NCBI GenBank assembly: GCA_016787295.1
Contig: JAEUUX010000261.1
Coordinates: forward strand, 1-44,411
Direction of reading: 5' to 3'
DNA: 44,411 bases
DNA from: Chitinophagales bacterium
GTDB lineage: Bacteria > Bacteroidota > Bacteroidia > Chitinophagales > UBA2359
The translations under genes were made by a program, and so were the position numbers. A model generated the notes under the pieces. The model worked only from the letters and a program-made list of their open reading frames with translations. It did no database searches and was not told the origin of the DNA. Of the stretch, positions 1 through 44,411 are shown piece by piece (position 1 is the stretch's first letter; every line of letters begins with the position of its first letter).

Positions 1-106
1 AGCGGCTTTTGAAGAAAAGATATTTTATTATTTGGACAATACTTTAAGTTATGCTGATGAATTAAAGTCATTGCTTACACTAAACTTTCAAATTATAAAC
101 AAATAA
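1..106 (+). CDS. IS630-like transposase, C-terminal end (partial, cut by window start)
   Basis: The reading frame from base 2 encodes the last 34 residues of a DDE transposase, ending in ...NFQIINK and TAA at 104-106. The same residues end the minus-strand transposase at the right edge of the window, where more of the gene is visible and the IS630-type motif PPYCPNLNLIERLW can be read. Only the extreme C-terminus lies here, so the catalytic residues are outside the window and intactness cannot be judged. Confidence 0.8.
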   Translation, partial: AAFEEKIFYYLDNTLSYADELKSLLTLNFQIINK

Positions 107-133
107 TTGAAAGTATGATTTGTTTTGACTATA
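1..133 (+). mobile_element. 3' end of IS630-like insertion sequence, left copy
   Basis: These 133 bases match the reverse complement of the right-hand copy (44057-44189) with two mismatches by eye. Similarity stops exactly after GACTATA at 127-133, which defines the element's end. IS630-family elements insert at TA dinucleotides, and both copies end in TA. The rest of the element lies left of the window. Confidence 0.8.
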
Positions 134-950
134 ACAATTAACAATTACCCACCTCCCCATTAACAATTAACCATTAACCATTAACAATTAAAAACCATGC
201 TATAAACTTATCGCCATTTCAGGGTTAAAAACTCCTCATTCCAAAAAAAATACTCCCATAACGAACAACCTAACAACCGCCTCATTAACAATTAACCATT
301 AACCATTAACAATTAAAAACCATGCTACAAACGTGTCACCCTTTCAGGGTTAGAACTTTTTCATTCCCAAAAAAATACTCCCATAACGAACAACCTAACA
401 ACCGCCTCATTAACAATTAACCATTAATCATTAACAATTAAAAACCATGCTATAAACTTGTCACCCTTTCAGGGTTCAATAATTCCCTTAAAAGCATTTT
501 TAACTTATGTGTCCATACCTGCCTTATGTGGTTCGTTATACAAAATACAATATCACCCTTTCAGGGTTTTGTTCGTTATTTTGCATTGTTTGTTATCTAC
601 AAACTTGTCACCCTTTCAGGGTTAAAAACTCTTCATTCCAAAAAAAAATATCCCAATAATGAACAACCTAACAACCGCCTCATTAACAATTAACCATTAA
701 CAATTAACAATTAAAAACCATGCTATAAACTTATCGCCATTTCAGGGTTAAAAACTCTTCATTCCAAAAAAAAATATCCCAATAACGAACAACCTAACAA
801 CCTCCCCATTAACAATTAACCATTAACAATTAACAATTACCCACCTCCCCATTAACAATTAACCATTAACAATTAACAATTTATGTGTCCATACCTGCCT
901 TATGTGGTTCGTTATACAAAATACAATATCACCATTTCAGGGTTTAGCTG
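134..950. repeat. 125-bp tandem repeat array with ACAATTAACCATTA runs and CACCCTTTCAGGGTT boxes
   Basis: The block CATTAACAATTAACCATT begins at 158, 283, 408, 681 and 807, giving spacings of 125, 125, 273 and 126 bases. Each unit contains a purine-poor run built from TTAACAA/TTAACCA, then CCATGCTATAAAC, a box like TCACCCTTTCAGGGTT, and CATAACGAACAACC. A second submotif (TATGTGTCCATACCTGCC) occurs near 508 and 882. The interval carries no credible ORF. This is not a CRISPR array, because the sequences between boxes are themselves repeated rather than unique. It abuts the IS630 end directly. Confidence 0.8.
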
Positions 951-993
951 CAATGGCTACTAAAAACGGTGAGCGACAAACGGTAAGCAAACA

Positions 994-1419
994 TTATTTA
1001 AGCACCAAAAGAACCAAACCTATCACAATAAAAGTAGTTCCTACCAACATCTTTATAGTGATAGGTTCTTTCAGGAAGTAAAAAGACAATATTATAGTGA
1101 CCACAATACTTCCTTTATCTATGCTCGATACGTATGCAACAGGACCTTCTTTCATTGCTCGATAATAAAATACCCAAGATATGGCTGTGGTGAGGCTCGA
1201 TAGGGCTAAAAACATCAAACTACTTCTGGGGCTTTGTTTAATGTCTGCCAATACATCATTGAACCAAAAAGCATTGACCGTCACAATGAACAAGACCATA
1301 GCAGTTCGAATAAATAGTGCTACATCAGCACTCAATTTATTCATACCAAGTTTGGCAACGACGGCAGTTAGTCCTGCAAAAAACATAGACAATAAGGCAA
1401 ATAGTTTCCATTTTTCCAT
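994..1419 (-). CDS. EamA/DMT-family small membrane permease
   Basis: This 141-residue protein is almost entirely hydrophobic. It has about five membrane-spanning stretches and typical EamA features: the N-terminal KWKLFALLSMFFAGLTAVVAKLG, a central SWVFYYRAMKEGP segment, and a C-terminal LKEPIT followed by a GTTFIVIGLVLLVL helix. Single-EamA proteins of about 140 residues are a recognised bacterial subgroup that may work as dimers, while classical members have two domains and about 300 residues. The substrate cannot be told from sequence. The gene stands alone, downstream of mdh on the same strand but separated from it by a terminator-like hairpin and about 170 bases. Start ATG at 1419; no alternative nearby. 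Confidence 0.85.
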   Translation of the reverse strand: MEKWKLFALLSMFFAGLTAVVAKLGMNKLSADVALFIRTAMVLFIVTVNAFWFNDVLADIKQSPRSSLMFLALSSLTTAISWVFYYRAMKEGPVAYVSSIDKGSIVVTIILSFYFLKEPITIKMLVGTTFIVIGLVLLVLK

Positions 1420-1522
1420 ATCGTTTAGCTTGTTTTAGATGATTAAAAAAGCAGCGTGTGAGGCGTATTTGGAGAAGAAAATGTCAAAAAATATAGCAGA
1501 TTGTCCCAAATGTATCTTAAAA

Positions 1523-1557
1523 AAACCCTTCAAAAGTCGATAACTTTCGAAGGGTTT
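1523..1557 (-). terminator. Rho-independent terminator downstream of mdh
   Basis: Inverted repeat AAACCCTTC...GAAGGGTTT with an inner AAAGT/AACTTT stem. It is followed on the minus strand by a T-rich stretch (A-run at 1518-1525 on plus). It lies 30 bases past the mdh stop. Confidence 0.7.
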
Positions 1558-1587
1558 ATAACAATGTATGGATTGGGATAGCTATTA

Positions 1588-2523
1588 TTATGCTGTTTGC
1601 ATACGGTCATATACGTCCATCACTTCGCGAACGGCTTGAGCAGATTTGTTGAGCAATGCTTTTTCGCTATCATCGAGCTGGAGTTCGATAATTCTTTCGA
1701 TGCCGCCTTTACCCAATACGACAGGGACACCTGCATAGACTTTCTCTAAACCATATTCGCCATTAAGCCATGCACAAACAGGGAAAATACGTTTTTCGTC
1801 GCGTACAATAGCTTCTACCATTTGGGCAGCAGCAGTACCGGGAGCATACCATGCCGATGTTCCCATCAATTTGACCAACTCACCACCGCCGTTGATAGTG
1901 CGGTTGATGATAGCTTCTAACTTGTCGGCAGCAACCAATTCGGTGACAGGAATACCCGATACGGTAGTGTAGCGTGGTAGTGGCACCATCGTATCACCAT
2001 GACCACCCAACAACATAGCTTGAATGTCGCGCGGCGAACAACCGATTTCTGTGGCTAAGAATGCACGATAACGCGCCGTATCTAAGATGCCAGCCATGCC
2101 CATAACTTTGTTGGACGACAAACCCGATGTTAGATAAGCGCAATAACTCATTACGTCCAACGGATTAGACACCACAACAATGATAGTATTGGGAGAATGT
2201 TTGACAACATTTTCAGTAACAGATTTTACGATGCCTGCATTAACGCTAATCAAATCATCGCGGCTCATGCCCGGCTTGCGGGGTAATCCCGATGTAATTA
2301 CGACGATATCAGAATCGGCAGTAGCGGTATAATCGTTGGTTACGCCCGTTGTACGGGTGCTATAGGAACTAATAGGAGCAGTTTGCCACATATCTAAGGC
2401 TTTTCCTTCCGAAATGCCTTCTTTGATGTCCAACAATACTACTTCATTAACATAGTTACCTCGAGCAATGGCATCGGCGCAGGTTGCACCCACATTGCCC
2501 GCTCCAATAACGGATACTTTCAT
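1588..2523 (-). CDS. mdh: Malate dehydrogenase (LDH-like type)
   Basis: The 311-residue protein catalyses NAD-dependent interconversion of malate and oxaloacetate in the cytoplasmic TCA cycle. The N-terminus has the Rossmann motif GAGNVGA (residues 7-13). The substrate loop reads GLPRKPGMSRDD (79-90), with the arginine that distinguishes malate from lactate dehydrogenases. The active site shows D148/R151 in ILDTARYR and H175 in LLGGHGD. Length is usual for the LDH-like MDH group found in Bacteroidota. A TACCTTTG box lies at 2561-2568 (minus strand), about 40 bases upstream, and fits a Bacteroidota -7 element, but no good -33 box is seen. Intact and chromosomal-housekeeping in character. Confidence 0.95.
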   Translation of the reverse strand: MKVSVIGAGNVGATCADAIARGNYVNEVVLLDIKEGISEGKALDMWQTAPISSYSTRTTGVTNDYTATADSDIVVITSGLPRKPGMSRDDLISVNAGIVKSVTENVVKHSPNTIIVVVSNPLDVMSYCAYLTSGLSSNKVMGMAGILDTARYRAFLATEIGCSPRDIQAMLLGGHGDTMVPLPRYTTVSGIPVTELVAADKLEAIINRTINGGGELVKLMGTSAWYAPGTAAAQMVEAIVRDEKRIFPVCAWLNGEYGLEKVYAGVPVVLGKGGIERIIELQLDDSEKALLNKSAQAVREVMDVYDRMQTA

Positions 2524-2610
2524 ATCAATATGCTTTTTTAATAGTTTGAAATTTGGAGCGCAAAGGTAGTCATTTTTTTACAATTCTAATTAAAAAAAAG
2601 AAAAAATATG

Positions 2611-2630
2611 GGTTTGTGCTTTCACAAGCC
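2611..2630 (-). terminator. Terminator overlapping the stop codon of the deacetylase-like gene
   Basis: On the minus strand GGCTTGTG-AAAG-CACAAACC forms a short hairpin with one mismatch, followed by a long T-rich run (2593-2606 on plus is nearly all A). The TGA of the upstream gene lies inside the stem. Confidence 0.6.
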
Positions 2631-3983
2631 ATAGCGATAAGGTGCTTTAAGCTCGGTGTGTTTGGCATGGGTTGCCATTTGTATAATTTGTTCATACATT
2701 GACCGCCAGCCTTGCCATTCACCTTCGTCACAAAGACTGTGGTTGTGCCAGATGGTACAAAACAAACCATTAACAGCTTTCACTTCTTGGATAAGGTTTT
2801 GGACTTGTTCGAGGGCTTGTTCAGGTGAAAGGTGCAAGTAGTTGTTGAGGGTAACATCCATCAGGGCAAAAGGAAAAATGCGCAAAGTGCTACGGATTTC
2901 CCATGTGAGGTCATAAAAATAAAAGGAAGAACAAGTGCCAGCTCTAAACCCTATTTGGGAGGCATAACCCATTGTGTAGTCTTCTTTTATATCTAGTTCT
3001 ATAAGATTTTGATAGGTGTTGGGGATAGTCATTTTGAGATAGTGCTGACGGCTTCGAATCACCTCTTTTTTGATGACTTCGGACAAACGACGAATCTCGA
3101 TGGCTAATATTTGTGGGTCTTTATGGGATTCGTAGGAAGGATGAATACCAATAGGACACACATCGCTAATAAACTGTATGAGCGATTGCAAAGCAGGTTT
3201 GTCTATCAAAACATTCTTGTCGTATATACCATAGTTGCTGGCGGGAAAGAAATAGATAGGTTGTAGTTGGTAGTTTTTCTGGAGTTCATATTGCCATTCA
3301 TACGTGTCATATGGGTCTTTCTCTTTTTGTCGCAACACCGCCCAACGTTGTCGCAACTCGGCTTTGTCTTGTTTATAGAGTGCTTTTAACCAACCTGCCA
3401 CTGTACGCAAAACGCCTTTGTGTGAATAACTATAGGCTATATCAATGTCATACGTAGGCATGAACCAATAAGGGCGAAAATCGAGGGGCAGTTCTGGAAA
3501 ATAGCGCAACAGCACCTTCGCCAACTGTTGCGCCCAAATATCTACCACTGGCTTTTGGAGAAAACCATGTTGATAGGCTAAACTGTTTTCGGGCATATAA
3601 CGTCCATGTTGGTCTAACTTCACGTCGGGCAGGTACTCTTCATAACGACTCAAAAGATAGAAACTCGCAGCAAAAGGGTCAAAAGGCAAGTCGGAATTAT
3701 TGCGGTTAATGAAAAAAATAGGTACTCCTTCATACCATTCAACTTTGATGTGTTGCGGTTTTGTACGACGCTCAAACAGGAATGGCGAGGCATAGAAAAA
3801 CAGTTCTTTGTCCGAAAGACGGCGGCTGCTATAGTTTAACTTAGCAGAGGTAGTTTGCTTAAATTCGTCTGCTTGTGATGTAAAAACAACTTTTAGCCCC
3901 ATCATCTCTTTGAACAAAAAATCAAAGATATAACGGATACGGTTAGTTATTTTGGGGGTATAGACGAGCAGTTTTTGAGGCAT
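2622..3983 (-). CDS. Polysaccharide deacetylase-like protein with N-terminal DUF7033-type region
   Basis: The 453-residue protein opens with PQKLLVYTPKITNRIRYIFD, typical of a Bacteroidota family in which a DUF7033-like N-terminal region precedes a divergent NodB/CE4 fold. In the middle, WFMPTYDIDIAYSY resembles the metal-binding TxDxD of this family. IHPSYES and the C-terminal TIWHNHSLCDEGEW carry candidate histidine ligands. There is no signal peptide, so it is probably cytoplasmic. The family is usually linked to surface polysaccharide metabolism, but the exact reaction is unproven here. It follows the histidine kinase by 40 bases on the same strand, so the two may be cotranscribed. Family assignment is from recall of the conserved motifs, not a search. 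Confidence 0.7.
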   Translation of the reverse strand: MPQKLLVYTPKITNRIRYIFDFLFKEMMGLKVVFTSQADEFKQTTSAKLNYSSRRLSDKELFFYASPFLFERRTKPQHIKVEWYEGVPIFFINRNNSDLPFDPFAASFYLLSRYEEYLPDVKLDQHGRYMPENSLAYQHGFLQKPVVDIWAQQLAKVLLRYFPELPLDFRPYWFMPTYDIDIAYSYSHKGVLRTVAGWLKALYKQDKAELRQRWAVLRQKEKDPYDTYEWQYELQKNYQLQPIYFFPASNYGIYDKNVLIDKPALQSLIQFISDVCPIGIHPSYESHKDPQILAIEIRRLSEVIKKEVIRSRQHYLKMTIPNTYQNLIELDIKEDYTMGYASQIGFRAGTCSSFYFYDLTWEIRSTLRIFPFALMDVTLNNYLHLSPEQALEQVQNLIQEVKAVNGLFCTIWHNHSLCDEGEWQGWRSMYEQIIQMATHAKHTELKAPYRYGL

Positions 3984-4023
3984 AAATCAATAATGGTTTA
4001 TGAATTACATGGTGGTTTGTAGG

Positions 4024-6450
4024 CTAATCGGCAATATGTGGCAAGGATTTCAATTCCTCCTCCAATTCCTCACAAGCAATACTAACATTGCGTTTTACTT
4101 GTGCAATAAGGTCGGCTGTTTCGTCGAGATTTTGTTGTGTTTCGGCATTGATTTGTATGTTTTTCACCATTTCTTTGGTTTCCTCCAAACCAATATAGGT
4201 GACCGCCGACTTAAATTTGTGTGCTACTGCACGCAAGCGTTCCCAATTTTTTTGGTCATAAAAACGCTCCATATTGGCAATTTCTTCGGGTGTTTCGCGC
4301 AAAATAATCTGTATCATTTTGGCTTTTAGTTCGGCATCACCACCAGTTGCTTCGTCCAAAAATTCGAGCTTAGTCAGGCGTTGGTTGTTGTTATTGTTAG
4401 ACGTGTTTGTTGTCCAATTGGTATTGTCCAACTGTACAACGTGTGTGAGTTTCACAATTTTTTTATATAGCTTTTTGGGGTTAAAAGGTTTGCTAATATA
4501 ATCGTTCATGCCTGCGTTGATGGTGCGTTCTGCCTCGCCCGATGTGGCAAAAGCCGTCATAGCTAAGATAGGAAGCTCGGTCAAACCAAGTTCGGAGCGG
4601 ATATATTTAGTGGCGCTCAAGCCGTCCATAATTGGCATTTGTACGTCCATTAACACAATATCGTAGCGTTGTTGTTGCAATTTTTCGATGGCAACTTTGC
4701 CATTAGGTGCTACGTCGATACGAATGTCCTGCCCCCATTTTTTAATGGTTTCTACTGCTACAACTTGGTTCAGTTCGTTATCTTCCACCAACAAAATATC
4801 TAACTGCCCCAAGGTTTTGATAAGAGGATCGTTGGAAAGGTTAGTGCTATTGGTGCGCGGAGCGTGGGTGCTTTTTTTGAATTTGATGACAAACATAAAA
4901 GACGAGCCTTTGCCCACTTCACTTTTGACCGAAATAACCCCTCCTTGCATTTCGACCAATTTTTTAGAAATAGTTAAACCCAAACCTGTGCCACCAAATT
5001 TGCGCGTTGTGCTGTCGCTCACTTGCGTAAAACTGTCAAAAACAGTACTCAATTTCTCTTGGGGAATGCCCATGCCCGTGTCGCGCACCGTAAAGCCGAT
5101 GGTAGCAGTTTGTGCGTCTTCGGAGAATAGGCGCGTGTCGATGGTAACACTACCCTGCTGGGTAAATTTGATGGCATTGGACACCAAGTTGAGCAAAATT
5201 TGCATGATGCGCGTGGGGTCTCCTACCAAATAAGTGGGTAGCGAATCTTCGGATTGCAGCACAAGGTCTAGGTTTTTCTCTTGTGCCTTGAATCTAAAGG
5301 TTTGATAAACATTGTTCAGCACATCGGGTAGCGAAAAATCGATGGTTTCTATGTTGAGTCTCCCTGCTTCTATCTTCGAAAAATCGAGAATATCATTGAT
5401 AATCACCAACAAATGTTCCGACGCAGTGCGAATGCCATTGAGGTATTTTTGTTGTTCGGTATTGAGTATTGTTTCACCTAATAAGTTAGAAAAACCAATA
5501 ACGGCATTCATGGGTGTGCGGATTTCGTGGCTCATATTAGCCAAAAACTGTTCTTTGAGCATAGCTGATTTTTCAGCAATTTCTTTTTTTCGCACTAAAT
5601 CTTGGGTGCGTTTGCGCTCGGTAATGTCGCGAATAATGCCCTGATAACCAATGATTTCGCCTTCCATATTGCGGCGCGTGGTTGTCGACAGCATACACTC
5701 GATGGGCATACCGTTCTTTTTGAGCAAAGTCACTTCATAGTTACTCACCGAACCGTATTGGCTAATCACTTCGGCAAATTTGTTGCGGTCGTTAGGGTCG
5801 GCATAGAGATGTAGGGCGCTAATGCGCGGCACTTCTTCTTGTTCATACCCAAACAAATCTAACCACGCCTGATTGACTTCCAACATATTGCCGCGCACAC
5901 TTGTAATATAAATGGCATCGTTCGACTCCTCAAACAACCTGCGGTAGCGCAATACGCTTTCTATCAGTTCCTGTTCCACTTTTTTGTCGTAAGTAATGTC
6001 TTGTATGGTGATAGCCACCGCCTCATCTCCTTGAAAAGGCACCAATTTGCTGCTCACTTTCATCGGAAAAACTATGCCATCGCTGCGCAATCCCATTGCC
6101 TCGAAACTAAAAGGCGTTTCGGCATCAGTGGCATCTACCGCTCCTGCAAATTCGCTTCGGTATTCGTTCGCTATCAAGGGCAAAAATTCTTTGTTCAACA
6201 AATCTTGTTGTTCATAGCCAAAGATGCTGCAAAATGCTTCGTTGACAAACAAAATTTGGTGTTTTTCACACACCATAATCCCCTCAAAAGCAGCACGATA
6301 GAACTGTGTGAAGCGAATTTCGCTCTCCAATGTTTGTTTTTCGAGTTTGATGAGTTGTTGGAGCATAAGGTCATTTTGTTGTTGCAAAGAGGCAACTTGC
6401 ATTTTTAGTTCTTCTACACGCGAAAGATGGTGGCTAAATGGTTCTAACAT
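4024..6450 (-). CDS. Hybrid sensor histidine kinase (coiled coil-PAS-PAS-HisKA-HATPase-REC-Hpt)
   Basis: An 808-residue soluble sensor kinase. Residues 10-45 form a coiled coil. Two PAS domains follow (about 48-155 and 165-280), the second ending in the typical DITERKR. The dimerisation/phosphoacceptor helix has H308 in FLANMSHEIRTPMNAVIGF. The ATPase shows NAIKFT (N-box), DTGMGIP (G1) and GGTGLGL (G2). A receiver domain starts at ILLVEDNE (552) with phospho-acceptor D602 in LMDVQMPIMDG, and K654 in SKPF. A C-terminal Hpt domain has H744 in AVAHKFKSA. All phosphorelay residues are present, so an internal His-Asp-His relay is expected. No transmembrane segment is seen, so the signal is probably cytoplasmic. 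No partner response regulator with an output domain lies in the window. It sits 89 bases downstream of a cytochrome c gene on the same strand. Confidence 0.93.
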   Translation of the reverse strand: MLEPFSHHLSRVEELKMQVASLQQQNDLMLQQLIKLEKQTLESEIRFTQFYRAAFEGIMVCEKHQILFVNEAFCSIFGYEQQDLLNKEFLPLIANEYRSEFAGAVDATDAETPFSFEAMGLRSDGIVFPMKVSSKLVPFQGDEAVAITIQDITYDKKVEQELIESVLRYRRLFEESNDAIYITSVRGNMLEVNQAWLDLFGYEQEEVPRISALHLYADPNDRNKFAEVISQYGSVSNYEVTLLKKNGMPIECMLSTTTRRNMEGEIIGYQGIIRDITERKRTQDLVRKKEIAEKSAMLKEQFLANMSHEIRTPMNAVIGFSNLLGETILNTEQQKYLNGIRTASEHLLVIINDILDFSKIEAGRLNIETIDFSLPDVLNNVYQTFRFKAQEKNLDLVLQSEDSLPTYLVGDPTRIMQILLNLVSNAIKFTQQGSVTIDTRLFSEDAQTATIGFTVRDTGMGIPQEKLSTVFDSFTQVSDSTTRKFGGTGLGLTISKKLVEMQGGVISVKSEVGKGSSFMFVIKFKKSTHAPRTNSTNLSNDPLIKTLGQLDILLVEDNELNQVVAVETIKKWGQDIRIDVAPNGKVAIEKLQQQRYDIVLMDVQMPIMDGLSATKYIRSELGLTELPILAMTAFATSGEAERTINAGMNDYISKPFNPKKLYKKIVKLTHVVQLDNTNWTTNTSNNNNNQRLTKLEFLDEATGGDAELKAKMIQIILRETPEEIANMERFYDQKNWERLRAVAHKFKSAVTYIGLEETKEMVKNIQINAETQQNLDETADLIAQVKRNVSIACEELEEELKSLPHIAD

Positions 6451-6539
6451 ATAAAAGTGGGATTTTGATAGATGAATTTGTGGTTACAGAAAAACAGACA
6501 AAAACTGTTTTGGAAATTGTTAAAAACTTCCAAAAGGGT

Positions 6540-6962
6540 TTATTTACACTCACTCAAAGCCTGTTGCACCTCCAAAGGAATAATGGTAGTTTGTGCTTGT
6601 TGAGCAATTTTTTGATAGATATATGTGGTGAGAGCGGCTAAGGCTTCATGCGACAAATCGGTATTGGCGGGCATGACTTGCTTATAGGTTTTGCCATTCA
6701 CCACCATTTCGCCTTTTGCACCTTGATAAATCAGACAGATGACTTTGGCATGGTCGTTGTTCAAAAAATCAGAATTAGCCAAAGGTGGATACAAATCAGC
6801 CAAACCTTTGCCGTCGGCTTGATGACAATTGGCACAACGCGTTGTATATAATTTTTCGCCCCAAAGCGGATTGTTCGCCTCCTGATAGCGGTTACAACTT
6901 GCTATCCATATCAATAAGAGTAACATTGGCGCTAAAAAAATAGCGTTTTTCATGGTGTTCAA
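6540..6962 (-). CDS. Lipoprotein class I cytochrome c
   Basis: The 140-residue protein has a hydrophobic N-terminus ending in the lipobox IASC (Cys23), so it should be lipid-anchored on the periplasmic side of a membrane. The heme-binding CXXCH is CANCH (43-47) in TTRCANCHQADGKGL, and the likely axial methionine is M97 in QVMPA. This is the standard single-heme cytochrome c layout for small electron carriers. A TACTTTTG box (974-981 of the 6 kb segment, i.e. 6974-6981, minus strand) lies just upstream and may be its -7 element. Its redox partner is not evident, as no oxidase genes are nearby. Confidence 0.88.
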   Translation of the reverse strand: MNTMKNAIFLAPMLLLLIWIASCNRYQEANNPLWGEKLYTTRCANCHQADGKGLADLYPPLANSDFLNNDHAKVICLIYQGAKGEMVVNGKTYKQVMPANTDLSHEALAALTTYIYQKIAQQAQTTIIPLEVQQALSECK

Positions 6963-7163
6963 TAGTTTTAGCGCAAAAGTACGATTTTCTTGCTTTATGA
7001 GAGTAGTTTACAATTTTTTTTATACTTATTCAAGCCATTTTAGCTGATTTTTGTAAATAGACTGTGTTGTTTATAGCTAAAATTTAAGCACAAAAGTACT
7101 ACATTACCACAAATTGCGTACCTTTGCCCCCTACTCTTTGTTGATTTCTCCAAAACCGCCAAT

Positions 7164-10007
7164 ATGATGTATCGATTATTCCTTTTGATATATTGTGCCA
7201 TAGCTGGAGTAAGCAGTTCCGTCATGGCACAAAGCGTCACCTTAGCCGCACAAAATTTTAATACTTGTTCGCTTACCGGTGGCTGGTACACATACCTTGA
7301 AACGGGTGTCCATGATTGGCAGATAGGTTCGCATTATACGGGAACTATAGATGGTAGTTGTATGGCATATTTCGATGATGATGCCGTCGGTGAAAATGCC
7401 GACCCCTCGCGCCTGATGCTTGTCTCACCCAATTTTGATGCCACACAAAAAGCAAACATTACCCTCGAAGTTGATGTTTCCTATCGCTTCTACCAAAATG
7501 ATTATTTTGCTATTGTGGTGTTTGATGGCAACGACTATCAAATTGTCGATTTCTTTACCCAAAGCAATGTAGGCGGCGAATCCATGTCCGAATTTGAACA
7601 CCTCACCTACGACCTATCTGCCTATCGGAATCCCAATATGCATGTTGTGTTTTTGTATGACGATACGGGTACTTGGAACTGGTGGGTAGGCATTGACAAT
7701 ATTGTGGTGCGTGGCGAAGGCGAAATCAATGACAAATGTAGCAAAGCCCTAAGCGTGCCGCTCAATAGTAGTTGTATTAGCAGCAACAATACCAATGCGT
7801 GGTTCGAGGGAACGCAACCGTCTTGTGTCGATTCGAGCCGTTATGCCGTTTGGTACAAATTCATTTCGCCGAGTAGCAGTAGCGCCGTCAAAATCATTAG
7901 CCAAACCAACTTCAATGAGGTGCTGACGCTCTATTCGGGCAGTTGCAACAACCTCACAGCTCTTGCTTGTACCAACAAAGACGAACACGGTTTTGGGGGC
8001 GAAACCCTTATTACGTCGCCTTTGGCTGCCAATACCACCTATTTTGTGCGTGTATCGGGTGTAGTTGGCGGTTTTGGTAGTAGTGCTGGCGATATTTGTT
8101 TGAGTGTTAGCACCAACACCAGCACCGAATCGGCACCCAGCACCGATTTTTGTACCAACGCCACTTTGCTCACCCTTGGGGCAAGCAACTGCACCCTTGG
8201 CGACAACAAAGCTGCCGCAAGCGAAAACCCCATTCCTACCACCAACAGCCGCGCACGTTCTTCGGTGTGGTATCGTTTTGTGGCACCTGCGGGCGGAAAA
8301 GTCCTGCTCACCACTCAAGCCAATTTTGCAGACAATATCGTCGTTTTTAGTGGCAATTGTAGCAACCTCACCGAAATAGCACACAATGATTATGGACAAG
8401 AATTGTTGTTGCGAAACCTCACCAGCGGACAGACTTATTTTGTACAAATAAGTGGTTATTTTGCCACCATCGAAGGCGACTTATGTGTGCGCTTAACCGT
8501 GCCTCCCGCCGAACCCAACAATACAGTATGCACCAATGCTCCTGTTTTGCAAATTGATGCAGCCTGTACAAGCGGGTCTAATGTTGGCGCTGTTTTTGGC
8601 GAAGTTTTGAGTGACCTTTCGTTGCCTTTTCCTGCTGCTGGCTATGCTGGCACAACGCGCGGTAAAGCCACTTTTTTGCGTCCGAACGAAGGCGCTACCT
8701 GCAATCTTTCTAATGTGACAACCTATTATGACGTAATTCCTTTTCAGGTGAGTCAGAGTGGCAACTATACCATTACCAATAGCTATAGTGATAACTATGA
8801 CGGTTATCTGCAAATTTATGCCAATAATTTTAATCCGCTGAACCCTTGCGCTACCTATATTAATGGAGATGATGACTTTGGGTCAATTGCCCAATCGCAG
8901 TTGGCACTAAACTTGCAAGCCAATATTCGCTACTATATGGTGGTGAGTGCCTACAATACGTATGAAAGTGGTGATTACCTAACAAGCATTGTGGGCAGTG
9001 GCACGATAACGCGCTATCTGTTGCAGACCAACATCGGCAGTTTAGCAACGACTTGCGACTTGTTGCCTGCCGCACCGATTTGGTATCAATTTGTTGCACC
9101 TGCTTCGGGCGAAGTAGCGGTTGAAGTGACCGCCGATTTTATGTACAATATATCTTTGTACGAGGGTGCTTGTGGCGAACTTACGGAACGCACTTGTGTT
9201 AGCGATGCTTCGGCGTGTGGCACACAAACAATTTTTACCGACTTACAACCCAATACAACTTATTTTATCCAGCTAAGTTCGTCCAACACACCTTTTGGAC
9301 ACAACGAAGGGGAGATTTGTGTGCAAATCCGAAGTACTACTGCTCCCATAAAAGCCAAAATCAAAGCATTTTTGCAAGGTGCTTATATCAGTGCCAATGC
9401 GATGAATACCGCTTTGCAAACTGCCGATTTGCTGCCCAAACAACAACCTTTTAACCAAGCCCCCTGGAACTATGTGGGTAAAGAGTGCGTGACCGAACTG
9501 CCACAAAACATGGTCGATTGGGTGTTGGTAGAGTTGCGCCATGCCATTGACCCGACTATTGTGGTGGAACAAAAAGCGGCTTTTTTGCTGAACAATGGCA
9601 ACATCGTGAGCGAAGGCAGCGATGGTGTTTTGTTTGACAATGCTGTTAACAATGGCACGTATTATATAGTGGTGCGAGCGCGCAACCATTTGGCAGTTAT
9701 GAGCAGTGTGGCTGTACCTTTGCCCAACAATAATACCTACAATTTTGCGCAAGGCAATGCGTATGTTATGGGAGGCAACGAACAAATGACCAATATGGGC
9801 AACAATATATTTGCCCTAAAAGCGGGAGATATTGATGGCAATGGCGTGGTGACAGTGGACGACTACAACCAATACGTTGTCCAAAGTTCCTTAGTCAATA
9901 CCTACAACACCGCCGACTGCTCTATGGACGGACATGTAACTGTCCAAGATTTTAACCTGTACCGCCCTAATGCAAGCATTATTGGCGTTACTTTTGTGCG
10001 GTATTAA
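7164..10007 (+). CDS. Secreted multidomain protein with jelly-roll/PPC-like repeats and dockerin-like C-terminus
   Basis: The 947-residue protein has a signal peptide (MYRLFLLIYCAIAGVSSSVMAQ). Residues 25-185 resemble a MAM/jelly-roll adhesion module ending in WWVGIDNIVVRG. Several pre-peptidase-like beta modules follow. They are recognisable by recurring WYKF/WYRF/WYQF, LYSGSCNNLT-like and NTTYFVRVSG-like strings, near 190-310, 325-440, 455-620 and 640-760. The C-terminus carries two dockerin-like calcium loops, DIDGNGVVTVDDYN (from about 889) and DCSMDGHVTVQDFN. Cysteines are plentiful. No typical type IX sorting domain is seen, so the export route past the outer membrane is unclear. A TACCTTTG -7 box at 7119-7126 supports transcription starting just upstream. 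Substrate or partner unknown; probably an adhesion or surface protein. Confidence 0.75.
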   Translation: MMYRLFLLIYCAIAGVSSSVMAQSVTLAAQNFNTCSLTGGWYTYLETGVHDWQIGSHYTGTIDGSCMAYFDDDAVGENADPSRLMLVSPNFDATQKANITLEVDVSYRFYQNDYFAIVVFDGNDYQIVDFFTQSNVGGESMSEFEHLTYDLSAYRNPNMHVVFLYDDTGTWNWWVGIDNIVVRGEGEINDKCSKALSVPLNSSCISSNNTNAWFEGTQPSCVDSSRYAVWYKFISPSSSSAVKIISQTNFNEVLTLYSGSCNNLTALACTNKDEHGFGGETLITSPLAANTTYFVRVSGVVGGFGSSAGDICLSVSTNTSTESAPSTDFCTNATLLTLGASNCTLGDNKAAASENPIPTTNSRARSSVWYRFVAPAGGKVLLTTQANFADNIVVFSGNCSNLTEIAHNDYGQELLLRNLTSGQTYFVQISGYFATIEGDLCVRLTVPPAEPNNTVCTNAPVLQIDAACTSGSNVGAVFGEVLSDLSLPFPAAGYAGTTRGKATFLRPNEGATCNLSNVTTYYDVIPFQVSQSGNYTITNSYSDNYDGYLQIYANNFNPLNPCATYINGDDDFGSIAQSQLALNLQANIRYYMVVSAYNTYESGDYLTSIVGSGTITRYLLQTNIGSLATTCDLLPAAPIWYQFVAPASGEVAVEVTADFMYNISLYEGACGELTERTCVSDASACGTQTIFTDLQPNTTYFIQLSSSNTPFGHNEGEICVQIRSTTAPIKAKIKAFLQGAYISANAMNTALQTADLLPKQQPFNQAPWNYVGKECVTELPQNMVDWVLVELRHAIDPTIVVEQKAAFLLNNGNIVSEGSDGVLFDNAVNNGTYYIVVRARNHLAVMSSVAVPLPNNNTYNFAQGNAYVMGGNEQMTNMGNNIFALKAGDIDGNGVVTVDDYNQYVVQSSLVNTYNTADCSMDGHVTVQDFNLYRPNASIIGVTFVRY

Positions 10008-10014
10008 ATTTTGG

Positions 10015-10055
10015 AATAACCCAAAAGGCAGCTACTGTTCTATTTGGGTTATTTT
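10015..10055 (+). terminator. Terminator downstream of the 947-aa secreted protein gene
   Basis: Inverted repeat AATAACCCAAA / TTTGGGTTATT with a 17-base loop, followed by TTGTCG. It lies directly after the stop codon at 10007. Confidence 0.6.
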
Positions 10056-10059
10056 GTCG

Positions 10060-10220
10060 AAATGAAATGTTATTGTTCAGCACCATATCATCACTTGTTC
10101 GAGTGGCGAAGCGCGTTAGGGATGCGTAGGGTGGCGTTAGCCAGTGCGGAGAGTAACGCAGCACCAAGCGAAGCGAAGCCCGTAGCAGCCCGACCGTAGG
10201 GAACGCCCAAAAAAATCAAT
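10060..10220 (+). repeat. Dispersed GC-rich intergenic repeat, copy A
   Basis: About 160 bases shared with 29082-29250 (same orientation) and, more distantly, 27518-27650 (reverse). Common landmarks are GGCGAAGCGCGTTAGGGAT, GCACC...AGCGAAGCGAAGCCC, AGCCCGACC and GGAACGCCCAAAAAA. All three copies are intergenic and clearly more GC-rich than their surroundings. No transposase is present; this looks like a REP/MITE-type dispersed element. Confidence 0.75.
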
Positions 10221-10358
10221 GCGTTATTTTGATAACAACATTAAAAAAGCGTTATTTATTGTATCATCAAATAAGCCAAAGGAGATGAAATTATTCGCAA
10301 AAACACAACATAATGCCACCCCGTCGGGGTTTATGTCTTTTTTTGTTCCGTTTTTTTT

Positions 10359-10387
10359 GCTATAAACCTATCACCCTTTCAGGGTTT
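10359..10387. repeat. Stray copy of the CACCCTTTCAGGGTT box
   Basis: GCTATAAACCTATCACCC followed by TTTCAGGGTTT repeats the box found about seven times in 134-950. This shows that the box is dispersed on its own, independently of the 125-bp tandem unit. The rest of 10221-10502 shows no gene; a CGACGGGGT/ACCCCGTCG-like segment is near 10320. Confidence 0.7.
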
Positions 10388-10502
10388 ATTTAAATACTTT
10401 CTTATCATTGCTATTTTCAGAAATACCACTTAATAATGTCGCTATCAAATTATACTTGTCGTTGCACCCTGTTGCTAATTTTTTTAATCGAAATATACAT
10501 TT

Positions 10503-11759
10503 GTGCTTTACTACCTATTTAATTATTTAGACCAGGCAGGTGTACCTGTGGCAAGCGTGTTTCGATACCTTTCGTTTCGAGCAGCTTTAGCCATTATTCT
10601 AGCACTCATCATCTCCATGCTGTTTGGCGGACGGCTTATCCGTTTACTACACCGTCAACAAGTGAGTGATGACATACGCGAATTAGGCTTGATGGGCGAG
10701 CAAAAGAAAAAAGGTACACCCACTATGGGCGGTATCATCATCATTGCTGCCATTCTGATTCCCACTTTTTTATTGGCGCAACTCAACAATATCTATGTCA
10801 TTTTGATGATAGTAACCACCGTTTGGATGGGTATCATCGGTTTTATGGACGACTATATCAAAGTATTCAAAAAAGACAAAGGTGGTTTGCGCGCCCGCAC
10901 CAAAATCATTGGGCAAGTGGGTTTGGGTTTGATTGTGGGCTATACCATGTTTTTTCATCCCGATATTGTTATTCGCCAAAACGTTTCCAGCAATGGTTCG
11001 CAACAAGTTATAGGCACTATCAATCGGCTGAATTTTGAAGACGACCACGCCAATCAAAAAAAAGTGGTAATAGACTATAAAGCGCCCATATCTACTGTTC
11101 CGTTTCTAAAAACCTATGAAATTGACTATAGTGTTTTACTGAAATTTTTGGGAGGAGACTATCGTTATTGGGCGTTTTTGGTATACATTCCTATCGTAAT
11201 TTTCATTATTACAGCAGTCTCTAATGCCGCCAACCTCACCGACGGCATCGATGGTTTGGCATCGGGCGTATCGGCTATTAATTTGGTATGCTTGGGTTTG
11301 TTTGCCTATTTTTCGGGCAACATCATTGCTGCGCAATACCTCAACATCATGTATCTACCCAATATTGGCGAGTTAGTTGTTTTTTCGGCGGCTTGTGTGG
11401 GCGCGTGCATTGGCTTTTTGTGGTACAACGCATATCCCGCGCAGGTATTTATGGGCGATACGGGTAGTCTTACATTGGGCGGTATCATTGCAGTATTGGC
11501 AATTGCTGTTCGAAAAGAGTTGTTGATTCCTATTTTGTGTGCTATCTTTTTAGCAGAAAATTTATCAGTTGTCTTACAGGTTAGTTATTTCAAATACACC
11601 AAGAATAAATTTGGCGAAGGGCGGCGCATTTTCCTGATGTCTCCCCTGCATCATCACTACCAAAAAAAGGGATTGCACGAAGCCAAAATCGTTACCCGCT
11701 TTTGGACAATAGCCATTCTGTTGGCAGTATTGACTTTTGTGACGCTCAAATTGCGCTAA
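10503..11759 (+). CDS. mraY: Phospho-N-acetylmuramoyl-pentapeptide-transferase
   Basis: The 418-residue integral membrane enzyme transfers phospho-MurNAc-pentapeptide from UDP to undecaprenyl phosphate, forming lipid I in peptidoglycan synthesis. Recognised by [17 protein letters not shown], the catalytic GFMDDYIK aspartates, [20 protein letters not shown] and the C-terminal [11 protein letters not shown]. About ten hydrophobic helices are visible. Bacteroidota MraY carry the extra insert seen here between the second and third motifs. The start is GTG at 10503, chosen because MLYYLF is the conserved family N-terminus and an in-frame stop (10485) rules out an upstream ATG. The gene stands outside any dcw (mur/fts) cluster in this window: neighbours are a secreted protein and porQ. 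Confidence 0.95.
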
Positions 11760-11832
11760 TTTTTTTTCTTTCTCATGCAACCATATCCATGCCAAATACA
11801 TCAATAAGGTAATGCAACGCAAATGACACATT

Positions 11833-12846
11833 ATGGGCATAAAAAAAATACTCTTGGGATACTTACTGTTGCTATTGGCAAACGAAACCACTACGGCACA
11901 AACAGCAGTTTTCCAATTTCTCGACCTTTCTCCCTCAGCACGCATTACGGCTTTGGGTGGGCAGCAGGTTGCCATTATGGACAATGATCCAACGGGCGCA
12001 GCCCAAAATCCTGCGCTTTATAACGAACAAATGCACCATCAGTTGGCTGTGAACCACCAATTTTATGTTGCCGACATTCAGCAAGGCGCAGTGGGTTTTG
12101 CGCACCGCTGGAAAACAAGTCCGCTCACTTTTGGCGGTGGAGTGCAATATGTTACCTACGGCAATTTTGTGCGCACCGACTTGTACGCCAATACTATAGG
12201 CGAATTTTCGGCGGGCGAATATGCTGTACATCTTGGCGGTTCGTGGCAGCGCCGACATTGGCGCTATGGCATGAATGTGCGGTGGATAGGCAGTCAATTA
12301 GCCGACTACAATGCCAATGGTTTGTCCGCAGATTTTGGTGCGGCTTACCGTGACAGTAGCGGACGTTTTATGGCAGCCATCGTATTGAAACACGCAGGTG
12401 CTATGCTCAACACCTACGCAGGCGAACGCGAAAAATTGCCTACTGATTTGCAAATAGGTGTTTCGCATCGACTCAAATACCTGCCTTTCCGTTTTTCGGT
12501 CATGGCGCACGATTTGTTCCGTTGGGATATCCGCTACCCACGCCAAGAGCCAAGCAATACTATTGTGCTGGGGCAAGACGAAGCCAAAAAGAAAAGTTAT
12601 TTTGTAGATAATTTGTTTCAACACCTTATCTTTAGCGGCGAACTCTATTTGGGCAAAGTATTGACTTTGCGGGTAGCTTATAACCATCAACGCAAACAGG
12701 TTTTTTGGATGAATAATCGCCGTTCGCTGGCGGGTTTTTCATTCGGAGCGGGCATACAAATCAAACGTTTTGGTATCGACTACGGTCGAGCTATCTGGCA
12801 CCCCGCTGGCGGGAATCATCATCTTGGTCTTAGGGTGTCTTTCTGA
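11833..12846 (+). CDS. porQ: Type IX secretion system protein PorQ
   Basis: A 337-residue outer-membrane-type protein with a signal peptide (MGIKKILLGYLLLLLANETTTAQ). It is followed by FLDLSPSARITALGG and DPTGAAQNPALYN, which are the conserved opening of PorQ. The rest is rich in alternating amphipathic strands expected of a beta barrel. PorQ is associated with the type IX secretion and attachment complex at the outer membrane. This fits the type IX C-terminal domain on the GH18 protein at 29410-33540. It lies 73 bases after mraY on the same strand and is followed by a hairpin terminator. Length matches the family. Confidence 0.85.
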   Translation: MGIKKILLGYLLLLLANETTTAQTAVFQFLDLSPSARITALGGQQVAIMDNDPTGAAQNPALYNEQMHHQLAVNHQFYVADIQQGAVGFAHRWKTSPLTFGGGVQYVTYGNFVRTDLYANTIGEFSAGEYAVHLGGSWQRRHWRYGMNVRWIGSQLADYNANGLSADFGAAYRDSSGRFMAAIVLKHAGAMLNTYAGEREKLPTDLQIGVSHRLKYLPFRFSVMAHDLFRWDIRYPRQEPSNTIVLGQDEAKKKSYFVDNLFQHLIFSGELYLGKVLTLRVAYNHQRKQVFWMNNRRSLAGFSFGAGIQIKRFGIDYGRAIWHPAGGNHHLGLRVSF

Positions 12847-12871
12847 TAATGCCGAGCTGTAATAAAAAAAT

Positions 12872-12905
12872 AACAGCCCATCTCTGCAAAAGAGGTGGGC
12901 TGTTT
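12872..12905. terminator. Bidirectional terminator between porQ and the LRR operon
   Basis: Strong stem AACAGCCCA-TCTCT / AGAGG-TGGGCTGTT with a short loop. It is flanked by an A-run on the left and TTTGTT on the right, and sits between two convergent genes. Confidence 0.8.
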
Positions 12906-12940
12906 GTTGCGCATGGGGTTTTGGGTTTGTTTATTATACC

Positions 12941-15900
12941 CTACTCCTGCAACAAAGCCCGCACCCGCGCAAAATCGGGGTGGGTGATGCCTGCGGCTTC
13001 TAAGTCGGCAATGTCTTTTAAGAAAAGGTCATTATAATTGCGCTCATAAAATATATAAGTAAAGGATTTGCCTTTCCATTTTAGATAAATGGCTTTTGCT
13101 TGGGCGTATTGATTGTTGAGGAGATAACCCAAGGCTAAATAGCGTTCTACGCTTACTTGGGTACTGTCTAATGCAAGTGTTTTTTGTGCGGCTTGTATAG
13201 CTTCTTGGGGTTTGTTTACGAATAGGGCAGAATGGCTTAGTTCATACCAAGTCTTGTAATTGGCGCTATCCTGTTTAGTGTCTTGTAATTGTTTATTAAA
13301 CAAACCTATATAACCCCCATATTTTGCCTCTCCTTTAGCTAATTTGCTAAGGAAGGTTTTTAACTCATCGTCTTTTAATTCTTTGTTGTAAGGAAATAAG
13401 GCGTTGTCATTGTCCAAATTCAGTACTTTTAGGCTATTTAATTTACTAATATATTCTGGCATGTTAACAAATTGGTTATTGCCTAAATACAGCGTTTGCA
13501 AATTGTTTAATTTGGCAATGCCTTCGGGTATGTTATTAAATTGGTTATCGTTCAAATACAGTTCTTTTAGGTTATTTAATTTAATAATATCGTTTGGCAG
13601 GGCGTTTAATTGGTTATTACCTAAACCCAGTATTTGTAAATTGCTTAATCGTCCTATACTTTCGGGTAGGGCAATTAATTGGTTATTGTCTAAACTCAGC
13701 GATTGCAAATTGCTTAATTTTGTAATACTTTCGGGTAGAATATCTAATTTGTTGCCACCTAAACCGAGTATCTGTAAATTGCTTAATTGTCCTATACTTT
13801 CGGGTAGGGTTTTTAATTGGTTTATTCCCAAATATAATGTTTGCAATTTGCTTAATTGCCCAATACTTTCGGGCAGGGCAATTAACTTATTGAGACCTAA
13901 ACTTAGGTATTGTAAATTGCTTAATTGCCCAATACTTTCGGGTAGGGTAATTAACCGGTTAGTTCCAAAATAGTATCCGTCTAAAATCAGTTTTTGTAAA
14001 TTGCTTAATTTAGTAATACTTTCAGGTAGAGTATCTAATTTGTTAGCACTTAAATACAGTTCTCGCAAATTGCCTAGTTTAGTAATACTTTCAGGTAGGG
14101 CTTCTAATTTGTTATATTCTAAACTCAGCATCTGCAAATTGCTTAATTTGGTAATATTTTCAGATAGGATGCTTAGTTGGTTATAGTTTAAGTGCAATCC
14201 TTGTAAATTACTTAATTGTCCTATACTTTCGGGTAGGATGCTTAGTTGGTTACGGTTTAAATTCAACACTTGTAAATTGCTTAATTGTCCTATACTTTGG
14301 GGCAGGAAGTCTAATTCATTGCGTCTTAAATCCAACTCTTGCAAGTTATTTAATTGTCCTATACTTTCGGGTAGGGTTCTTAATTGATTATTCTCTAAAC
14401 TCAGCGTTCGTAAATTGCTTAATTGCCCTATACTTTGGGGTAGCACTTTTAATTGGTTGAAATCTAAACTTAGATATTGCAAGTTCCTTAATTGCCCTAT
14501 ACTTTGGGGTAGCACTTTTAATTGGTTGAAATCTAAACTTAGGTATTTCAAGTTCCTTAATTGCCCTATATTTTCGGGTAGCTCAATTAATTTGTTGTAG
14601 GGTAAAATCAATGTTTGTAAGTTACTTAATTTTTCAAAGTTTTTGGGTAACAATGTAATGTCTTTACCTGTTAAGTTTAATGTAATAATTTTAGTCCATA
14701 CAAGTGAATCGGGCAAAAACGATATTTTACCCCAATCTATGTTTATACTTGTTAAGTTGCTTAATTGCCCCATGCTTTGGGGAAGGTCTTTTAATTGGTT
14801 ACTGTATAAATTCAGTTCTTGCAAATTACGTAATTGCCCTATACTTTGGGGAAGGGTATCTAATCCGTTATAGCTTAAGTTCAGTTCTTGCAAATTGCTT
14901 AATTGTCCTATACTTTGGGGAAGTCCTTTTAATTGGTTATTGTCTAACATAAGTTTTTGCAAATTGCTTAATTGTCCTATACTTTGGGGAAGGGTATCTA
15001 ATCCGTTATAGCTTAAGTTCAGTGCTCGCAAATTATGTAATTGCCCTATGCTTTCGGGTAGAGTGTCTAATCCATTATATCTTAAGTCCAGTGTTTGTAA
15101 CTTGTTTAATTTCCCAATACTTTCGGGTAGCGTCTTTAATTTATTGGAGTTTAAATACAGCTCTTGCAAATTGCTTAATTTGGTAACACTTTCAGGTAGG
15201 GTGATGAATTCATTGCTCCATAAATTCAGTACTTGCAAGTTGGTCAGATTTTTTAAACTTTCGGGTAGCGTCTTTAATTTATTGGAGTTTAAATACAGCT
15301 TTTGCAAATTGCTTAATTTGGTAACACTTTCAGGTAGGGTGATGAATTCATTGCTCCATAAATTCAGTACTTGCAAGTTGGTCAGATTTTTTGAACTTTC
15401 GGGTAGCGTCTTTAATTTATTGGAGCTTAAATACAGCTTTTGCAAATTGCTTAATTTGGTAACACTTTCAGGTAGAGTGTCAAATTGGTTTTTAGATAAA
15501 TCCAATGTTTGCAAATTGCTTAACTGCTCCGTCCTTTCGGGTAGGGTACTTAATTGGTTGTCGTTTAACAATAATACTTTCAGTTGGGTGTTTTGGTATG
15601 TTTCTTCGGGTAAGACAGTTAGTTGTTGTCTGCTTAGGTCTAAGGCAGCTATGTCTGACTTTAAGTCTTTTGGGTTGTAGACTACGTGGTAGGTATTACC
15701 CAAGGTGTCTAATAAGCATTTAAGACAATCTTCACTTTCTATTTTAGCAAACCCCCTCTCATCGAACTGCTCTGCCCTTTTCCATTTTTCTAATTTTTCT
15801 ACCCTATCGCCGTTTTTGTCTATAAAGTAGAAATTATCGTCCTTAAAAGCCAATGCAAATCTATCCTCATAGAAATAAAAGGCATCTATGAGTTTTTGGG

Positions 15901-16396
15901 CTTTTTGTAGGGCGGTTTGGGTTTCTGCTTGGGCGCGTTTAGCTTGTGCCGCGCTGGTGTCGGCTTTTATTTTGGACTGTTGGGCTTTTTCGGCTTCTGT
16001 TTTGGCATTAGCTTCGGCTTTTCGGGCTTTTTCGGCTTCTGTTTTGGCATTAGCTTCGGCTTTTCGGGCTTTTTCGGCTTCTGTTTTGGCTAGTTTAGTA
16101 GCCTGTTGCGCGGCGGTGCGTTGTTTTTCTATTTCGGCTACCAATCGTTGTATTTTCAGATCGGGTTGTGGTGAGTTAATACCACATTCTTTGGCGGCTA
16201 TGGCAGCAGCTTGATAGTTGCGCAGTGCCTCGTAGTAGTTGTTTTTGGCAAAATTATCCTCTCCCTTGCACATTTGCTCTTCATAGCGCGAGCAGGTTTG
16301 GGCAATGTTTTGCGCCCTTAGTGGTGGGTTTGCAACGACACCTATCCATAGGGTTGCTGCTGCCAATTGGTATAAAATGATATTTATGGTTTGCAT
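12941..16396 (-). CDS. Giant leucine-rich-repeat protein (third gene of the SIR2-TIR/STAND/LRR operon)
   Basis: 1151 residues. An N-terminal hydrophobic stretch (MQTINIILYQLAAATLWIGVV...LRAQ) may be a signal peptide, although it lacks the usual early lysine/arginine. Residues 30-75 are TPR-like. Residues 85-165 form an alanine-rich coiled coil with repeats of AEANAKTEAEKARK. A short region with FYFIDKNGDRVEKL and FDERGFAKIES resembles WG-type repeats. About 33 leucine-rich repeats of 23 residues follow (consensus LSNLQxLxLxxNxLxxLPESIGQ, about residues 250-1010). A TPR-like C-terminus (YKTWYELSHSALFVNKPQEAI...) closes the protein. The start overlaps the STAND gene's end by 13 bases, implying translational coupling. 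LRR arrays usually bind protein ligands, so a sensor or recognition role is inferred. Some adjacent repeats are nearly identical at DNA level, showing recent expansion. Confidence 0.85.
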   Translation of the reverse strand: MQTINIILYQLAAATLWIGVVANPPLRAQNIAQTCSRYEEQMCKGEDNFAKNNYYEALRNYQAAAIAAKECGINSPQPDLKIQRLVAEIEKQRTAAQQATKLAKTEAEKARKAEANAKTEAEKARKAEANAKTEAEKAQQSKIKADTSAAQAKRAQAETQTALQKAQKLIDAFYFYEDRFALAFKDDNFYFIDKNGDRVEKLEKWKRAEQFDERGFAKIESEDCLKCLLDTLGNTYHVVYNPKDLKSDIAALDLSRQQLTVLPEETYQNTQLKVLLLNDNQLSTLPERTEQLSNLQTLDLSKNQFDTLPESVTKLSNLQKLYLSSNKLKTLPESSKNLTNLQVLNLWSNEFITLPESVTKLSNLQKLYLNSNKLKTLPESLKNLTNLQVLNLWSNEFITLPESVTKLSNLQELYLNSNKLKTLPESIGKLNKLQTLDLRYNGLDTLPESIGQLHNLRALNLSYNGLDTLPQSIGQLSNLQKLMLDNNQLKGLPQSIGQLSNLQELNLSYNGLDTLPQSIGQLRNLQELNLYSNQLKDLPQSMGQLSNLTSINIDWGKISFLPDSLVWTKIITLNLTGKDITLLPKNFEKLSNLQTLILPYNKLIELPENIGQLRNLKYLSLDFNQLKVLPQSIGQLRNLQYLSLDFNQLKVLPQSIGQLSNLRTLSLENNQLRTLPESIGQLNNLQELDLRRNELDFLPQSIGQLSNLQVLNLNRNQLSILPESIGQLSNLQGLHLNYNQLSILSENITKLSNLQMLSLEYNKLEALPESITKLGNLRELYLSANKLDTLPESITKLSNLQKLILDGYYFGTNRLITLPESIGQLSNLQYLSLGLNKLIALPESIGQLSKLQTLYLGINQLKTLPESIGQLSNLQILGLGGNKLDILPESITKLSNLQSLSLDNNQLIALPESIGRLSNLQILGLGNNQLNALPNDIIKLNNLKELYLNDNQFNNIPEGIAKLNNLQTLYLGNNQFVNMPEYISKLNSLKVLNLDNDNALFPYNKELKDDELKTFLSKLAKGEAKYGGYIGLFNKQLQDTKQDSANYKTWYELSHSALFVNKPQEAIQAAQKTLALDSTQVSVERYLALGYLLNNQYAQAKAIYLKWKGKSFTYIFYERNYNDLFLKDIADLEAAGITHPDFARVRALLQE
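15166..15441 (-). repeat. Recent 138-bp tandem duplication inside the LRR array
   Basis: A 138-bp block, two LRRs long, beginning GCAAATTGCTTAATTTGGTAACAC occurs at 15166 and 15304 and restarts at 15442. The two full copies differ at only a few positions by eye (for example TTAAACTTTC versus TTGAACTTTC). The length is a multiple of 69 bp, so the reading frame and repeat register are kept. Confidence 0.85.
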
Positions 16397-17991
16397 TGCT
16401 TTTGCATTTCTTTTTTGGTGGATAGGTATAGGCTATCTTGGGGGTATTGGCGCAGCGTGTCTAATACTTTTTGGTAGTTTTGGCAGGCATAGTCATTCTG
16501 TCCTAATTCATCGTAATTTTTGGCAACGGCGTATATTTTAGCTGCTACTGCTTGTCGTTGGGTCTTTATCAAATCCTTCAAGGTTTGTTCTGATTCCTGT
16601 TGTTTTACATAAGCAAACCATCCCGCCCCCACAGCCAACAAAGCCACTATTACGGCAATAGTAGTAAAGATATTGGCGCGGCGTTTAGCTTGTTCGGCTA
16701 CTATGCGCAGTTGTCTGTCTTTTTCGGCTTGTGCTTGTGCTTCGGCTGCTTTGCGATAGGCTTCGGCTTTTTCTTCAGCGAGGCGCATTTTTTCTTCGGC
16801 ATCGCGGCGCAGTTCGTAGGTGCTAATAATGGGCTTTAGTAGGGTGTCGTGGCTTATTTCGTAATACCACATATTGGAACTGGCTTCTTTGCGGCACAGC
16901 CGCTCGTTGGTCAGTTGGTCTATGTCGGCTTGGGTAAGTTGGTAGGTTTGTTTGAGGTACTCTTGTTCCAAAATAATACGCCTGCCATTGCTTATCAAGC
17001 CCTCTTCTATTAGTTGTTGCACATGTCGGCGGGTGTTGGCATTGGTATATTTTTGCAATACGCTGTTGTAAAATTCGCCGATGATTTGGCGTATACCTGG
17101 TGTGCCGCCATAAAAATCGGTGGTTACAGTAATAATGGGATAGGGTTCATGTGTTTTATCGGCATGGCTGGCTATAATTTTTTCTTCTATGCGCTGGCAC
17201 AACAATTGCAATTGAAAACCGCCCACTTCACGGCTTTGTGTGTGGATATTGGTTTGTTGCTCTTGGCTCAATTCGGTCATTATGTTTTGCAGGGCATCAA
17301 GGCTATAGCTAAATGTTGGGCTATCAAAACTGCCTTGCGCCAAAGCGGGCTGTTCAATGGCTTGTCGGGCATTGTCTATAGTAAGATCAGATAGCTCGTA
17401 GCGGGTGCTCAATATGGCAGGAATTTGGTCGCTAAGGCGGTCAAGCAAATACAAATAATCGGAACGGATAGAGATGAGGAAATGCGCTTTGGGTGGCGTG
17501 CTGCGGCGATGCCCTTCGGGTGCTGTGCCGTTCATCACTTGCGCCAATTGGTCAATAAATTGTTTTTGCTCTTCGGGACGGTCGGCATAGAGCGTAAACA
17601 ATTCCTCAAACTGGTCGAAAACATAGAGAGGCGTAAAACTTTCGCCCGCCTCGCTGTAGGCAAAGCGGTGGCAGTAGTCCCACAAACTTAGCTTGTCAGG
17701 CGTATTGTAGGGCAGGTATTCGCCCTGTTCCAGCAAGGCGTGTATCTGTTGTACTATGGGTTTGTCGGTTTGGTTGATGCGCAAAAAAACGGGATGCAAA
17801 CGCCTTTCGTGTAGCATGGGCGTTACACCTGCTTGTATTAGGGAGGTTTTGCCTGTTCCCGATTTGCCAAACAACACCACTATGGGTTGCAATACCGTCA
17901 AACGAAACAGTTCTTTGGTTTCGCGTTCTCTGCCAAAAAACAAATGGCGACGGTCGCGGTCATAAGATTGAATGCCCGGATAACGCTTCAT
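16384..17991 (-). CDS. STAND-type NTPase (nSTAND1-like) with one transmembrane helix
   Basis: A 535-residue signal-transducing NTPase. The start reads PGIQSY...HLFFGRERE, the usual opening of the nSTAND1 family. It is followed by Walker A GKSGTGKTS (42-50), Walker B PLYVFDQFEEL (D126) and ISIRSDYL with R176. The winged-helix region ends in YYEISHDTLL. A charged Ala/Glu coiled coil (395-438) leads into a single membrane helix, about residues 439-461 (RRANIFTTIAVIVALLAVGAGWFAYV broken here as family-typical). A TPR-like tail of about 75 residues (KIYAVAKNYDELGQ...) follows. Its stop overlaps the LRR start and its ATG overlaps the SIR2-TIR stop (ATGA). STAND ATPases work as switches that oligomerise on ligand detection. 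Here the switch should be cytoplasmic with a short tail across the membrane. Confidence 0.85.
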   Translation of the reverse strand: MKRYPGIQSYDRDRRHLFFGRERETKELFRLTVLQPIVVLFGKSGTGKTSLIQAGVTPMLHERRLHPVFLRINQTDKPIVQQIHALLEQGEYLPYNTPDKLSLWDYCHRFAYSEAGESFTPLYVFDQFEELFTLYADRPEEQKQFIDQLAQVMNGTAPEGHRRSTPPKAHFLISIRSDYLYLLDRLSDQIPAILSTRYELSDLTIDNARQAIEQPALAQGSFDSPTFSYSLDALQNIMTELSQEQQTNIHTQSREVGGFQLQLLCQRIEEKIIASHADKTHEPYPIITVTTDFYGGTPGIRQIIGEFYNSVLQKYTNANTRRHVQQLIEEGLISNGRRIILEQEYLKQTYQLTQADIDQLTNERLCRKEASSNMWYYEISHDTLLKPIISTYELRRDAEEKMRLAEEKAEAYRKAAEAQAQAEKDRQLRIVAEQAKRRANIFTTIAVIVALLAVGAGWFAYVKQQESEQTLKDLIKTQRQAVAAKIYAVAKNYDELGQNDYACQNYQKVLDTLRQYPQDSLYLSTKKEMQKQCKP

Positions 17992-19376
17992 GACAAAATG
18001 ATTTTAATGGGGTTTTTGATGCGGTCGATAATCGTTCGTATTTCTTTGGCGATGTCGGCTAAGGCAGCCTCGCGGTCGGGTTTTTCGCTCACTGCTTTGC
18101 CGCGCGGTTTGGGCAGCAGGGTGTTTAGGTCTTCAAAAACCGTGTCGTAGAGGTTGTAGGGAGTCATCAAAATAGGCACTAATTTGGCTTGTCCGTTTTC
18201 GTGGCGTTGCAAGGCAATTTGCAAGTCTTGTTCATACAAGCTATCAGAGTCCATAAAATTGGCTGTCACCAAAGGTACAATGATGTCGGCAGTTTGCAAA
18301 TGTTGGGCAATAGTCTGGTCATGGTCGTTGCCGCTCGATATTTTACCTTCATGCCATGTTTCAATCCAGCCGCCACCGCGCAAACTTGCCAAATGTTTCT
18401 CCAACTCTTCGAGCAAGGGTGTGTCGGCTTCGTGGTAGAGCAATAGCAGTTGCAAGGCATGGGCATTGTCCTTTTTGCTATTAGTGTTTTTTTTCAGTCG
18501 CCCGCCGAGTTCTGCCAAAAAAGATTCGCTTTGGTTGCCCGCAAACACCATATTGAAACTGTTGTCATAAAAAAAGCGAATTTCGCTATGAAGGTCATCG
18601 GCATTTTGGAGCGTAAAAGTCTGGGGCAGGTGTTCTTGGCTGCGGCGCAAAAGGTGCATCAACAGCCGCAAATGCCATTCATTGAAATCAAAACCCACAA
18701 ACAAATAGGTTTTGCGCATCCTGAAGCGCGGCTTATTGGTATAATAAAAAGCCAAATTAGGCGGCAAGCCTCCTTTATCGGTTTGCAGCACTTTTTCCAC
18801 AAATTGCAGGCGGTCGTCGTCGGTCAGCACTAAGGAGTCGGGTTGCGAATAGTGTCCTGTTAGGTTGTATAGCAACGGACGGTCAATGTCTATCACTTGG
18901 TCTAAATCTACTGCTTTGGCGTTGGCAGTGCTATTGTGTTCGGGTTTGAAAAAGTGGTAGAAGAAGAAATGTGGCACACGGTCTTTTTGTGCCAAGGCTT
19001 GTGCTGCCAAGTCGTCGGGGCTGGTGTTGATGATGTAGCGCAAAGGCAACTCGGCAAGCAAGCGATAAATCGGAATATCCATTGGCACAAATTCTTCGTA
19101 AAAAGACCTGAACATTCTGCCAATTTTTTCAAGCGCATTTGTGCGGTCGCCGCATTTGCTTTGGTACATCTTCACCAATTCAAACAGTTTGGCGGGGCAG
19201 TCGGTAGGCTCTACACCGTATTCACGCTGCAAGCTGCGAGCCATGCGTTTGGCTAATAATTGTGATAGCGGTTCGCCGTTGTAGGTAGCAGCATTGGGAC
19301 CGAGCAGCAATACGCATTCATTTTGCTGAATGGCATCGCATATATCGTTCCATTGGTCGTTGGTTAGAGACATCAT
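17988..19376 (-). CDS. SIR2-like/TIR double-domain protein, first gene of a STAND operon
   Basis: A 462-residue cytoplasmic protein. Residues 1-295 read as a SIR2-like NAD-binding domain: CVLLLGPNAA (21-30), YIINTSPDDL (114-123, matching the family's TTNYDDL), LYNLTGHYSQPDSLVLTDDD (169-188), and YLFVGFDFNEWHLRLL (224-239). Residues 307-455 read as a TIR domain: LQLLLLYHEADTPLLEELEKHL, GGWIETWHEGKISSG, DIIVPLVTANFMDSD, LYEQDLQIAL and AKLVPILM. Such domains cleave NAD+ in phage-defence systems. Two substitutions at expected catalytic positions are noted: the SIR2 LHG histidine is T173 with H175 two residues on, and the TIR glutamate position aligns to D384, with E382 nearby. A TAACTTTG box (19419-19426) lies 43 bases upstream with a TTG 17 bases further. 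It is the likely operon head. Confidence 0.85.
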   Translation of the reverse strand: MMSLTNDQWNDICDAIQQNECVLLLGPNAATYNGEPLSQLLAKRMARSLQREYGVEPTDCPAKLFELVKMYQSKCGDRTNALEKIGRMFRSFYEEFVPMDIPIYRLLAELPLRYIINTSPDDLAAQALAQKDRVPHFFFYHFFKPEHNSTANAKAVDLDQVIDIDRPLLYNLTGHYSQPDSLVLTDDDRLQFVEKVLQTDKGGLPPNLAFYYTNKPRFRMRKTYLFVGFDFNEWHLRLLMHLLRRSQEHLPQTFTLQNADDLHSEIRFFYDNSFNMVFAGNQSESFLAELGGRLKKNTNSKKDNAHALQLLLLYHEADTPLLEELEKHLASLRGGGWIETWHEGKISSGNDHDQTIAQHLQTADIIVPLVTANFMDSDSLYEQDLQIALQRHENGQAKLVPILMTPYNLYDTVFEDLNTLLPKPRGKAVSEKPDREAALADIAKEIRTIIDRIKNPIKIILS

Positions 19377-19637
19377 AGTGTTAATATTAAATTAAAGGCA
19401 ATTTGGTGATTTAAACTGCAAAGTTAGTTGTTTTTTTTATAGGCAAGTAGTTATTTTACTTTTCCTTAAAAGTTGTTGAGTTTTAGGCAAATTTGTTGAG
19501 TTATCTCCCTGCATTTTTCACATGTTGCATACCTTGGCTATTTATGTTCGACTCTTACAAGACAGATTCAGGTGTTTTTAAGACATTCGATGCTAAACAG
19601 TCTTTCACTTTAATCTTGTCGAGCAACGTTTTTCTGT

Positions 19638-19665
19638 GTAGGGTAGAGTTTAAACCCTACCCTAC
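19638..19665. repeat. Inverted repeat in the 607-base gap upstream of nrdB
   Basis: GTAGGGT at 19638-19644 pairs with ACCCTAC at 19659-19665, with an inner GGGT/ACCC alternative pairing. No convincing gene is seen in 19377-19983. A 71-codon TTG-start frame (19493-19708) lacks recognisable features. Confidence 0.4.
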
Positions 19666-19726
19666 GGAAAAACAAACACCAGACTACATTACCTTGAGGA
19701 ACTGCTAAGTACTCCAATAGTAACAT

Positions 19727-19762
19727 AAAAATACCTGTCCGCAGAGATGGACAGGTATTTTT
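19727..19762. terminator. Strong terminator-like hairpin with no adjacent gene end
   Basis: AAAAATACCTGTCC / GGACAGGTATTTTT with an 8-base loop, symmetrical A and T tracts. It lies in intergenic space, so either it ends an unrecognised short transcript from 19377-19726 or it insulates nrdB. Confidence 0.65.
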
Positions 19763-19827
19763 ATTTATCGCCTAACTCCCGCCAAATCAGTTGGTTATGT
19801 ATATAGAAAAACATCAAGCGCCATTTT

Positions 19828-19845
19828 TCCACAAATTGTGGATAA
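19828..19845. promoter_or_regulatory. Inverted repeat containing a perfect DnaA-box sequence upstream of nrdB
   Basis: TCCACAA-A-TTGTGGA (19828-19842) is a 7-1-7 inverted repeat. Read on the minus strand, 19837-19845 is TTATCCACA, an exact DnaA-box consensus. It sits 5 bases upstream of the -33 element of the nrdB promoter. DnaA control of ribonucleotide reductase genes is known in E. coli; here it is inference. Confidence 0.5.
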
Positions 19846-19850
19846 GTTTT

Positions 19851-19882
19851 TTTGAGCATTACAACAATTCCATGTATCTTTG
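19851..19882 (+). promoter_or_regulatory. Consensus Bacteroidota promoter for nrdB
   Basis: TTTG (19851-19854), 20 bases, TATCTTTG (19875-19882) match the -33/-7 consensus TTTG-N19-21-TAnnTTTG. This gives a leader of roughly 95 bases before the ATG at 19984. Confidence 0.65.
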
Positions 19883-19983
19883 CCTTGTTTATTGCTGAAA
19901 TAAGCATTTTTTTTCTAAAATTATCATTTTTTTGTTAAAAACGTAGCAATTTTGCTAAAACAACAACCCAATTTAGGATATTT

Positions 19984-20949
19984 ATGGAACCCATTCTCGT
20001 AGAAAATAAAAACCGATTTGTGCTGTTTCCTATCCAACATCATGATGTTTGGAAAATGTATAAACAAGCAGAAGCGAGCTTTTGGACTGCCGAAGAAATC
20101 GACCTTAGCCAAGACGACAATGATTGGCAGCACCGCCTTAATGAAGATGAACGCTACTTTATCAAACACGTTTTAGCTTTTTTTGCTGCCAGCGATGGCA
20201 TTGTTAACGAAAACTTAGCCGTCAATTTTATTCGCGAAGTGCAAATCCCCGAAGCACGTTGCTTTTATGGTTTTCAAATTGCCATCGAAAACATTCATGC
20301 CGAAACCTACAGCCTTTTAATAGACACTTACATCAAAGACGAAACCGAAAAAGATTACCTTTTTCATGCTATTGACAACGTTCCATCTATCGAGAAAAAA
20401 GCTAATTGGGCATTGCGGTGGATAGAAAATGCTCCTTCTTTTGCGCATCGTTTAGTGGCTTTTGCAGCCGTCGAAGGGATATTTTTTAGTGGTAGCTTTT
20501 GTTCTATATTCTGGCTCAAAAAACGCGGTTTGATGCCCGGTTTGTGTTTTTCTAACGAACTCATTAGCCGCGACGAAGGTCTGCATTGCGATTTCGCTTG
20601 CCTACTCTACAGCATGTTGCAAAACAAACTCTCTACCGAAACAATTCATGCTATCATCACAGAAGCAGTCGAGGGCGAAAAAGAATTTGTTGCCGAAGCG
20701 TTGCCTGTTTCATTGATTGGCATGAACGCCGACATGATGAAAAGCTATATCGAATTTGTTGCCGACCGCCTTTTGGTGGCATTGGGACACCCCAAACTAT
20801 ACTATGCCGAAAACCCTTTTCCTTTCATGGAAATGATAAGCATGCAAGGCAAAACCAATTTCTTTGAAAAACGCGTCGGTGACTATCAAAAAGCAGGCGT
20901 GATGGCAAACAAAGAAGCTCAAATTTTTGCTTTGGACGACGATTTCTAA
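19984..20949 (+). CDS. nrdB: Ribonucleoside-diphosphate reductase small subunit (class Ia R2)
   Basis: The 321-residue R2 subunit makes the diiron-tyrosyl radical used by R1 to reduce ribonucleotides. Metal ligands are visible as D71 ([10 protein letters not shown]), E102 and H105 (IENIHAETY), E in AVEGIFFSG, and E..H in [11 protein letters not shown]. The radical tyrosine is Y109. The C-terminus FALDDDF is the R1-binding tail. The length is that of the compact eukaryote-like R2 group common in Bacteroidota. The large subunit gene nrdA is not in the window. The promoter and DnaA-like box upstream suggest cell-cycle-linked control. Confidence 0.95.
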
Positions 20950-20983
20950 AATGCTATATGATGTATCTCTGTCTAATAGACAC

Positions 20984-21019
20984 AAAAAAGTGCTGATAAG
21001 GTTTTATCAGCACTTTTTT
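20984..21019. terminator. Bidirectional terminator after nrdB
   Basis: AAAAAAGTGCTGATAA / TTATCAGCACTTTTTT with a short loop. It is symmetric and lies between the convergent nrdB and the lipoprotein gene at 21052-21810. Confidence 0.8.
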
Positions 21020-21051
21020 GTTGCTTAGGCAAAGTGAAAATGTATCCGAAT

Positions 21052-21810
21052 TTATCGAAACCACTCCCATTCGCTGCTATATGTATCTGTACTTTCGGTG
21101 GAAATCTGGCGGGTACAATTATAAATAGTGTCCAATTCGGTATAAACTGTATAGGCAGAAAAATTTTGGACATTGTTGGTAGACGAAGTATTTTCGTCCA
21201 TAAAACGCATTTTTTTGTCGCGTAATTCTGCCAAATCAAAAGTTTTGGTAGCGATATAGCGCAAAGGGCTACCCAATTCTTGAATAGCCGTAGCATCGAT
21301 AATTGGGAAATCAATGAAAGTAACTGCTGTTTTTTTGCGGCTATCTTCTGACCAATACCAATGTTTTTCGTCGGTCGAAAAATCACCTTCTACTAACCTA
21401 TTTTGTGCAGGATCCAAAAAACGATAACTTCCCGAACAGCTATAAGTACCTTTTTTTTCTACGGTAAGGTCATAGCTAAAAGTGATGTTATAATTGTACA
21501 CTTGGCTGGCTTGTCCTGTATTGGTTTGTACGACGGAAGCCACTAAGGTGGTGTCTAAGAAATCAGACTCTTGGCTCAATGATATCTCCCGCAAACCTCC
21601 CAGACTACCTGTATCACAAGCCGTTGAGCTGAAAACGGTGTTAATCAAAGCATTATTATCGGCATTGAGAAAGTATTGTTTCAGATGCCAACCGCCCTCC
21701 AAACGCTGGTCGCGTGTATAGAAAGTAAACCAAGGGTCATCGTCGGCACGTTTACAACTTTCTGTTATTACCAGCAACAAAAGAAAGATAAAAATGGTTT
21801 TTAATTGCAT
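21052..21810 (-). CDS. Lipoprotein of unknown function
   Basis: A 252-residue protein with a lipoprotein signal, MQLKTIFIFLLLLVITESC (lipidated Cys19). I do not recognise the rest. RLEGGWHLKQYFLN near residue 38, and a later pattern of short beta strands with GTYSCSGSYRF and KTAVTFIDFP, resemble small lipocalin-like Bacteroidota lipoproteins that open with a W-x-L strand. This is a structural hunch, not an assignment. It is flanked by terminator-like hairpins on both sides, so it is probably transcribed alone. A TACCTTTG box (minus strand, near 21885) lies about 75 bases upstream. Confidence 0.75.
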   Translation of the reverse strand: MQLKTIFIFLLLLVITESCKRADDDPWFTFYTRDQRLEGGWHLKQYFLNADNNALINTVFSSTACDTGSLGGLREISLSQESDFLDTTLVASVVQTNTGQASQVYNYNITFSYDLTVEKKGTYSCSGSYRFLDPAQNRLVEGDFSTDEKHWYWSEDSRKKTAVTFIDFPIIDATAIQELGSPLRYIATKTFDLAELRDKKMRFMDENTSSTNNVQNFSAYTVYTELDTIYNCTRQISTESTDTYSSEWEWFR

Positions 21811-21904
21811 GGGATATGGTTATTTAGGAACTTGTAAATTAGTTTTTTGTTATTTTGTTATTCCTTTTTGGGACAAAGGTACTATTTTTTCTCCAAAATA
21901 TTAC

Positions 21905-21943
21905 ATAAACCCCTGTAGGTCTTATTTTCCTACAGGGGTTTAT
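21905..21943 (-). terminator. Terminator downstream of the 358-aa coiled-coil gene
   Basis: ATAAACCCCTGTAGG / CCTACAGGGGTTTAT stem with a 9-base loop, located 72 bases after the stop of the gene at 22015-23091 on the minus strand. Confidence 0.65.
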
Positions 21944-22014
21944 GGGACAAGAAGTCCTATTTTTGTGATGTATTTATATAGGATTTTATTTTAGACCCAA
22001 AGCTTGTCCCAATA

Positions 22015-23091
22015 CTATGCATTTTCGTTTGGAAGTTCTTCCACCATATCGGAGGGAGAAGAGGCAACGGTGGCTTGTTCGCCAATTGGCGGGTTAGTCG
22101 GTTGCAATAGTTCGTCGAGGGAACGCTGCATGTCTGCCAAACGTGCCTCTTTAGATACAATGGCTTTGGAAAGCATGTTGAGCTTGGCATCGCGCAACTG
22201 CACTTCTAACTGACTACCCATTTTGTTGCGGTTATGTTGATATTCCAAATCTTGTTGGTCGCGTTGTATCGATACTTTTAGTTTTTCGATGGTTTCTTGC
22301 AACTGTTTGACACGAAAATCTTGGCGACGGCTGCGTATGTTTTTGCGTTCTTCGCGCAATAGTTCAAAAGCTTCGTTCGTTTTATCACGCACCATTGTTC
22401 GGACTTCGCGCGAAAGGCGTGCTTCTTTGGCTTCGTCCTGAATGGCTTTTAGTGCATCGAAAATATCACCCAGATTGGCATCGCCTTTTTTGATGTAGGC
22501 AATTTGTTCGTCAAGTTGTTTGGTTAATTTGTCGGCATTTTTTTGTAATTCCTCTTCAAAGCGCTCTGCTTTTCGCAAATCTTTTAGTTTGCTAAAACAA
22601 CCGTTCAGTTTTTCGCGTAAAGCAATAGATTGTTCTTTGTTGATGTCGCGCCCTCTGAATTTATCAGAAATTTTTTCCCAGAAAGCCTGTGTAGTCACCC
22701 AAACTTCATGGTCATACTCTTTTAGGTTGTTGATTATAGTATGCAAAGCGTCTATTTCGGCATCTAACTCGGCGGCAAATTTCATGGATAAAACCTTAAA
22801 TACCCATTCTGTTTCGGCGCGCGCGACTATTTCGGTGCTTTTGGTGCGAATTTCGTCGGGCAGCAAGGTGGGTTGTGACATGTCGCGCTCGATGTGGAGA
22901 TAGGGTTGTTCAAATTCGGCGGGATTGATGTCGTCCCAATTTTGAAACATTTTATCCACAAAGGTTTCAGGGTGTTTGTCTTTCTGAAAAGTCCAAATGT
23001 CTACTTTGTTGTCGTTGGCACGGAGTCGAAGGGCTACAAGAATGTCGTTTTCTTTTTCATCTTGTCCCCAAAAAACAATTTTATCTTTCAT
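22015..23091 (-). CDS. Conserved coiled-coil hypothetical protein, DUF349-like
   Basis: A 358-residue cytoplasmic protein without signal peptide. The N-terminal 75 residues (KIVFWGQDEKENDILVALRL...) are beta-rich. From about residue 75 to 335 it is nearly all charged alpha-helix with heptad character, for example FRGRDINKEQSIALREKLNG and REERKNIRSRRQDFR. The spacing WEKISDKFRGR recalls the three-helix DUF349 repeats, but I am not certain. The C-terminus (NPPIGEQATVASSP...) is disordered. Function unknown. No operon partners: a terminator follows, and upstream there is about 780 bases without coding sequence on this strand. Confidence 0.75.
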   Translation of the reverse strand: MKDKIVFWGQDEKENDILVALRLRANDNKVDIWTFQKDKHPETFVDKMFQNWDDINPAEFEQPYLHIERDMSQPTLLPDEIRTKSTEIVARAETEWVFKVLSMKFAAELDAEIDALHTIINNLKEYDHEVWVTTQAFWEKISDKFRGRDINKEQSIALREKLNGCFSKLKDLRKAERFEEELQKNADKLTKQLDEQIAYIKKGDANLGDIFDALKAIQDEAKEARLSREVRTMVRDKTNEAFELLREERKNIRSRRQDFRVKQLQETIEKLKVSIQRDQQDLEYQHNRNKMGSQLEVQLRDAKLNMLSKAIVSKEARLADMQRSLDELLQPTNPPIGEQATVASSPSDMVEELPNENA

Positions 23092-23565
23092 TCTTTGACG
23101 TTATAAATCGGTTGAACAATATGGAGGGTCAGGGAGTTTACTTTTAGGTGCTTTTAGAATCAGGCGCAAAAATAATATCAATTTAGGTAGCGCAAAAACA
23201 TTTTTGCATTTTTTGTCATTTTTTTTTACAATTTAGCTTTTTTTTAAGATTTTTGGTCAAAAAAGCTATTTTTTCACCAGCAAAGAGCCTTAATGAGTAG
23301 CGCTTACGGGCTGTATCGGGACGAGCAACAAAGATATTGCCAGACTTATACTTGCCTATTGTGTTGGTTGCTTGGGTGAGCATGGCACTACAACATGCTG
23401 GCAAATAAGAGTTCATTTATGTTACGCACAAACTCCCATGCAATTCCACAAAAAACTTGTGCATGACAGGAGTGATTTTGAGGATACTGTTCAAATTTCT
23501 ATTCATTATTTTGGTATAACACAAACCTTCGTTTTTCGTTCACCATCAAAATCATGAAAGAACAT

Positions 23566-23624
23566 AAAAAAAAGGATACCCTTTTTACGGGGTATCCTCC
23601 TTCAAATCACTACACTCAACTCGC
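23566..23624 (-). ncRNA. Predicted ~60-nt small RNA, copy 1
   Basis: A Bacteroidota promoter (23630-23661) is followed after about 6 bases by GAGTTGAGTGTAGTGATTTG, then GAAGGAGGATACCCC. A hairpin GGATACCC/GGGTATCC (23574-23597) with a U8 tract (A566-573 on plus) closes it. Promoter, body and terminator are all repeated at 27668-27764. The body has no ORF of useful length. Transcription is inferred. Confidence 0.55.
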
Positions 23625-23629
23625 TGGCA

Positions 23630-23661
23630 CAAAGGTAAGGTGTTTTTTTAGTTCGACCAAA
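23630..23661 (-). promoter_or_regulatory. Promoter of small RNA copy 1
   Basis: Minus strand TTTG (23658-23661), 20 bases, TACCTTTG (23630-23637): full match to the Bacteroidota -33/-7 consensus. Long T/A tracts lie further upstream (23670-23700). Confidence 0.6.
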
Positions 23662-23770
23662 TTTTTTGACATTTTTTTTTATTTTTTTTTATTTTTTTTC
23701 AAAACCGCTCTGTTTTTGTAGGTTTTAAAGGTTTTCTTGTATTTTCTCCTGTTTTCGTTTTTGTTTTTGC

Positions 23771-23800
23771 TTGTTTTTTCAGAAATGCTACGTACCTTTG
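23771..23800 (+). promoter_or_regulatory. Promoter upstream of the ABM-like monooxygenase gene
   Basis: TTG (23771-23773), 19 bases, TACCTTTG (23793-23800). This places transcription start near 23806 and so excludes the earlier in-frame start at 23771 for the gene that follows. Confidence 0.5.
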
Positions 23801-23869
23801 CCAAATCAAATTTCACCTAATTTTATGTGCTATTTTGTCAACAATAGCACTATTTCATACCTCCAAATC

Positions 23870-24166
23870 ATGTTGAACAGAATTGTGCAAATGCAGTTTT
23901 TACCCGAACATTTACCTGTTTTTTTGGCAATGTTTCAAGAAAAACATCCCCAAATTCGCCAATTTGAGGGTTGTTGTTATTTAGCTTTGTGGCAAAGTGT
24001 GGACAATCCTACCATTGTTTTCACCTACAGTCAGTGGGAAAGTCCCGAACATTTGGAAAAATATCGCTGCTCCGAACTTTTTCGCGAAACATGGCAACGC
24101 ACCAAAACATGGTTTGCAGCGCCACCTATTGCACAAAGTAGCAGTTTGTTGGTAGAAGCTCCCTGA
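23870..24166 (+). CDS. Antibiotic biosynthesis monooxygenase (ABM)-like small protein
   Basis: With ATG at 23870 the product is 98 residues: MLNRIVQMQFLPEHLPVF..., then QIRQFEGCCYLALWQ, VFTYSQWESPEHLEKYRCSELF and TWQRTKTWF. This is the usual ABM ferredoxin-like pattern, with an initial strand, helix, EGC strand, YSxWes strand and an xxLexYrxSexF helix. Longer in-frame versions start at 23771 or 23825, but the first lies before the promoter and both extensions are unlike the family. ABM proteins range from small heme- or quinone-acting monooxygenases to stress proteins, so the substrate is unknown. It is followed 43 bases later by a secreted protein gene. Confidence 0.75.
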   Translation: MLNRIVQMQFLPEHLPVFLAMFQEKHPQIRQFEGCCYLALWQSVDNPTIVFTYSQWESPEHLEKYRCSELFRETWQRTKTWFAAPPIAQSSSLLVEAP

Positions 24167-24209
24167 TTTTTGGTATGAAATTTACTCTTTATTTTAAAAT
24201 ACTTTCTTT

Positions 24210-24824
24210 ATGAAACCATTTTTTTTACGTTTTATGTTCTTAATGTGCTTTTTTTGTATCAACTTTTTCCATACTCAAGCACAAAATTTGTCTGTTTTCT
24301 TAGACACAGCACAATACAATATCTGGTATAAATTACAGGGTAATATCCAGAAAGTAGATGCCCCACAGATAATAGGAGCGCAACAAATCTTAATTGACGA
24401 GGCTTACACTATATTGAGTATTGTTCCTCCTACTTTTGCATTTCAAGCAGGGATGGTCACTGAATACGACTCTTTGGTTGTTGTCCCGCCTCAATTTGTT
24501 ACTCTTACGGAAGAAATAGCGATTGCAGATGCTCACATCGAATGGGTACAATGCCCCAAAAGCCCCAAATTATGGAAAAAAGTTTTCTTTCCAGCAACAT
24601 ACGTAACTGTATCAAAGCAAGTGGTGGCTGTGCCAGCGCAAGTAATTTCTAATGTACGGGTAGTCACAGATAAAATACTCATCACTCCTACTGCTATTAT
24701 CGAAACTCTTGAGCCTGCTATATACACTTTACTACCCAATAATACTTATAGTGGTATTGGTACTTTGCAAGGCACGCTAAACACAGGACAAGTCTTTCCA
24801 CTCGGTTGTCGTGGTAGGCAATAA
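24210..24824 (+). CDS. Secreted hypothetical protein
   Basis: A 204-residue protein with a signal peptide (MKPFFLRFMFLMCFFCINFFHTQAQ). The mature part is beta-rich with repeated VVPPQFV, VPAQVIS, FFPATYVTV and PTAIIETLEPAIY strings, suggesting a small beta-repeat or peptidoglycan-associated exoprotein. I do not recognise a family. It lies between the ABM gene and the patatin gene on the same strand with gaps of about 43 bases, so the three may form one transcription unit. Confidence 0.7.
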   Translation: MKPFFLRFMFLMCFFCINFFHTQAQNLSVFLDTAQYNIWYKLQGNIQKVDAPQIIGAQQILIDEAYTILSIVPPTFAFQAGMVTEYDSLVVVPPQFVTLTEEIAIADAHIEWVQCPKSPKLWKKVFFPATYVTVSKQVVAVPAQVISNVRVVTDKILITPTAIIETLEPAIYTLLPNNTYSGIGTLQGTLNTGQVFPLGCRGRQ

Positions 24825-24866
24825 AATTAACAATAATCACAAAAAGTTTTCAAACATCACCTTATC

Positions 24867-25823
24867 ATGCGAAAAAAAACAGTTTCGTTGGTGCTGGGCA
24901 GCGGCGGCGCTCGTGGCATGGCACACATTGGCGTTATCGAAGAATTGGAGTCGCGCGGCTATGACATTCGCCATATTTCGGGTTCGTCTATGGGTGCCGT
25001 CGTAGGCGGTGTGTATGCGATGGGCAAAATGGATTTGCTCAAAAATCACCTTCTACAACAGACCAAAATGCGTGTGTTTCGCATGATGGACTTTGTTTTT
25101 ACCAACGAAGGACTTATCAAAGGCGAAAAAATTTATGACGAACTAAAACAATTAGTCGGCGATACCCTCATCGAATCTTTACCTATCCATTACACAGCAG
25201 TTGCTTGCGATTTGGAAACCAACCAAGAGGTGTGGTTCAATAAAGGCAGCGTATTGCAAGCCATGCGCGCCTCTGCTGCCATTCCCAACATCGTTGTACC
25301 TGCCCAAATTGGTGAAAGAAGACTCATTGACGGCGGCGTGGTCAATCCCACTCCCATAGAACCTATTTTGCACCACAAAGCCGATTTGATTATCGTTGTC
25401 AACCTCAATGCCACATTGCCCGATAACCAACACGCCGAAGGAACACACGAATGGGAACGCTCCACCAAAGCCAAATTGTTTGACAACAAATGGTTTGAAA
25501 GTCTGCCCGCGCTTAGTTTGGTGCGACAACGTGCCAACCATTTGGCTATTGTCTCAAAAGTGGTCGAAATCACTCAAAATCGCCTTACACACTACGCCAT
25601 GATGCTCCACAAACCCGATATTTTGATTAATATCGCCCGAAAAAGTTGTCCGCCTTATGCTTTCTACAAAGCCGCCGAACAAATTGCCCTCGGCAAACGA
25701 GCTTGTGCTTATGCCTTAGACAACTATGAAAAAGACCTGCAACACCCCAACACTTTCACACACATCAAAGATTCGCTATACGATTTTGTGGCGTACCAAA
25801 TCAATCATTGGCGCGGAAAATAG
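24867..25823 (+). CDS. Patatin-like phospholipase
   Basis: The 318-residue protein has all patatin motifs: the glycine-rich oxyanion loop GSGGARGMAH (11-20), the nucleophile elbow GSSMG with catalytic serine (near residue 41), and the dyad aspartate in DGGVVNPTPI (near residue 150). No signal peptide is present, so it is likely cytoplasmic or peripherally membrane-bound. It belongs to the RssA/NTE-like bacterial group of serine acyl hydrolases acting on phospholipids. Patatins are effectors in some CBASS defence systems, but no cyclase gene is nearby, so a housekeeping or unknown role is more likely. Confidence 0.9.
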   Translation: MRKKTVSLVLGSGGARGMAHIGVIEELESRGYDIRHISGSSMGAVVGGVYAMGKMDLLKNHLLQQTKMRVFRMMDFVFTNEGLIKGEKIYDELKQLVGDTLIESLPIHYTAVACDLETNQEVWFNKGSVLQAMRASAAIPNIVVPAQIGERRLIDGGVVNPTPIEPILHHKADLIIVVNLNATLPDNQHAEGTHEWERSTKAKLFDNKWFESLPALSLVRQRANHLAIVSKVVEITQNRLTHYAMMLHKPDILINIARKSCPPYAFYKAAEQIALGKRACAYALDNYEKDLQHPNTFTHIKDSLYDFVAYQINHWRGK

Positions 25824-25858
25824 ACCATTTTTTTAGGTATCCAATAGACAAAAAAAAG

Positions 25859-25910
25859 ACTGTTGCCAAATTTACGAATACAGTAAATAGGCAACAGTTT
25901 CTTATTTTTT
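25859..25910. terminator. Bidirectional terminator between the patatin gene and the 482-aa protein gene
   Basis: ACTGTTGCC (25859-25867) pairs with GGCAACAGT (25890-25898), with an inner ATTTAC/GTAAAT stem. An A-run lies on the left and a TTATTTTTT tract on the right. Confidence 0.75.
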
Positions 25911-25942
25911 AACCAATTTATGCTCACATTAAACAATAATCA

Positions 25943-27391
25943 CTAAAAATTGATTTTAGCCAACATAAAATCTCCTCTGCGCGTAAAACTTGGCACGACA
26001 TATTCCTCTGCCGAAACTTGTTTGCCGTTGCGCAGCGACAACAATATGCCCAAATCTTGCTTCGACATCAAATTAACCATCTTATAACTGCCCGAACTAC
26101 TCACCGCACCACCCACAATAGGCGTACTATAGTTAATTTCTTGGTTAAACAACAAATCAACACTATGGCGACGATTCATTAAGCCAAAAGAAGAATAAAT
26201 AGCATCATCATCTTCCGAATACTGTTTCTTTTGCACAACATTTGCCCACAACAAACTACCATCGGGCTGAAGCGAAAATGAAAAAACATCTTCGTTGTAA
26301 TAATTCACAGAAAAACCAATGGTACGTCCCGACATATCAAAACCATTTTGAGCAATCGTTTGGCGTGTGGTATAACTCACCTCTCCCACCAACAACACCC
26401 CACCATCGCGCCGCACCACCACTTGTCGTGCCGAAAGGTCTGCTATGCCTGTTTTATTAAAAGCGCTAGATTTTAGGTTGTTTTTCTTAAAATAATCGAG
26501 TTCAAAAGAACTAAGTATCGGTTTGGCGAGGCTTAATGTCGTCAAATCTAAGGTGGAATAGAACCAACCCAAAGCCGTTTCGTTGGTGCCTTGTGCATAA
26601 AATCCTGCTACCACAAAACGATTATTCAAATGGTCTAAAGCAAATTTGGCTTCATTAAAACGATACTTTTCGTCTTCAATCGTAAAACGTTCGGTGCGTT
26701 GCCTAAGCGGGTCCAACACAGTGATATAAACGCTACGGTACTGCGTATTGGCACGAAAAAAATCGCGCCGCGTTTGGTAACTCACCAAAATAACCTGCCC
26801 CATATTGCTCACTACCACATTACTATTCAGTTGCTTCGTGTCGGGTTTTACTACTTCGTGCGACACCATGCTGCCGTCTTTGCGCAACAAAATATTGTCC
26901 ATATCCCGCAAACCGCCAAAGTCGTAATTGGTGCGCATGATATTCACAAAACTTTTATTTTGCGAAACATCAACTTCGTAAGTATAACTCAAAGCAGGAT
27001 CGCGCTGCACACTGTCCAACAATACTGCTGGAGTAGCCCAAATCATTTCGGCATTAGCCATTCGAGCATATAGGTAGTTTTTGCGTTTTACTTTTTCGGT
27101 ATATAGTATCATCAAATCCTCGTCTAAACTCACCACCCGCACAATCTCATGCTTTTTTTCCAGCGGAATAGGTTTAGACCAAGCAATGTTAAGGTCTGAC
27201 CGATAAGCAGTCAAACTATTTTGCCGCGTTCCATATTGATGTATCAAAATGCCTTGCGAATTTTTGCCTACAATCCGAAACTCTTCTGTTTGGCGCGAAA
27301 CGCGCTGCGGACGTGAGAAAGAAATTTGTTGTGCCACCAATTGCCATGTCATCAACAATAAACCCAACAACAAGACAAAAAGATTTTTCAT
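25943..27391 (-). CDS. Secreted hypothetical protein of 482 aa
   Basis: Signal peptide MKNLFVLLLGLLLMTWQLVAQ, then QISFSRPQRVSRQTEEFRIV. The mature protein reads like a repeated beta-strand (propeller-like) domain: strings such as YRSDLNIAWSKPIPL, VVRRDGGVLLVGEVSY, DVFSFSLQPDGSLLWANVVQKKQ recur at regular spacing. It ends with RRGDFMLAKINF and no type IX sorting domain. I cannot name the family. Convergent with the patatin gene and expressed from its own consensus promoter (27427-27459). Confidence 0.75.
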   Translation of the reverse strand: MKNLFVLLLGLLLMTWQLVAQQISFSRPQRVSRQTEEFRIVGKNSQGILIHQYGTRQNSLTAYRSDLNIAWSKPIPLEKKHEIVRVVSLDEDLMILYTEKVKRKNYLYARMANAEMIWATPAVLLDSVQRDPALSYTYEVDVSQNKSFVNIMRTNYDFGGLRDMDNILLRKDGSMVSHEVVKPDTKQLNSNVVVSNMGQVILVSYQTRRDFFRANTQYRSVYITVLDPLRQRTERFTIEDEKYRFNEAKFALDHLNNRFVVAGFYAQGTNETALGWFYSTLDLTTLSLAKPILSSFELDYFKKNNLKSSAFNKTGIADLSARQVVVRRDGGVLLVGEVSYTTRQTIAQNGFDMSGRTIGFSVNYYNEDVFSFSLQPDGSLLWANVVQKKQYSEDDDAIYSSFGLMNRRHSVDLLFNQEINYSTPIVGGAVSSSGSYKMVNLMSKQDLGILLSLRNGKQVSAEEYVVPSFTRRGDFMLAKINF

Positions 27392-27426
27392 AATATTGAA
27401 TTTTGAACAGGTTTACAAATTGCAGA

Positions 27427-27459
27427 CAAATGTAGGGCTTTTTGGCGAATCAAACCAAA
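27427..27459 (-). promoter_or_regulatory. Promoter of the 482-aa secreted protein gene
   Basis: Minus strand TTTG (27456-27459), 21 bases, TACATTTG (27427-27434), 36 bases before the ATG at 27391. Confidence 0.55.
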
Positions 27460-27517
27460 CAAACAACAAAAAAATGATAAACCCAACGTTAAATAATTCG
27501 AAGTAATTTATTGTGCG

Positions 27518-27650
27518 AAATTATTTTTTGGGCGTTCCCCTGCGGGTCGGGCTTTACAGGGCTTCGCTACGCTTCGGTGCAAGCACCTGCCTAACGGCTG
27601 CCCTTCCAATCCCTAACGCGCTTCGCCGTTTTTCATTCCAAAATCAAGCC
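27518..27650 (-). repeat. Dispersed GC-rich intergenic repeat, copy B (reverse orientation)
   Basis: Reads on the minus strand GGCGAAGCGCGTTAGGGAT ... GCACCGAAGCGTAGCGAAGCC ... AGCCCGACCCGCAGGGG ... ACGCCCAAAAAA. This matches copies A and C but with a different central segment. It lies next to small RNA copy 2. Confidence 0.75.
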
Positions 27651-27667
27651 AAATGCTACAATTATCC

Positions 27668-27727
27668 AAAAAAAGAAAGGATACCCTTTTTAGGGGGTAT
27701 CCTCCTTCAATCACTACACTCAACTCG
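27668..27727 (-). ncRNA. Predicted ~60-nt small RNA, copy 2
   Basis: Same arrangement as the locus at 23566-23661: the body GAGTTGAGTGTAGTGATTG, GAAGGAGGATACCCC, then hairpin GGATACCC/GGGTATCC (27679-27702) and a U-rich tail (TTTCTTTTTTT on the minus strand). Differences between the copies fall mainly in the loop and spacer, while the stem is kept. Confidence 0.55.
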
Positions 27728-27732
27728 TGACG

Positions 27733-27764
27733 CAAAGGTACGGTGTATTTTTGAATCGACCAAA
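27733..27764 (-). promoter_or_regulatory. Promoter of small RNA copy 2
   Basis: Minus strand TTTG (27761-27764), 20 bases, TACCTTTG (27733-27740), the same spacing as copy 1 although the spacer sequences have diverged. Similar A/T tracts lie upstream. Confidence 0.6.
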
Positions 27765-27931
27765 TTTTTTTGCATTTTTTTTTATTTTTTTTTATTTTTT
27801 TTTAATTTTGCACATTTTTAGACAAAATACCCCAAAAAGTAGGTACTTTTGTCCCTGATTCAGCCTCTCAAATAGGCTACTTATACAGCCAAATTTGCTC
27901 ATCTAAAAAATAATTATCGCCATTTTTTAAT

Positions 27932-28882
27932 ATGAAACTATTATTGCCGTCTCCTTTAGAGCAACTACACCCGCCGCTACAGCTACTATTTTTGCTGGGC
28001 ATTATTCTTTTTTCTGCGTCCATTGGCGTAGCATTGCTACAGCTCATTTTATCAGTTACCAACATAGACATCGCTACTATTGATTGGAAACATATCAGCA
28101 AATACGAAGTTAATGTTATGCGCTGGGTGCAAGGCATTAGCGCTATATTCACCTTTGTTTTACCTGCTTTGGTGTATGCTTATCTACAGCGCCACAATTG
28201 GAGTTATTTGTCTTTTCGTTCTCAAAATGTTCTTGTTTTATTGTTCCTTACAACTATCATAACTTTGTGTCTGATGGCTTCGGGCAATTGGCTAATGGAA
28301 CTTAACCAACAATTGGATTTACCTGCGACTTTCGATTCGCTTGAGAAAGCCATGCGTGCCGCCGAAGACCAAGCTGCCGAAGCCACCTCAGCTTTTCTCC
28401 AAATGGATAGCTTTGGGGAGTTTATTGGCAATTTAATTGTGGTAGCGATGTTGGCTGCTTTGGGCGAAGAATTGTTGTTTCGGGGTGCTTTGCAACCCAC
28501 TTTGCAACGTTGGTTCAACAACAATCATCATGCAGCGATTTGGGTTGCTGCGGCTTTGTTTAGCTTCATTCATTTTCAGTTCTATGGTTTTTTACCGCGT
28601 ATGGTGTTGGGTGCGGTTTTTGGTTATCTTTACTATTGGAGTGGTAATCTGTTGTATCCCATCGTAGCGCATCTGCTCAACAATGGTTTGGCAGTTATTG
28701 CGGTGTATGCTCTTGGTGTTTCGCCCGATGCTGCTAACGAAGCTGATAGTGGTGTGCCTTGGTATGCTTCTGCTTTGGCAACGGTGGTAATGGTGTTTTT
28801 GTTGCGCGTGTTCCAACAATATAATCGGGCGGCTACTTCTTTGGCACAAAATTCTGCTGATGAAACTTTTTCAAGTTTTTAA
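27932..28882 (+). CDS. CPBP-family intramembrane metalloprotease/glutamic endopeptidase
   Basis: A 316-residue polytopic membrane protein with about eight hydrophobic helices. The CAAX-protease-and-bacteriocin-processing motifs are present: EELLFRGALQP (EExxxR), FSFIHFQFYGF (FxxxH) and a later HLLNNGLAV (HxxxN/D). Bacterial members act in membrane protein processing or self-immunity; the substrate is not known here. A TACTTTTG box lies at about 27846-27853, 80 bases upstream. Single-gene unit, preceded by the small RNA copy 2 locus and followed by dispersed repeat C. Confidence 0.88.
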   Translation: MKLLLPSPLEQLHPPLQLLFLLGIILFSASIGVALLQLILSVTNIDIATIDWKHISKYEVNVMRWVQGISAIFTFVLPALVYAYLQRHNWSYLSFRSQNVLVLLFLTTIITLCLMASGNWLMELNQQLDLPATFDSLEKAMRAAEDQAAEATSAFLQMDSFGEFIGNLIVVAMLAALGEELLFRGALQPTLQRWFNNNHHAAIWVAAALFSFIHFQFYGFLPRMVLGAVFGYLYYWSGNLLYPIVAHLLNNGLAVIAVYALGVSPDAANEADSGVPWYASALATVVMVFLLRVFQQYNRAATSLAQNSADETFSSF

Positions 28883-29081
28883 GGTGAATTATAGTGTTGG
28901 GGTTTTTTAGTGCTGTTTTTTTCATTGATACAAGTATTGGTGCTATTTAGGTGATGCTAAGTTTTTCTAAATTTTGAATGTTTTTTTAATTCTGCTTAGT
29001 TTGAACGGTAGAAATATTGATGAATTTGGCTCGATGATAGCGGTATTTGTGTTGTATAGTGGTTTGTTTTAAAATTTTGTT

Positions 29082-29250
29082 GGAATGAAATGCTATTATT
29101 CAGAAGCATATCATAAAGTTTGTTCGAGTGGCGAAGCGCGTTAGGGATGTGGCGGGTGGCGTTAGCCAGTGCGTAGCTTGTCGAAGCACCGAAGCAAAGC
29201 GAAGCCCAGAACAGCCCGACCCGCAGGGAAACGCCCAAAAAATTTAATGC
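29082..29250 (+). repeat. Dispersed GC-rich intergenic repeat, copy C
   Basis: Same orientation as copy A and collinear with it: GGCGAAGCGCGTTAGGGAT, GGCGTTAGCCAGTGCG, GAAGCACC, AGCGAAGCCC, AGCCCGACCCGCAGGG and ACGCCCAAAAAA. The flanking GGAATGAAATG-type sequence is also shared. No gene is seen in 28883-29409. Confidence 0.75.
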
Positions 29251-29319
29251 AATGTTATCGGGCTGCTTAACTAAAATGAAGATTTAGCAGACTTTTGGGC
29301 TATTTTATTGCCATAAAAT

Positions 29320-29355
29320 AACGGCTTAGGCGCATTGGTGTGTGCCTAAGCCGTT
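29320..29355 (-). terminator. Terminator downstream of the GH18 protein gene
   Basis: AACGGCTTAGGC / GCCTAAGCCGTT with a 12-base loop, followed on the minus strand by ATTTTATGG. Confidence 0.7.
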
Positions 29356-29409
29356 TGTTATTGGATAATGAAACTGTTTGATGCAAGTGTGGAGGTTATA
29401 TAGACCGCC

Positions 29410-32400
29410 TTATTCGATGATTAATCTTTGTATGCTTTGTGTGTTTGGCGTATTTAGTTGTACTAAATAGTAACCGCTTGGCAGATGTGACAAAGACCAG
29501 TTATATTGGTTTTCGCCGATGACTGTTACAAAGTTATGTTGCTCTACTAACTTACCGCTCAAGTCATAGAGGCTCAATTGGGCATTGTTGATGTCGGAGG
29601 AGGCAAAGAATAGCTGCACCATGTCTTTGGCGGGATTTGGTTGTAATAAAAGTGGGGATTCGTTCCACTCTATTTCGTCCATGTCTTTACCTGCCATGCC
29701 GCAACCTGTTGTTGTGAATGTGTTGAGGGGCGAATAGGCGCTGCTACCGCTCGCGCAGTTTGCCAACACTTTCCATTCGTAGGACTTGCAGACGTTTAAT
29801 ACATTGCCTAATTGTTTGTAGTTGGTGGTGGCGGTTAAGGTGCTCCATGTTGCAGACCCTACTTTGTGTCCTTGTATGGTATAGCTTGTGGCACCGCTCA
29901 CTGCTGTCCAGTTGAGGCGGGCGCTGGTGTTTGTGATGAGGGTTACGTTTAGGTTGGTGGGTGTGTTACAAGTAGCCAAAGTGGTAAAACTGTTAGTGGT
30001 GCTATAAGTACTGTTTCCGCTACTGCATGTACTTGCTACTTGGAAGTTATATGTTGTATTGGCTGTTAATCCTGATAGAATGGTGGAGTTTGTTGAGACA
30101 GTGGCTACGGTCCAAGTGCTGCTCGTGGAGGGGCGATAACGCAAGCTGTAGGAAGTTGCACCGCTTACGGCTGTCCAATTGGCGGTGGCACTGTTGGCGG
30201 TGATATTGGTGAAGGTTATTGCTGTTGGAATGTTGCAAGAACTAAGTGTTGTAAAGCTAATAGTGGTTGTGTAGGTGCTTGTTCCGCTGGGGCAGGTGGC
30301 AGCGACTTGTACTTCGTAGGTAATAGCGGGCGTTAGTCCTGTAAGATTGGCAGTGGTGGTGGTAGTGGTAAGGCTTGTCCATGTTCCGCCTGTGGGACGA
30401 TATTGTACGGTATAGGACGAAGCGGGCGCGACAACCGACCACGTAATTGTGGCAGTGGTGGTGGCGATATTGCTTGCTGCTGTGTTTGTTGGAACGGTGC
30501 AAACAGCCAAAGTGGTAAAGTTGCTGGCTGTTGTGTAGGTGCTTGTTCCGCTGGGGCAGGTGGCAGCGACTTGTACTTCGTAGGTGGTAGCGGGTGTTAG
30601 TCCTGTAAGATTGGCTGTTGTGGTGGCGGTGGTGAAAGTTGTCCATGTTCCACCTATTGGGCGATATTGTAGGGTGTATGATGTGGCGGGTGTGACTGTC
30701 GACCATGTGATGGTTGCAGTGGTGGTGGCGATATTGCTCGTTGCTACATTGGCAGGGACGGTGCAAGGCTGCAAAACCATCAAACCGTCGCTACTGCTGG
30801 TGGTTGTTAAGCCTGCACCATTGGTAGCTCGAACGCTGATGTAGTATGTTTGGTTATAGCTTAGGTTTATGCTATTGTTGGTAAAAGTTGTGGCAGTGCC
30901 AACATTTGTCCAATTGACAAGGTTGGTGTTCCCAGCGGTAGTACCAACGGCATAGCTATAAGCTGTTATGCCTGAATGAGTGTCGCTGCTGTTTGTCCAG
31001 TTGCCACTTATGGTATTGGTAGTGGTGGTTTGGTCTATGTCGGTGGTGGTGCCGTCATTGACGGTCATGCTATTGGGTGCTGTCCAATCGATTCGCGTAT
31101 CGGCGGAGGAGATAGCCGTCCAATAGTTGTTAGTGGTTTTCAGGATAGAACGCACGCGAGCTGCCATTGAGTTAGCATTGCTTTGATAACGGATAGCAGC
31201 ATTGGCGCTACCGACGGTAATGTTGGCGGTGGCGGTGCTGCGTGTTTGCCATACTTGTACATCGTCGAACTGGGTGAGACAATTGCCATTGCGTAAGGAG
31301 ATAGCGTTTCCTTGTTTGAGAGGCGCGGTATCTGTCCAGCTATCGATAAATGTGCCGTCTCTATATACGGAGATTAGACCTGTTTGGGGGTTGTAGATAA
31401 CTTGATAGTTGTACCACACATCTGGCAAGATGGTAACGGTGGTGGTTTTGACAACTGATAAGACATCGTTGGTTATTTTATAAAACTCTAAACGCGATTG
31501 GTCTATTCGCCACCAAATTAAGTAGCCATTACCACGATTAGCGAGGGTTGCATTGCTCGAAAAGAAGTGTAAACCGGAGCGTTTGTTAGTTCCTGTTCCG
31601 TTCATCATGGCAGACCAAGAATATAGATAAATTTTGCTTGAGTCTTGGGCAACGCTGGCATAAAGGTTGGTGTTGCTGGCGGCTTCGTCTGTTTGTTGCA
31701 ATTTTCCGCTGCTGATGCTCCATGTTCCGCTTAAGTTTGTCCAATCGCTGTGAATGGCGGTCGAAAATTCGTCGTTGAAAAAGCCCGCTGCGCCATTGCC
31801 ACGCCATTCATTGTTATAGTCTAAGGCTTGATAGAAACGATATTCGGCGGTAGAAGAGCAAGTAGTATCGGCAAAATTGGCGGTAAAATTGGTGGTATAC
31901 CAGTTGTTTAGGGGCAATACGGTGGTGCTTGGGGTGCAAGCGGGTGCTACACATTGCCAAGATATATCAAAACCAGCGGCTTGGGTAGCTCCGTCGGAGT
32001 CGAAGCGAATGGTGATGCTATTCCCGTTAGAAGTGATGGTAGGTGGCAAAGTTGTGCCTGTTAATGTGGCTATTAAGGGTGCTGTTGTTGAGCTGCCATC
32101 GTGGATATATAGATAATCATAGTTGTTTTCGAGGTTGAAACTATTGAATGTTAGGCGAACACTACCCAATGCGTCGGGATTAGTGAAAGTCATGCTGTAG
32201 TCTTCGTTGGCTAAATAGTTGCCTGTGGGTCCGCCTGTGTCATAGACCGAATCGCTGCAAACGGGTGTGCCACAATCTGTAAAGTTGTTGGATATTAAGT
32301 CCCACAATTGCGTATATCCGTCGTCGTAGCCTAATGCCCAAATGCCGATGCCGCCTAATTGTTTGTCGCGTATCATATCGTATTTTTCTTGTAGGCTTTG

Positions 32401-33540
32401 TTCGTTGTCCCACCAGCATTGTCGCCACACGCCGCTCGATTGGTAAGCAAAATAGGGTGTCATGCTACTTGCATCCCAGTTGTTGGTATAGGTGTTGAGC
32501 AAATTGTTTTTGATGTAGTTATATAATTGAGCCGAACCTGTGCCTGTGCTTGAGGCGCCGGGACTTCCGCTCGACGATGGCCAGTTAATTCCATAATATG
32601 GCACGCCTATCAATAGTTTTGACTTGCTCATACCCTGATTTACATAGTAGTTGGCAGTGCGATTATAGCTATAGGGATAGCTTGCCCACTGACTACCGTG
32701 ATGCAAAGGGGCTACGGGACCAGGATTTCCGCCTGAATAGTGGTAATCATAGCCCATTATAATAAAAGCATCGACATAGCTATTGAGAGCCGCAATATCA
32801 AAAGTACTGCTCCAGTCCACAGCATACATAGCAATAGAAACGCTAGTGCCGGGGCGTTCTGTGTGAAGTCTATTGCAAGTATATTGCATGAAATTGGTGA
32901 AAGCGGTGCGATGACTACTGCCCATGCCTTCGAAGTCTATATTAATTCCGTCCGCATTGCGATAATCTAACAATGATTTGATGCTGTCAACAAATGTTGC
33001 CCAAGCTGCGGTATTGCCGAGAAATGTGGTGTTGTTGGTGCTGCCAAAATTGGTTACACACAGGTCTACGCGCGATCCTGCGGCTTGTGCGAGTGTAATT
33101 GAGTTGGTTGTTTTCCAAGAGTGAATAGAGCTGTAGCTACCCGATGAAGGTACGAGTTCATAGCTAAAGTAGCAGAAAGTCGAGAGCAAGGAATAGTCAT
33201 AGTTGTTGTAGGCTGCTGTGCTTATCCAATACGGATGCCAGCCATATACTTGTTTATTGAGGTTGCAAGTGGGGCGTGTTTGTGCTGGAGCGGGGTGTGC
33301 GTTAGGGTGCAAGATGGCATATAGGCTATCTGCTTGGGTTTCGGTTTCTATCCCTAAATTTTTGTAGGTCATCAATTGTTGATGGCGAATGGAAGTATAC
33401 GATGGGTCAAGGGCAAAGCTGCCTTGTAACACATCAGTTAAACCTTTGGGAGTGTTTGTGGATATTGTTTTTTGTTGGGCAAATAGTAGGCTGCTGCCAA
33501 TACATAATCCCAATAAAAGAGTGAATACTTTTTGCATCAT
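29410..33540 (-). CDS. Secreted GH18 (chitinase-like) protein with CUB, FN3 repeats and type IX sorting domain
   Basis: With ATG at 33540 (MMQKVFTLLLGLCIGSSLLFAQ, a good signal peptide) the protein has 1376 residues; the longer frame to 33603 adds 21 residues before this signal and is unlikely. Domains: GH18 barrel (about 95-410) with catalytic DGINIDFEG (acid E204), a CUB-like domain (about 425-530), a LamG/concanavalin-like domain (about 560-760), and four FN3 modules (about 925-1275). The C-terminus (1294-1376) is a typical type A sorting domain: PNPAKD, LSLYDLSGKLV, LPSGYYLVQL. Type IX export to the cell surface is expected, consistent with porQ in this window. Neighbouring FN3 modules share near-identical DNA 264 bp apart (30271 and 30535). 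A TAACTTTG box lies at 33666-33673. Confidence 0.9.
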   Translation of the reverse strand: MMQKVFTLLLGLCIGSSLLFAQQKTISTNTPKGLTDVLQGSFALDPSYTSIRHQQLMTYKNLGIETETQADSLYAILHPNAHPAPAQTRPTCNLNKQVYGWHPYWISTAAYNNYDYSLLSTFCYFSYELVPSSGSYSSIHSWKTTNSITLAQAAGSRVDLCVTNFGSTNNTTFLGNTAAWATFVDSIKSLLDYRNADGINIDFEGMGSSHRTAFTNFMQYTCNRLHTERPGTSVSIAMYAVDWSSTFDIAALNSYVDAFIIMGYDYHYSGGNPGPVAPLHHGSQWASYPYSYNRTANYYVNQGMSKSKLLIGVPYYGINWPSSSGSPGASSTGTGSAQLYNYIKNNLLNTYTNNWDASSMTPYFAYQSSGVWRQCWWDNEQSLQEKYDMIRDKQLGGIGIWALGYDDGYTQLWDLISNNFTDCGTPVCSDSVYDTGGPTGNYLANEDYSMTFTNPDALGSVRLTFNSFNLENNYDYLYIHDGSSTTAPLIATLTGTTLPPTITSNGNSITIRFDSDGATQAAGFDISWQCVAPACTPSTTVLPLNNWYTTNFTANFADTTCSSTAEYRFYQALDYNNEWRGNGAAGFFNDEFSTAIHSDWTNLSGTWSISSGKLQQTDEAASNTNLYASVAQDSSKIYLYSWSAMMNGTGTNKRSGLHFFSSNATLANRGNGYLIWWRIDQSRLEFYKITNDVLSVVKTTTVTILPDVWYNYQVIYNPQTGLISVYRDGTFIDSWTDTAPLKQGNAISLRNGNCLTQFDDVQVWQTRSTATANITVGSANAAIRYQSNANSMAARVRSILKTTNNYWTAISSADTRIDWTAPNSMTVNDGTTTDIDQTTTTNTISGNWTNSSDTHSGITAYSYAVGTTAGNTNLVNWTNVGTATTFTNNSINLSYNQTYYISVRATNGAGLTTTSSSDGLMVLQPCTVPANVATSNIATTTATITWSTVTPATSYTLQYRPIGGTWTTFTTATTTANLTGLTPATTYEVQVAATCPSGTSTYTTASNFTTLAVCTVPTNTAASNIATTTATITWSVVAPASSYTVQYRPTGGTWTSLTTTTTTANLTGLTPAITYEVQVAATCPSGTSTYTTTISFTTLSSCNIPTAITFTNITANSATANWTAVSGATSYSLRYRPSTSSTWTVATVSTNSTILSGLTANTTYNFQVASTCSSGNSTYSTTNSFTTLATCNTPTNLNVTLITNTSARLNWTAVSGATSYTIQGHKVGSATWSTLTATTNYKQLGNVLNVCKSYEWKVLANCASGSSAYSPLNTFTTTGCGMAGKDMDEIEWNESPLLLQPNPAKDMVQLFFASSDINNAQLSLYDLSGKLVEQHNFVTVIGENQYNWSLSHLPSGYYLVQLNTPNTQSIQRLIIE

Positions 33541-33983
33541 GGATAAAAAATTAGTGGATATTGTGAACAAAAAAATTAAACAGATGAACGAGACTGAAAG
33601 CAATGATGTGTTTTATGGACATACTGTTGGTGTTTTTTGAAAGATGTGTTTGTATTATTGGCGTGCAAAGTTACTATTTATTGTTGAAAAAATGCTAACT
33701 AATAGCAAAAAAAATAATTACTTTTCTCTAATAAATAATAGTCTATAATAACAGCAGAATAGGCTCGATATTGTGTTTGTTTTTGTTGATTATGGTATGA
33801 AAAAAATTTAGCGTTGTTGTTTTTTGATTTACATCGATATTGTTTGTTTTAAGTTAATGGTGTTAATGCTATATTGATTTGTAGCTTTTAGGATAATATT
33901 GCTCGATATTCTCTTAAACAAGCTTCATTATCATAACTTTGATTTGTTTTCTAAGAAACAATTATTTTGTTTTAATGACATTA
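33541..33983. other. Intergenic AT-rich stretch, no gene seen
   Basis: Contains the -7-like box upstream of the GH18 gene (33666-33673, minus) and otherwise only T-rich low-complexity sequence. I see no ORF with coding character. Confidence 0.6.
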
Positions 33984-34319
33984 ATTGTCCTTTGTTGTTT
34001 GTGTATTGTCCTTTGCGCCACTAATATTGCCCTTTGTTATTGTTATATTATGCTTCGCGCAACAATTATCGTCAATTGCGCGAGTTAAATTACAGTTTGC
34101 GCTAATGCGTTTGTCAATTGCGCTAAAAACATTAGGGTTCGCTTTAAAGTGTTTGTCAATTGCGCGACTGATATTATGGTTTGCGCTAATGCGTTTGTCA
34201 ATTGCGCTAAAAACATTAAGGTTCGCTTTAAAGTGTTTGTCAATTGCGCGATTAATATTATGGTTTGCGCTAATGCGTTTATCAATTGCTCATGATGTAT
34301 TGGTGTTTATTTTATTTGT
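33984..34319. repeat. Array of sixteen phased 21-bp repeats
   Basis: Units of exactly 21 bases start at 33984 and continue to 34319. Early units are degenerate (ATTGTCCTTTGTTGTTTGTGT, ATTGTCCTTTGCGCCACTAAT). Later ones settle into alternating types such as TTTGTCAATTGCGC-NNNNNNN and ATTATGGTTTGCGCTAATG, so 42- and 84-bp higher-order periods appear. The period is a multiple of three, so frames stay open on both strands with heptapeptide repeats (LSIALKT/LGFALKC on plus; LAQLTNA/LKRTLMF on minus). Neither has a credible start or ribosome-binding context. It may be a structural or binding-site array rather than a gene. 34320-34884 beyond it shows nothing recognisable. Confidence 0.85.
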
Positions 34320-34884
34320 TGATGCTTATTTTTTTGGAGATTTACGATTTTCAAAGAGTTTTTGTTTTGTTTTTTTATCATCAATAAGATTTGAGAAACA
34401 GTGTTGAGCTATTGCTATACAACGCATAACGATTATTTTTAATGCGTTGGCTTTTTAGTTAGTTAGTCAGGTTTTTTAGGTAGAAATATTGAGCTTTGAG
34501 ACAAATAGCATGTAGAAAATGTAAAAATTGTGTGTTGTTTTTTGGTCGATACATCTATTAAATGCGTTTTATCATCATTATGCCTCTCCTACAACATAAT
34601 CTTCCCAAAAATTGTCATAAAAAAACAAGGTTTTTGGGAGATTAGTTTGTTTAATCGTTGGAAAAGTGTGTGCTATACAACTATTTTTTCTATACCAATG
34701 CCATTTTATTGCTGCAATTGTGGAACTTTTTGTAGCTTTGTGGAGTTTTAAGAATAGCTGTAACTATTACAAGAAATAATGACATTTCTTTGTTTTAGGT
34801 AATGGTCAAACCTATCCTGTTCTTATCCCCCAAAACATTCCCTCAACATTCTACCATATAAACGCAAAACATTAACACTAAGAT

Positions 34885-36099
34885 ATGGAACATCTTTGCA
34901 AACATTGTGGAACAAATACGATGCTGCACCATCATTGGGATTATGTCACTTTTGCTTGTCCCAAATGTAGAAAAATCAGTTCAACGGACACAGCAGTATT
35001 TGCTGATGAGTTTTTGGCAAGTCAACTAATTGTTTTTGAAAATGTATTGCAGATAGGAGACATCGGCTATATTGAAGAGACTCGATATGAAGTAGTAGGA
35101 GTGCTTATGGTTAGGGTGTGTTTGGTGGTTTGGCATGAATACCATTTGCGCGACATCGCTACGGGAACTATCTGTGTTTTGACCGAAGAGGAAGGGAATT
35201 GGGCATTGTTGCAAGTTGCCAATATTGCTGATAATGGCTACCACAATGCTTCTAACAAAGTTTTACGGGAGGGCGAAAGTATTTATCATCTTTTTATACA
35301 ATACAACAATTGTCAGGTGATAGCAGCTATGGGATTTTTTGAGCGTCCGCTATATCGCCAAAACTATCATTTGTCTAAATACATTAGCCCGCCTGCTGTG
35401 ATAGTAGTGGAGCAACACCCTGAAGGCATCAAAACATTTAAAGGTAGCCGTGTAAAGCGGTCGCAACTGCGCGATGGATTTCCCAGCAAAACCATTCCAA
35501 GCAACAGCAATTTTGACACGCTACAGCCTGTTTGGATAGATATGCGTCAACTCACTAAGGTGTTCGTGGCAATGGTAATGCTCATTTTGTTCACTAATTG
35601 GGGCTTTAATGTACAAAAACAAGAGCAAATGGTCAAATTGGATATGTCTTTGGATAGCACCTACAATGGAGAGAAAATTTCTGTTCCTTTTACCATCACC
35701 CAAAAACAACCGCTTTATATAGTCTCTTATTGCGATTTGACGCAAGAGTGGATTTATGTGAATATTGCTCTGGTGAATAGGGTTACGAACGAGGTGCGCT
35801 ACTTAGAGCAAAATATGGAGTATTATTATGGCGAAGATTGGTCGGAAGGGTCGCGCAACAACTATAAAACTGTCTGCTGTGTGGAGCCAGGAACCTATCA
35901 TTTGGCAGTTATGAGCGAAAAAAGCAGTGACCTTCACAATTATTTGAGTGTCACTGCTTATTGGCAATATCCACAGTATAGGAATGCGATTATTGCTTGT
36001 TTGTTGTTGCTGGTGGCGTGGGGCATTGCTAATTTAATTTTGTTTGTAGTGGAAGCGAATCGGTGGAAACTTACGCTTAATCCCCATTCAGCGGACTAA
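34885..36099 (+). CDS. DUF4178-like membrane protein with N-terminal zinc ribbon
   Basis: A 404-residue protein. A zinc ribbon opens it (CKHCGTN...FACPKCRK, residues 5-28). A beta-rich domain follows with QIGDIGYIEETRYEVVGVLMV and WHEYHLRD, the pattern of DUF4178. Hydrophobic helices are at about 230-245 (VFVAMVMLILFTNWGF) and 372-392 (IIACLLLLVAWGIANLILFVV). The region between them (about 250-365) should lie outside the cytoplasm. DUF4178 proteins often neighbour polyamine aminopropyltransferase genes; none is visible here. Function unknown. Start ATG at 34885 follows an AACACTAAGAT leader. Confidence 0.75.
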   Translation: MEHLCKHCGTNTMLHHHWDYVTFACPKCRKISSTDTAVFADEFLASQLIVFENVLQIGDIGYIEETRYEVVGVLMVRVCLVVWHEYHLRDIATGTICVLTEEEGNWALLQVANIADNGYHNASNKVLREGESIYHLFIQYNNCQVIAAMGFFERPLYRQNYHLSKYISPPAVIVVEQHPEGIKTFKGSRVKRSQLRDGFPSKTIPSNSNFDTLQPVWIDMRQLTKVFVAMVMLILFTNWGFNVQKQEQMVKLDMSLDSTYNGEKISVPFTITQKQPLYIVSYCDLTQEWIYVNIALVNRVTNEVRYLEQNMEYYYGEDWSEGSRNNYKTVCCVEPGTYHLAVMSEKSSDLHNYLSVTAYWQYPQYRNAIIACLLLLVAWGIANLILFVVEANRWKLTLNPHSAD

Positions 36100-36222
36100 A
36101 TTATCAAATTTTACAGGTATTGAAATATCCGTTGCATTTTCCTGTACCTAATTTAACCTAAAATTCCCAATTTCTGCCTATCTTTGACGCACCAATCAGT
36201 AAAATCTAATCTTATTTTCATT

Positions 36223-36687
36223 ATGAACAAACCCTACCGCGTGGGTGTTGGCAAAGCCGACATCACTTGCCTATTATATGGCAAAGGTATGATGGGCTAC
36301 GGTATGCACGAAAATGTGGCATATTCCATCGAAACGCCTTTGTATGTTCGTGCTTTTGTCATAGCACAAGGCACTCAAAAAATCGTCTTTGTGGTTGCTG
36401 AAATTTGTTTTTATACCATTGCTTTGAAAGAAGCTGTGGTGAAAACTCTCCAAAAACAGTATCCCGACGACCATTACAGCGATGCCAATGTTTTGCTGAC
36501 TGCCCAACACACTCATAGCGGTGTGGGTGGCTATTCGCACCATATTCTATACAACTTGTGTGTTCCGGGATTTCAACAAAAAAACTTCGACACCATCGTC
36601 AAAGGAACAATGGAGGCAATTGTGATGGCAAACAACAATATGCAAACTGCTTGGATGATGCCCTTGTGCTGTAAACGTATTGGATAA
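36223..36687 (+). pseudogene. Truncated neutral/alkaline ceramidase-like gene (N-terminal fragment)
   Basis: From ATG at 36223 the frame encodes MNKPYRVGVGKADITC, then MMGYGMHENV, RAFVIAQG, NVLLTAQHTHSGVGGYSHHI and FDTIVKGTMEAIVMANNNMQTA. This is the start of a neutral ceramidase-type hydrolase, with the HTHSGVGGY active-site segment intact. Family members have several hundred residues; here homology stops near residue 145 and WMMPLCCKRIG-stop follows. Residues needed later in the fold are absent, so it is probably inactive. The earlier TTG start (36184) overlaps a TATCTTTG -7 box (36179-36186) and is rejected. The break marks the left edge of an AT-rich accessory block. Confidence 0.75.
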
Positions 36688-36748
36688 TATACTTACTTTT
36701 TGGGGTAGAAATGGGGGGAATAAAAAAGTGAAATTTTTTGATGAAAAA

Positions 36749-36780
36749 TTTGGTTGTTTGAGAGGAAGTTTGTAGCTTTG
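36749..36780 (+). promoter_or_regulatory. Orphan promoter pointing into the PIN remnant
   Basis: TTTG (36749-36752), 20 bases, TAGCTTTG (36773-36780). No intact gene begins within the next 250 bases. It could drive the gene at 37176 with a long leader, or be the surviving promoter of a lost toxin-antitoxin pair. Confidence 0.4.
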
Positions 36781-36829
36781 CAGCGGTTTTTGTGGAGTTT
36801 GGTATTTCAAATACTGCTACTTCGCATAA

Positions 36830-36849
36830 GGTTCGTTTAATAAATAGTT
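36830..36849 (+). repeat. 20-bp repeated box, copy 1
   Basis: GGTTCGTTTAATAAATAGTT agrees with the copy at 37130-37149 at 17 of 20 positions. Confidence 0.5.
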
Positions 36850-36886
36850 TGCCAAAATCAAAATACACAACAAACTAAAAAACGTT

Positions 36887-37009
36887 TTGAAAACAAGATT
36901 GTATTTTGACACTTCTGTTTTTGGAGGAGTGTATGACGACGGATTTAACGAAATAATGATTCTGATTTCTGTCCCTTTTTTATGCAGTAATAGCTCCGAC
37001 TGTTACTGA
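36887..37009 (+). pseudogene. Remnant of a PIN-domain (VapC-like) toxin gene
   Basis: A 40-codon frame beginning TTG encodes LKTRLYFDTSVFGGVYDDGF. This matches the start of PIN-domain ribonucleases, in which the first catalytic Asp lies in LDTSVFGG-type sequence. After FNE the similarity ends and the frame runs into a stop at 37007-37009. The three remaining acidic active-site residues of a PIN domain are missing, so it is a fragment. Confidence 0.55.
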
Positions 37010-37129
37010 CGACGGCGAAGCCTTAAAAAAAACTTAAAATATGCGACGTATTTATAACTTGGTTGGACAAAAATCAGAATACCTTTGGGTTAGTTATGAA
37101 ATGGCTTTTTTTCAAAAAAACGAACTAAA

Positions 37130-37149
37130 GGTTCGGTTAAGTAATAGTT
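37130..37149 (+). repeat. 20-bp repeated box, copy 2, upstream of the cold-shock-domain gene
   Basis: GGTTCGGTTAAGTAATAGTT lies 26 bases before the ATG at 37176. It is the best copy of the box and contains GTTAAGT, which would also fit the integron core rule GTTRRRY; that resemblance alone is weak. Confidence 0.5.
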
Positions 37150-37175
37150 ATTGGGAATAAAAAAACACGATATAT

Positions 37176-40100
37176 ATGGTTTTCGGTTTGATTAAATGGT
37201 TTGATGACAAAAAAGGTTTTGGTGTTATCGTTTCAACGGACGATAGCAAAGAGGTCTTTTTGCATATATCTCAATGGAAAGACAAAGAGAAAATTTCAAC
37301 ATCAAATAAAATCCCATTTGTATTTACAACCGCTATACAACGCAATAAATTAAGTGCTGTAAATTGCAAGTATTTCAATTTTAATGATAAGGAACATTGG
37401 CAAAGTCTTTTTAATTTATATGATAATTCGGACAATATAAAGGTTGAACACCAAACTTATAATATTATAGAATTGACACTAAATAGTGTTCCTGAAAATT
37501 TCAATTTCACATTAATTGATACCAATATTCAAGAAATAATAAATGAATTTTCTGATAACGATTTAATAAACAAATCAAATTTATTTCATAAAATTACCAA
37601 TACCTCAAATAATATATATTTAAAATATTGTATTTTAGATAAGATAAATAAACGTTTATTATTACTTACCCCCGAAAATCAAATTTTAATTTTTAACAAA
37701 CAAATTTTCAAGGATTTTTTGCCGTCAAAAGACATTTTAGCAAACAATCATCATTTATTAGAGATTAAATGTTTAAGCAATATTAAAGATAATGAAATAC
37801 TTAATCTTATAGTATTAAAAAAAATAAATGAATTAGAGAATAATTTTGAAGTTGAACAATTTCAAAATTTTAGTTTCTATATTTCATTAATAAATACAGT
37901 AGAATTTAAAAATGTTATAATAAATAAATTAAATTCTGAAATTGGAAGTTTATACAAAAACCTAATAGTAACAAAAATTAAAGAAGTTGCTATTATTTCC
38001 GAGAACGCTACTTATGAAATCAAACAATTAATATCGAAACACCCCAGTTTTATTAGTGTTGAAAACATTGAATTGTGGAAATTAGATTATACAAAAGCCA
38101 TAATCTCTTTTAGCAATTACGATGTTGTTTTCCAATTATATAAAGAAGGAATAATTTTAGACATTAGCACTTTTTTGTTAAATAATTTTACAAAATTTGA
38201 CACTAAACATTTTGAAATAATAATCAGAAATGAAACTCTATCAAAAGGATTAGAAAAGAAAATATTCGAAATTCAATTATCTAAAAATAATTTTGAATTT
38301 GTATTATCATATTCTAAAAAATATTTTCCTGAATTGTTTCTAGAATATGACAAAATCATTTTTGAAAAAACTGAGCAATCTGCATATTTTGAATTTTGGT
38401 CAAAAGGATTAGGTGAAATTTTACCTATCAATTATTTAATTAATTATTTTGATTATACTGAAACAAAATATGCAGAAATCGATAAATGGATTGATAGTAA
38501 AACTATTTCAGTTGATATTATTTTAAATATATTATTAACTATCGTAAAAAACATTAAGCATATCTCAAATAGATATGAATTTTATACTAAATTTTACTGC
38601 ATAAGAAAATACACATCGCTCAATAATGGAAATCTTGAACAAATTTTATTTCTAAAAGACACTTTCAATGATTTAATATTGTGGCATTTAAACTATTCAG
38701 AAATATTTGATTTGAATTTACTCAAAAAGAAATTTATCTATTTTAAGCCCGATGACCAAGTTTATATATTCAAAAGATTATTTTATTTAAAACATACTAG
38801 GCAAATAGATTTTAATTTCGATGAATTAGATGAAATTGTAAGAGCCGACATTTCTCTATTCCTTCTAAATGAACAGTTTACAGATGATTTTGTTTTAGAT
38901 ATATCTACACATACCATTATAGAAGCAATTAAAAGTTATCTGTCGAAAGGAAGCTTCTTATTTGAAAGCGATTTAATCTTTAAAGATTTAAAAAACAATA
39001 GAAACAAAAAATTCAAAATTCAAAATTACTTTGAACAATGCAATGGAAGAATGACTGAGAAATATAATTGGCATTCAGAAGGTAAAATAGAACAAATTAG
39101 ATTTCCAAATAATCCTGAATTATTTTATTATAGTATAGAATTTCCGACAGGAATTAAAAGAGAAGGCAGAAACTATTATGGTTCATACACCTATATTGAA
39201 AAAAATCCTAATTTTGAATATCTTAAGGGTGAAGTGAAAAAATTGCCAAAAGTAAAATGGAACTCTGAAAAAAAACATTGGGGCGTTCTTGCAGCCTATG
39301 AAAATGAAGTGTTTTTATTTGCAAAAGAAAATCGATTTTTTATTGAATTGGAAAACAAAAAACACTATGATAATAATACACACCTTGTTGAGTTTTCAAA
39401 ATATAAAAATAATAAGCCAAATATTCCTATTGGAATAAATTTTTGCGAAGGTAGAAAATCAAAAATTCCACACAATAAATTTAACAATGAATTTTGGTGG
39501 TGTGTAAATGAAGCGTGCTTTTTAAATGCAGAAATAAATCATTTAGATAATTCATTTAAACCAGAAAATAAACAGAATAAAAAAATTTGGGAATATTATA
39601 CGCTTTTAGATATATTAAGGATTTTGGGCATTAACACAGACGAAAATAAATCATCACCAGTAGATTTTGTAAAAGACGGTAATTATTACAAATTGATAGG
39701 TCATATTAATGCGTTTAATCGTCTTGTTGAGAAATTATATTGTTTAGAATGTGGGGACTTATTATATCCAACGGAAACGTCTCATTTTGCTCTATATCGT
39801 GATGTTAGATTTCATTGTGAGAACCAGAATTGTAATCAATATAAAAAAGTTATCTATCTAAATCATTGCTTAAATGGTGAATGTGCAAATATTGTAGATA
39901 GCAGAGTTTCAAAACAGTGTGAACATAAACTTTATATTTGCGATAAGTGTGGAACTTGTTGTTCTTTTGCTATGTTTAAAAGACGATTAGAAAATTTAAA
40001 ATTGGTTGGTGGTTATATTCACCCTGAATTAGTTGAAAATGTAGAATTAGAGAAAGGACATCTTGAAAGAGCCGAGTATTATTGTTATAAGTGCAAAAAA

Positions 40101-40289
40101 ATGATGATACAAATATCGGAAAACCTATATAAATGTAATTCTTGCAACGTAAGTTATGATTTTGAAAAATATAAATGGTTAAATAAAAAATGGACAATGA
40201 AATCTTACAGAAGGAAAGATTATCCATTACAGAATAACAGTAATAATAATCGTTCAAATAATGCTGATAATGAAGAATATCCGTTTTGA
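37176..40289 (+). CDS. Large cold-shock-domain protein with C-terminal zinc ribbons, function unknown
   Basis: A 1037-residue protein. Residues 1-68 form a cold-shock domain: GLIKWFDDKKGFGVI (RNP1 KGFGVI) and EVFLHIS (RNP2), so nucleic-acid binding is likely. Residues 70-640 are helical and AT-codon biased with no motif I recognise. Around 650-760, WNSEKKHWGVLAAYENEVFLFA suggests a compact beta domain. The last 180 residues hold cysteine clusters (CLECGDLL...CENQNC, CDKCGTCCS, CYKCKKMM...CNSC) that look like tandem zinc ribbons. Lys, Asn and Ile dominate and the DNA is visibly more AT-rich than the 1-36 kb genes, pointing to transfer. A TACCTTTG box sits at 37079-37086. Next to a HEPN-NACHT gene, a role in defence or RNA sensing is possible but unproven. 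Confidence 0.8.
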   Translation: MVFGLIKWFDDKKGFGVIVSTDDSKEVFLHISQWKDKEKISTSNKIPFVFTTAIQRNKLSAVNCKYFNFNDKEHWQSLFNLYDNSDNIKVEHQTYNIIELTLNSVPENFNFTLIDTNIQEIINEFSDNDLINKSNLFHKITNTSNNIYLKYCILDKINKRLLLLTPENQILIFNKQIFKDFLPSKDILANNHHLLEIKCLSNIKDNEILNLIVLKKINELENNFEVEQFQNFSFYISLINTVEFKNVIINKLNSEIGSLYKNLIVTKIKEVAIISENATYEIKQLISKHPSFISVENIELWKLDYTKAIISFSNYDVVFQLYKEGIILDISTFLLNNFTKFDTKHFEIIIRNETLSKGLEKKIFEIQLSKNNFEFVLSYSKKYFPELFLEYDKIIFEKTEQSAYFEFWSKGLGEILPINYLINYFDYTETKYAEIDKWIDSKTISVDIILNILLTIVKNIKHISNRYEFYTKFYCIRKYTSLNNGNLEQILFLKDTFNDLILWHLNYSEIFDLNLLKKKFIYFKPDDQVYIFKRLFYLKHTRQIDFNFDELDEIVRADISLFLLNEQFTDDFVLDISTHTIIEAIKSYLSKGSFLFESDLIFKDLKNNRNKKFKIQNYFEQCNGRMTEKYNWHSEGKIEQIRFPNNPELFYYSIEFPTGIKREGRNYYGSYTYIEKNPNFEYLKGEVKKLPKVKWNSEKKHWGVLAAYENEVFLFAKENRFFIELENKKHYDNNTHLVEFSKYKNNKPNIPIGINFCEGRKSKIPHNKFNNEFWWCVNEACFLNAEINHLDNSFKPENKQNKKIWEYYTLLDILRILGINTDENKSSPVDFVKDGNYYKLIGHINAFNRLVEKLYCLECGDLLYPTETSHFALYRDVRFHCENQNCNQYKKVIYLNHCLNGECANIVDSRVSKQCEHKLYICDKCGTCCSFAMFKRRLENLKLVGGYIHPELVENVELEKGHLERAEYYCYKCKKMMIQISENLYKCNSCNVSYDFEKYKWLNKKWTMKSYRRKDYPLQNNSNNNRSNNADNEEYPF

Positions 40290-40334
40290 AAGCTGAAAAT
40301 CAAGTAGATATGCATAATTTTTTACAACTACGGA

Positions 40335-40354
40335 ATGTCGGTTAAGTAATAATT
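40335..40354 (+). repeat. 20-bp repeated box, copy 3, upstream of the HEPN-NACHT gene
   Basis: ATGTCGGTTAAGTAATAATT agrees with copy 2 at 16 of 20 positions, including an identical 13-base core CGGTTAAGTAATA, and lies about 36 bases before the ATG at 40390. Confidence 0.5.
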
Positions 40355-40389
40355 GTGGGCTATTTTAAGAAACCGAAAAACAAAATTAA

Positions 40390-42156
40390 ATGCAGATAAA
40401 CTGGACAAACATTAAAGCCGAAATTTTGGCAGAAACGAAAGATATTTTACAAACAGAACCAAATTTTAACGCAGATGAAGTTTTGGATTTGTTCGTAAAA
40501 GTTATTGAAAAAAAGCAACTTACAGAATTCAAAGGGGCTTTACCTTTTCCTACTGAAAATCATACAGGCATTCAACTTAAAACAGCACGCGCTACCTTGG
40601 CAGTAAAGTTTGAAACCTACCTCAAAAGTATTTATGAGTTACTTTCTATTGAAATAGAAGGTGAATTGAAAGTGTGTTTGGTTGATTTTTTTAAAAGATT
40701 TAGTTTATTGCAGCCAAACAGAGATAGTTTTATGTTTTTTGATAAAGATGACCAAACTCTTGTCTCTCTCTATCCTGCTGTCTATTTTCAAGGTAAAATG
40801 CCTTTTGGCAAAGAACTAAAAATGGCTTATGATTTAAGAAATGCCATTGCACACAAAGGAAAATTGTATGGAAATATAGAGCCATCCAATAATTTAGAAA
40901 CTGTTATTTCTGATATAAAGGATTTTGTAATTGCTATGTTATTTATCACTCGCCAATTTAAAAAGGAACTTATCCCTATTCTTAATCCCAATGATTTAAC
41001 CGACTACTTGCAAAAACAAAGACAACTTTTCAAAGTTTGGCAAAGTCGTTTTGTGCATATTGAAGGCAGAGAAGAATTTGCAGAAGTAGAATTGTATGCC
41101 AAAGAAGTTCTTGAAGATACAGAAGAAACCAATGAAGATGACGAAAATTTTGAAGATATAAAAGTAGCAAGAGAAGGCAAAATAGATGAATTGCGTAAAA
41201 GGATTACCGAGAAGCAAATGGTAATTTTGGGCGAAGTAGGTATGGGAAAAAGTACGACTTTGCAATATTTGCATTTCAAAGATGCCCAAAGTGCCTTGCA
41301 AAACAAGCACTTGCCTATTCCTATCTATTTTGAATTGAAAAACCTAACAGACAAAGACAACCTGTTACAAAAAATCATTGACCGAATAGGCAAAGACCAA
41401 GATTTTACTATAGAAATGCTTAAAAAAGGCAGATTTTCTATTTGCTTAGACGGTTTGAATGAAATTGAGAAAAACATAAAGGCAAAAGTTTTTACCCAAA
41501 TCAAAAACTTAATTTCAGACTATCCAAATAACTTTTATCTAATAACAAGCAGACCGCAAGGCTATAATCGTGAATTTGATGATGTATTGCAAAATAGGAA
41601 TACCCCCGTTTTTGTCTTGCAAAAAATGGAAAACAAGCAAATCAGCGAGTTTTTAGAAAAAAATGGCAAAAAGGTAAAAGACTATATTCAGGCAGAAATT
41701 GATACCAACGACCGACTGCGAAAAATTGTGCAAACGCCTTTAATGCTTTTGATGCTCATTGCAGTGGTGGAGAAAGAAGGTAAAATCCCCACAAATAAAG
41801 CATTAATGATTGCTAAATTTATGCATAGTTTGTACGACAGAGAGCAAAAGCAAATCATTGATTTTGACAAAGATACCTGTCATTTATTACTCTGTTATTT
41901 GGGTTACCAAACAAGAGATTTAACAGGCTCAAATTCGGGTTTGGACAGAGAAGAATACATTTTGCCTATTTTGGAAGAACGCAAAAAGCAATTGGGCTTA
42001 CCTGTCAATCTTTTAGATTTCTTACGCAAAGCATTGGATTTGAACATTTTAGTCAATGACGATAACCAATACAGTTTTACACACGAACAATATCAGGAAT
42101 ATTACGCAGCCGATTTTTTGATGCAATTTAAAAAATTACAAAAAAATGAAAAATAA
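40390..42156 (+). CDS. HEPN-NACHT NTPase, C-terminally truncated by insertion of a nuclease gene
   Basis: 588 residues. The first 200 look HEPN-like, with the RxxxxH ribonuclease motif in YDLRNAIAHKG (R150, H155). The NACHT NTPase follows: Walker A GEVGMGKSTT (281-290), Walker B FSICLDGLNEIE (D354) and LITSRPQGYN (sensor R388). The helical arm ends in YSFTHEQYQEYYAADFL. NACHT proteins of this kind normally continue for hundreds of residues beyond that point. Here the frame ends ...QFKKLQKNEK at 42156, and the expected continuation (HQNDPTWAEVIRLYSGLFD) appears about 1 kb further on, after a DUF1016 gene. Bacterial NACHT proteins protect against phage, and a HEPN effector would act by RNA cleavage. 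It has likely lost its C-terminal sensor. Confidence 0.85.
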   Translation: MQINWTNIKAEILAETKDILQTEPNFNADEVLDLFVKVIEKKQLTEFKGALPFPTENHTGIQLKTARATLAVKFETYLKSIYELLSIEIEGELKVCLVDFFKRFSLLQPNRDSFMFFDKDDQTLVSLYPAVYFQGKMPFGKELKMAYDLRNAIAHKGKLYGNIEPSNNLETVISDIKDFVIAMLFITRQFKKELIPILNPNDLTDYLQKQRQLFKVWQSRFVHIEGREEFAEVELYAKEVLEDTEETNEDDENFEDIKVAREGKIDELRKRITEKQMVILGEVGMGKSTTLQYLHFKDAQSALQNKHLPIPIYFELKNLTDKDNLLQKIIDRIGKDQDFTIEMLKKGRFSICLDGLNEIEKNIKAKVFTQIKNLISDYPNNFYLITSRPQGYNREFDDVLQNRNTPVFVLQKMENKQISEFLEKNGKKVKDYIQAEIDTNDRLRKIVQTPLMLLMLIAVVEKEGKIPTNKALMIAKFMHSLYDREQKQIIDFDKDTCHLLLCYLGYQTRDLTGSNSGLDREEYILPILEERKKQLGLPVNLLDFLRKALDLNILVNDDNQYSFTHEQYQEYYAADFLMQFKKLQKNEK

Positions 42157-43190
42157 GGACTATCAGCATTTATTGGAAACCATCACTTCCTTGATAGAAC
42201 AAGCACGCACCAAAACCTTGATACAAGTCAATCGCGAGTTGTTGTTTTTGTATTGGAGCATTGGTAAAAACATTTTAGAAAAGCAAGAAGAACAAGGTTG
42301 GGGGGCGAAAATTATAGATAATCTTGCCAAAGACTTAACCCAAAACTATCCTGATAGTAAAGGTTTTTCGTTGCGAAACCTCAAGAATATGCAGAAATTC
42401 GCCAAAGCCTATCCCAATTTTGAAATTGTGCAGACAGTGTCTGCACAATTAAGTTGGTCACATCATGTCCTTATATTGGATAAATTTAAAGAGGAAAAAT
42501 TGCGTTTGTGGTATTTGCTCAAATCTGCCGAGCAAGGTTGGTCTTATCGGGTTTTACTCAACCAAATAGATACACAAATACACACTCAATTGGGTACTTT
42601 ACCTAATAACTTTAAAAGCTATTTGCCACAACCACAGTCCGAATTGGTGCAACAACTTTTCAAAGATGAATATATTTTTGATTTTATTGCCCAAGATGAA
42701 AAACGCAAAGAAAAGGACTTTGAGAAAGAAATTATCCAAAATATTACCGATTTTTTGTTGGCATTGGGCAAGGGTTTTTCCTACATAGGCAAGCAATATC
42801 ATTTGGAAATAGGCGGACAAGATTTTTACATAGATTTGTTGTTTTATCATTTCAAACTCAAATGTTTTATTGTCATAGAACTCAAAATAGATGATTTCAA
42901 ACCTGAATACGTAGGCAAATTGAATTTCTATTTGTCGGTTGTTGATGATTTGCTCAAACAAGACAATGACCAAGCAAGCATCGGTTTGCTGCTTTGCCGA
43001 AACAAAAACAATACAGTAGTAGAATATGCCCTACGTGATGTAAGCAAGCCGATGGGTGTGGCTTCCTACAAACTGACCAAGCAAATTCCTGAAAACTTGA
43101 AAAGCAACTTGCCTACCGAACAAGAACTAAAAGCCATTTTAGATAAGATAAACACAAAGCAAAACAATGGATAAAGATTTATTACAAAAA
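42135..43190 (+). other. Candidate inserted segment bounded by 10-bp direct repeats
   Basis: ATTACAAAAA occurs at 42135-42144 and 43181-43190. Joining the sequences across one copy removes 1046 bases holding the DUF1016 gene. It fuses ...FKKLQK to HQNDPTW... in frame with the upstream NACHT gene. No transposase or terminal inverted repeat is seen. Confidence 0.55.
42146..43174 (+). CDS. DUF1016 (YhcG-like) PDDEXK nuclease
   Basis: A 342-residue protein. The N-terminal DUF1016 helical region has ETITSLIEQARTKTLIQVNRELL, YWSIGKNILEKQEEQGWG and GFSLRNLKNMQKFAKAYP. The C-terminal PDDEXK core has GGQDFYIDLLFYH (D230) and CFIVIELKI (E245, K247). All expected catalytic residues are present, so DNA cleavage is plausible. 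Such genes often sit with restriction-modification or other mobile loci. Its ATG overlaps the end of the NACHT frame by 11 bases. Its stop overlaps a start-like ATG (43167) of the displaced NACHT fragment. Base composition is slightly richer in GC than the neighbouring cold-shock-domain gene. It looks like an insertion into the NACHT gene. Confidence 0.85.
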   Translation: MKNKDYQHLLETITSLIEQARTKTLIQVNRELLFLYWSIGKNILEKQEEQGWGAKIIDNLAKDLTQNYPDSKGFSLRNLKNMQKFAKAYPNFEIVQTVSAQLSWSHHVLILDKFKEEKLRLWYLLKSAEQGWSYRVLLNQIDTQIHTQLGTLPNNFKSYLPQPQSELVQQLFKDEYIFDFIAQDEKRKEKDFEKEIIQNITDFLLALGKGFSYIGKQYHLEIGGQDFYIDLLFYHFKLKCFIVIELKIDDFKPEYVGKLNFYLSVVDDLLKQDNDQASIGLLLCRNKNNTVVEYALRDVSKPMGVASYKLTKQIPENLKSNLPTEQELKAILDKINTKQNNG

Positions 43191-43283
43191 CACCAAAACG
43201 ACCCCACTTGGGCAGAAGTAATACGTTTGTATTCAGGTTTGTTTGATACACAAGACGAAAGAAAGGGAGGGTTTTATCCTTGA
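43167..43283 (+). pseudogene. Displaced NACHT C-terminal fragment 1
   Basis: A 38-codon frame: MDKDLLQKHQNDPTWAEVIR then LYSGLFDTQDER and KGGFYP-stop. HQNDPxWxEVIxLYSGLFD is the usual continuation of NACHT proteins after the AADFL segment, so this is the next exon-like piece of the gene at 40390. It ends by frameshift in the GGGAGGG tract (43265-43271). Confidence 0.65.
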
Positions 43284-43971
43284 TTTGGCAGATAAAGATA
43301 TTTTATTGGCGGCGGAGTGTAAGACGAGTTCGGAGGAGGAGGAGGAGAAAATCGCAACTTCTTTAAAGCAGCAAATCAAGCAGAATTATAGAAACGGTGA
43401 AGGTTTATCATATTTTTATTTTATGGGAGCCTGTGAGATTAAGGCATGGGATTTTATTAATGAAGTGTTTTTTGCAAAGGGTGCGATGAAAAAAAAGAAC
43501 AAACACAAATTAGCAGCGATATTGGGTAGGATGCCTAAATCCATATCCATAGAAATTTGTTTTAATTTAAAAAAAACATCCCAACAGTTTATTTGGTTGT
43601 TACAGGTTCTTTTCAGAACACATAATTTTACGGCAAATGAACTTTTATCTATCGAACAACAAGTGCCAATTAGACAAAAGTCTCAGTTTAATCACTTGTG
43701 TAGAATGAATAATAAGTACAATCGGCTGTTAAAGAAAAACTCGATTATTTCCTGTAAATTAACCCAAATATACAAAAACAGAGTTTTCGTAAAAATAGAA
43801 AACGAAGCCCGCCCTGCAAGCATCTACATAGGCGAATTAGCCAATAAACGCATAGAAAATATTTTTGATTTTGAATACAACGGCGAAAAACTGCATATAG
43901 GGCAAAAACTTGTAGCCAGAGTTATCAGCATAGATTCGCGGCTAGGTAGGATAAATTTATCACTTAAATAA
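43261..43971 (+). pseudogene. Displaced NACHT C-terminal fragment 2 with S1-like tail
   Basis: In the next frame (+1 relative to fragment 1) the text resumes as EGFILDLADKDILLAAECKT, which continues the NACHT helical arm. It runs 235 further residues. The tail has RVFVKIENEARPASIYIGEL and GQKLVARVISIDSRLGRINL, an S1-like RNA-binding fold. A TTG-start frame from 43243 exists but reads antilogously to homologous text before residue 9, so independent translation is doubtful. Whether a functional second polypeptide is made is unknown. Confidence 0.6.
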
Positions 43972-44056
43972 CTGACATTATGCAGTGAAAAAATTTGGAA
44001 CTATGAAAAAAAATACATGTTGCTATTTTTGAGAAAATTGGGCTTAAACCCTTATA

Positions 44057-44411
44057 TATAGTCAAAACAAATCATATTTTCAATTATTTGTTTATAATTT
44101 GAAAGTTTAGTGTAAGCAATGACTTTAATTCATCAGCATAACTTAAAGTATTATCCAAATAATAAAATATCTTTTCTTCAAAAGCCGCTAATTTTTCAAA
44201 ATATACGGTATCAATCTTGGCTCTTAACCACTTCCATAAACGTTCAATCAAATTTAAATTGGGACAATAAGGAGGTAAATGTATGACTTCAATAACCGTA
44301 TTTTTAAAGGTTTCGACCAACTTTTTATTGTTGTAATAACGTGCATTATCCGCAATAATGTAGATTTTAGTAGCGTCCGGATGCTTGGCTATCAGTTTAT
44401 TGTAGAGTCGT
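44057..44411 (-). mobile_element. IS630-like insertion sequence, right copy (partial)
   Basis: The inner end TATAGTCAAAACAAATCAT begins at 44057 and matches the left copy in reverse complement. The element continues beyond the window. Both copies present their 3' ends towards the window's interior. Confidence 0.8.
44084..44411 (-). CDS. IS630-family transposase, C-terminal part (partial, cut by window end)
   Basis: Open from the window edge: RLYNKLIAKHPDATKIYIIA, DNARYYNNKKLVETFKNTVI, EVIHLPPYCPNLNLIERLWK and on to ...NFQIINK. The second catalytic Asp is in IIADNARYY and the third acidic residue (E) in NLNLIERLW, as in the IS630/Tc1-mariner DDE group. The N-terminal HTH region is outside the window. 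The frame is uninterrupted within what is visible. Confidence 0.85.
   Translation of the reverse strand, partial: RLYNKLIAKHPDATKIYIIADNARYYNNKKLVETFKNTVIEVIHLPPYCPNLNLIERLWKWLRAKIDTVYFEKLAAFEEKIFYYLDNTLSYADELKSLLTLNFQIINK

What the first reader, a model, noticed from the sequence alone, without database searches (positions are those of the whole stretch)
12941..19376. Split NLR-like operon: SIR2-TIR, STAND NTPase and a 33-repeat LRR protein as three overlapping genes
The three genes overlap by 4 and 13 bases and run in the order effector (SIR2-TIR), switch (STAND), sensor-like LRR. That is the domain order of a plant TIR-NBS-LRR receptor, but on three polypeptides. The STAND protein has one membrane helix (residues 439-461) and the LRR protein may be exported. 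The system could therefore sense ligands outside the cytoplasm and trigger NAD+-consuming activity inside. TIR, SIR2 and STAND modules are known in prokaryotic conflict systems; this three-gene membrane-spanning LRR layout is not one I recognise as characterised.
Basis: partly seen in the sequence, partly recalled or inferred. Interest (0 to 1): 0.88.

Follow-up and report, generated by a model that had tools for sequence, protein, structure and literature searches.

The report
Membrane-spanning three-gene bacterial immune receptor
Three overlapping genes in a Bacteroidota genome look like one receptor complex: an exported ligand-sensing protein outside the inner membrane, a membrane-crossing ATPase switch, and an inner adaptor protein that looks like an NAD-destroying enzyme but seems to have lost its active site; relatives with swapped sensors and swapped adaptors show that this layout is conserved.

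Summary
In detail: SIR2-TIR (462 aa), nSTAND1 (535 aa) and a 33-repeat LRR protein (1151 aa) overlap by 4 and 13 nt. The neighbourhood is conserved. SIR2-like proteins lie directly beside nSTAND1 genes in most of 36 further loci, mainly Saprospiraceae MAGs. Nearly every full-length STAND partner has one membrane helix, positive-inside in all 25 scored cases. The sensor is modular: LRR, WD40, WG or TPR repeats. It is either fused behind the membrane helix or is a separate protein with a signal peptide (18 of 19 by a heuristic), so the sensor is probably extracytoplasmic. A fused STAND-TM-LRR relative links the window's split form to the one-protein form. The NAD+-consumption idea is not supported: the SIR2 catalytic His is absent in 37/37 family members, the window also lacks the Asn, and the TIR Glu is kept in 1 of 30 (Asp in the window). 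In relatives the TIR slot holds EAD11, or the SIR2 carries an EAD1 shared with an adjacent trypsin effector. So the TIR is probably an adaptor that recruits effectors in trans. Best reading: a new, membrane-spanning variant of EAD/STAND conflict systems. Function, ligand and effector are untested.

The parts
17988..19376 (-). SIR2-TIR protein, 462 aa (adaptor hub; first gene)
   Evidence: SIR2_2 1.4e-11, TIR_2 9.5e-9; AF2 model pLDDT 83.6 matches KomC Z 21.8, ThsA, DSR2, Avs5 and TIR structures
18492..19376 (-). SIR2-like domain, residues 1-295; ThsA His152 equivalent is Thr173 and the Asn equivalent is Ser119
   Evidence: profile alignment to ThsA; 37-member alignment
18012..18458 (-). TIR-like domain, residues 307-455; Asp384 at the catalytic Glu site
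16384..17991 (-). nSTAND1 NTPase with one TM helix, 535 aa (second gene); Walker A GKSGTGKT at residue 42, Walker B VFDQFEE
   Evidence: PF20703 1.3e-35; motifs; AF2 model pLDDT 82.8 resembles ORC/Cdc6, NLRP and Apaf-1
16615..16671 (-). transmembrane helix, residues 441-459, inside one predicted continuous helix 382-494
12941..16396 (-). exported LRR protein, 1151 aa (third gene)
16313..16396 (-). predicted signal peptide, about residues 1-28
   Evidence: heuristic; no SignalP run
15659..16312 (-). TPR-like, coiled-coil and WG-like linker region; the coiled-coil/WG part is shared with the fused STAND-TM-LRR relatives
13364..15652 (-). 33 leucine-rich repeats; tandem 138-bp duplications up to 98-100% identical
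19419..19446 (-). Bacteroidota-type promoter TTG-N17-TAACTTTG (by eye)
   Evidence: sequence printed
12861..12904 (-). hairpin with T-run after the last gene (terminator-like)
   Evidence: sequence (by eye)

Best explanation
A membrane-spanning receptor complex of the EAD/STAND conflict-system kind. The exported LRR protein sits in the periplasm and reads a ligand. It engages the short periplasmic tail of the nSTAND1 protein, whose long helix runs through the membrane to the NTPase. NTP-dependent oligomerisation then clusters the cytoplasmic SIR2-TIR protein. That protein is a catalytically degenerate hub: the SIR2 fold binds or scaffolds, and the TIR acts as a homotypic adaptor that recruits TIR-bearing effectors encoded elsewhere in the genome. 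Shown here by computation: anatomy, conserved linkage, sensor swapping, the topology signals, loss of the canonical catalytic residues, and swapping of TIR for EAD. Inferred: ligand binding, LRR-STAND contact, oligomerisation, recruitment of other TIR proteins, and a role in immunity.
For: Linkage: 25 of 29 SIR2/STAND pairs lie within about 110 nt, and 20 overlap. Topology: TM helix in 25 of 29 STAND partners (one more just under threshold, three truncated), with more Lys/Arg on the N side in 25/25. Separate sensors have signal peptides in 18/19 versus 135/455 background ORFs, Fisher p about 1e-8. Sensors are LRR, WD40, WG or TPR. The same CC-WG-LRR module is fused after the TM helix in L099 and in the decayed locus L034. 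The split LRR form arises in at least two places on the STAND tree. Adaptor: EAD11 replaces TIR in L094, L098 and L099; EAD1-SIR2 lies beside EAD1-like-trypsin in Chitinophaga, Fibrella and Spirosoma. Genomes with EAD11-type loci carry up to 27 EAD11 copies, on CHAT, caspase, phosphorylase and NB-ARC proteins among those scanned. Catalytic loss. The window's genome has over a dozen other TIR proteins with varied partners.
Against: No TIR effector lies beside the window operon, so recruitment in trans is conjecture. PaAvs5-1 is active without the HG His (PMC12931631), so absence of His alone does not prove inactivity, and some relatives keep the Asn. The window TIR has Asp, which might retain activity. 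The window LRR signal peptide lacks n-region Lys/Arg. LRR-STAND contact was not modelled. Part of the background set is spurious ORFs.
Confidence: 0.55

Rival explanations
1. One reading: an extracytoplasmic LRR triggers NAD+ depletion or cADPR-type signalling by the SIR2-TIR protein itself (a Thoeris- or Avs5-like effector).
For: SIR2 and TIR folds closest to known NADases; Asp384 keeps an acidic residue; a His-less Avs5 is active (PMC12931631); one relative, L048, keeps the TIR Glu.
Against: His missing in 37/37, Asn missing in 28/37 including the window, GxG loop changed to GP in most, TIR Glu kept in 1 of 30; the TIR slot is replaced by non-enzymatic EADs.
Confidence: 0.17
2. An extracytoplasmic signalling receptor not devoted to immunity: for example sensing envelope stress, polysaccharide or kin cells, with the STAND switch controlling development or expression.
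For: Housekeeping neighbours (a ribonucleotide reductase small chain and an MraY-like gene) rather than a defence island; no PADLOC system was matched as a whole; some loci retain only SIR2-TIR.
Against: Every component belongs to families typical of conflict systems; related adaptors are tied to protease and caspase effectors; the sensor repeats duplicate rapidly.
Confidence: 0.2
3. The LRR gene is only a neighbour and works independently; the SIR2-TIR/STAND pair is a separate system.
For: Several loci have the pair with no third gene (short-tail group).
Against: 13-nt overlap; repeated co-occurrence of exported LRR, WD40 or WG genes next to short-tailed STAND genes; fusion of the same module to STAND in L099 and L034.
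Confidence: 0.08

Closest known systems
EAD-based STAND conflict systems of multicellular bacteria (Kaur et al. 2020 PMC7159879; 2021 PMC8195603)
   Same: STAND NTPase (nSTAND1 was named there), variable superstructure repeats, and adaptor domains shared with effectors
   Different: Here the NTPase spans the membrane, the sensor is often a separate exported protein, and the constant partner is a His-less SIR2-like hub; I did not find this layout in the passages read
AVAST type 5 (Avs5, SIR2-STAND; PMC12931631)
   Same: SIR2-like domain coupled to a STAND NTPase and a sensor
   Different: Avs5 is one polypeptide with an essential Asn; here there are separate genes, a TM helix, an exported sensor, and the Asn is lost in the window
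Thoeris ThsA/ThsB
   Same: SIR2 fold closest to ThsA by profile; TIR fold
   Different: No SLOG domain; SIR2 and TIR fused in one chain; catalytic residues missing; STAND and exported sensor present
Animal Toll-like receptors with MyD88
   Same: Working logic: LRR outside, single TM, TIR adaptor inside
   Different: No homology of the whole; a STAND NTPase carries the TM and the LRR is a separate protein; analogy only (own knowledge)
Plant TIR-NBS-LRR receptors
   Same: TIR, STAND-type NTPase and LRR in one system
   Different: Three polypeptides; nSTAND1 rather than NB-ARC; LRR predicted outside the cytoplasm
DGR-diversified STAND sensors (PMC10907252)
   Same: Some STAND-linked sensors there are also predicted to be periplasmic
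   Different: C-type-lectin sensors diversified by reverse transcriptase; no SIR2-TIR or exported LRR partner described in the passages read

Membership tests
nSTAND1 (PF20703) | Profile match over the curated cut-off, with Walker A and B | tested here: met
   124.2 bits against cut-off 27.1; GKSGTGKT and VFDQFEE
SIR2 NADases (ThsA, DSR2, Avs5) | SIR2 fold | tested here: met
   Z about 17-22 to KomC, ThsA, DSR2, Avs5
SIR2 NADases (ThsA, DSR2, Avs5) | Catalytic Asn and HG His | tested here: not met
   Ser119 and Thr173 in the window; His absent in 37/37, Asn present in 9/37
TIR NADases | Catalytic Glu (Cat1 E74) | tested here: not met
   Asp384 in the window; Glu in 1 of 30 TIR-bearing relatives
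Thoeris | ThsA SIR2-SLOG plus separate ThsB TIR | tested here: not met
   No SLOG match; SIR2 and TIR in one chain
Avs5 | SIR2 fused N-terminal to STAND in one polypeptide | tested here: not met
   Separate overlapping genes
Plant TNL | TIR, NB-ARC and LRR in one polypeptide | tested here: not met
   Three polypeptides; nSTAND1
EAD/STAND conflict systems | STAND switch with repeat sensor | tested here: met
EAD/STAND conflict systems | Adaptor domain shared between core protein and effector | tested here: inconclusive
   Met for EAD1 and EAD11 relatives; for the window, only a multi-copy TIR set in the genome
EAD/STAND conflict systems | Defence against an invader | not testable with these tools
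   needs phage or predator challenge

The most novel reading that the evidence does not exclude
A bacterial transmembrane pattern-recognition receptor: an exchangeable exported sensor (LRR, WD40, WG or TPR), a STAND NTPase whose helix crosses the inner membrane, and a dead-enzyme SIR2 hub with a TIR/EAD adaptor that recruits death effectors. It works like a Toll receptor with MyD88 but is built on an NLR-type switch, so it would detect threats before they reach the cytoplasm.
Probability: 0.35. Interest if true: 0.9.

Novelty: new variant of a known kind. Interest (0 to 1): 0.72.

Why it matters
Known bacterial STAND (NLR-like) defences that I could read about sense phage proteins inside the cell. 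A conserved STAND family whose sensor lies outside the inner membrane, with swappable repeats and swappable inner adaptors, would give bacteria an outward-facing, Toll-like arm. It would also show SIR2 and TIR folds used as scaffolds rather than as NAD+ hydrolases. It also warns that SIR2 or TIR annotation alone should not be read as NADase activity.

Tried and rejected
PADLOC gave only partial hits (ThsB-like TIR, weak ThsA), no system. NCBIfam matches of the LRR gene to type III effectors (XopAE and others) are all below cut-off and reflect generic LRRs. The sigma-70 scan found no excess of sites (16 against 17.3 expected), and the Bacteroidota promoter was read by eye. A first impression that L048 lacks a TM helix was wrong: it has one just under my threshold. 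Tree placement of the window STAND itself is unresolved (long branch). Literature searches found no description of this layout, but only open-licence papers were searchable.

Full report
What is there. The window holds three minus-strand genes that overlap by 4 and 13 nt: SIR2-TIR (462 aa), nSTAND1 (535 aa) and a 1151-aa protein with 33 leucine-rich repeats. A Bacteroidota-type promoter motif lies upstream and a hairpin with a T-run downstream (both read by eye). The genes on either side are housekeeping-like: a ribonucleotide reductase small chain on one side and, a little further on the other, an MraY-like glycosyltransferase.

Conservation. The same genome has a second SIR2-TIR, about 7 kb from an nSTAND1-TM-WD40 gene. 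A scan of one genome per species returned 36 further loci, mostly Saprospiraceae MAGs plus Chitinophaga, Fibrella and Spirosoma. Counting the window, 29 have a STAND gene on the same strand; 25 are within about 110 nt of the SIR2 gene and 20 overlap it. This is a lower bound, since my ORF picker missed the SIR2 frames in L066, L072 and L076.

Topology. The STAND partner has one hydrophobic helix after the NTPase in 25 of 29; one more (L048) is just under threshold and three are truncated. Lys/Arg are more frequent on the N side in 25 of 25 (mean 7.0 against 3.3 in 20 residues), which predicts N-in, C-out. The AF2 model of the window STAND (pLDDT 82.8) draws one helix from residue 382 to 494 through the membrane segment, although pLDDT falls to 45-65 beyond about 450. 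Where the sensor is a separate gene it starts with a signal peptide in 18 of 19 cases, against 135 of 455 other ORFs in the same loci (Fisher p about 1e-8). The 19th looks like one too but has a Pro in its hydrophobic stretch.

Sensor swapping. Separate exported sensors are LRR (window, L093, L094, L096, L097, L098), WD40 (L046, L049, L050, L051) or WG repeats (L045). Fused sensors behind the TM helix are WD40 (L011, L044, L047, L060, L072), TPR (L056) or LRR (L099). L099 and the decayed locus L034 carry the same coiled-coil-WG-LRR module as the window, but directly after the STAND TM helix. One form places the LRR after a TM helix and the other after a signal peptide, so both put it outside the cytoplasm. 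On the STAND tree the split LRR state needs four changes, at least two forced by well-supported branches. The window LRR array contains 138-bp tandem duplications up to 98-100% identical, and the variable LRR positions are 3, 5, 7, 8 and 12, the exposed positions of the repeat.

Is the inner protein an NADase? The AF2 model (pLDDT 83.6) matches KomC (Z 21.8), ThsA, DSR2 and Avs5 over the SIR2 part, and bacterial and plant TIRs over the rest. But the profile alignment to ThsA places Ser119 at the catalytic Asn and Thr173 at the HG His. Across 37 family members His is never present; Asn is present in 9. The TIR Glu (Cat1 E74, one of the active-site residues tested by alanine mutants in PMC12162218) is Asp384 in the window and Glu in only 1 of 30 TIR-bearing relatives. 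Caution: PaAvs5-1 works with NG instead of HG but needs its Asn (PMC12931631), so loss of His alone is not proof; the window lacks both.

What the TIR is for. In L094, L098 and L099 the SIR2 protein ends in EAD11 where the window has TIR. In Chitinophaga, Fibrella and Spirosoma it begins with EAD1 (Pfam matches in the two scanned, the third by alignment), and the neighbouring trypsin gene begins with a homologous domain (E about 1e-9). The genomes with EAD11-type loci hold 3 to 27 EAD11 copies; sampled ones are fused to CHAT, caspase, phosphorylase and NB-ARC domains, and in a SIR2-TIR genome to trypsin. This is the 'EAD principle' of PMC8195603. By position the TIR is therefore most likely an adaptor. 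The window's genome encodes over a dozen other TIR proteins, fused among others to FGE, HATPase, CHAT, NACHT and LRR-Roc-COR. Whether any of these is the partner is not shown.

Conclusion. I file it as a new variant of EAD/STAND conflict systems. Immune function, ligand, complex formation and effector are inferences that need experiments.

Noticed in passing
window 40390-43174: A NACHT STAND protein (588 aa) overlaps by 11 nt with a YhcG/DUF1016 PDDEXK nuclease gene: a second possible conflict pair in the same window.
   Followed up: no
L048 7995-11299: Gene order is reversed (STAND before SIR2-TIR), and this is the only relative whose TIR keeps the catalytic Glu.
   Followed up: partly
own genome C7 and C88 (L020, L023): Two LRR-Roc-COR-TIR proteins, with TIR domains related to the window's.
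   Followed up: no
L034 9816-11200: Decayed locus: a SIR2 fragment followed by a STAND-tail-TM-WG-LRR fusion with most of the NTPase missing.
   Followed up: partly
L093 7914-12868: Three tandem exported LRR genes behind one STAND gene, next to an unmatched 448-aa protein in the adaptor position.
   Followed up: no
L057, L058, L062, L074: SIR2-TIR genes without a STAND neighbour, several of them next to the same conserved genes.
   Followed up: no
window 24867-25823: Patatin-like phospholipase gene.
   Followed up: no
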